Assembly: GCF_027947535.2 (NCBI RefSeq)
Contig: NZ_JAAGKO020000066.1
Span: 1 to 35,384 of the forward strand
DNA from: Streptantibioticus silvisoli
GTDB taxonomy: Bacteria > Actinomycetota > Actinomycetes > Streptomycetales > Streptomycetaceae
Direction of reading: 5' to 3'
Length of the DNA stretch: 35,384 nucleotides
Part shown: positions 1-35,384 of the stretch, one piece after another
Position numbering within the stretch: the stretch's first letter is position 1
How the letters are laid out: every line of letters begins with the position of its first letter
The notes under the pieces: generated by a model
What the model saw: only the letters and a program-made list of their open reading frames with translations
Databases searched by the model: none
Told to the model about the DNA's origin: nothing
Made by a program: the position numbers and the translations under genes

Positions 1-38
1 GGGGGTGTGCGGTGCGGGGGTGGGTGAGCGGTACGAAG

Positions 39-300
39 GTGCGCGGTGCGGAGAGGGCAGGGCGAGCGGGTGTGCGGTGCGGGCGAACGGTGAGTGACGC
101 GGAACGGTACGGGGATGAGTGGCGCGGAGAGGGCGGGGCGAGCGGTGGCGAGTGAGCGGTGCGGAGAGGGCAGGGCGAGCCGCGGCAGGTGAGCGGTGCG
201 GAGAAGGCAGGGCGAGCCGGGGCGGTGAGCGGCGCGGCGAAGGCGGGGCCAGCGGAGCAAGCCGGTGAGCGGTGCGGCTCAGGCGCGGCATCGCGCCATC
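39..300. repeat. Degenerate GC-rich tandem repeat, about 36-40 bp period
   Basis: No gene is supported in bases 1-570. Within it, units of the form GTGAGCGGTGCGGAGA followed by GGCAGGGCGAGC recur with slight changes, starting near 152, 189, 225 and 265, with more diverged copies near 39 and 115. Spacing is 36-40 bp, so this is an imperfect minisatellite and not a protein repeat. Open frames through it are composition artefacts. Bases 300-570 are GC-rich, unstructured to my eye, and hold nothing I can name. Confidence 0.6.
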
Positions 301-570
301 GGCGGCCCAACTCGGCGCCGGACACCGCCCGTCAACGCCCCGACACCGCCGGCGACCGCAGGCCGACACGGACAGCCGGTAGGGCAACGCACGGTGACTC
401 CGCTCCATGACTCCGCACGGCGACGGTGCCAGCCGCACGGCCGCGGTGCGGGCCCGGCGCCGTCGGCCGTGGCGCCGTCAGCCGTCCGGCGTCCGGCGTC
501 CTCGTCAGCCACGGCCCCGCCCGGCACGCACCGCACCCGGCACCCAGCCACCGCGCCCCGCCGGCTGCCT

Positions 571-1518
571 TCACCCTCCCGCGCCCGCCCGCGGAGCGAC
601 CGTCAGGCTCAGCAGTTCGCGGGCCGGGCCCGCCGGGCGTTGGCCGGTCGGCCAGACCGCGCGGAGTTCACGGGTCAGGGACAGTCCGTCGACCGGGATC
701 TCGACCAGCCGGCGGGCGGCCAGCTCGTCGGTGACGGTGAGGTCGCTCAGGACGGCCGGTCCGGCGCCGGTGACGGCGGCGGCCTTCAGGGCGGTGGTGG
801 AGTCCAGCTCCAGCAGCGGGGCCGCCGGACCGCCGTGGGCGGCCAGCGCGCCCTCCAGCACCTGCCGCGTGCCGGAGCCGGGCTCCCGCAGCGCGAAACG
901 GGTCGCGGTCAGGTCCCGCGCCGTCAGGGGGCGCCGGCGGCGGGCCCACGGGTGGCCGGGGGCCACGACGACGACCAGCCGGTCGGTGGCGACCGTGACC
1001 GCATCGAGGCCGGCCGGCACCCCGACGCCCTCGACGAAGCCCAGGTCCGCGTCGCCGTCCAGCACCCGGCGGGCGACCTGCTCGGAGTTGCCGGACAGCA
1101 GGGAGACCGCGGTGTCCGGCAACCGGTCGTGCAGCGCGACGAGCCAGCCGGGCAGCAGGTACTCGGCCACCGTCATGCTGGCGGCGATCCGCAGCCGCGA
1201 GTCCCGGTCGGAGCGCAGGGCGCGGGCGCCGGCCTCGAACTCGGCGGCTGCCTCCACGATCCGCCCGGCCCAGCCGCTGACCAGCACGCCCGCCCCGGTG
1301 AGCCGGGAGCCGGACGGCGAACGGTGCAGCAGGCCGACGCCCAGCAGCCGTTCCATCGCGCGGATCCGGCCGCTGGCGGCGGGCTGGGTGATGCCCTGTT
1401 CCCGCGCGGCGGCGCTCAGACTGCCGAGCCGCGCGACCGCCAGCAGCAGCTCCAGACTGCCCAGGTCGGGCACCCGGCGCGCCAGCGGCCGCCGCACGGG
1501 CGGCACGGGATCGGTCAT
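571..1518 (-). CDS. LysR-type transcriptional regulator
   Basis: This 315-residue protein has the LysR architecture. An N-terminal winged helix (about residues 20-80) holds the recognition region LGSLSAAAREQGITQPAASG, and the rest is a periplasmic-binding-like effector domain. It is divergent from the TDT transporter, 70 bp away, and LysR regulators commonly control the divergent neighbour, so this gene probably regulates that transporter; the effector is not deducible. The ATG at 1518 is preceded by TAAGCT (1525-1530) exactly six bases upstream and no Shine-Dalgarno is visible, so the mRNA may be leaderless. An upstream GTG at 1521 is also in frame. Confidence 0.9.
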   Translation of the reverse strand: MTDPVPPVRRPLARRVPDLGSLELLLAVARLGSLSAAAREQGITQPAASGRIRAMERLLGVGLLHRSPSGSRLTGAGVLVSGWAGRIVEAAAEFEAGARALRSDRDSRLRIAASMTVAEYLLPGWLVALHDRLPDTAVSLLSGNSEQVARRVLDGDADLGFVEGVGVPAGLDAVTVATDRLVVVVAPGHPWARRRRPLTARDLTATRFALREPGSGTRQVLEGALAAHGGPAAPLLELDSTTALKAAAVTGAGPAVLSDLTVTDELAARRLVEIPVDGLSLTRELRAVWPTGQRPAGPARELLSLTVAPRAGAGG

Positions 1519-1545
1519 CACCGCAGCTTATGCCCCCATAGCGGA

Positions 1546-1563
1546 CCGGCCTCTACTGGCCGG
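1546..1563. promoter_or_regulatory. Inverted repeat between LysR regulator and TDT gene
   Basis: CCGGCC, a six-base spacer, then GGCCGG forms a perfect 6-bp dyad in the 70-bp divergent intergenic region. Its position suits a LysR operator, but the sequence is simple and GC-rich and does not show the T-N11-A core clearly, so the assignment is weak. Confidence 0.3.
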
Positions 1564-1588
1564 CCGCCCCCGGGACGATATTCGGACC

Positions 1589-2773
1589 ATGACCACCGCC
1601 GCCGTTCCCGGCAGCCCCACGCCTCCCGGCACCCCCGCCCCTCCCGGCAACCGCACCCTCCCGCGCGCCGCCGAACCGGAGCGGGGCCGGCCGTCATTGC
1701 GCCACCTGGGGCCCAACTGGTACGCCGCCGTCATGGGCACCGCCGTGGTGGCCACCGGCGGTGCGGCGCTGCCCGCCGGGCGGTCCTGGCTGCCGGGGGC
1801 GGGCGTCGCGGTGTGGGCGCTGTCGGTGCTGATGCTGGTGGTGCTGACGGCCGCCCGCGCCGGGCACTGGGCGGTGCACCACGACCGGGCCCGCGAGCAG
1901 CTGCTGGACCCGGCGGTGGCGCCCTTCTACGGCTGCGTGCCGATGGCGCTGCTGGCGGTGGGCGCGGCGACCGCGGCGGTGGGCGGGCGGGTGGTGGGGG
2001 CGCACGCGGCGGTGGTGGCGGACGCGGTGCTGTGGTCCGCGGGGACGGCCGGCGGGCTGGCGGTGGCCGTCGGGGTGCCGTACCTGATGATCACCCGGCA
2101 CGAGGTGGCGCCCGGCAGCGCGGCGCCGGCCTGGCTGCTGCCGATCGTGCCGCCGATGGTCTCGGCGGCGACCGGTCCGGCGCTGGTGGCGCACCTGCCG
2201 GCCGGGCAGGCGCGCGAGGCGATGCTCTACGGCTGCTGCGCGATGTTCGGCATGAGCCTGCTGGCGACGCTGACGATCCTGCCGCTGGTCTTCTCCCGGC
2301 TGGTGCACGGCGGCCCGCTGCCGCTCGCGGCGACCCCGACGCTGTTGCTCGTCCTCGGGCCGCTGGGGCAGTCCGTGACCGCCACCGGCAAGCTGGCCGA
2401 CGCCGCCCCCGGGGTGGTGCCGGCGGCCGAGGCGCACGCCATGGGCGCGTTCGCGGTGCTCTACGGGCTGCCGGTGACCGGGTTCGCGCTGCTGTGGCTG
2501 GCGCTGTCGCTGGCCCTGCTGGCCGGCGCGGCACGGCGGGGCATGCCGTTCGCGATGACCTGGTGGGCGTTCACCTTCCCGCTGGGCACCTGTGTGACCG
2601 GTACCGCGTCGCTGGCGGCGCACACCGGCCTGCACGCGGCCGGCCGGCTGGCGGAGGCGCTGTACGTGCTGCTGGTGGCCGCGTGGGCGACCGCCGCGGT
2701 GCGCACCGGGCGCGGGCTGCTCAGCGGAGCGCTGCTCGCAGGGCCGCGCCGAGCACCGCGGGCGCCTCGGTGA
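1589..2773 (+). CDS. TDT/SLAC1-like family anion or dicarboxylate transporter
   Basis: The 394-residue product is an integral membrane protein with about ten hydrophobic segments. It opens with a Pro-rich cytosolic tail (residues 1-40) and then LGPNWYAAVMGTAVVATGG, the characteristic first helix of the TDT (TehA/Mae1/SSU1) family. A later segment contains LGPLGQS, also typical. Members export sulfite, malate or other anions, or contribute to tellurite tolerance; the substrate cannot be read here. The ATG at 1589 was chosen because the family homology starts just after it; the frame is open far upstream only through GC bias. The 3' end overlaps the convergent metal-receptor gene by 53 bp. Confidence 0.85.
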   Translation: MTTAAVPGSPTPPGTPAPPGNRTLPRAAEPERGRPSLRHLGPNWYAAVMGTAVVATGGAALPAGRSWLPGAGVAVWALSVLMLVVLTAARAGHWAVHHDRAREQLLDPAVAPFYGCVPMALLAVGAATAAVGGRVVGAHAAVVADAVLWSAGTAGGLAVAVGVPYLMITRHEVAPGSAAPAWLLPIVPPMVSAATGPALVAHLPAGQAREAMLYGCCAMFGMSLLATLTILPLVFSRLVHGGPLPLAATPTLLLVLGPLGQSVTATGKLADAAPGVVPAAEAHAMGAFAVLYGLPVTGFALLWLALSLALLAGAARRGMPFAMTWWAFTFPLGTCVTGTASLAAHTGLHAAGRLAEALYVLLVAAWATAAVRTGRGLLSGALLAGPRRAPRAPR

Positions 2774-3440
2774 GCGAGGGGCCGTACCAGGTCAGGTGCC
2801 GTCCGCCGACCAGCGCGCACGGCGTGCCGGGGAACGCCTCGGGCCCGTCGTCGGCGGTGAACCGGTACGGCTCGTCGGGCAGAACGGCCAACCGGGCGCC
2901 GGCGTCGTTGAGTTCGGCGATCGGGATGCTCGGGTAGCGGTCGTGGTGGCCGGCGTACAGGTTGTCGACGCCGAGGCGGGCGAGCAGGTCGCCGGCGAAG
3001 GTGTCGCGGCCCAGCACCATCCAGGGCCGGCGCCACACCGGCACCACGGCGCTGACGCGCGCGGCGGGTTCCGGCAGCGCGGCCCAGGCTGCCTCGGCCT
3101 CGGCCAGCCAGCGCGGGGGCGGCAGTTCGCAGCCGTCCACCAGGACCCGGCGCAGTTCGCGGAACGCCTGGTCCAGGGTGCGGACCTCGGTGACCATGAC
3201 CTCGATGCCGGCCGCCCGCAGCGCGGCGAGGTCGGGTGCGCGGTTCTCCTCCTCGTTGGCCACGACCAGGTCGGGCGCGAGGGCGGCGACGGCCGCGGTG
3301 TCGGGGTTCTTGGTGCCGCCGATCCGGGTGACGTCCAGGCCGGCGGGGTGGTCGCACCAGTCGGTGGCGCCGACCAGCAGGTCCGCTCCGGTGGCGGCGA
3401 TCGCCTCGGTCAGCGACGGCACGAGTGACACGACGCGCAC
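2721..3440 (-). CDS. Helical-backbone metal receptor, BtuF-like cobalamin/chelate-binding protein
   Basis: The 239-residue protein starts RVVSLVPSLTEAIAATGADL and continues with GATDWCDHPAG and ALAPDLVVANEEENR, the pattern of the BtuF/TroA-like class III substrate-binding fold. There is no signal peptide or lipobox, so it is probably cytosolic or exported unconventionally, as is common for this actinobacterial subgroup. No permease or ATPase for a vitamin B12 system is adjacent, so the ligand remains open. The start is GTG at 3440, with GGGGAG six bases upstream. The Shine-Dalgarno sits in a tandemly duplicated 16-bp element. Confidence 0.8.
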   Translation of the reverse strand: MRVVSLVPSLTEAIAATGADLLVGATDWCDHPAGLDVTRIGGTKNPDTAAVAALAPDLVVANEEENRAPDLAALRAAGIEVMVTEVRTLDQAFRELRRVLVDGCELPPPRWLAEAEAAWAALPEPAARVSAVVPVWRRPWMVLGRDTFAGDLLARLGVDNLYAGHHDRYPSIPIAELNDAGARLAVLPDEPYRFTADDGPEAFPGTPCALVGGRHLTWYGPSLTEAPAVLGAALRAALR

Positions 3441-3444
3441 GTTC

Positions 3445-3476
3445 TTCTCCCCTGTCCTGCTTCTCCCCTGTCCTGC
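3445..3476. repeat. Tandem 16-bp duplication carrying the ribosome-binding site
   Basis: TTCTCCCCTGTCCTGC occurs twice without interruption (3445-3460 and 3461-3476). Read on the minus strand, each copy contains a GGGGAGAA Shine-Dalgarno-like core, and the proximal copy is the ribosome-binding site of the BtuF-like gene. Confidence 0.85.
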
Positions 3477-3533
3477 TGCCCGTCTCCCGCCGCTGGCCGG
3501 CGCGGCCCGCTGCCGCCCGCAGGCCCGGACGAC

Positions 3534-3574
3534 GGCTGGCCCGGGCCCGTGCCGCGCACGGTCCCGGGCCAGCC
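3534..3574 (-). terminator. Long GC hairpin downstream of betaine transporter operon
   Basis: GGCTGGCCCGGG pairs perfectly with CCCGGGCCAGCC. Inside, CCGTGC pairs with GCACGG around a CGC loop, giving 18 paired bases with one internal mismatch. It sits between the end of the permease/binding-protein gene (3635) and the start of the BtuF-like gene. There is no U-tract, as is usual for Streptomyces terminators. Bases 3587-3640 also hold three AGGACGTCAC direct repeats. Confidence 0.65.
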
Positions 3575-3634
3575 TATCCGCAGGTCAGGACGTCACGGCG
3601 AGGACGTCACCGTCAAGGCATCACCGTCAGGACG

Positions 3635-5437
3635 TCACTTGCCGACCGGGGCCATCCTGTCGACCAGGCCGGGGTGCTTGGCGAGCCAGTCGCTCACGCC
3701 CTTGGCCTGGTTGTTCTGGCCGGCGTCCTGGATGGACGCCTCCAGGCTGCTGAGGTCCTTCTCGTTCATCTTGAAGTTCTTCAGCCAGCCGGCCACCTTC
3801 GGGTCCTTGGTGGGGAAGGCCTTCGATCCGATGATGTGGATGTCGTTGCCCTCGCCGAAGGCGTGCTTGGGGTCGGCGAGCTTGGTCAGCTTGTACTTGC
3901 TGTACGCCCAGTGCGGCGACCACAGCACGACGGCGACCGGCTTCTTCTGCGCGTAGTCGCGTTCCAGCTCGGCGAGCATGCTGGGGGTGCTGCCGGTGGT
4001 CAGCTGCATCGAGCCGTTGAGCCCGTAGCCGGGGATGACCTTGTTCTTGACCATGCTCATCTCGCCGGCGCCCGGCTCGATGCCGATGATGCGGCCACCG
4101 AACTCCGAGGCGTGCGACTTGAGGTCGGCGAGCGAGGTGACGCCCTTGACGTAGCTGGGAACGGTGATCTCCAGCGACGTCGGCCCGTACCAGGTGCCGA
4201 TGTCGGACAGCTGCTTGCCGTAGCGCTTCCAGTACTCGGCCTGCGCGACCGGCAGCCAGGCGTCGGTCTCGAAGTCGACCTTGCCGCCCGCCATGCCGGC
4301 GAAGAGCGAACCGACGTCGTAGGTCGTCAGGTTGACCTTGTAGCCGCGCTTTTCCAGGACGTCCTTCCACAGGTAGGTGGAGGCGACGCCCTCGTCCCAG
4401 GAGATGTAGCCGATGTTGATGGTCTTGCCCTTGCCGATGTTGTCGGCGGCCGGGACGGTCGGGCCGGTGTCGTGGGTGCCGAAGACGTTCACCCCGCCGG
4501 CCACCAGGCCCAGGACGACCACGCCGACGACCGCGACGGCGGTGTTCGGCCGGTACGCCCACAGCTTGGTGCCGTGCGCCGCGGTGGCCTTGGCGGCGGC
4601 GCGGCGGCCCAGCGGGGAGACCCGGCTGCCCAGGGCGCCGGTCATCCGGTCGAGGTACATGGCGAGGATGACGACCGAGATGCCGCCCTCGAAGCCGAGG
4701 CCGATGTCGACCTGGCTGATGGCAGTGAACACCGAGGCGCCCAGCCCGCCGCCGCCGACCATGCCGGAGATGACGACCATGGACAGCGCGAGCATGATCA
4801 CCTGGTTGACGCCGGCCATGATCGTCGGCAGCGCGAGGGGCAGTTGGACGCGCACCAGGGTGTTGCGCGGACTGGTGCCGAACGCCTCGGCCGCCTCGAC
4901 GAGCTCGCCGTCGACCTGCCGGATGCCCAGCTCCGTCATGCGCACCCCGGGCGGCATGGCGAAGACGATGGTGGCGATGACGCCGGGGACCGTGCCGACG
5001 CCGAAGAAGAAGATGCCGGGGATCAGGTAGACGAACGCCGGCATGGTCTGCATGAAGTCCAGCACCGGGCGCAGCGCGGCGGACACCGGTTTGCTGCGGG
5101 CCGCCCAGATGCCCAGCGGCACCGCCAGCACGATGGTGATCACGGTGGCGACCAGCACGAGCGACAGCGTCTGCATCGCGTCGTCCCACTGCTGTACGGA
5201 GTCGATCAGCGCGAGTCCGGCGAAGGTGAGCACGCCCGCGGTCACCCCGCGCAGCCACAGCGCGATGACGGCGAGGATGCCGGCCATCAGCAGGGCCTCG
5301 GGCGCCGACAGCACGTCGTTGACCCCGTTGTACATGCCGGAGACGATCGTGGTGATCAGGTCGAACAGCCACGCGAGGTGGTCGCGCAGGGCGTTGACGG
5401 CGCTGTTGACCCAGTCGCCGAGCGGAATCCTAGGCAC
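3635..5437 (-). CDS. Glycine betaine/choline-type ABC permease fused to substrate-binding domain (OpuAB-OpuAC type)
   Basis: The 600-residue protein has several membrane helices in residues 20-265, with the permease EAA loop at about 180-200 (VEAAEAFGTSPRNTLVRVQLP region). A further transmembrane anchor at about 299-318 is followed by an OpuAC/ProX-like binding domain from about 338 (NIGYISWDEG, then WLPVAQAEYW). It would import a quaternary amine osmoprotectant, with the receptor tethered to the outer face. The GTG start at 5437 overlaps the end of the upstream ATPase gene by 8 bp, so translation is probably coupled. The fused architecture is known in Gram-positive osmoprotectant systems. 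Exact substrate preference is inferred from family only. Confidence 0.9.
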   Translation of the reverse strand: MPRIPLGDWVNSAVNALRDHLAWLFDLITTIVSGMYNGVNDVLSAPEALLMAGILAVIALWLRGVTAGVLTFAGLALIDSVQQWDDAMQTLSLVLVATVITIVLAVPLGIWAARSKPVSAALRPVLDFMQTMPAFVYLIPGIFFFGVGTVPGVIATIVFAMPPGVRMTELGIRQVDGELVEAAEAFGTSPRNTLVRVQLPLALPTIMAGVNQVIMLALSMVVISGMVGGGGLGASVFTAISQVDIGLGFEGGISVVILAMYLDRMTGALGSRVSPLGRRAAAKATAAHGTKLWAYRPNTAVAVVGVVVLGLVAGGVNVFGTHDTGPTVPAADNIGKGKTINIGYISWDEGVASTYLWKDVLEKRGYKVNLTTYDVGSLFAGMAGGKVDFETDAWLPVAQAEYWKRYGKQLSDIGTWYGPTSLEITVPSYVKGVTSLADLKSHASEFGGRIIGIEPGAGEMSMVKNKVIPGYGLNGSMQLTTGSTPSMLAELERDYAQKKPVAVVLWSPHWAYSKYKLTKLADPKHAFGEGNDIHIIGSKAFPTKDPKVAGWLKNFKMNEKDLSSLEASIQDAGQNNQAKGVSDWLAKHPGLVDRMAPVGK

Positions 5438-6695
5438 CTGCGACCTCCTCGCGCACCGCGTCCTGCGGCGCGGCCGGGCGCCTGGTCTCCCGGTGCCGGT
5501 CCAGGCTCACCACCGTCTTCGGCTCGTCGCCCAGCGCGGCCAGCAGCGCCACCCGGGGGATGACGCCGACCAGCCGCCGGTCGTCGTCGGTGACCGCGAC
5601 CGGCAGGCCGCTGGCGCACGACGGGGTGAACAGCTCCGACAGCGGTGTTCCGGCGCTGACGGTGACCGGGTCGCCGTCCATCAGGTCGCGGACGGTGGCC
5701 TGCGCGGTGTGCGCGCCGGCCGCCACCGCGTCCTCGGTGACCGAGCCGACCAGCTTGCGGCCGCGTTCGACCACGAAGCCGCCGGAGGCGTGCTGGGTGC
5801 GCAGCGTGTGCACGGCGGAGCCGACGGTGGCGCCGGGGTCGAGCATGACCCGCGGCTCCTCCATGATCGACTCGGCGGTCAGCACCCGGGAGCGGTCGAC
5901 GTCCTGCACGAAGGAGGCGACGTAGTCGTTGGCCGGGTCGACCAGGATCTGTTCGGCGGTGCCGATCTGCACGATCCGCCCGTCGCGCATCACCGCGATC
6001 CGGTCGCCGAGGCGCATGGCCTCGTTGAGGTCGTGGGTGATGAAGATGATCGTCTTGCGCAGCCGCTGCTGGAGTTCCAGCAACTGGTCCTGCATGTCGC
6101 GGCGGATCAGCGGGTCGAGCGCGCTGAAGGACTCGTCCATCAGCAGCAGGTCGGCGTCGGTGGCCAGCGCCCGGGCCAGGCCGACGCGCTGCTGCATGCC
6201 ACCGGACAGCTCGTCGGGCCAGGACTTCTCCCAGCCCTTCAGGCCCGCCAGCTCCAGCGCCTCGGCGGCGCGTTCCAGCCGTTCCTCCCGCTCGACGCCC
6301 TGGACCTCCAGGCCGTAGGCGGCGTTCTCCAGCACGCTGCGGTGCGGGAAGAGCGCGAAGTGCTGGAAGACCATGCTGATCCGGTGCGACCGCACGCGGC
6401 GCAGGTCGCGCGGGCTGAGCGAGGTCAGGTCCTGTCCGTCGAACAGCACCCGGCCGTCGGTCGGCTCCAGCAGGCCGTTGAGCATGCGCAGCAACGTGGA
6501 CTTTCCGGAGCCGGACAGGCCCATGACGACGAAGATCTCGCCCTTCTCGACGGTGAACGACGCGTCGATGACGGCGGCGGTGGTGCCGTTCTCGCGCAGC
6601 GCGTCGCGGTCGGCCCCGTCACGGAGCTGCTTGACCGCCTCGCCGGCTCGTCTGCCGAAGACTTTGAACAACCGGTCTGCTTGCAGGCTTGACAC
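5430..6695 (-). CDS. Glycine betaine/proline-type ABC transporter ATP-binding protein with CBS domains
   Basis: The 421-residue protein has Walker A GLSGSGKST (59-67), Q-loop Q111, signature LSGGMQQ (163-169) and Walker B LLLMDE (183-188). Two C-terminal CBS modules (about 265-400) follow, as in OpuA/ProV ATPases where they sense ionic strength. The frame is open to 6782, but I place the start at the GTG at 6695: AAGGGG lies six bases upstream and the family match begins there. The GTG at 6698 is too close to that site. It forms a two-gene operon with the overlapping permease/receptor gene. The annotation of transport role is firm; the substrate is inferred. Confidence 0.9.
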   Translation of the reverse strand: MSSLQADRLFKVFGRRAGEAVKQLRDGADRDALRENGTTAAVIDASFTVEKGEIFVVMGLSGSGKSTLLRMLNGLLEPTDGRVLFDGQDLTSLSPRDLRRVRSHRISMVFQHFALFPHRSVLENAAYGLEVQGVEREERLERAAEALELAGLKGWEKSWPDELSGGMQQRVGLARALATDADLLLMDESFSALDPLIRRDMQDQLLELQQRLRKTIIFITHDLNEAMRLGDRIAVMRDGRIVQIGTAEQILVDPANDYVASFVQDVDRSRVLTAESIMEEPRVMLDPGATVGSAVHTLRTQHASGGFVVERGRKLVGSVTEDAVAAGAHTAQATVRDLMDGDPVTVSAGTPLSELFTPSCASGLPVAVTDDDRRLVGVIPRVALLAALGDEPKTVVSLDRHRETRRPAAPQDAVREEVAGA

Positions 6696-6799
6696 CACAT
6701 ACCCCTTGGGTCGAGCTGAGCGACCCGTGGAGGTGACCGGGCCTGTTCCGGCCGGGCGGCTGCCCGGTTGTGATTGGCGCAAACAACACCGTGATCCAT

Positions 6800-6814
6800 G
6801 TCACATTACGTGAC
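6800..6814. promoter_or_regulatory. Short inverted repeat in divergent promoter region
   Basis: GTCAC-ATTAC-GTGAC is a 5-bp perfect dyad around an AT-rich centre, in the intergenic region between the betaine transporter ATPase (minus) and the exonuclease (plus). AT content is locally high for this genome, which suits a promoter or operator. The regulator is unknown. Confidence 0.35.
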
Positions 6815-6896
6815 GGGAACCGATCCGATCCGGCCAGGAAGAGCACGCAGGGTGACGGTGCGCCGTGCCGGGAAGCCGGTGCGGCATGATCGTCGG

Positions 6897-7826
6897 ATGA
6901 CGCGACGCCTGATGCTCCTGGACACCGCCAGCCTGTATTTCCGCGCGTACTACGGCGTGCCCGACTCGGTGCGGGCGCCGGACGGCACGCCGGTGAACGC
7001 GGTGCGCGGGCTGCTGGACTTCATCGCCCGGCTGGTGGCCGACCACTCCCCCGACGACCTGGTGGCCTGCCTGGACGCGGACTGGCGTCCGGCGTGGCGG
7101 GTGGCGCTGATCCCGTCGTACAAGGCGCACCGGGTGGTGGAGGAAGTGCCGGCCGGCTCGGACGTCGAGGAGGTGCCCGACACCCTCTCCCCGCAGGTGC
7201 CGGTCATCGACGCGGTGCTGGACGCGCTGGGCATCGCACGGGCCGGGGTGCCGGACTACGAGGCGGACGACGTCATCGGCACGTTCGCCACCCGGGCCGG
7301 CGGGCCGGTCGACATCGTCACCGGCGACCGCGACCTGTTCCAGCTGGTCGACGACGCCCGCGGCGTCCGGGTGCTGTACCCGGTCAAGGGCATGGGCACC
7401 CTCCAGGTCACCGACGACGCGCTGCTTCAGGCCAAGTACGGGGTGACCGGCGCCCGGTACGCCGACATGGCGGTGCTGCGCGGCGACCCCAGCGACGGCC
7501 TGCCCGGCGTCCCCGGCATCGGTGAGAAGACGGCGGCGCGGTTCATCGCCGAGTACGGCGACCTGGCCGGCATCGAGGCCGCCGCCCGCGACGTCGGCTC
7601 CCGCCTCACCCTGACCCAGCGCAAGCGGCTGACCGACGCGGCGGACTACCTCGCCGCCGCCCCCGAGGTGGTCCGCGTGGCCCGCGACCTGCCGCTGCCC
7701 GCGGTCGACGTCACCCTCCCGCGCTCCCCCGCCGACCCCGCCGAACTCGAACGCCTCGCCACCCGCTGGGGCCTCGGCAGCGCCCTGGGCCGCCTGCTGA
7801 CGGCACTTCAGCGCACGGGGGCGTAG
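6897..7826 (+). CDS. 5'-3' exonuclease, PolI N-terminal/FEN-like family
   Basis: The 309-residue protein has the conserved acidic motifs of the 5'-nuclease family: LLDTASLYFRAYYG at the N terminus, PDYEADDVIGT (119-129), TGDRDLFQLV (142-151), and GDPSDGLPGVPGIGEKTA (197-213) with the helix-hairpin-helix DNA-binding element. It resembles the stand-alone exonuclease (ExoIX/Xni-like) rather than full PolI, since no polymerase domain follows. The frame opens at 6798, but the ATG at 6897 is where homology starts. The hexamer CATGAT six bases before it resembles a leaderless -10 only partly. Confidence 0.88.
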   Translation: MTRRLMLLDTASLYFRAYYGVPDSVRAPDGTPVNAVRGLLDFIARLVADHSPDDLVACLDADWRPAWRVALIPSYKAHRVVEEVPAGSDVEEVPDTLSPQVPVIDAVLDALGIARAGVPDYEADDVIGTFATRAGGPVDIVTGDRDLFQLVDDARGVRVLYPVKGMGTLQVTDDALLQAKYGVTGARYADMAVLRGDPSDGLPGVPGIGEKTAARFIAEYGDLAGIEAAARDVGSRLTLTQRKRLTDAADYLAAAPEVVRVARDLPLPAVDVTLPRSPADPAELERLATRWGLGSALGRLLTALQRTGA

Positions 7827-7849
7827 GGGGCGGGTTCGGGGAGGCGGCG

Positions 7850-8012
7850 GGGGTTCGGCGGGGGCGACTCGGCGGCTGCGGGGGGCGGCTCGGCGGCTGA
7901 GGTGGTGGCAGTGAGCGGCTCAGCGGCGGGGTCGGCTCGGCGGCGGGAGCGGCTCGGCGCCTGCGGGGTTGGCGATGAGCGGCTCGGCGGCGGGGTGGGC
8001 TCGGCGGCGGCG
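7850..8012. repeat. Degenerate GGCTCGGCGGC repeats
   Basis: Between the exonuclease stop and the VOC gene, at least seven imperfect copies of (G)CGGCTCGGCGGC occur with irregular spacing of about 15-30 bp. No gene is supported here; minus-strand frames give Pro/Arg-rich composition artefacts. Confidence 0.55.
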
Positions 8013-8047
8013 GTCCGCCGGAAGCGGCGTCCACCGCCGTCAGGCGG

Positions 8048-8392
8048 TCACGCGCCGCCTTCGATGTACTCGAAGATCGCGCCGTCCGGGTGGCGGGCGA
8101 TGAGGCGGCGTCCGTTGGGTGCCGGGGACGGGCCTTCGAGGACCTGGCCGCCGGCCCCTTCGACCTCGGCGATCACCGGTGCCAGATCGCGTACCAGGAG
8201 GGTGGCCACCCGGTCCCGGTAGGCCGCCGTGTCCCCGCTGAGCAGCAGGAACGGTCCGACGCGGGCCAGTTCGACGTCGCGGAAGCGGAACCGGGCGGGT
8301 TCCTGCTCGCCGGCGACGCCCCGGTAGAACTCCACTGCGGCGTCGAGGTCGTCGACGAAGACGCGGGCGAGGACGCCCAGGATGTTGGACAT
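8048..8392 (-). CDS. VOC-family (glyoxalase/bleomycin-resistance fold) protein
   Basis: A 114-residue single-domain protein. It has the typical first strand and helix ARVFVDDLDAAVEFYRG, and ends with GAIFEYIEGG, where the glutamate is the position normally binding metal in VOC enzymes. Members are lyases, dioxygenases or drug-binding proteins, and no substrate can be proposed. The ATG at 8392 is chosen because the fold starts there; the frame extends to 8449. No clear Shine-Dalgarno was seen. It is divergent from the HNH lipoprotein gene. Confidence 0.8.
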   Translation of the reverse strand: MSNILGVLARVFVDDLDAAVEFYRGVAGEQEPARFRFRDVELARVGPFLLLSGDTAAYRDRVATLLVRDLAPVIAEVEGAGGQVLEGPSPAPNGRRLIARHPDGAIFEYIEGGA

Positions 8393-8651
8393 GCCGGGAA
8401 CAACCGCCCGGGCGCCCGGCCTATGCCCCGCCCGGCGCAACGGCGCCACCGCGACGCGTCGGCGGCCCGCCCGCCGCCGGTCCGGGCACCCGCCGCCCCG
8501 GCACCCCCCGATCGGGCGACCGGCCCCGCCCTTCGCGTCGTCCCGGCGTGTCGGGGTAGCAACTCAGGGACACGGCACGGTATATGCGGCGCGCAGGTGA
8601 GGCACACGTGCGGCACACGCGTGGCGCAGGAACGGCGAAGGGGTGGGGCGG

Positions 8652-9434
8652 ATGCGGATCGGGATCGTGGCGGTGGCAGTGGTGACGGCGGTGGGGTTGC
8701 TGGGCGGATGCAAGGGGGTGACCGTGGGGGCCGCGGCGCCCTCGGCATCGTCCGGGGCGGCCGGGCCGGGCGGCGGGTCGGGGCCGGCGGTCTCCGACGG
8801 GCACGCGGTCAGCCCGCTGGACGACCCGGACGGGACGAAACCGGGGCTGGCCGCGATCACCTCGGCGGCCGACGAGAAACAGGCGCGGGCGCTGATCGGC
8901 CGGCTGGCGACGAAGGGGCGCGGGCCCAAGACCGGCTACACCCGCGAGCAGTTCGGCTCCGCCTGGACGGACTCGGCCACCGGCGACCCGTACGCGCACA
9001 ACGGTTGCGACACGCGTAACGACGTGCTCAAACGCGACGGGCTCGACGTCCACTACCGTTCCGGTTCCGACTGCGTGCTCAGCTCCATGACGCTGCACGA
9101 CCCCTACACCGGCCGCACGATCGACTGGCTCAAGTCGAAGGCGACGGCCGTCCAGATCGACCACGTGATGCCGCTGTCGTACGACTGGCAGATGGGCGCG
9201 GCACGCTGGACGAAGCTCAAGCGCGAGGACATCGCCAACGACCCGCTCAACCTCATGCCCGTCGACGGTTCGATGAACGAGTCCAAGGGCGACTCCGGGC
9301 CCGCGGCCTGGCTGCCGCCGAACAAGGCGATCCGCTGCTCGTACGTGGTCCGCTTCGCGCAGGTCTCGCTCAAGTACGCCCTGCCCGTGACCGCTCCGGA
9401 CAAGCAGGCGATGCTCAAGCAGTGCGGCGGCTGA
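8652..9434 (+). CDS. Secreted HNH-family nuclease-like lipoprotein (DUF1524 / GmrSD C-terminal type)
   Basis: The 260-residue protein begins with a lipoprotein signal ending LLGGC (Cys20), followed by an Ala/Ser/Gly-rich linker to about residue 65. The C-terminal domain contains GCDTRND (118-124), IDH (169-171) and NDPLN/MNESKGD (197-214), the His-Asn-Asn arrangement of DUF1524 ββα-Me nucleases. It would be an outer-face membrane-anchored nuclease, perhaps for nutrient DNA or competitor DNA; this is inference. GAAGGGG lies eight bases before the ATG at 8652, fixing the start. Such secreted DUF1524 proteins are common in streptomycetes, unlike the restriction enzyme GmrSD itself. Confidence 0.85.
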   Translation: MRIGIVAVAVVTAVGLLGGCKGVTVGAAAPSASSGAAGPGGGSGPAVSDGHAVSPLDDPDGTKPGLAAITSAADEKQARALIGRLATKGRGPKTGYTREQFGSAWTDSATGDPYAHNGCDTRNDVLKRDGLDVHYRSGSDCVLSSMTLHDPYTGRTIDWLKSKATAVQIDHVMPLSYDWQMGAARWTKLKREDIANDPLNLMPVDGSMNESKGDSGPAAWLPPNKAIRCSYVVRFAQVSLKYALPVTAPDKQAMLKQCGG

Positions 9435-9500
9435 CCGGCGGGGGCCGGCGGCGGCCGGCGCGCCGTTCACCGGCCGAGCCGTTCGTCAACCATCGGGACA

Positions 9501-9540
9501 GTCAACCAGGTTGACCAATGGCCGATCGGCGCCCTACCGT
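9501..9540 (+). promoter_or_regulatory. Autoregulated promoter: palindromic operator over -35, leaderless start
   Basis: GTCAACCAGGTTGAC (9501-9515) is a perfect palindrome with 7-bp arms around one base. Its right arm contains the -35 TTGACC (9511-9516), 18 bp from TACCGT (9535-9540), which lies exactly six bases before the ATG of the MarR-VOC gene. A further half-site GTCAACC is at 9485-9491. The arrangement is what a self-repressing MarR regulator would use. Confidence 0.7.
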
Positions 9541-9546
9541 CCTCCC

Positions 9547-10404
9547 ATGACGACCACAGATCCCGCAGAGGGAGAAGTAGGCCTGCCCTTCCTGCTGCGC
9601 ACCGCGCAGCGGACGTACGGGCAGGCGGTGACGGAGGCGCTGACGGAGGTCGGCTTCGACGACATCCCGCGCAACGCGGCGTTCGTCCTCAGCGGCATCC
9701 GGAAGGGAACACCGGCCGGGCCGCTGCTGGCGCAGCTGGGGGTGAGCAAGCAGGCGGCCAGCAAGCTGGTCGACACGCTGGCGCTGCGCGGGTACCTGGT
9801 GCGCGAGGAGGACCCGGCCGACCGCAGGCGGCTGACGCTCACGCTCACCGACCGGGGCGAGGCCGCCGCGATGGCGATCCGGGTGGGCGCCGACGACGTC
9901 GACCGGCGGCTGGACGAACGGCTGGACGCCGCCGACCGGGCGACGCTGCGCGCAGCCCTGCGCGTACTGGCCAATCTCGGGACCGCGACACCGGCCATCT
10001 CGAAGGCCACCTCGAAGGCCCGCGCGGAGGCCGGCCCGCAGCAGCCGCGCCCGAGGTCGTTCTCCCCGGTCTTCCCGGTGCGGGACCTGGACGCCGCCCT
10101 GGCGCACTACACCGCCCTGGGATTCACCACCGAGGCCTACCACGACGGCGGCTACGGCTTCGCCGACCGCGGCCAGGTCTCGCTCCACCTCAGCGTGCTG
10201 CCGGAGCACGAACCGGACGGCAACGTGTGCGCGGCCTACCTCCACGTGGACGACGCCGACGCGCTGGCCGCCGAGTGGGCCCGGCCCGGGATCGGCGGGC
10301 GCACGGTGCCGCCGACCGACACGCCGTACCGGATGCGCGAGGGCGCGCACCTCGACCCCGACAACAACCTCATCCGGTTCGGCTCCCCGCTGCGGAAGGC
10401 CTGA
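9547..10404 (+). CDS. MarR-family regulator fused to a VOC (bleomycin-resistance-like) domain
   Basis: The 285-residue protein has a MarR-type winged helix in residues 10-145. The recognition helix region is GVSKQAASKLVDTLALRGYL, and the wing is DPADRRRLTLTLTDRG. After a linker (148-170), the VOC domain runs 171-283, starting SFSPVFPVRDLDAALAHYTALGF and ending DPDNNLIRFG. The second half closely resembles stand-alone bleomycin-resistance proteins. One polypeptide could therefore both sense or bind a small molecule and repress transcription. The ATG at 9547 is six bases after TACCGT with no Shine-Dalgarno, suggesting leaderless translation. Ligand and targets other than itself are unknown. Confidence 0.85.
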   Translation: MTTTDPAEGEVGLPFLLRTAQRTYGQAVTEALTEVGFDDIPRNAAFVLSGIRKGTPAGPLLAQLGVSKQAASKLVDTLALRGYLVREEDPADRRRLTLTLTDRGEAAAMAIRVGADDVDRRLDERLDAADRATLRAALRVLANLGTATPAISKATSKARAEAGPQQPRPRSFSPVFPVRDLDAALAHYTALGFTTEAYHDGGYGFADRGQVSLHLSVLPEHEPDGNVCAAYLHVDDADALAAEWARPGIGGRTVPPTDTPYRMREGAHLDPDNNLIRFGSPLRKA

Positions 10405-10600
10405 ACGGGCCGACCGCAGGCCCGTCGCACCGCACGGCGCACCCTGTCGCACGGCATGGCGCGTCACGCGTCGCGTCGCCCATCGCATCCCGCACCGCGC
10501 CGTGCACCGCGTCGCGGCGCACCGCATCGCGTCACCGCGCACCCACACCCGCCGCGCGCCGCACCCCGCCGCGCACCGCGTCGAACACCCCGTCGCCCAT
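10405..10600. other. GC-rich intergenic tract, degenerate CGCACCGCGTCG-like repeats
   Basis: The 200 bases after the MarR-VOC gene are low-complexity, with loosely repeated CGCACCGCGTCG/CGCACCGCATCG words and no supported gene. They end where the AT-richer promoter of the siderophore-interacting protein begins near 10600, which includes the palindrome CGATATATCG at 10618-10627. Confidence 0.4.
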
Positions 10601-10658
10601 CCGGAAAGATACGTCGGCGATATATCGGCTAACATGACATCGCCAGCACACGGGCGAG

Positions 10659-10677
10659 AAAGGCTAGGCTTACCTAA
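10659..10677 (+). promoter_or_regulatory. Iron box (DmdR/IdeR-type operator)
   Basis: AAAGGCTAGGCTTACCTAA matches 15 of 19 positions of the DtxR/IdeR/DmdR consensus TTAGGTTAGSCTAACCTAA. It ends 25 bp before the start of the siderophore-interacting protein, and TAGGCT inside it (10665-10670) could be the -10. Iron-loaded DmdR would block transcription, giving expression under iron limitation. Confidence 0.8.
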
Positions 10678-10702
10678 CCACGCTTACGTACAGGGAGTCC
10701 GG

Positions 10703-11554
10703 ATGACCGACGCACCGCCGCAGCGCAGGACGGCTCCGACCCACCAGGGCCGGGTGCTGCACACCGAACGACTGACGCCGCACATGATCCGGGTGGTGAT
10801 CGGCGGGGAGTTGGCGGGGTTCGCGACCCGCGGCCTCACCGACCACTACGTCAAGCTGCTCTTCCCGCAGGAGGGCGTGGCCTACCCGGAGCCGTTCGAC
10901 CTCGCGGCGGTGCGCGAACGGCTGCCGCGCGAGCAGTGGCCCAGGACGCGGACCTACACCGTCCGCCGGTGGGACGCGGAGGCCCGGGAGCTGACCGTGG
11001 ACTTCGTGCACCACGGCGACGAGGGCGTCGCGGGCCCGTGGGCGGCGGCGGCCCGGCCGGGCGACCCGGTGTGGTTCAGCGGCCCGGGCGGCGGTTACGC
11101 GCCGGAGGACGGCGCCGACTGGCACCTGCTGGCCGGCGACGAGAGCGCGCTGCCGGCGATCGCCGCCGCGCTGGAGCGGATGGGCGACGGCGTCACGGCG
11201 GAGGTCTTCGTCGAGGTGGCCGGACCGCGGGAGGAGCAGAAGCTCCACACGCCGGACGGCGTCCGCGTGCGGTGGCTGCACCGCGGCGACCGGCCGGTCG
11301 GCGAGGCGCTGGTCGAGGCGGTCCGGGCGCTGGAGTTCCCGCCGGGCGTACCGCAGGCGTTCGTCCACGGCGAGGCGCACTTCGTCAAGGAGCTGCGCCG
11401 GTTCCTGCGCGTCGAACACGGCCTGGACCGCGACCGGTTGTCCGTCTCCGGCTACTGGCGCACCGGCGCCGACGAGGACGCCTGGCAGGCCGGCAAGCGC
11501 GAGTGGAACGCCAGCGTCGAGCGGGAGCAGGAAGGCGGCACCCCGGCCGCCTGA
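10703..11554 (+). CDS. Siderophore-interacting protein (FAD/NAD(P)H ferric-siderophore reductase family)
   Basis: The 283-residue cytosolic flavoprotein has the ViuB/SIP layout. The N-terminal FAD domain contains RTYTVRRWD and VDFVHHGDEGVAGPWA, and the SIP domain contains LAGDESALPAIAAALE, FVHGEAHFVKELRRFLR and GYWRTGADEDAW. It would release iron from imported ferric siderophores by reduction. GGGAG five bases before the ATG at 10703 supports the start. The iron box immediately upstream agrees with the function. No siderophore biosynthesis or uptake genes lie nearby. Confidence 0.93.
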   Translation: MTDAPPQRRTAPTHQGRVLHTERLTPHMIRVVIGGELAGFATRGLTDHYVKLLFPQEGVAYPEPFDLAAVRERLPREQWPRTRTYTVRRWDAEARELTVDFVHHGDEGVAGPWAAAARPGDPVWFSGPGGGYAPEDGADWHLLAGDESALPAIAAALERMGDGVTAEVFVEVAGPREEQKLHTPDGVRVRWLHRGDRPVGEALVEAVRALEFPPGVPQAFVHGEAHFVKELRRFLRVEHGLDRDRLSVSGYWRTGADEDAWQAGKREWNASVEREQEGGTPAA

Positions 11555-11607
11555 CACCCCGCCCCACGGCCCCAACGCACCCCAGCGGCACCGGTGTTGA
11601 GGCGCTC

Positions 11608-11805
11608 AGCGGTGAGGCGCCGGCGTGTCCAGGCGCTTCAGGCGTTCAGGCGTTGGGGCGTTCAGGCGTTCAGGCGTTCAGGCGTTCAGGCGTTCAGGCG
11701 TTCAGGCGTTCAGGCGTTCAGGCGTTCAGGCGTTCAGGCGTTCACGGTTGGGGCGCTCAGGCGCTGACGTCCAGCGGTGAGGCGTCGGCGCGTCCAGGGC
11801 CTTCA
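11608..11805. repeat. 8-bp tandem repeat array (GTTCAGGC) flanked by 33-bp direct repeats
   Basis: Ten perfect consecutive copies of GTTCAGGC fill 11660-11739. One more perfect copy (11644-11651) and variant copies (11652-11659, 11740-11747) border them. The array is flanked by two related 33-bp sequences, 11608-11640 and 11773-11805, differing at four positions (common start AGCGGTGAGGCG). It occupies the 414-bp gap between convergent genes, and nothing else is recognisable there. Eight is not a multiple of three, so it is not a coding repeat. Confidence 0.9.
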
Positions 11806-11968
11806 CGCAGTCGGACGCGGCAGCAGCGACGCACCGGCGCGGGTGACGACGACGGTGCGACCCGGCCGGCCGGTGTCCCGCGGCCGGCGCGGGCCGCCGA
11901 ACTCCCCTCGCCGGCCCGGGAGTCGACCGGCCGCACCGGAGTGACGCGGACACCGCACCGGCGCCGCG

Positions 11969-13087
11969 TCACTCCGGCGTGCCGACCGCGACCCGCGGGG
12001 CGGCTTCGGGGGCGGCGGCGGCCAGCAGGGCGTGGGCCTCGGACTCGGCGGCGGCGTGGTCGGCGGGGGTCAGCCGGGACCAGGGGGTGACGGTCAGCGT
12101 GGCGGAGGTGCGGCCCAGGTCCCAGCGCCAGGTGCCGGCCACGAAGCCGTCGACCAGCAGCGTGCCGGGGACGATGCCGTTGCGGCTCATCAGGCGGGGG
12201 CGGTCGGCCTCGGCGACGATCCGGGTGCGGTCGGCGTGCGAGAGCGTCAGGTTGTCGAACTCGGCGACCAGCCGCACCGGGGCCGGGGTGTCGGCGGGCG
12301 GCAGCGGAGCGCCCGGCAGGTCGAACAGCTCGCGGCCGCACGCGTCACGGTGCACCACGAGTGCGGGCCGCAGCCGCTCGACGGTCGGCCGCCATCCGGT
12401 CATGCCGGACCAGGCCGTGACGTCGGCGGCGGTGGCCGGGCCGAACGCGGCCAGGTAGCGGCGCAGCATCGCGGCGCGGTCCGGCTCCGGGTCCAGCGGC
12501 GCGCCGAGCCAGGACTCGACGGTGGCGTGGGTGGCACGCCCACCGCGGCCCCACACGCCACGCGGCGGGACGTGCACGGTGGGCAGTTCGAACCGCAGTA
12601 CGTGGGCGAGCGCGTCGGCGTCCCGGTCCGGCCAGCGCTCCCCCAGCAGTTGGCGCAACTCGGCGACGGTCCTGGGCTGTTCGTCCAGCAGCCGGCGTCC
12701 GAAGTCCAGCAGTTCCGCACGGTCGGCGGCCGGTACCGCCTTGCCGGACGGGGTGCCGTTGATCTGCCGTGCCAGGTGCGGCTGGAGCAGCGGGCGCAGC
12801 GCCAGCAGGTCGCGCGCGGAGGCGAGATGGACGGTGCCGCGCATCAACGTGCCGCGGACGACCGCGCGTTGCAGCATCAGGTCGGCCAACTCGCCGAAGC
12901 GGAAGCCCTCCAGACGGCCGAACAGGCCGGCGTAGGGCGGGTTGGGGTGCTGCGCCTGGAGGCCGACGAGGTGCTCGACGGCCTCCAGGGCACCGCGGGG
13001 TTCGCGGCGCAGCAGCCACTGCCGGGCCAGGTAGGCGCGGTTGAGCCGGCGCCGGTCGAGCACCGTCCCCTCGGCGGCGCCGGCCAT
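11969..13087 (-). CDS. AlkZ-like (AZL) winged-helix DNA glycosylase
   Basis: The 372-residue protein belongs to the HTH_42/YcaQ-AlkZ superfamily: RRRLNRAYLARQWLLRRE at the N terminus, VEHLVGLQAQHPNPPYAGLFGRL, then RGTLMRGTVHLASARDLL and later GTLLVDGFVAGTW. The catalytic motif reads Q44-A-Q46, the QxQ form of AlkZ enzymes that excise bulky or crosslinked purine adducts, as opposed to the QxD form of E. coli YcaQ. Substrate is inferred. The ATG at 13087 has GGGG eight bases upstream; an alternative GTG at 13096 overlaps the helicase stop as GTGA. Either way it is co-transcribed with helY. Confidence 0.88.
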   Translation of the reverse strand: MAGAAEGTVLDRRRLNRAYLARQWLLRREPRGALEAVEHLVGLQAQHPNPPYAGLFGRLEGFRFGELADLMLQRAVVRGTLMRGTVHLASARDLLALRPLLQPHLARQINGTPSGKAVPAADRAELLDFGRRLLDEQPRTVAELRQLLGERWPDRDADALAHVLRFELPTVHVPPRGVWGRGGRATHATVESWLGAPLDPEPDRAAMLRRYLAAFGPATAADVTAWSGMTGWRPTVERLRPALVVHRDACGRELFDLPGAPLPPADTPAPVRLVAEFDNLTLSHADRTRIVAEADRPRLMSRNGIVPGTLLVDGFVAGTWRWDLGRTSATLTVTPWSRLTPADHAAAESEAHALLAAAAPEAAPRVAVGTPE

Positions 13088-13092
13088 CGGTG

Positions 13093-15918
13093 TCACCCCA
13101 GCGACGAGTAGGCGACCACACCGCGCAGCAGGCCGTCGACGGCCTTGCGGGCGGTGGAGCGGACCGTGCTGCCCTCCGGGGCGGCCTCGCTGATCTGGCC
13201 GAGGACGTCGATGAGCTGCTTGGTCCAGCGCACGAAGTCGCCGGCCGGCATCTCGGCCTCGCGCAAAACCGCGTCCAGGTCGTGGCCGCAGGCCCAGCGG
13301 TACGCCGGCCAGGCGAAACCCAGGTCGGGTTCGCGCTGGCCGACGCCCTCGGTCTGGTTGATCTTGTGCCGCTCCTCCAGGTCGTCCAGCCGGCTCCAGG
13401 TCTTCACCATCTCGCCGAGCGCCTGCCGGGCCGCGCCGTTGGGCAGCTTGGGCGGGACGGCGTCGTCGTTGGAGCGGGCCTCGTAGACCAGCGCGGAGAC
13501 GCAGGCGGCGAGGTCGGCGGCGCCGAGGCCCTCCCAGACGCCGTCGCGCAGGCACTCGCTGGCCAGCAGGTCCAACTCGCCGTAGAGCCGGGACAGCCGG
13601 CGGCCGTCGGGGGTGACCTTCTCGCCCTCCAGGTAGCCCAGTTCGGTCAGCAGGCCGCAGATCCGGTCGAAGGTGCGGGCGATGGTGTTGGTGCGGCCCT
13701 CGATGCGCTGTTCCAGCGCGCGGGTGTCGCGCTGGAGCCGCTGGTGGCGTTCGGCCCAGCGGGCGTGGTCCTCCCGCTCGTCGCAGCCGTGGCAGGGGTG
13801 GGCGCGGATCTCCTCGCGCAGCCGGGCGATCCGGGTGTCGTCGGCCGCCGCCGCGCGCCGCTTGGGCCGGCGCGGTCCGTGGACCCCGGCGGGGCCGGCC
13901 TTGGACCGCAGGGCGGAGGCCAGGTCGCGGCGGGACTGCGGGCTGCGGGCGTTGAAGCTCTTGGGCACCCGCATGCGGTCCAGCGCCTCGACCGGGACCG
14001 GGAAGTCGGCCGAATTGAGCCGTTTGACCTGGCGTTCGGCGGTGAGGACCAGCGGGCGCGGGCCGTCGTCGAACTCCTGGTGGCGGTGGTCGCGGCGCTG
14101 GCTGCGGCCGGCCGGTATCCCGGGGTCGAGCACCAGGGCCAGGCCGGCGAACTTGCCGGACGGGACGTGGATGATGTCGCCGGGCTTGAGCTTCTCCAGC
14201 GCGGCGGCCGCCTCGGCGCGGCGCTGGGTGGCGCCCTGCCGCGACAGGTCGGCCTCGCGGTCCTTGAGGTCGCGGCGCAGTCGGGCGTACTCGGCGAAGT
14301 CGCCCAGATGGCAGGTCATGCCCTCGCGGTAGCCCTCCAGCCCCTCCTCGTTGCGCTGCACCTGGCGGGAGATGCCGACGACCGAGCGGTCGGCCTGGAA
14401 CTGGGCGAAGGAGGTCTCCAGCAGTTCGCGCGAGCGGTGCCGCCCGAACTGGCCGACCAGGTTGACCGCCATGTTGTACGACGGGCGGAAGGAGGAGCGC
14501 AGCGGGTAGGTGCGGGTGCCGGCCAGTCCGGCGACGGCGCCGGGGTCGAAGCCGCGCTGCCACAGCACGACGGCGTGGCCCTCGACGTCGATGCCGCGCC
14601 GCCCGGCCCGGCCGGTGAGCTGGGTGTACTCGCCGGGGGTGATGTCGGCGTGGGTCTGCCCGTTCCACTTGACGAGCTTCTCCAGCACGACGGAGCGGGC
14701 CGGCATGTTGATGCCCAGGGCGAGGGTCTCGGTGGCGAAGACCGCCTTGACCAGGCCGCGGACGAACAGTTCCTCGACGACCTCCTTGAACGCGGGCAGC
14801 ATGCCGGCGTGGTGGGCGGCGATGCCGCGCTCCAGGCCCTCCAGCCACTCGTAGTAGCCCAGGACGTGCAGGTCCTCGGCCGGGATGGCGGAGGTGCGCG
14901 CCTCGACGATCTCCCGGACCCGGCCGCGGGCGGCGTCGTCGTTGAGCCGCAGGCCGGCGTGCAGGCACTGCTGGACGGCGGCCTCGCAGCCGACCCGGCT
15001 GAAGATGAAGGTGATGGCGGGCAGCAGGCCCTCGGCGTCGAGCCGGTCGATGACCTCGGCACGGCTGGGCGTCCACACCCGGCTGCGCTGGCGGCGCTCG
15101 CGCTCGCGGTCGGCCTCGAAGCCGCGGCGGCCGCGTTCGCGCGGGTGGACCGGGCGCAGGTTCTCCATCCGGGCGAGCCGGACCAGGTCGGGGTTGACCT
15201 CCAGCCGGGCGCCGCCGGCCCCGCCGTCCTTCTCCTCGAACAGGTCGTACATCCGGCGCCCGGCCAGCACGTGCTGCCACAGCGGGACCGGACGGTGCTC
15301 GGAGACGATGACGGCGGTGTCGCCGCGGACGGTGTCGAGCCAGTCGCCGAACTCCTCGGCGTTGGAGACGGTGGCGGACAGCGAGACCAGGGTCACCGAC
15401 TCCGGCAGGTGGATGATGACCTCCTCCCAGACCGCGCCGCGCGAGCGGTCGGACAGGTAGTGGACCTCGTCCATCACCACGTACCCCAGGCCGTCCAGGG
15501 TGCGCGAGCCGGCGTAGAGCATGTTGCGCAGCACCTCGGTGGTCATCACGACCACCGGTGCCTCGGAGTTGACGCTGTTGTCGCCGGTGAGCAGGCCGAC
15601 CCTCTCCGGGCCGTAGCGGCGCACCAGGTCGGCGTACTTCTGGTTGGACAGCGCCTTGATGGGGGTGGTGTAGAAGCACTTGCGGCCGGCGGCGAGCGCC
15701 AGGTGGACCGCGAACTCGCCGACGATGGTCTTGCCGGAACCGGTGGGCGCGGCGACCAGCACCCCCTTGCCGGCCTCCATCTCCTGACAGGCCTCGATCT
15801 GGAACGGGTCCAGCCCGAAGTCGTACATCTCGCGGAAGGCGCCGAGGGCGGTGGCCTGCTCGGCGGCGCGGCGCCGGGCGGCGGCGTAGCGCTCGGCAGG
15901 TGAGAGATCTTCGGTCAT
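13093..15918 (-). CDS. helY: Ski2-like superfamily 2 helicase HelY with DSHCT domain
   Basis: The 941-residue helicase has Walker A APTGSGKT (57-64), DEVH box (150-153), SAT (181-183), the motif TETLALGINMPARS and the motif VI region QLTGRAGRRGID. A C-terminal DSHCT region follows. It unwinds nucleic acid using ATP; HelY proteins are linked to RNA and DNA metabolism in actinobacteria. Its place next to tatC and pafBC matches Mycobacterium (helY-tatC-tatA-pafC-pafB order). The ATG at 15918 is chosen because homology begins there; a promoter-like element lies just upstream and there is no Shine-Dalgarno. The stop overlaps or abuts the glycosylase start. Confidence 0.93.
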   Translation of the reverse strand: MTEDLSPAERYAAARRRAAEQATALGAFREMYDFGLDPFQIEACQEMEAGKGVLVAAPTGSGKTIVGEFAVHLALAAGRKCFYTTPIKALSNQKYADLVRRYGPERVGLLTGDNSVNSEAPVVVMTTEVLRNMLYAGSRTLDGLGYVVMDEVHYLSDRSRGAVWEEVIIHLPESVTLVSLSATVSNAEEFGDWLDTVRGDTAVIVSEHRPVPLWQHVLAGRRMYDLFEEKDGGAGGARLEVNPDLVRLARMENLRPVHPRERGRRGFEADRERERRQRSRVWTPSRAEVIDRLDAEGLLPAITFIFSRVGCEAAVQQCLHAGLRLNDDAARGRVREIVEARTSAIPAEDLHVLGYYEWLEGLERGIAAHHAGMLPAFKEVVEELFVRGLVKAVFATETLALGINMPARSVVLEKLVKWNGQTHADITPGEYTQLTGRAGRRGIDVEGHAVVLWQRGFDPGAVAGLAGTRTYPLRSSFRPSYNMAVNLVGQFGRHRSRELLETSFAQFQADRSVVGISRQVQRNEEGLEGYREGMTCHLGDFAEYARLRRDLKDREADLSRQGATQRRAEAAAALEKLKPGDIIHVPSGKFAGLALVLDPGIPAGRSQRRDHRHQEFDDGPRPLVLTAERQVKRLNSADFPVPVEALDRMRVPKSFNARSPQSRRDLASALRSKAGPAGVHGPRRPKRRAAAADDTRIARLREEIRAHPCHGCDEREDHARWAERHQRLQRDTRALEQRIEGRTNTIARTFDRICGLLTELGYLEGEKVTPDGRRLSRLYGELDLLASECLRDGVWEGLGAADLAACVSALVYEARSNDDAVPPKLPNGAARQALGEMVKTWSRLDDLEERHKINQTEGVGQREPDLGFAWPAYRWACGHDLDAVLREAEMPAGDFVRWTKQLIDVLGQISEAAPEGSTVRSTARKAVDGLLRGVVAYSSLG

Positions 15919-15928
15919 CGTGCCTACG

Positions 15929-15951
15929 AGAGTACCGGCCGCCTCCGACAA
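15929..15951 (-). promoter_or_regulatory. RecA-NDp-like (PafBC-type) DNA-damage promoter of helY-alkZ operon
   Basis: On the minus strand, TTGTCGGAG (15951-15943) is followed by exactly eight bases and TACTCT (15934-15929). The published RecA-independent damage promoter is TTGTCRGTG-N8-TAnnnT: eight of nine bases match in the first box, the spacer is exact and the -10 fits. The -10 lies ten bases before the helY ATG, so the leader is almost absent. PafB and PafC, the activators of this promoter class in mycobacteria, are encoded about 3-5 kb away. Confidence 0.6.
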
Positions 15952-16003
15952 CCCGCGTGATCTTTTCGGTCCGGTGGCAGGCGCCCGGCCGGCGGCCTGC
16001 CCC

Positions 16004-16234
16004 CCCGGCACCGGCGGGCGGCACGGCGCGGCAGCGGCGGGCGGCACGGCGCGGCAGCGGCGGGCGGCACGGCACCGGTGGACGCGCGTGGGCGGGGAGC
16101 ACGGCAGGGGGTACGGCACGGCACCGGTGGACGGGCCCGCGCCGGTGGGCGACCCGGCACCGGTGGACGACCCCGCGTCGGCGGCGGCACGGCACCGGTG
16201 GACGGGCCCGCGCCGGTGGGCGACCCGGCACCGG
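16004..16234. repeat. GC-rich tandem repeats with exact 50-bp duplication
   Basis: The 334-bp gap between helY and the diacylglycerol-kinase gene holds two layers of repeats. A 23-bp unit starting GCACGGCGCGGCAGCGG is repeated at 16021 and 16044. An identical 50-bp segment occurs at 16114-16163 and 16185-16234 (71-bp period), built from CACCGGTGGACG sub-repeats. No gene or hairpin is clear beyond this. Confidence 0.8.
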
Positions 16235-16252
16235 CGCGAGCCGGCCCGTGCG

Positions 16253-17143
16253 TCAGCCGAGCAGTCGGACCGCGCCGGGTACCGCCTCGGCGGTGACCGG
16301 CAGCGGGCCGACCCGTTCGCCGTCGGCCCAGGCGCTGACCCCGTCGGCGGCCAGCGACACGCGGGCGGCGCGGTGGGTGGTGACGACGTGGTGGCCGGTG
16401 TGGGTGCCGCGGTAGACGCGGGGGAAGACCCGTAGCAAGGTCGCGCGGTCGCAGGGGCCGACCACGGTGACGTCCAGCAGTCCGTCGTCCAGCGCGGCGC
16501 CGGGGCAGATGCGCATGCCGCCGCCGTAGGAGGCGCTGTTGCCGACGGCTATCAAGGTGGCCGCCAGCTCGCGTTCCTCCCCGTCGTCGAGCCGCATGCG
16601 GTACGTGATGGGGCGCAGCGCGGCCAGTTCGGCGAGCATCGCCAGGTCGTAGCGCAGCCGGCCGGTGGGCCAGGTCATGCGGTTGCCGCGGTCGTTGACC
16701 CGGGAGTCGAAGCCGGAGGCCAGCACGGTGGCGAACCACCGGTCGCCGGCCCGTCCCAGGTCCAGCGTGCGGCCGCCGGCCGGGTCCAGCAGGGCCCGCG
16801 CGATCCGTTCGCCGGCGGCGGCCGGGTGGCGGACCGGCAGGCCGGTGGCGCGGGCGAAGTCGTTGCCGGTGCCGACCGCGACGACGCCGAGCGGGGTGGT
16901 GGTGCCGGCCACCGCGCGCAGGGCGAGCGAGACCATGCCGTCGCCGCCCACCGCGACGAGCGCGCCGGTGCCCTCGGCGACCGCGGCGCGGGCCCGGACC
17001 AGGGCGTCATCGGCGTCGGCGCCCACCACGGTGCGTACCGAGAAGCCCGCCTCACGCAGGACGCGCGCGGCGGGCTGGGCGGCGTGGGCGCCGCGACCGC
17101 GGCCGGCGGTCGGGTTGACGAAGAGGGTGATCTCGCTGGTCAT
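16253..17143 (-). CDS. Diacylglycerol/lipid kinase family protein
   Basis: The 296-residue protein starts ITLFVNPTAGRGRG, has the nucleotide-binding GGDGM (66-70) and GTGNDFAR (91-98) motifs, and later GGGMRICPGAALDDGLLDV. This is the DgkB/YegS pattern, phosphorylating diacylglycerol or a related lipid alcohol with ATP at the membrane; the substrate is inferred. TAGGGT (17150-17155) lies six bases before the ATG with TCGACC (17174-17179) 18 bp further up, so the mRNA is probably leaderless. It is separated from tatC by two hairpins and so is likely an independent unit. Confidence 0.93.
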   Translation of the reverse strand: MTSEITLFVNPTAGRGRGAHAAQPAARVLREAGFSVRTVVGADADDALVRARAAVAEGTGALVAVGGDGMVSLALRAVAGTTTPLGVVAVGTGNDFARATGLPVRHPAAAGERIARALLDPAGGRTLDLGRAGDRWFATVLASGFDSRVNDRGNRMTWPTGRLRYDLAMLAELAALRPITYRMRLDDGEERELAATLIAVGNSASYGGGMRICPGAALDDGLLDVTVVGPCDRATLLRVFPRVYRGTHTGHHVVTTHRAARVSLAADGVSAWADGERVGPLPVTAEAVPGAVRLLG

Positions 17144-17149
17144 CGCGGG

Positions 17150-17179
17150 ACCCTATCCCGGCCGCTCCCGCCGGGTCGA
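17150..17179 (-). promoter_or_regulatory. Candidate leaderless promoter of diacylglycerol kinase gene
   Basis: Minus strand: TCGACC, an 18-bp spacer, TAGGGT, then six bases to the ATG. The -10 fits the Streptomyces TAGRRT form exactly and the -35 matches TTGACR at four of six positions. Confidence 0.45.
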
Positions 17180-17208
17180 GGCAACGGCGGCCGGTTTCAG
17201 CCGTTGCC
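17180..17208. terminator. Hairpin between tatC and dgk
   Basis: GGCAACGGC pairs perfectly with GCCGTTGCC around an 11-base loop. With the next hairpin it separates tatC from the kinase gene. Confidence 0.4.
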
Positions 17209-17242
17209 CCGGCGGTTGCCGGTCGGGCCGGGGACGCGACGC

Positions 17243-17272
17243 GGGAGCCCCGCGCACCGGCGCGGGGCTCCC
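17243..17272 (-). terminator. Strong GC hairpin downstream of tatC
   Basis: GGGAGCCCCGCGC and GCGCGGGGCTCCC form a perfect 13-bp stem with a four-base ACCG loop, 31 bp beyond the tatC stop. No U-tract is present, as is usual in this genome type. Confidence 0.7.
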
Positions 17273-17302
17273 GTGGGTTCTTCAGCTGTCGTCCGGCCCG
17301 CG

Positions 17303-18232
17303 TCAGGTCGCGTCGTCGAAGCCGTCGTCGCCGTCGGACAGCGACGGCGGAGTCGTGACCGGTTCGACCTCGGGCAGGTCCTCGGGGGTCAGGTCGAGGT
17401 CGGACGCCTTGTCGGGGTCGGTCTCCTCGGCGGCGGCCCTGCGGGCCTTGCGCTTGTCGTGCAGGAGGGCGACGCCGATGGCCACGAAGAACAGCAGGGC
17501 GATCGGTGTGGCGAGCACCAGCATCGTCAGCGGGTCGGTGGTGGGCGTGGCGATCGCGGCGAAGACCGTGATCCCCATGATGATCCACCGCCACCACGAC
17601 AGCAGCCGCTTGCCGGTCAGGACCCCGGTGAAGTTGAGCATGACCAGGATCAGCGGCGCCTCGAAGGAGAAGCCGAAGACCAGCACGAGCCGGGTCAGCA
17701 GGTCGAGGTAGGTGTCCAGCGGGACGATGTTGGTGATCTTGTCCGGCGTCAGGTCGATGAGCACCTTGGCCGTGGTCGGCAGGATGACGTACGCCAGCAC
17801 GGCGCCGCCGATGAACAGCGGCACGGCCGCGCCCATGAAGCCGAGCGCGTACCGCTTCTCCTTCTGGTACAGGCCGGGGGCGAGGAAGCCCCACAGCTGG
17901 TAGAGCCAGATGGGCGCGGACAGCACGATGCCGAGCGTCAGGCCGACCTTGAGGATCACGCTGAACGGGCCGAGCAGACCGGTGAGGGTCAGCACGGCGC
18001 AGTGCTGGCCGGCGCCGGCCGCGGTGTGACCCTGGAGGGTGGTGCACTGGTGCAGGATCGAGTTGAGCGGCCGGTCGAGGAAGTTGATGATCGGGTGGTA
18101 GTACACGAACGTCGCCACGCACACCACGGCGACGCCGATCAGCGACTTCACCAGGCGGTTGCGCAGCTCCCGCAGGTGGTCCGCGAGCGGCATCCGCCCC
18201 TCGGGGTCCTTGATCTTGCCGGTCTTGGCCAA
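17303..18232 (-). CDS. tatC: Twin-arginine translocase subunit TatC
   Basis: The 309-residue membrane protein starts with DPEGRMPLADHLRELRNRL (9-27), the conserved cytosolic N terminus of TatC including the substrate-recognition glutamate, and has about six transmembrane helices. LWGFLAPGLYQKEKRYA and IATPTTDPLTMLVLATPIALL are family hallmarks. An acidic cytosolic tail (about 265-309) follows. It forms the receptor of the Tat system for folded proteins. The start is taken as TTG at 18232, with GAGGA seven bases upstream; the frame runs on to 18388 without homology. In related actinobacteria tatA lies next to it; here none is found adjacent. Confidence 0.93.
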   Translation of the reverse strand: MAKTGKIKDPEGRMPLADHLRELRNRLVKSLIGVAVVCVATFVYYHPIINFLDRPLNSILHQCTTLQGHTAAGAGQHCAVLTLTGLLGPFSVILKVGLTLGIVLSAPIWLYQLWGFLAPGLYQKEKRYALGFMGAAVPLFIGGAVLAYVILPTTAKVLIDLTPDKITNIVPLDTYLDLLTRLVLVFGFSFEAPLILVMLNFTGVLTGKRLLSWWRWIIMGITVFAAIATPTTDPLTMLVLATPIALLFFVAIGVALLHDKRKARRAAAEETDPDKASDLDLTPEDLPEVEPVTTPPSLSDGDDGFDDAT

Positions 18233-18430
18233 CCCACGTTCCTCGTCTCGTGCGGCAGCCGTCGTCGTCGGCTTGGGGGTACCGATAGGGCTTGGTGCGG
18301 CGGTGCGGACCCGGGCAGCGGGCCGGTCGGGCGTACGTACGGGTACGGACGCATGCGATCGTAACGCGCAGTGGTGAGCCCCTGGCAATCCCCCCGGCCC
18401 CCGGAGATCACCACGGGCCGGCCGGGCCGG

Positions 18431-18634
18431 TCAGCGGCGGGCCAGGTCGCCGGCCCGGGCGGCCAGCGGTTCCGCGGTGCGCTGGAAGCGATCCGCGGCG
18501 GTGCCCAGGGCCTGCGAACTCGCCGCGATCTGCCGGGCCAGCCGGCCGGTCTCCAGGTAGACGCGGACGCCCAGCACGCCCAGGACGGCGATGCCGCAGA
18601 AGGCGAGGGCGGTACACAGCATGAGCCAGAGCAT
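18431..18634 (-). CDS. Small single-pass membrane protein, DUF948-like
   Basis: A 67-residue protein: one transmembrane helix (LMLCTALAFCGIAVLGVLGVR, split here as residues about 4-24) and a basic/amphipathic helix to the end (RLARQIAASSQALGTAADRFQRTAEPLAAR region). It occupies the place where tatA is found in relatives but lacks the TatA FG hinge, so I do not call it TatA. It may belong to the DUF948-like small proteins; function unknown. TAGGCT (18642-18647) lies seven bases before the ATG, again a leaderless-type start. Coding evidence is moderate and rests on composition and context. Confidence 0.55.
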   Translation of the reverse strand: MLWLMLCTALAFCGIAVLGVLGVRVYLETGRLARQIAASSQALGTAADRFQRTAEPLAARAGDLARR

Positions 18635-18726
18635 GCGGGCGAGCCTAGCGCCTGCGGTGCGCGCCGGACGGCAGGGGCCCGTGCCCCCGCCGGATGCCGC
18701 ACGGACTCCGGCGGTGCTCCCGCGGT

Positions 18727-18759
18727 GTCCGCCCGCCCCGGGCGGGGAGCCGGGCGGAC
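18727..18759 (-). terminator. Hairpin ending the pafBC-zinc-ribbon operon
   Basis: GTCCGCCCG pairs with CGGGCGGAC, enclosing a nested CCCC-GGGC-GGGG stem, ten bases beyond the zinc-ribbon stop. Confidence 0.6.
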
Positions 18760-18768
18760 GGCGGCCGA

Positions 18769-19014
18769 TCAGCCCTCGGCGACGGCCTGAAGGCGCAGCA
18801 CGCGGACCCCGCCGCCGGTGAGCAGCTCCACGATCCGCTCGCCGGCCGGCTTGCGGACCGGTTCGCCGCAGTCGGGGCAGGTGAAGGAGTAGGACGTGGT
18901 CGCGACCGTCGCGCCGATCTTCAGCAGGAACGCGTCCGCGGCCAGTTCGAAGCTGGCCCGGCAACGCGGGCACGAGGCCCGGAAGACCGTCTTGTCCACG
19001 GTGGACGTCACCAT
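18769..19014 (-). CDS. Small zinc-ribbon protein in pafBC operon
   Basis: The 81-residue protein has two CxxC pairs, C15-P-R-C18 and C46-P-D-C49, 27 residues apart, forming a probable zinc ribbon. The C terminus (ERIVELLTGGGVRVLRL) follows. Function unknown. It starts 11 bases after the pafC stop; GAGGG, overlapping that stop, is seven bases before the ATG at 19014 (GTG at 19017 also possible), so it is co-translated with pafC. The tight spacing suggests a role with PafBC or in its damage response, but that is inference. Confidence 0.75.
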   Translation of the reverse strand: MVTSTVDKTVFRASCPRCRASFELAADAFLLKIGATVATTSYSFTCPDCGEPVRKPAGERIVELLTGGGVRVLRLQAVAEG

Positions 19015-19024
19015 CACGGCGCCC

Positions 19025-19984
19025 TCACACCTCTCCGTAGGCCGCGAGCGCGCTCACGGCGGCCTGGCGGGCGCTGTCGGCCAGCTCGCGCGGCTCGGTG
19101 ATCCGGCCGTCGGCGCCCAGCCGCAGCGCCAGCCGGCGCAGCGATCCGGGGTCGGGGGTGCGCAGCGTGACGCGCAGGCCGCCGCCGGGCAGTTCCTCGG
19201 CGCTGTCGTGCGGGTAGTACTCGGCGACCCAGCGGCCGCCGGGACCGACCTCGACGACCACCTCGGGGTCGTCGCCGCTGGTCTGGATCAGGCCGGCCGA
19301 CAGGTCGCGCGGCTCGATCGGCGGCGGGTCGGACGGGGCGTCGAGCAGCTTGATCTCGGCCACCCGGTCCAGCCGGAACATCCGCCGGTCCTCCGACAGC
19401 CGGCACCAGGCCTCGAAGTAGGTGTGGCCGACGGCGAACAGCCGGATCGGGTCCACCTCGCGCTCGGTCAGCTCGTCGCGGGCCGGGGAGTAGTAGCGGA
19501 TCCACAGCCGCCGGCGCTCCGCGATGGCCCGGTCGACGTCGGCGAAGACGCTGCCCTCGGACTCGAAGGTCACCGACAGCCGGGCGCTGGCGCCGGCCGC
19601 CTCACCGGCCGCGGCCTCCAGCTTGGCGCAGGCCCGCAGCAGCGCCTGGCGGTCGCCCTCGCGCAGCCCCGGCAGGGTGGCGACCGCGCGGGCGGCCACC
19701 AGCAGGGCGGTGGCCTCGTCGGCGGCCAGCCGCAGCGGCTCGGTGACCTGGTCGGCGGTGCCGGGGTTGTGCCACCAGATGTGCTCGCCGTCGGTGTCGA
19801 TGTCGAGCAGGTCACCGCCGCGGAAGCTGGTGCCGCACATCGGCAGCACGTTGAGGTCGCCGATCAGCTCCGCCTCGGTCACCCCGAAGGCGCGCGCGAC
19901 GTCGCCGACCCGGGCGCCGGGCCGTTCGCGCAGATAGGTCACCAGCGACAGCATGCGCCGGGTCTGGTCGATCGCGTTCACCAT
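19025..19984 (-). CDS. pafC: PafC, WYL-domain transcriptional activator subunit
   Basis: The 319-residue protein has an N-terminal winged helix (VNAIDQTRRMLSLVTYLRER, then GARVGDVARAFGVTEAEL). The WYL domain follows from about 170 (RRRLWIRYYSPARDELTEREVDPIRLF, then GHTYFEAWCRLSEDRRMFRLDRV), with a WCX extension at the end. In mycobacteria PafB and PafC form a heterodimer activating RecA/LexA-independent DNA-damage genes. GGAGGA six bases before the ATG at 19984 fixes the start. It lies 16 bp after pafB. Despite the name, it is not a proteasome component. Confidence 0.93.
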   Translation of the reverse strand: MVNAIDQTRRMLSLVTYLRERPGARVGDVARAFGVTEAELIGDLNVLPMCGTSFRGGDLLDIDTDGEHIWWHNPGTADQVTEPLRLAADEATALLVAARAVATLPGLREGDRQALLRACAKLEAAAGEAAGASARLSVTFESEGSVFADVDRAIAERRRLWIRYYSPARDELTEREVDPIRLFAVGHTYFEAWCRLSEDRRMFRLDRVAEIKLLDAPSDPPPIEPRDLSAGLIQTSGDDPEVVVEVGPGGRWVAEYYPHDSAEELPGGGLRVTLRTPDPGSLRRLALRLGADGRITEPRELADSARQAAVSALAAYGEV

Positions 19985-20000
19985 GGACGTTCCTCCCCCG

Positions 20001-20969
20001 TCAGCCGCTGTGCGCCACGGCACGCAGCCGGTCGATCACGTCGGCCCGCAGATCGGCCGGTTCCAGCACGAGCGCGTCCGGGCCGAACTCCACCAGCCAG
20101 GCGTCCAGCCCGTGGCCGTAGGGGATCTCCAGCTCGTCCCACCCGCCGTCCACCGCGACGGCGGACAGCGCGCGGGCCCGCAGCGGGTAGCCGGCGCCGT
20201 GCCGCAGCCGGATGCGGGCGGTGCCGCGGGCGCCCTCGCCGGCCCAGCTCTCCACCGTCTGCCGCACGTCGACGTGGTCGGGGACCTCGGCGGTGTAGCG
20301 GCCGGCCCGGGTGCGGACCCGGCCGGTGATCCGGCTGAGCCGGAAGACCCGCCCGGCGCCGCGGACCCGGTCGAACCCGGCCAGGTACCAGTGGCCGCGC
20401 CAGCACTCCAGCGCCCACGGCTCGACCTCGCGGGCCTCGGGGCGGGCGGCGTTGGCCTTGCGGTAGTCGAACGAGACCGGGCGGCGGTCGCGGGCGGCGA
20501 GCATCAGCGGCTCGAAGGCCGGCTCGTGCGCCGGGATGCGCGGCTCGATCACGGAGTGGCCGGATTCGGCGTCGGCGTAGCCGGCCTCCTCGAACGGCAC
20601 GCCGGCGGCGCGCAGCTTCTGCAGGGCGCCGCTGGCGGCTCCGGCCAGCCGGGCCTGCTGCCAGACCCGGGCGGCCAGCGTCAGGGCGGCGGCCTCCTCG
20701 GCGTCCAGCTCTATCTCCGGCAGCCGGTTGCGGTCGCGGCGGGCCACGTAGCCGGTGTCGCCGTCGAGGGCGTCCACGATCTCGATGACCAGGCCGAGTT
20801 CGCGCAGATCGTCCTTGTCGCGCTCGAACATCCGGTTGAAGGCGTCGGCGGAGGAGATCTCCCGGTACGCCTCGATGGAGTCGCGCAACTCGCGCTTGCT
20901 CAGCGGGCGGCGGGTGTTCATCAGGCACAGTGCCAGGTTCATCAGCCGTTCCGCCTTGGCGATGGCCAT
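20001..20969 (-). CDS. pafB: PafB, WYL-domain transcriptional activator subunit
   Basis: The 322-residue protein has an N-terminal HTH (KAERLMNLALCLMNTRRPLSKRELRDSI region). The WYL domain follows (RRPVSFDYRKANAARPEAREVEPWALECWRGHWYLAGFDR region) with a WCX tail. It partners PafC, and together they are known in mycobacteria to turn on the RecA-NDp promoter class after DNA damage. AGGAGGGG, five bases before the ATG at 20969, is a very strong ribosome-binding site. It is the first gene of the pafB-pafC-zinc-ribbon operon. Confidence 0.93.
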   Translation of the reverse strand: MAIAKAERLMNLALCLMNTRRPLSKRELRDSIEAYREISSADAFNRMFERDKDDLRELGLVIEIVDALDGDTGYVARRDRNRLPEIELDAEEAAALTLAARVWQQARLAGAASGALQKLRAAGVPFEEAGYADAESGHSVIEPRIPAHEPAFEPLMLAARDRRPVSFDYRKANAARPEAREVEPWALECWRGHWYLAGFDRVRGAGRVFRLSRITGRVRTRAGRYTAEVPDHVDVRQTVESWAGEGARGTARIRLRHGAGYPLRARALSAVAVDGGWDELEIPYGHGLDAWLVEFGPDALVLEPADLRADVIDRLRAVAHSG

Positions 20970-21002
20970 CGACGCCCCTCCTGTTCAGCTGTTACGCGGT
21001 CG

Positions 21003-21030
21003 AACCTACCGCTCCGCCGGGCCAGGGCAA
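21003..21030 (-). promoter_or_regulatory. Candidate pafBC promoter
   Basis: Minus strand TTGCCC (21030-21025), 16-bp spacer, TAGGTT (21008-21003). Transcription would start about 25-30 bases before the pafB ATG. The -35 begins inside the T-tract region of the upstream FKBP terminator, so termination and re-initiation are packed into about 60 bp. Confidence 0.45.
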
Positions 21031-21067
21031 AAAGCCGAACGGCCCCCGCCTCACGGGCGGGGGCCGT
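21031..21067 (-). terminator. Intrinsic terminator of FKBP gene with T-tract
   Basis: ACGGCCCCCGCC pairs perfectly with GGCGGGGGCCGT around a five-base loop, 21 bp beyond the FKBP stop. The minus-strand transcript continues into CGGCTTTTT, the clearest U-tract terminator in the window. Confidence 0.85.
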
Positions 21068-21087
21068 CGGGTGACGCGGGGGCGGGC

Positions 21088-21459
21088 TCAGACGGCGAGC
21101 AGGTCCACCACGAAGATCAGCGTCGAGCCCGGCGGGATGGCCGGGGTGGGGCTCTGGTCGCCGTAGGCGAGGTGCGCGGGGATGGTCAGCTGGCGGCGGC
21201 CGCCGACCTTCATGCCCTGCACGCCCTGGTCCCAGCCCTTGATGACCCGGCCGGCGCCCAGCGGGAAGCCGAAGCCCTGTCCGCGGTTCCAGCTGGAGTC
21301 GAACTCCTCGCCGCTGCTGAAGGTCACGCCGACATAGTGGACGGTGACGTTCTGGCCGGCCTTGGCCTCGGGACCGTCGCCCTCCCAGATGTCCTTGATC
21401 TCCAGGTCGGCCGGCGGCTCGCCGCCCGGGAAGTCGATCTCGGGCTTTTCGATGCTCAC
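21088..21459 (-). CDS. FKBP-type peptidyl-prolyl cis-trans isomerase, cytosolic
   Basis: The 123-residue single FKBP domain has VTVHYVGVTFSSGEEFDSSW, PLGAGRVIKGWDQGVQGMKVGG and AYGDQSPTPAIPPGSTLIF in canonical order, keeping the rapamycin-pocket Trp and Tyr. It catalyses proline isomerisation and has no export signal. The GTG start at 21459 has GGAG seven bases upstream. It follows the FKBP lipoprotein gene on the same strand, with a hairpin in the 107-bp gap, and precedes pafB beyond its own terminator. Confidence 0.93.
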   Translation of the reverse strand: MSIEKPEIDFPGGEPPADLEIKDIWEGDGPEAKAGQNVTVHYVGVTFSSGEEFDSSWNRGQGFGFPLGAGRVIKGWDQGVQGMKVGGRRQLTIPAHLAYGDQSPTPAIPPGSTLIFVVDLLAV

Positions 21460-21513
21460 GTCAGTGCTCCTTGATGCGGTGTGTGCAACCCGGACAGTCT
21501 TTCAGAAACCGGC

Positions 21514-21543
21514 GGGACGGGCCGGACACGCCGGGCCCGTCCC
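21514..21543 (-). terminator. Hairpin after FKBP lipoprotein gene
   Basis: GGGACGGGCC pairs with GGCCCGTCCC around a ten-base loop, 23 bp past the stop. It is followed on the plus strand by a second small repeat CCCGGG-ATG-CCCGGG. Confidence 0.55.
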
Positions 21544-21566
21544 CCCGGGATGCCCGGGCGTGCCGG

Positions 21567-22562
21567 TCAGCCCTTGGAGATGATGTCCAGGGTGAAGACC
21601 AGCGTGTCGGTGCCCTTGATGCCGCCCTGCGGGTTGCCGGCCGAGCCGTAGCCCAGGGCCGGCGGGACGACGAGCATGACGCGGCTGCCGACCTTCTTGC
21701 CGGCCAGGCCCTGCTGCCAGCCCTTGATCAGCTGGGCCAGCGGGAAGTCGGCCAGCTGCTTGCGGGTGTAGGTGGCGTCGAACTCCTTGCCGGTGTCCCA
21801 GACCACGCCCTTGTACTGGAGCAGCAGCGTGTCGCTGGCCTTGACCACCGCGCCGTCGCCCTCGATGACGTACTCCGAGACCAGCTTGGTCGGCGCCTTC
21901 TTGCCCTTGGGCACCGTGATGGAGACGTCCTTGCCGTCGGTGTTGGTACCGATCTTCGGCAGGGCGGCGTCGGTCTGCGGGATGTCCTTGCCCTTGGCCG
22001 AGCTGCTCGCGTTGTAGACCGCGACGATGTCGGTGACGAACACCAGGGTGGAGTTGGCCGGGATGGTCGGCGGCTGGCCCTTGGCGCCGTAGCCCAGGGC
22101 CGGCGGGATGGCCAGCTCGACGCGGCTGCCGGTCTTCGCACCGACCAGGCCCTTGTCCCAGCCGGGGATGACCTTGCCGGTGCCGATCTGGGTGGTGAAG
22201 GTGGCGTGCCGGTCGTAGGAGTTGTCGAAGACCTTGCCGGTCTCGTAGATCTGCCCGAGGTAGTTGACCTCGACGTAGTCGCCGCTGGCCACCGCCGGGC
22301 CGTTGCCGGGCAGGACGGTCTTGACCGCGAGGTCGGTGCTGGGCTTGCCGGCGCCCTTGGCGACGACCGGCTTCTGGCCGAACTTGGTACCCCCGGTGAT
22401 CGCGGGCACCGGGCCGCTGACGATCTTGACCGGCGGCGCGGAGGAGCTGGGCGAGGCCGACGGGCTGGCGGACGATGCCGGGTCGGACTGCTTCTTGCTG
22501 CCGCAGCCCGCGGCGGTCAGCAGGAGCGCGGGAACGGCGAGGAGAGCTGAGCGACGGCGCAC
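21567..22562 (-). CDS. Lipoprotein with two tandem FKBP-type isomerase domains
   Basis: The 331-residue protein begins with a basic, hydrophobic signal ending T-A-A-G-C20, a lipoprotein cleavage site, then a Ser/Pro-rich linker. Two FKBP domains follow. The first (about 85-185) has VEVNYLGQIYETGKVFDNSY and GTGKVIPGWDKGLVG. The second, more divergent one (about 225-331) has LLQYKGVVWDTGKEFDATY and LIKGWQQGLAGKKVGS. It probably assists folding of exported proteins at the outer face. GTG at 22562 has GAGG seven bases upstream. TAGAGT near 22608-22613 could be its -10. Whether the second domain is catalytic is unclear. Confidence 0.9.
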   Translation of the reverse strand: MRRRSALLAVPALLLTAAGCGSKKQSDPASSASPSASPSSSAPPVKIVSGPVPAITGGTKFGQKPVVAKGAGKPSTDLAVKTVLPGNGPAVASGDYVEVNYLGQIYETGKVFDNSYDRHATFTTQIGTGKVIPGWDKGLVGAKTGSRVELAIPPALGYGAKGQPPTIPANSTLVFVTDIVAVYNASSSAKGKDIPQTDAALPKIGTNTDGKDVSITVPKGKKAPTKLVSEYVIEGDGAVVKASDTLLLQYKGVVWDTGKEFDATYTRKQLADFPLAQLIKGWQQGLAGKKVGSRVMLVVPPALGYGSAGNPQGGIKGTDTLVFTLDIISKG

Positions 22563-22620
22563 GGATATGCCTCGGTTCGATTCGGGATCTTCTCTGGCGT
22601 CGCGACACTCTACGGCGTGC

Positions 22621-22655
22621 GTGAGGCCGCGTACGACCCGTGTACGCGGCCTCAC
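22621..22655 (-). terminator. Perfect 14-bp hairpin after pafA
   Basis: GTGAGGCCGCGTAC and GTACGCGGCCTCAC pair fully around a seven-base loop, between the pafA stop (22687) and the FKBP lipoprotein start. No T-tract follows. It should insulate the FKBP gene from pafA transcription. Confidence 0.7.
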
Positions 22656-22686
22656 ACAAGGTTGACGCCCGGGGGCGCCCGCCGGG

Positions 22687-24048
22687 TCACATCCCGGCGA
22701 TGAGCTTCTCGACCCGGTCGTCGACCGACCGGAAGGGGTCCTTGCACAACACGGTGCGCTGTGCCTGGTCGTTGAGCTTCAGGTGCACCCAGTCGACGGT
22801 GAAGTCGCGGCGCTGTTCCTGGGCGCGCTTGATGAAGTCGCCGCGCAGCCGGGCCCGGGTGGTCTGCGGGGGCACCGACTTGGCCTCGAAGATCTTCAGG
22901 TCGTTGGCGATCCGCTTGGCCTGGCCCTTGCGCTCCAGCAGGTAGTACAGGCCGCGGCGGCGGTGGATGTCGTGGTAGGCGAGGTCTATCTGCGCGATGC
23001 GCGGGTGCGACATCGTGATGTTGTCCCGGCGCCGGTAACGCTCGATCAGCTGGTACTTCATCACCCAGTCGATCTCGGTGCCGATCTTGTCCAGGTCACC
23101 GGAGCCGATGCACTCCAGGGCGCGGCCCCACAGTTCGAGGACCTGCGCGGTGACGCCGGTGTTGATGCCGCGCCGGTCGCAGAAGTCGACGGCCTTGGAG
23201 TAGTACTCCTCCTGGATCTCCAGGGCGGAGGCCTCCCGGCCGCTGGCGAGGCGGACCTTGCGCTGTCCGGTGATGTCGTGGCTGACCTCGCGGATGGCCC
23301 GGATCGGGTTCTCCAGGGTGAGGTCGCGCATGACGGTGCCGGCCTCGATCATGCGCAGCACCAGGTCGGTGGCGCCGACCTTGAGCAGCATGGTCGTCTC
23401 CGACATGTTGGAGTCACCGACGATGACGTGCAGCCTGCGGTAGCGCTCGGCGTCGGCGTGCGGCTCGTCCCTGGTGTTGATGATGGGCCGGGACCTGGTG
23501 GTGGCGGAACTGACGCCCTCCCAGATGTGCTCGGCCCGCTGGCTGACGCAGTAGACGGCGCCACGCGGGGTCTGGAGCACCTTGCCGGCGCCGCAGATCA
23601 ATTGCCGGGTGACGAGGAACGGAATGAGGATGTCGGCCAGCCGGGAGAATTCCCCGTGCCGGGCCACCAGATAGTTCTCGTGGCAGCCGTAGGAGTTTCC
23701 GGCCGAATCGGTGTTGTTCTTGAACAGGTAGACGTCGCCTGCGATCCCCTCCTCGTGGAGCCTGCGCTCGGCATCGACCAGCAGGCCTTCCAGAATGCGT
23801 TCGCCGGCCTTGTCGTGGGTGACCAGCTCGGTCACGTTGTCGCACTCCGGAGTGGCGTACTCCGGGTGCGAACCCACGTCGAGATACAGGCGGGCGCCGT
23901 TCTTCAGGAAGACGTTGCTGCTGCGACCCCATGACACGACACGGCGGAAGAGGTACCGCGCCACCTCGTCCGGCGACAGACGCCGCTGTCCCCGGAACGT
24001 GCATGTGACGCCGTACTCGTTCTCCAGCCCGAAAATGCGGCGGTCCAT
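22687..24048 (-). CDS. pafA: Pup-protein ligase PafA
   Basis: The 453-residue enzyme starts [14 protein letters not shown] with the Mg-ATP-binding Glu9, and has the catalytic Asp57 in [34 protein letters not shown] and [22 protein letters not shown]. Numbering agrees with mycobacterial PafA. It activates the C-terminal glutamate of Pup with ATP and joins it to lysines of target proteins. It starts nine bases after the MFS stop, on the same strand. No Shine-Dalgarno precedes the ATG; TAATGT (24055-24060), six bases upstream, looks like a leaderless -10 and includes the MFS stop codon. Confidence 0.97.
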
Positions 24049-24057
24049 GACTAGACA

Positions 24058-25347
24058 TTACGCCCGATGGGACTCGCTGAAACCGGGTTCGGCGGCCCCG
24101 GTTCGATCATTTTCCTTCCTTCGCCGCACCGCCGGGGTCGTCAGCACCCGTCCGCCGGCCAGCAGGACGGCGAGCGCCGCGGTGCCGCCGGCCCCCGCCA
24201 CCGCGAAGCCGGCCGGGACGCCGCCGTACTGCGCGACCGGTCCGGCCAGCGCGTTGCCGGCCGAGGCGCCGACCCCGAAGGCGGTGACGAGCCAGGAGAA
24301 CGCCTCGGTGACGGTGCCGGCCGGGGCGTGCCGGTCGACGACCACGAAGGCGCAGGCCAGCGAGGGCGCCAGGAAGACGCCCGCCAGCGCCGCCAGCGCC
24401 GTCATCGCGGCCACCCCCGGGGTCAGCGACAGCGGCCAGTAGGCGAGCGCCAGGCACCCCACCAGGACGCGCAGCCGGCGCCCGGCGTCCCCGGTCCGCG
24501 GCCGGGCACCGTAGGCCAGGCCGCCGGCCAGCGCGCCGGCGCCGAGGGCGGACAGCAGGTAGCTGGAGACCAGGCCGCCGCCGTGCGCGTCGGCGTAGGC
24601 GACCGCGGCCACCGAGATCGAGCCGAGCGCCACGCCGACGAAGAAGAACGAGCCCAGCAGCACGCCGATGCCCGCGGAGCGCAGCGGGCCGAGCCAGTGC
24701 GCCTCGCGGCGTTCGGCCCGCCAGTGGCGCGAGGGCGGCGCGGTGACCACGACCAGCGCGCCGGCCACCCCGACGACGGCCAGCGCGACCAGGACGAAGG
24801 CGGTGGAGGCGGCGGCGACGGTCAGGGTGACCAGCAGCGGGCCGACGGCGTACATCACCTCCTGGGCGGCGGCGTCCAGGGCGTAGGCGGCGTGCACCCG
24901 GTCCTCGGCCCGCCGTACGGCCGCGGGGTCGGCGCCGTCGTCGTCCGGGCGGCCCACCACGCCGGGCCACAGGGCGCGCAGGCCGCCCTCCAGCGGGGGC
25001 GTGGCGAGTCCGGCGACCGCCATCAGCCCGGCGGACGCCCACAGCGGCCGCGGACCGGTCAGGGCGAAGCCCAGCGCCGCCAGGCCGCACACCAGCGCGC
25101 CGCCGAGCATGACGCGGAACTGCCCGTCCCGGTCGACCAGCCGGCCCAGCGCGGGCTGGCCGATCGCGGTGCCGAGTCCGTAGACCGCCGCCAGGGCGCC
25201 GGCCAGCGTGTAGGAGCCGCCGTGCGCCCGGGTGAACAGCAGCACCGCCAGCGCGGCGCTGGCGTTGGGCAGGCGGCCGACCAGGGTGCCGGTCAGCAGC
25301 CGCATCGCGTGCCGGGCGCGCAACAGCTCGCCGTAACCGCCTGCCAT
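24058..25347 (-). CDS. MFS-family transporter
   Basis: The 429-residue protein has about twelve hydrophobic segments and typical MFS loop motifs (GQPALGRLVDRDGQFRVM between helices 2 and 3). Substrate unknown. The ATG at 25347 has GGGGGAG four bases upstream. It is divergent from a LacI regulator and directly precedes pafA with a nine-base gap, so readthrough from its promoter probably contributes to pafA expression. The helix 4-5 loop is long (RPDDDGADPAAVRRAEDR). Confidence 0.85.
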   Translation of the reverse strand: MAGGYGELLRARHAMRLLTGTLVGRLPNASAALAVLLFTRAHGGSYTLAGALAAVYGLGTAIGQPALGRLVDRDGQFRVMLGGALVCGLAALGFALTGPRPLWASAGLMAVAGLATPPLEGGLRALWPGVVGRPDDDGADPAAVRRAEDRVHAAYALDAAAQEVMYAVGPLLVTLTVAAASTAFVLVALAVVGVAGALVVVTAPPSRHWRAERREAHWLGPLRSAGIGVLLGSFFFVGVALGSISVAAVAYADAHGGGLVSSYLLSALGAGALAGGLAYGARPRTGDAGRRLRVLVGCLALAYWPLSLTPGVAAMTALAALAGVFLAPSLACAFVVVDRHAPAGTVTEAFSWLVTAFGVGASAGNALAGPVAQYGGVPAGFAVAGAGGTAALAVLLAGGRVLTTPAVRRRKENDRTGAAEPGFSESHRA

Positions 25348-25400
25348 GGGTCTCCCCCGCTTCCGGGGCCCGGCCGGCTCGGTCGGCGCCCGCGTTAGTA

Positions 25401-25429
25401 ATACGTATAACTTCGAGCGTCATACGTAG
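25401..25429. promoter_or_regulatory. Candidate LacI operators between lacI-type gene and MFS gene
   Basis: Two ATACGTA words (25401 and 25422) lie 21 bp apart, two helical turns, in an AT-rich island; the first is the palindrome ATACGTAT. Minus-strand promoter-like words (GTATTACT) overlap them. The site suits a LacI-family dimer controlling both divergent genes. Confidence 0.5.
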
Positions 25430-25505
25430 CATGGCCCTGCCCCGCCGGTCCAGTGCGGCGGGCGGTCATCGGCGGCGGACGGACGGGGCGAACGGGCGTG
25501 GACGA

Positions 25506-26552
25506 GTGACGGCGGGAAGCGCCCGGGTGACCTCCCGGGACGTCGCGCGGGCCGCGGGGGTCTCGCAGGCCACCGTCTCGCTGGTGCTGGGCGACAAGTG
25601 GCGCGGGCGGGTCTCGGAGCGGACCGCCGGCGCGGTGCGGGCGGCGGCGCAGCGGCTGGAGTACCGGCCCAACCTGGCCGCCCGCTCGCTGCGGCTGGGC
25701 ACCGCCAGGACCGTGCTGCTGGTGGTGCCGGCGCTGACCAACGAGTACTTCGCGCGGGTCTACGCCGGCGCCGAGCGAGTCGCGGCGGAGCACGGCTTCG
25801 GCCTGGTGCTCTACCCGTCGCCGGAGGGCGTGGGACCGGCCAGGGACCCGTTCCCCTCGGCCCGGGCGGCGCTGGACGGGGTGATCGCCTCCTCGATGGC
25901 GGCCGGGGCGCTGCGGGCGATCAGCGGCGCCGCCGGGCCGGGGGCGGGCGGGCTGCCGCTGGTGATGCTGGACAGCGAGCCGGGCGGGCCGGGGACGGCG
26001 GCGACCGTCAACCCGGACCTGGCGCACGGCATGCGGCTGGCCGTCGGCCACCTCGCCGGGCTCGGCCACCGGCGGTTCGCGCACGTGGCGGCGGCGGTGG
26101 ACTCGTGGACCTTCCGGGTGCGCCGGGAGGTCTTCGACGCGGAGGTCGGCGCGCTGGCCGGCGGCTCGGCGGTCCGGGAGACCTCGGGGCTGGACGTGGC
26201 GCGCGGCCGGGACGCGGCGGTGCGGGCGCTGACCGGCCCCGGTCCGCGTCCCACCGCGCTGGTCTGCGACGACGACCTGCTGGCGGCCGGCGCCTGCAAG
26301 GCGGTGCGGCGGCTGGGGCTACGGGTGCCGCAGGACGTGAGCGTGACCGGGTTCGACGACCTGTCGCTGGCCACCGCGGTCGATCCAGAGCTGACGACGG
26401 TGCGGCTGCCGGCCGGCGAGGCGGGCGCCGCGGGCATGCGGGCGCTGCTGGCGGCACTGGCCGGTGAGCCGGCGCCGTCGGCGGAACTGCCGGTGTCGCT
26501 GGTGGTCCGCGGCTCCACGGGCCCGGCCCCCGGGGTACGTCCGAACGGGTGA
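25506..26552 (+). CDS. LacI-family transcriptional regulator
   Basis: The 348-residue protein has the LacI HTH at its start (VTSRDVARAAGVSQATVSLV, followed by YRPNLAARSLRLG hinge). A periplasmic-binding-like sensor domain follows (VLLVVPALTNEYFARVYAGAE; LVCDDDLLAAGACKAVRRLG; VSVTGFDDLSLATAVDPELTTVR). GTG 25506 is preferred by comparison with the usual family start; ATG 25431 and GTG 25527 (GGGAAG upstream) are alternatives. It probably represses the divergent MFS gene, and thus partly pafA. Sensor ligand unknown, likely a sugar or nucleoside. Confidence 0.9.
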   Translation: MTAGSARVTSRDVARAAGVSQATVSLVLGDKWRGRVSERTAGAVRAAAQRLEYRPNLAARSLRLGTARTVLLVVPALTNEYFARVYAGAERVAAEHGFGLVLYPSPEGVGPARDPFPSARAALDGVIASSMAAGALRAISGAAGPGAGGLPLVMLDSEPGGPGTAATVNPDLAHGMRLAVGHLAGLGHRRFAHVAAAVDSWTFRVRREVFDAEVGALAGGSAVRETSGLDVARGRDAAVRALTGPGPRPTALVCDDDLLAAGACKAVRRLGLRVPQDVSVTGFDDLSLATAVDPELTTVRLPAGEAGAAGMRALLAALAGEPAPSAELPVSLVVRGSTGPAPGVRPNG

Positions 26553-26733
26553 CGCAGGCGGCGCGGAACATCACCCGAAGGCGTGAATTCGGGTGCGGCG
26601 GTGCTGTCCGGGACGGGCGACAGCCGCTGCCCCGGGCGGGACGGGCGGGCGATGGCGGGCACCGGGGTGGCGCGACGGGTGCCGGGCCGGCGTCCGCCGC
26701 CGGTCGCCGTGACGGGTCCGGGTGTGGGCCGGG

Positions 26734-27531
26734 TCACTCGTCGGAGTCGGTGCTCTCCGACCCGGCGTCCGGGGTGCTGTCGTCGGCGCCGGTGTCGGCG
26801 GCGTCGTCGTCGGCCGACGGCTCCGCGTCCTCACCGGCCTCCAGCAGCTGGGTCAGCTGGGCGCCCAGCACCCGGCGGAACTTGCGCTGCTGGGGGCGGG
26901 TGCGGTCCAGCACCGCAACCTCCAACTGCTCGGCGGTCAGGCGCCGTTCGCCACCGTTGTTGTCCCGGGCGAGGGAGTCGACGGCGAGCTTGAGCGCCTC
27001 GGTGAGGGTGAAACCGTCACGGTGCCGCTGGTCGAGGTAGGTGCCGATCTGGTCGGAGTTGCCGCCGACCGCCACCGCGCCGTGCTCGTCGACGATGGAA
27101 CCGTCGTGCGGCAGCCGGTAGATCTGGTCCTCCTCCGGCGCCGATCCGACCTCGGCGACGATGAGTTCGACCTCGTAGGGCTTCTCGCCGACGCTGGAGA
27201 AGATGGTGCCCAGCGTCTGCGCGTAGACGTTGGCGAGCCCCCGCGCGGTGACGTCCTGCCGGTCGTAGGTGTAGCCGCGCAGGTCGGCGTAGCGGACGCC
27301 GCCGATGCGCAGGTTCTCGAACTCGTTGTACTTGCCGACGGCGGCGAACGCGATGCGGTCGTAGATCTCGCTGACCTTGTGCAGCGCGCGGGACGGGTTC
27401 TCAGCGACGAAGAGGATGCCGTCGGTGTACTGCAACACGACGACGCTGCGGCCGCGCGCGATGCCCTTGCGGGCGTATTCGGCGCGGTCCGCCATGGCCT
27501 GCTGGGGTGAGACGTAGAACGGCGTCGACAC
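26734..27531 (-). CDS. prcA: 20S proteasome alpha subunit PrcA
   Basis: The 265-residue protein starts [34 protein letters not shown], with the alpha-subunit N-terminal gate helix, and contains [20 protein letters not shown] Ser/Asp/Glu-rich tail follows (about 235-265). It forms the outer rings of the core particle that dock the Arc/Mpa ATPase. The start is GTG at 27531 with AAGGGA about ten bases upstream. It lies 86 bp after prcB, a wider gap than the near-overlap in many relatives. Confidence 0.97.
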
Positions 27532-27617
27532 CGGTTATCCGTCCCTTTCTGTCAGTGGTGAGGTTGGCCCGGCCGGCGGGCGCCGGCGGAATGTCCCGGT
27601 CATGTGCGCGGGGCGCC

Positions 27618-28463
27618 TTACAGGACCCCGGCCCGCGGGCCGTCGGGCTCCTCCTGGCGGCGCTCGTGGACGGCGCGGACGACCTCGGACGCCTCGGCCT
27701 CCGTCAGCCTGCGGAAGCCGTCCTCGGTGATGACGGTGATGATGGGGAAGATCCGCCGGGCCAGGTCCGGACCGCCGGTGGCCGAGTCGTCGTCGGCGGC
27801 GTCGTACAGCGCCTGGACGACCGCGGTGACCGTCTGGCCCTCGCTCAGGTCGCGGCGGTAGAGCTTCTTGAGCGAGCCGCGGGCGAAGACCGAGCCGGAG
27901 CCGGTGGCGGAGTAGCCGTGCTCCTCCGAGCGGCCGCCGGTGACGTCGTAGGAGAAGATCCGGCCGCGGCCGCGGTCGGTGTCGTAACCGGCGAAGACCG
28001 GGACCACGGCCAGGCCCTGCATGGCCATGCCGAGGTTGCCGCGGATCATGGTGGACAGCCGGTTGGCCTTGCCCTCCAGCGACAGCGTGGCGCCCTCGAT
28101 CTTCTCGTAGTGCTCCAGCTCCAGCTGGAAGAGCTTGACCATCTCGATGGCGAGCCCCGCGGTGCCGGCGATGCCGACCGCGGAGTACTCGTCGGCCGGG
28201 AAGACCTTCTCGATGTCGCGCTGGGCGATGACGTTGCCCATGGTGGCGCGCCGGTCACCGGCGAGCACCACGCCGCCGGGGAAGGTCGCGGCGACGATGG
28301 TGGTGCCGTGCGGCAGTTCCACCGCGCCCTGCACCACCGGAAGCGGGCGGCCCCCCGGCAGTACCTCGGGCGCGTGCGAGCCCAGGAAGTCCAGGAACGA
28401 CGACGAGCCGGGCGTCAGGAAGGCGGCCGGCAGACGCCCGGTGCTACGAGTGTTGGCTTCCAC
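27618..28463 (-). CDS. prcB: 20S proteasome beta subunit PrcB
   Basis: The 281-residue precursor has a 53-residue propeptide ending LPHG before the mature N terminus T54-T-I-V, the catalytic threonine. The conserved [25 protein letters not shown] supplies the lysine and aspartate region. It forms the inner proteolytic rings, activated by self-cleavage. The frame is open to 28490, but GTG at 28463 is chosen, with AAGGA six bases upstream. It is 197 bp downstream of pup, with a large palindrome in between. Confidence 0.97.
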
Positions 28464-28609
28464 ACGTTGTCCTTCCACGAAAGTCCACAAAGTCCACGGA
28501 GACTGACCGGCCGACTTCCATCCCTCCGGCGGGACCGGCCGGAACCTCGGTCACTGATCATCACAGGTGATCACTGCACGGACCATACCCCTGGCCGCGT
28601 GACTCATCC

Positions 28610-28643
28610 GCCGGTGCCCGCGGCGATCGCCGCGGGCACCGGC
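28610..28643. terminator. Perfect 34-bp palindrome between pup and prcB
   Basis: GCCGGTGCCCGCGGCGA is followed directly by its reverse complement, so 17-bp arms meet with no spacer. It begins 18 bp beyond the pup stop. As RNA it would be a very stable hairpin able to terminate or attenuate transcription into prcBA, or to stabilise the pup mRNA 3' end. Confidence 0.7.
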
Positions 28644-28660
28644 GAACGGCAGGGCGGGAG

Positions 28661-28876
28661 TTACTCCCCGCCCTTCTGGACGAAACTGCGCACGAAGTCC
28701 TCGGCGTTCTCCTCCAGGACGTCGTCGATCTCGTCCAGGACGGAGTCCACGTCGTCGGAGAGCTTCTCCTGGCGCTCCTTGAGCTCCTCGGAGGACTGTG
28801 CCTCCGGCTCGGTCTCCTCGGTCTCCTCGGTGGAACGCGTCGCCCGCTGCTGCCCGCCGGTGTCGTTGGTAGCCAT
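28661..28876 (-). CDS. pup: Prokaryotic ubiquitin-like protein Pup
   Basis: A 71-residue acidic, disordered protein ending FVQKGGE. The C-terminal half (EELKERQEKLSDDVDSVLDEIDDVLEENAEDFV region) is the segment that binds the Arc coiled coil. PafA joins its last residue to lysines of targets. The final codon is GAG, so Pup is made in the ligation-ready Glu form and does not need deamidation by Dop, in contrast to the GGQ form of Mycobacterium. GAGGGG three bases before the ATG at 28876 is the ribosome-binding site. It is too short to be conspicuous, but identity is secure. Confidence 0.97.
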   Translation of the reverse strand: MATNDTGGQQRATRSTEETEETEPEAQSSEELKERQEKLSDDVDSVLDEIDDVLEENAEDFVRSFVQKGGE

Positions 28877-28913
28877 GTGCCCCTCACCCCGCTCGGTTGC
28901 ATGTCCTACAAGA

Positions 28914-28924
28914 TCAGACCCTAC
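28914..28924 (-). promoter_or_regulatory. Candidate pup promoter element shared with arc
   Basis: Minus-strand GTAGGGTCTGA lies 38 bases upstream of the pup start and contains TAGGGT (28923-28918), a perfect Streptomyces -10 (TAGRRT). The same 11-mer is 35 bases upstream of arc. A second TTGTAGG copy lies 15 bp downstream. No convincing -35 is seen. Confidence 0.5.
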
Positions 28925-29035
28925 AAGGCGGCTGCGACATCGGCCCTGCCGCCGGAACGGCCGCCGGGTCCTGGCGACCGCCCGCCCCCTTCCGCGCCCG
29001 GGAGCCACCGGGATGATTCCCTCCCGGAGGCCCTT

Positions 29036-30547
29036 TCAGCCCCCGGACAGCACCCGGACCAGTTCCTCGGCCGTGCGGCACCGGTCCAGCAGGCTCTCGA
29101 CGTGCTCCTTGGTGCCGCGCAGCGGTTCCATGGTCGGGACCCGCTGCAACGAGTCGTGGCCGGGGACGTCGAAGATCACCGAGTCCCAGGAGGCCGCCGC
29201 CACGTCGTCGGCGTACTGCTCCAGGCAGCGGCCGCGGAAGTAGGCGCGGGTGTCCTCCGGAGGCTTGTCACGCGCCCGGGCGACCTCGCGCTCGTCCAGC
29301 AGCCGCTTCATGCGCCCGCGGGCCGCCAGCCGGTTGTACAGGCCCTTGTCGGGGCGTACGTCGGCGTACTGGAGGTCGACCAGGTGCAGCCGGGCGGCGT
29401 CCCAGCCGAGGGCGTCGCGGCGGCGGTAGCCCTCCAGCAGTTCCCGCTTGGCCAGCCAGTCCAGCTCGCCGGACAGGCTCATCGGATCGGTCTCCAGCCG
29501 GCCCAGCACGTCCTCCCAGCGGGCCAGCACGTCCTTGGTCTGCTCGTCCGCGTCGGTGCCGTACCGGTCCTCGACGTACTTCCTGGCCAGCTCGTAGTAC
29601 TCCATCTGCAACTGCACCGCGGTCAGCCGGCGGCCGCTGCGCAGCCTGACCAGGTGCTTCAGGTCCGGGTCGTGCGAGACCTGGTGCAGGGTGCGCACCG
29701 GCTGGTCGACGGCGAGGTCCACCGCGATGAAGCCGTCCTCGATCATCGACAGCACCAGGGCGGTGGTGCCGAGCTTGAGGTAGGTGGAGATCTCCGACAG
29801 GTTGGCGTCACCGATGATGACGTGCAGCCTGCGGTACTTCTCCGCGTCGGAGTGCGGCTCGTCGCGGGTGTTGATGATCGGGCGCTTGAGAGTGGTCTCC
29901 AGGCCGACCTCGACCTCGAAGTAGTCGGCGCGCTGGCTGATCTGGAAGCCGTCCTCGCCGCCGTCCTGCCCCAGGCCCACCCGGCCGGCGCCGCACACCA
30001 CCTGGCGCGAGACGAAGAACGGGGTCAGGTGCCGGACGATGTCGGAGAACGCCGTCTCCCGCTTCATCAGGTAGTTCTCGTGGGTGCCGTAGGAGGCGCC
30101 CTTGTTGTCGGTGTTGTTCTTGTACAGGTGGATCGGCTGGGTGCCGGGGACCTGGGCGGCCAGCTCGGCGGCCTCGGCCATGATCCGCTCGCCGGCCTTG
30201 TCCCACAGCACGGCGTCGCGCGGGTTGGTCACCTCGGGCGAGCTGTACTCGGGGTGTGCGTGGTCGACGTAGAGGCGGGCGCCGTTGGTGAGGATGACGT
30301 TGGCCAGGCCGATGTCCTCGTCGGTGAGCTGGCTGGAGTCCGCGGTGTCCCGGGCCAGGTCGAAGCCCCTGGCGTCGCGCAGTGGGTTCTCCTCCTCGAA
30401 GTCCCACCGGGCCCGCCGCGCCCGGTGCATCGCCGCCGCGTAGGCGTTCACGATCTGGGACGAGGTGAGCATGGCGTTGGCATTGGGGTGCCCGGCGACG
30501 GAGATCCCGTACTCCGTCTCGATCCCCATTACTCGCCGTACGGTCAT
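29036..30547 (-). CDS. dop: Dop, depupylase/deamidase of Pup
   Basis: The 503-residue protein is a paralogue of Paf[11 protein letters not shown] with Glu10, [14 protein letters not shown] with the catalytic Asp95, [19 protein letters not shown] and [22 protein letters not shown]. It differs by the Dop-loop insertion (about 40-80, including [17 protein letters not shown]), which identifies Dop over PafA. It removes Pup from substrates. Because Pup here already ends in Glu, its deamidase activity would be dispensable for ligation. GGAGG five bases before the ATG at 30547 fixes the start. Confidence 0.97.
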
Positions 30548-30676
30548 ACGGCCCTCCTTGCGCGTGGCGCGGTACCGCCGAGCGTAGAGCGGAATGGGTG
30601 CCGGCGGCGGCTCGTCGCGTGGGCGTCGTGCACGGCGTTCACTCCTCGGCTCGGTGCGGGACCCCGGAAAGCAGGT

Positions 30677-30712
30677 CCGGCCGCGGGTACCGGGGTCGGT
30701 ACCCACGGCCGG
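30677..30712 (-). terminator. Hairpin after arc
   Basis: CCGGCCGCGGGTACCG pairs with CGGTACCCACGGCCGG, 16 bp with a single mismatch, around a GGGT loop, 8 bp beyond the arc stop. A short TTTCC follows on the minus strand. It probably separates arc from dop transcription. Confidence 0.75.
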
Positions 30713-30720
30713 GTGAGGTG

Positions 30721-32487
30721 TTACAGGTACTGCCCGGTGTTGGCCACGGTGTCGATCGAGCGACCGGTGTCGGCGCCCTGCTTGCCGGTGACGAGCGTGC
30801 GGATGAAGACGATCCGCTCGCCCTTCTTGCCGGAGATGCGGGCCCAGTCGTCCGGGTTGGTGGTGTTGGGCAGGTCCTCGTTCTCCTTGAACTCGTCCAC
30901 GCAGGCGGACAGCAGGTGGGCGACCCGCAGGCCCTTCTGGTCGTGGTCGAGGAAGTCCTTGATCGCCATCTTCTTGGCCCGGTCCACGATGTTCTGGATC
31001 ATGGCGCCGGAGTTGAAGTCCTTGAAGTACAGGACCTCCTTGTCACCGTTGGCGTAGGTGACCTCCAGGAAGCGGTTCTCCTCGGACTCGGCGTACATCC
31101 GCTCGACGACCGACTGGATCATCGCGCCGACGGTCGCCTCCCGCGACTCCCCGTGCTCCGCCCGGTCGTCCTTGTGCAGCGGCAGGCTGGCGGTGAGGTA
31201 CTTGGAGAAGATGTCCTTGGCGGCCTCGGCGTCCGGACGCTCGATCTTGATCTTCACGTCGAGGCGGCCGGGCCGCAGGATCGCCGGGTCGATCATGTCC
31301 TCGCGGTTGGAGGCGCCGATCACGATGACGTTCTCCAGCCCCTCCACGCCGTCGATCTCGGCGAGCAGCTGCGGGACGATGGTGTTCTCCACGTCCGAGC
31401 TGACACCGGAGCCGCGGGTGCGGAACAGCGACTCCATCTCGTCGAAGAAGACGATGACCGGCGTGCCCTCGCTGGCCTTCTCCCGGGCCCGCTGGAAGAC
31501 CAGGCGGATGTGCCGCTCGGTCTCACCGACGTACTTGTTGAGCAGCTCGGGGCCCTTGATGTTGAGGAAGTAGCTCTTGCCCGCCGGCCGGCCGGTGACC
31601 TCGGCGACCTTCTTGGCAAGGGAGTTGGCGACGGCCTTGGCGATGAGCGTCTTGCCGCAGCCGGGCGGACCGTACAGCAGCACGCCCTTCGGCGGCCGCA
31701 GTTCGTGCTCCTTGAACAGGTCGGGATGCAGGTACGGCAGCTCGACCGCGTCCCGGATCGACTCGATCTGGCCCCGCAGGCCGCCGATCCGCTCGTAGTC
31801 GATGTCCGGGACCTCTTCGAGGACCAGCTCCTCGACCTCGCTCTTGGGCACGACCTCGTAGACGTAGCCCGAGCGCGGGTCGAGCAGCAGGGCGTCGCCG
31901 GCCCGGATGCTGATGTCGAGCAGCGGTTCGGCGAGCCGGACCACCCGTTCCTCGTCGGTGTGGCCCACCACCAGCGCGCGGTCGCCGCCCTCCAGGATCT
32001 CCTTGAGGGTGACGATGTCCCCGACGCGCTCGAAGGTCATCGCCTCGACGACGTTGAGCGCCTCGTTGAGCATGACCTCCTGGCCACGCCGCAGTTCGGA
32101 CAGTTCGACCGACGGGCTGACGTTCACCCGCAGCTTGCGACCGCCGGTGAAGATGTCGGCGGTGTCGTCCTCGTTCGCCTGCAGGAAGACGCCGAAACCG
32201 GCTGGCGGCTGTGCCAGCCGGTCGACCTCCTCCTTGAGGGCCACGATCTGGTCGCGGGCCTCGCGCAGGGTGTTGGCGAGCCGCTCGTTGTGCGTGGAAA
32301 CGCCGGACAGGTTGCTCTGCAGCTCGACGATCCGCTCCTCGAGAATTCTCGTGTGACGCGGAGAGTCGGCGAGCTTGCGTCGCAGGACGGCGATCTCCTG
32401 CTCAAGAAAGGCCACCTGGCTCGCGGGGTCCTCCGAACCCCGTGCGGGCCGGTCGCCACGGTTGATGTCGTCGTCGTGGGCTGCCAC
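30721..32487 (-). CDS. arc: Proteasomal AAA ATPase Arc/Mpa
   Basis: The 588-residue ATPase has an N-terminal coiled coil (about 24-92) that binds Pup, OB domains (about 97-225), Walker A GPPGCGKT (273-280), Walker B FFDE (347-350) and the AAA second region of homology ([17 protein letters not shown]). It ends GQYL, the tail that opens the PrcA gate. It unfolds pupylated proteins and feeds them to the core. The GTG at 32487 with GGAGG eight bases upstream was chosen; the frame extends three codons further. Confidence 0.97.
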
Positions 32488-32521
32488 GGTCCTCACCTCC
32501 TCCAGGGGGAGCTGGACGCTT

Positions 32522-32553
32522 TCAGACCCTACCTGGGCCGGTGCAGGTTGAAA
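32522..32553 (-). promoter_or_regulatory. Candidate arc promoter
   Basis: Minus strand: TTTCAA (32553-32548), a 16-bp spacer, then TAGGGT (32531-32526), followed by CTGA. The 11-mer GTAGGGTCTGA is shared with the pup upstream region at nearly the same distance from the start. Apart from this, the 373-bp gap between arc and the ferredoxin gene shows only GC-rich sequence and a short tandem repeat. Confidence 0.45.
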
Positions 32554-32810
32554 CCCCTAGATCACAAACCCGGTCGGGGTCTGTCCGATCTTCACCCTTG
32601 CGCGCGCCCCCCGCTGGGGGAGATACCCAGCGAACCGCATGGGAAAGCGACCGGTTGTATCGTCAGTTTGGTCAACACCCGCCAGGAACGGTTATTCCCG
32701 GCGCCCGGAGCACCGCGGCGCGGCCCCCCGGGGCCTGCTCCACCCGGGTCCGCGGCGGGTGGCGGACGGCGGCGGGGGACCCCGGGCAGCCGGCCGAACA
32801 CCGACGAGAC

Positions 32811-32846
32811 AGCGAAGAACACCGAAGAACACCGAAGAACACCGAA
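32811..32846. repeat. 10-bp tandem repeat (ACCGAAGAAC) before ferredoxin gene
   Basis: ACCGAAGAAC occurs at 32821 and 32831, with partial copies before (GCGAAGAAC) and after (ACCGAA). The repeat is AT/purine-richer than its surroundings and ends 14 bases before the GTG start, so it lies in the leader of the ferredoxin mRNA. Confidence 0.8.
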
Positions 32847-32860
32847 CCAGCGAGGTAGGC

Positions 32861-33151
32861 GTGAGCGAGGCGGCGGACGAGGCCCTTGAGGTCTGGATCG
32901 ACCAGGACCTGTGCACCGGCGACGGGATCTGCGCCCAGTACGCGCCCGAGGTCTTCGAGCTGGACGTCGACGGCCTGGCCTACGTCAAGGGCGACGACGA
33001 CGAGCTGCGGGCCGAGCCCGGGGCCACCGTCCCGGTGCCGCCGATCCTGCTGAACGACATCGTGGATTCCGCCAAGGAGTGCCCGGGCGACTGCATCCAC
33101 GTACGCCGGGTCCGCGACCGCGTCGAGGTGCACGGCCCCGACGCCTCCTGA
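32861..33151 (+). CDS. Ferredoxin, single-cluster, CxxDxxC type
   Basis: The 96-residue protein contains C18-T-G-D21-G-I-C24 and C74-P-G-D-C78. The spacing C-x2-D-x2-C with a distant Cys-Pro matches single-cluster [3Fe-4S] or Asp-ligated [4Fe-4S] ferredoxins that serve cytochromes P450 and other oxygenases in actinomycetes. Residues 44-60 are an acidic insertion. GAGG five bases before GTG 32861 fixes the start. Redox partner unknown; no P450 or reductase is in the window. It is divergent from arc. Confidence 0.9.
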   Translation: MSEAADEALEVWIDQDLCTGDGICAQYAPEVFELDVDGLAYVKGDDDELRAEPGATVPVPPILLNDIVDSAKECPGDCIHVRRVRDRVEVHGPDAS

Positions 33152-33207
33152 CCCGGGGCGCCCTGCTGCGGTGCCTGGCGGATCGGGGCCCACGGCTTCG
33201 GTGCCTG

Positions 33208-33227
33208 CGTCCCGGGCGCCCGGGACG
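33208..33227 (+). terminator. 20-bp perfect palindrome after ferredoxin gene
   Basis: CGTCCCGGGC followed directly by GCCCGGGACG, 56 bp past the ferredoxin stop, in the gap before a convergent gene. A probable hairpin terminator; no U-tract beyond GGTTAT. Confidence 0.5.
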
Positions 33228-33383
33228 GGTTATGCCGTAGGCGAACGCCCCCGGGGACGGGTTCCGGCCGGCCCCGATCGTTTCCGGACACCCGCCGCGG
33301 GCGGTGCACATCCGTCCCACCCGCCTCGGGCGCCTCCGCGGCCCCAGCGGCCGGCACCGGCCGCGCCGGAAAAAACCCTTATG

Positions 33384-33941
33384 TCAGACGTCGCCGCTGT
33401 GCGGGCCGGCCTGCGCGAGGAAGCGGCCGTCGCGCCAGATCCAGCTGTACTGGCGTTCCAGGTCCGGGCAGCAGCGCGGGATCTTGTCGGAGGAGTAGCC
33501 GTGGACGGCGGCCGTCACCGTGCGGCCGTCCGACGTCAGCCCGGTGAGGCTGTACTTGCTGGTGGGGCTCAGCAGCGTCGCCACGATGCGCGGCCGGTCA
33601 CCGGGCCAGGGTCCGGGCTGGAGCACGTACAGCCCGCTGGGCGGAGTGCCGGTCTCGGTGTGGCAGCGGACCTCGGCCACCAGCTCGGTGCGGCCGTCGG
33701 CGTCCATGTCGACCGCCTCGCGGCCCACGACGTCCACCGGTCCGCCGGCGCAGTCGACCGGGTAGCGCACCGCGGTGGCGTTCGGCAGGTCCTGGCCCGA
33801 GGCGTCGGAGGACGCGGCGGCGCCGGGCGGCCGGGCGAGCGAGAAGGCCACCACGACCGCGGCGATCCCCACGCCGGTGGCGAGCCAGTGCACCGTCTGG
33901 GCACGCGTGTGGGGGTGGTCCGGGCCTGCCGAGGGCTGCAC
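33384..33941 (-). CDS. Membrane-anchored secreted hypothetical protein with FG-GAP-like motif
   Basis: The 185-residue protein has one N-terminal transmembrane helix (WLATGVGIAAVVVAFSLA, about residues 19-36), so the rest is probably outside. It contains DMDADGRTEL, an Asp-rich calcium-loop motif as in FG-GAP/VCBS repeats, and a Cys pair KIPRCCPDLERQY. I do not recognise a function. GTG at 33941, with AGGAG eight bases upstream, is a better start than the open frame at 34082. Gene content conserved next to trmI is possible but cannot be checked here. Confidence 0.7.
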   Translation of the reverse strand: MQPSAGPDHPHTRAQTVHWLATGVGIAAVVVAFSLARPPGAAASSDASGQDLPNATAVRYPVDCAGGPVDVVGREAVDMDADGRTELVAEVRCHTETGTPPSGLYVLQPGPWPGDRPRIVATLLSPTSKYSLTGLTSDGRTVTAAVHGYSSDKIPRCCPDLERQYSWIWRDGRFLAQAGPHSGDV

Positions 33942-34123
33942 GCGCCTGTCTCCTGGAGAAGAGGGCCGACGGGGAGGAACGAGGGGCCGCACGGAACCGG
34001 CCGCACCGGACGGCGGACGCACCGGCGGCCGCGCTCCCGGGCGGCGCGCGAGGCGCTCCGGGTCCGGCCTGCATCGTGCCACACGTCACAGCGGGCGACC
34101 GCACCGGGTGGACCGGGCGGCGC

Positions 34124-34171
34124 GACGGCCCCGCCGCCGGCTCCGGTGCGGAACTCGGCGGCGGGGCCGTC
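34124..34171 (-). terminator. Hairpin downstream of trmI
   Basis: GACGGCCCCGCCGCCG pairs perfectly (16 bp) with CGGCGGCGGGGCCGTC around a 16-base loop, 43 bp beyond the trmI stop and before the start of the hypothetical membrane protein gene. Confidence 0.75.
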
Positions 34172-34214
34172 ACGTTGACAGGGCGGGCGGTCCGCGGTGG
34201 CGGCGCCCGGGAGG

Positions 34215-35318
34215 TTACGGCTCGGTGGTCCCGGCGCCGTCGCCCGGCTCCGCCACGTCCGCTTCGGTGACGCCCTCGAGCGCCTCGGTCACGCCTCCGA
34301 ACGCCTCGACGGCGTCGGACGGCTCGCTGACGCCTTCGGGTTCCCGGGGGGCGCTGTCGGTCCCGGCGGTGTCGGTGACCCCGTGGGCCTCGGCGGCGGC
34401 CCGGGCGGCGGCGACCTTCTGGGCCGGGGTGCGGCCGTCACCGTAGCCGGCGTAGTCGTCGCCGTAGGAGCCCTTGGACGGCCGGCGGCGGCGCAGCGGC
34501 GGCTCGACACCGTCGGCGAGGCGCCGGGCGGTGAGCAGGAAGCCGGTGTGGCCGATCATGCGGTGGTCCGGGCGGACGGCGAGGCCCTCGACGTGCCAGG
34601 TGCGCACCATGGTCTCCCAGGCGGACGGCTCGTTGAACGAACCCTGCTCGCGGATGGCCTCGACGGTGCGGGCCATCTGGGTGGTGGTGGCCACGTACGC
34701 GCACAGCATGCCGCCGGGCACCAGGGCCTTGGAGACGGCGTCCAGGCACTCCCAGGGGGCGAGCATGTCGAGGATGACCCGGTCGACGTCGGTGTCGGAC
34801 AGGTTGTCCTGGAGGTCGCCGACGGTCAGCTGCCAGGCGGGGTGCTCCTCGCCGAAGTAGCGCCGCACGTTGTCCGCGGCGATCTGGGCGAAGTCGGGGC
34901 GCCGCTCGTAGCTGTGCAGCATGCCCTGGTCGCCGAGGGCGCGCAGCAGGAAGCAGCTGAGCGAGCCGGACCCCACCCCCGCCTCGACGACGCGGGCGCC
35001 GGGGAAGATGTCGGCCATCGACAGGATCTGCCCCGCGTCCTTGGGGTAGACCACGGCGGCACCGCGGGGCATGGACAGGACGTAGTCGGGGAGCAGGGGA
35101 CGCAGCGCGAGATACGCGACGTTCCCCGTGGTACGCACAACAGTGCCTTCGGGAGCACCGATCAGCTCGTCGTGCGGGAACGCACCCTTGTGGGTGTGGA
35201 AGTTCTTCCCGGCTTCGAGCGTGAAGGTGTGGTGGCGTCCCTTGGGGTCGGTGAGCTGGACCTGGTCCCCGACCTGGAAGGGGCCGCGACGGCGGGCGGC
35301 ACCGGTCGGTTCGGACAT
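34215..35318 (-). CDS. trmI: tRNA (adenine-58-N1)-methyltransferase TrmI
   Basis: The 367-residue protein has an N-terminal beta domain (FQVGDQVQLTDPKGRHHTFTL region). A class I methyltransferase follows with the SAM motif VVEAGVGSGSLS (110-121) and DMLAPWECLD (184-193). It methylates A58 in the tRNA T-loop. Residues about 285-367 are a low-complexity acidic tail rich in GVTEA/EGVSEP words, longer than the catalytic family core. TACGCT (35325-35330) lies six bases before the ATG and no Shine-Dalgarno is present, suggesting a leaderless mRNA. TrmI next to arc is the usual actinobacterial order. Confidence 0.95.
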   Translation of the reverse strand: MSEPTGAARRRGPFQVGDQVQLTDPKGRHHTFTLEAGKNFHTHKGAFPHDELIGAPEGTVVRTTGNVAYLALRPLLPDYVLSMPRGAAVVYPKDAGQILSMADIFPGARVVEAGVGSGSLSCFLLRALGDQGMLHSYERRPDFAQIAADNVRRYFGEEHPAWQLTVGDLQDNLSDTDVDRVILDMLAPWECLDAVSKALVPGGMLCAYVATTTQMARTVEAIREQGSFNEPSAWETMVRTWHVEGLAVRPDHRMIGHTGFLLTARRLADGVEPPLRRRRPSKGSYGDDYAGYGDGRTPAQKVAAARAAAEAHGVTDTAGTDSAPREPEGVSEPSDAVEAFGGVTEALEGVTEADVAEPGDGAGTTEP

Positions 35319-35384
35319 GTGACCAGCGTATCGGAGGCCGGGGGTGCGGCCGTCCGCCGGGGCGACGGGGGTATGGGGGTGCGG

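Follow-up and report, generated by a model that had tools for sequence, protein, structure and literature searches.

The window analysed here is a stretch of 35,384 nucleotides from Streptantibioticus silvisoli. It carries a gene for a protein of 285 amino acids that joins a MarR domain and a Ble-type VOC domain, and this gene is preceded by a predicted promoter with a palindrome across its -35 element:

9485 to 9491, forward strand: additional half-site GTCAACC, unpaired, located 16 bp before the operator (sequence only)
9501 to 9515, no strand assigned: putative operator, the exact 15-bp palindrome GTCAACCAGGTTGAC of the GWCAA-N5-TTGWC type (sequence, conservation in MarR relatives)
9511 to 9516, forward strand: -35 element TTGACC, consisting of the operator's right arm and one further base
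9535 to 9540, forward strand: -10 element TACCGT (TANNNT type), separated from the -35 by 18 bp and from the ATG by 6 nt
9547 to 10404, forward strand: MarR-VOC fusion gene, 285 amino acids, ATG at 9547, TGA at 10402 to 10404
9583 to 9984, forward strand: MarR domain, residues 13 to 146 (Pfam MarR_2, AlphaFold model with MarR relatives, PDB matches)
9985 to 10050, forward strand: linker, residues 147 to 168 (model, alignment to the nearest stand-alone VOC protein)
10051 to 10401, forward strand: Ble-type VOC domain, residues 169 to 285 (Pfam, profile, Foldseek, structure alignment)

The initial annotation let its feature begin at 9501, which is the start of the palindrome; the gene itself begins at 9547. 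Its central claim, a MarR and a VOC domain on one chain, holds, as Pfam finds both domains above their cut-offs in a continuous frame. The winged-helix DNA-binding domain that defines the MarR family is detected by the MarR_2 model at residues 60 to 95 (37.6 bits against a cut-off of 27), with the older MarR model PF01047 remaining slightly below its cut-off (23.4 against 24.6 bits), and the Glyoxalase/bleomycin-resistance model PF00903 matches residues 176 to 278. The AlphaFold model of the MarR domain features six helices and a wing, with a clade-typical recognition helix at residues 68 to 80 (KQAASKLVDTLAL), and structures matched in the PDB are MarR, MexR, MepR, PcaV and CouR. In the linker, an extra helix is predicted at residues 148 to 161, and this segment can partly be aligned to the N-terminal extension carried by the nearest stand-alone VOC protein (L007, 61% identical). 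The structure models gave no support for a coupling of VOC and MarR domains, each being good for one domain only (pTM 0.46 and 0.51).

For a draft assembly of 130 contigs it is conceivable that a frameshift or another assembly or sequencing error has joined two genes, a concern that the initial annotation had raised itself. However, none of the three frames contains a stop codon between 9900 and 10404 apart from the TGA at 10402, and the earliest ATG, GTG or TTG in any frame of this region lies at 10078, already within the VOC domain. Since the junction contains neither a stop nor a start upstream of the VOC domain, one slip in sequencing cannot account for the joining of two genes, and one indel could not restore them. 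An artificial join was thus rejected and is, in our judgement, extremely improbable.

The VOC half is closest to proteins that bind bleomycin or zorbamycin, and labelling it a bleomycin-like binder, as had been done from the sequence, is fair. A profile built from 20 rows, with VOC and MarR sets aligned separately, matched ten PDB sequences at E ≤ 1e-5, nine of which are Zbm-, Sh-Ble-, BlmA- or Tn5-Ble-type binding proteins (1.4e-16 to 9.4e-11). Bleomycin- and zorbamycin-binding proteins also occupy ranks 1 to 9 in Foldseek. In VIA-align, most Ble proteins reach Z scores of 13 to 14, tied with 5ujp, 2zw4, TnmS3 and TioX, compared to 11.2 for E. coli glyoxalase I. In fold and in sequence the domain is therefore nearer to Ble proteins than to metal-dependent VOC enzymes, at 25 to 27% identity to the former in structure alignments. 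BlmA, Sh-Ble, Tn5 Ble and ZbmA are its best matches in sequence and structure, but the matched chains are single-domain proteins of 122 to 135 amino acids, whereas here the domain is fused to a repressor. The NCBIfam BLMA model matches 19 of the 20 VOC rows; against the NCBIfam Ble models the window scores 31, 26.1 and 25.4 bits, not reaching the cut-offs of 250, 210 and 140, and the VOC half is a relative rather than a named member of these curated families. A Ble-like VOC module in the C-terminal part of a larger chain is also present in the bleomycin N-acetyltransferase of S. verticillus (2zw4, residues 183 to 301 aligned), which by its title is an acetyltransferase and not a DNA-binding protein. 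Relatives consisting of the VOC domain only were found in 16 other genomes of the 297 family genomes.

The metal ligands of glyoxalase I include positions that we take to be H5 and E122 in E. coli GloA numbering. These would fall at Ser173 and Arg277 of the fusion if the ends of the alignment with 1f9z (residues 169 to 281 to residues 1 to 126) are extended without gaps, and they cover two of the metal-ligand positions, the other two being unplaced. Arg277 is invariant in all 20 VOC rows. Judging from the placed positions, the VOC domain is probably metal-free, and as these positions would be occupied by Ser173 and Arg277, thiol or glyoxalase-type ligands appear unlikely, as does metal chemistry.

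Upstream of the gene, the palindrome GTCAACCAGGTTGAC overlaps the -35 hexamer TTGACC, and TACCGT ends six bases before the ATG; both statements of the initial annotation can be read directly from the sequence. With the usual spacing between a -10 element and the start of transcription, the start predicted from TACCGT lies at or next to ATG 9547, and the transcript is therefore probably leaderless. Taken by itself, the palindrome is suggestive and weak evidence for an operator, because about 6% of shuffled sequences hold one as good: when the 112-bp upstream region was shuffled 5000 times by dinucleotides, 5.7% of the shuffled sequences contained a stem of 7 or more with a loop of 0 to 1, a fraction that rose to 17.4% if loops of up to 8 were allowed. 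The half-site GTCAACC at 9485 to 9491 is a possible weak second contact. A second palindrome, GCCGATCGGC at 9521 to 9530 in the spacer between -35 and -10, has a stem of only 5 and was set aside as an operator candidate.

Comparison with relatives makes a strong case that the palindrome reflects more than chance. A class-wide search of 394 genomes yielded seven closer stand-alone MarR loci (38 to 44% identical over the alignment), and the window groups with these seven in a tree with support of 94/83, just below the star threshold of the tool, its own branch being long. The motif GTCAA-N5-TTGAC is present in five of the seven loci, beginning 45, 45, 46, 46 and 47 bp before the assigned start codon, and the operator of the window begins 46 bp before its start codon; the rate of the relaxed motif in shuffled 100-bp upstream regions is 0.00016. 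A TANNNT element follows 17 bp after the -35 and 6 to 8 nt before the start in three of the five carriers (L082, L083 and L085); none was found within the range scanned in L084 and L087. The recognition helices of the five carriers read TKQAA (two), TRQAA, TKQAF and SKQAA. The remaining two relatives depart from this pattern: L086, with an SKQAM helix, has a TTGAC half-site and lacks the full motif, and L088, with a changed helix (TRTAG), has no site. This -46 rule rests on five loci, and searches of fresh genomes for it matched only known loci (in 2 of 12 and 1 of 35 genomes) and no new ortholog. The geometry of the relatives also favours ATG 9547 as the true start over the longer, mechanically possible start at TTG 9511. 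By comparison, then, the fusion gene has a predicted palindromic operator in its own promoter, as is typical of the MarR family.

A broader set leads to a similar picture. Among 297 family genomes, 28, the source genome included, contained a match to the MarR half at E ≤ 1e-12, giving 28 homologous loci (L034 to L061) of 34 to 44% identity, many of which are near-copies of each other. The motif GWCAA-N5-TTGWC adjoins the MarR start in 20 of these loci and is absent from eight; it lies wholly upstream of the assigned start in 19 and overlaps the start in L054. From shuffles, 0.008 of the 28 loci would be expected to carry it, and the upstream regions of 24 VOC loci do not contain it at all. As the pattern was defined after the family upstream regions had been viewed, the test was repeated with the 15-mer of the window as sole query, and 18 of 32 MarR loci matched at a shuffle p ≤ 0.01 compared to 0 of 24 VOC loci; one of the 18, L038, is a weak distant match without the motif. 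All 19 carriers with the motif upstream have an [ST]KQAA recognition helix, as has the window, and of the nine loci missed in that scan seven have a TKQSA helix, the others being L040 (TKQAA) and L054 (SKQAA). GWCAA-N5-TTGWC can thus be put forward as an operator rule, open to testing, for a MarR clade in which [ST]KQAA recognition helices predominate and whose genes adjoin those of cupins, CMD proteins, hydrolases and, in one locus, a VOC protein.

By neighbouring gene the family loci form approximately four groups (two cupin, one CMD, one hydrolase) in addition to a Paenibacillus locus with two motif sites (L025); Pfam-confirmed examples are L039 and L048 for cupin, L051 and L052 for CMD, and L046 for hydrolase. 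Tandem operator pairs are found at a distance of 21 bp in L039, L042, L044, L045, L048, L053, L057 and L060, and with a spacing of 25 bp in the loci of the hydrolase group (L046, L055, L056, L058, L059 and L061), which suggests two dimers on one stretch of DNA between the MarR gene and a divergent small enzyme gene. A sister group of MarR loci with TKQSA helices (L034 to L038, L041 and L047) lacks the motif. A transporter-like ORF is located upstream in six of these seven, Pfam MFS_1 having been tested in L034 alone. The sequence AGACAGGTA, perhaps a different operator, immediately precedes the start in every locus of this group.

As relatives share the operator, its position on the -35 element and some of the promoter geometry, autorepression is the regulation to be expected for the fusion gene. 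We consider it well supported at the level of sequence comparison, and this agrees with the autorepression that had been proposed from the form and place of the palindrome. A related arrangement has been described for SAV4189 of Streptomyces avermitilis, a MarR repressor with palindromic sites over its own -35 and -10 elements that is released from its promoter by hygromycin B and thiostrepton (PMC6036246). It resembles the fusion in being a MarR protein with a palindromic site over its own promoter, as predicted here, but SAV4189 is unfused, is co-transcribed with an efflux gene and has the site TTGCCYKHRSCAA.

Searching the genome with the palindrome, as had been suggested for finding targets, did not reveal a clear regulon. 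With any centre base and no mismatch it occurs once in the 8.70-Mb genome. With up to two mismatches, GTCAACCNGGTTGAC has 119 genome sites compared to 42 for the reversed control, an excess for which codon content is our guess. The operator pattern GWCAAN5TTGWC has 11 sites compared to 18 for the reversed control and is not enriched, and a regulon defined by it was rejected. A mechanical ORF screen placed six of the ten other sites within predicted coding ORFs; the remaining four (L003, L064, L068 and L069) may be intergenic. One of them, GTCAACAGGGTTGAC at L003:1501-1515 of the same genome, is located approximately 29 bp upstream of a gene that appears TetR-like by eye and may be that regulator's own site. 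These data bear on a reading in which the VOC domain would serve as sensor only, making the protein a one-component regulator for which sequestration is irrelevant and whose targets would include other genes, perhaps at sites missed by the motif. MarR regulators can have several targets, as SAV4189 illustrates (PMC6036246), and the candidate intergenic sites, one of them before the TetR-like gene, would fit. The lacking enrichment and the location of most other sites in coding ORFs speak against it, and we regard this reading as unlikely. Support thus exists for a single target, the promoter of the gene itself, and there may be others.

The halves of the protein occur as separate genes in the searched genomes, but no second full-length fusion was detected at E ≤ 1e-20 in two overlapping sets of 297 and 394 family genomes, in 396 phylum genomes or in 394 class genomes, searches in which 6 to 8 candidates were scored per genome and which weaker or differently built fusions could escape. 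The same holds, at the same threshold, for 14 genomes of the genus in which the nearest VOC protein occurs. The source genome is the sole representative of its genus among the genomes searched. The fusion was also not found in genome contigs (pattern-based search, four relatives), on plasmids (10 records at E ≤ 1e-5, all with the VOC half only) or in phages (one record at E ≤ 1e-5, VOC half); viral contigs contained no relative, and a plasmid search with a relative as query found nothing. None of four flanking proteins matched the compared loci at E ≤ 1e-4, most of these loci being represented with a flank of 1.5 kb only. Of 89 loci, the only ones to contain both halves (E ≤ 1e-3) are three copies of the window locus and, with the halves as separate genes, L052. 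In L052, a MarR gene with the operator GTCAACGTGATTGAC is divergent from a CMD gene (PF02627) followed by a Ble-like VOC gene, presumed to be the second gene of this divergent operon; L052 is an unfused version of the MarR-VOC partnership.

That a single one of the searched genomes carries the fusion would be expected if two working domains had recently been joined by chance in a neutral fusion without a joint function. However, the frame is open, its third-position GC is coding-like (0.80 to 1.0 in bins of 90 bases) and there are no signs of decay, while both the clade-typical recognition helix and the residues common to all 20 VOC rows have been kept. We thus consider a neutral fusion clearly improbable.

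Our preferred reading, to which we assign a probability of roughly 0.6, is a self-repressing MarR regulator with a Ble-type, probably metal-free VOC effector fused to its C-terminus. In the mechanism that we propose, a MarR-VOC dimer would bind GTCAACCAGGTTGAC, cover the -35 element and block the leaderless promoter. A ligand, sensed by either the VOC domain or the usual MarR pocket, would reach the fusion protein and lower its affinity for DNA, thereby derepressing the single gene. The level of the binder domain would then rise and a toxic natural product could be titrated, providing protection by sequestration. The gene would thus probably act as a one-gene switch that raises the level of a drug binder upon a trigger. 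As to its origin, the VOC half was probably added at the natural C-terminus of a MarR protein that was already autoregulated.

A narrower version of this reading, overlapping with it, assumes that the MarR pocket senses a small ligand and that the VOC domain is a passenger effector, its dose set by the switch and no signal passing from VOC to MarR. Stand-alone relatives keep the operator without a VOC half, so that sensing probably predates the fusion, and related MarR genes adjoin separate small enzymes (cupin, CMD, hydrolase). Mere co-expression, on the other hand, would not require a fusion, and we place this version somewhat short of even odds.

A bolder extension of the self-repressing MarR-VOC switch would make it a MarR-based counterpart of TipA, in which the Ble-type domain is both sensor and sponge and drug binding allosterically frees the protein's own operator, amplifying the sponge. 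The TipA class (TipAL/SkgA), which combines a MerR-type HTH with the drug-binding TipAS domain, is termed a 'minimal autoregulated' multidrug resistance system in PMC7762955. The common traits are an HTH and a domain of a drug-binding type on one chain, a predicted control of the own promoter and no need for another gene. The domains of the fusion are, however, MarR and Glyoxalase instead of MerR HTH and TipAS, which places it outside the TipA class, and TipA, as described there, activates upon drug binding whereas the fusion is predicted to be a repressor that covers the -35. The fusion could function in the manner of TipA even so, and we propose the full analogy only tentatively, as rather unlikely on balance. 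If true, a minimal resistance circuit of one gene would have evolved independently, and MarR plus VOC would be a second solution, unrelated to TipA, to the minimal self-amplifying drug-binding switch, as well as a compact building block for biosensors.

For operons in which a MarR gene is accompanied by VOC/EhpR genes, ligand-activated antibiotic resistance has been predicted (PMC7641849). These MarR-EVE-VOC/EhpR operons likewise pair a MarR regulator with a VOC ligand binder but, by the same source, consist of separate genes and include an EVE protein, whereas the fusion is one gene. Among the open-access papers listed, no title or abstract opening showed a MarR-VOC fusion, and the new point is the MarR-Ble fusion on one chain.

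Several neighbouring features of the window may be mentioned. A separate VOC/glyoxalase-like gene (PF00903) is located at 8048 to 8449 on the reverse strand, approximately 1 kb before the fusion; it is no close relative of the fused VOC domain, as it was not listed in the search of the own genome at E ≤ 1e-6. Directly upstream of the fusion, a GmrSD_C (HNH-type nuclease) gene with a lipoprotein-like start by eye extends from 8643 to 9434 on the forward strand. Downstream, AGGCTAGGCTTACCTAACC at 10661 to 10679, which resembles an iron-regulator box, precedes a gene for a siderophore-interacting protein (SIP; PF04954/PF08021), and an array of 16.8 copies of the 8-bp unit CAGGCGTT follows just past the SIP gene at 11630 to 11763.
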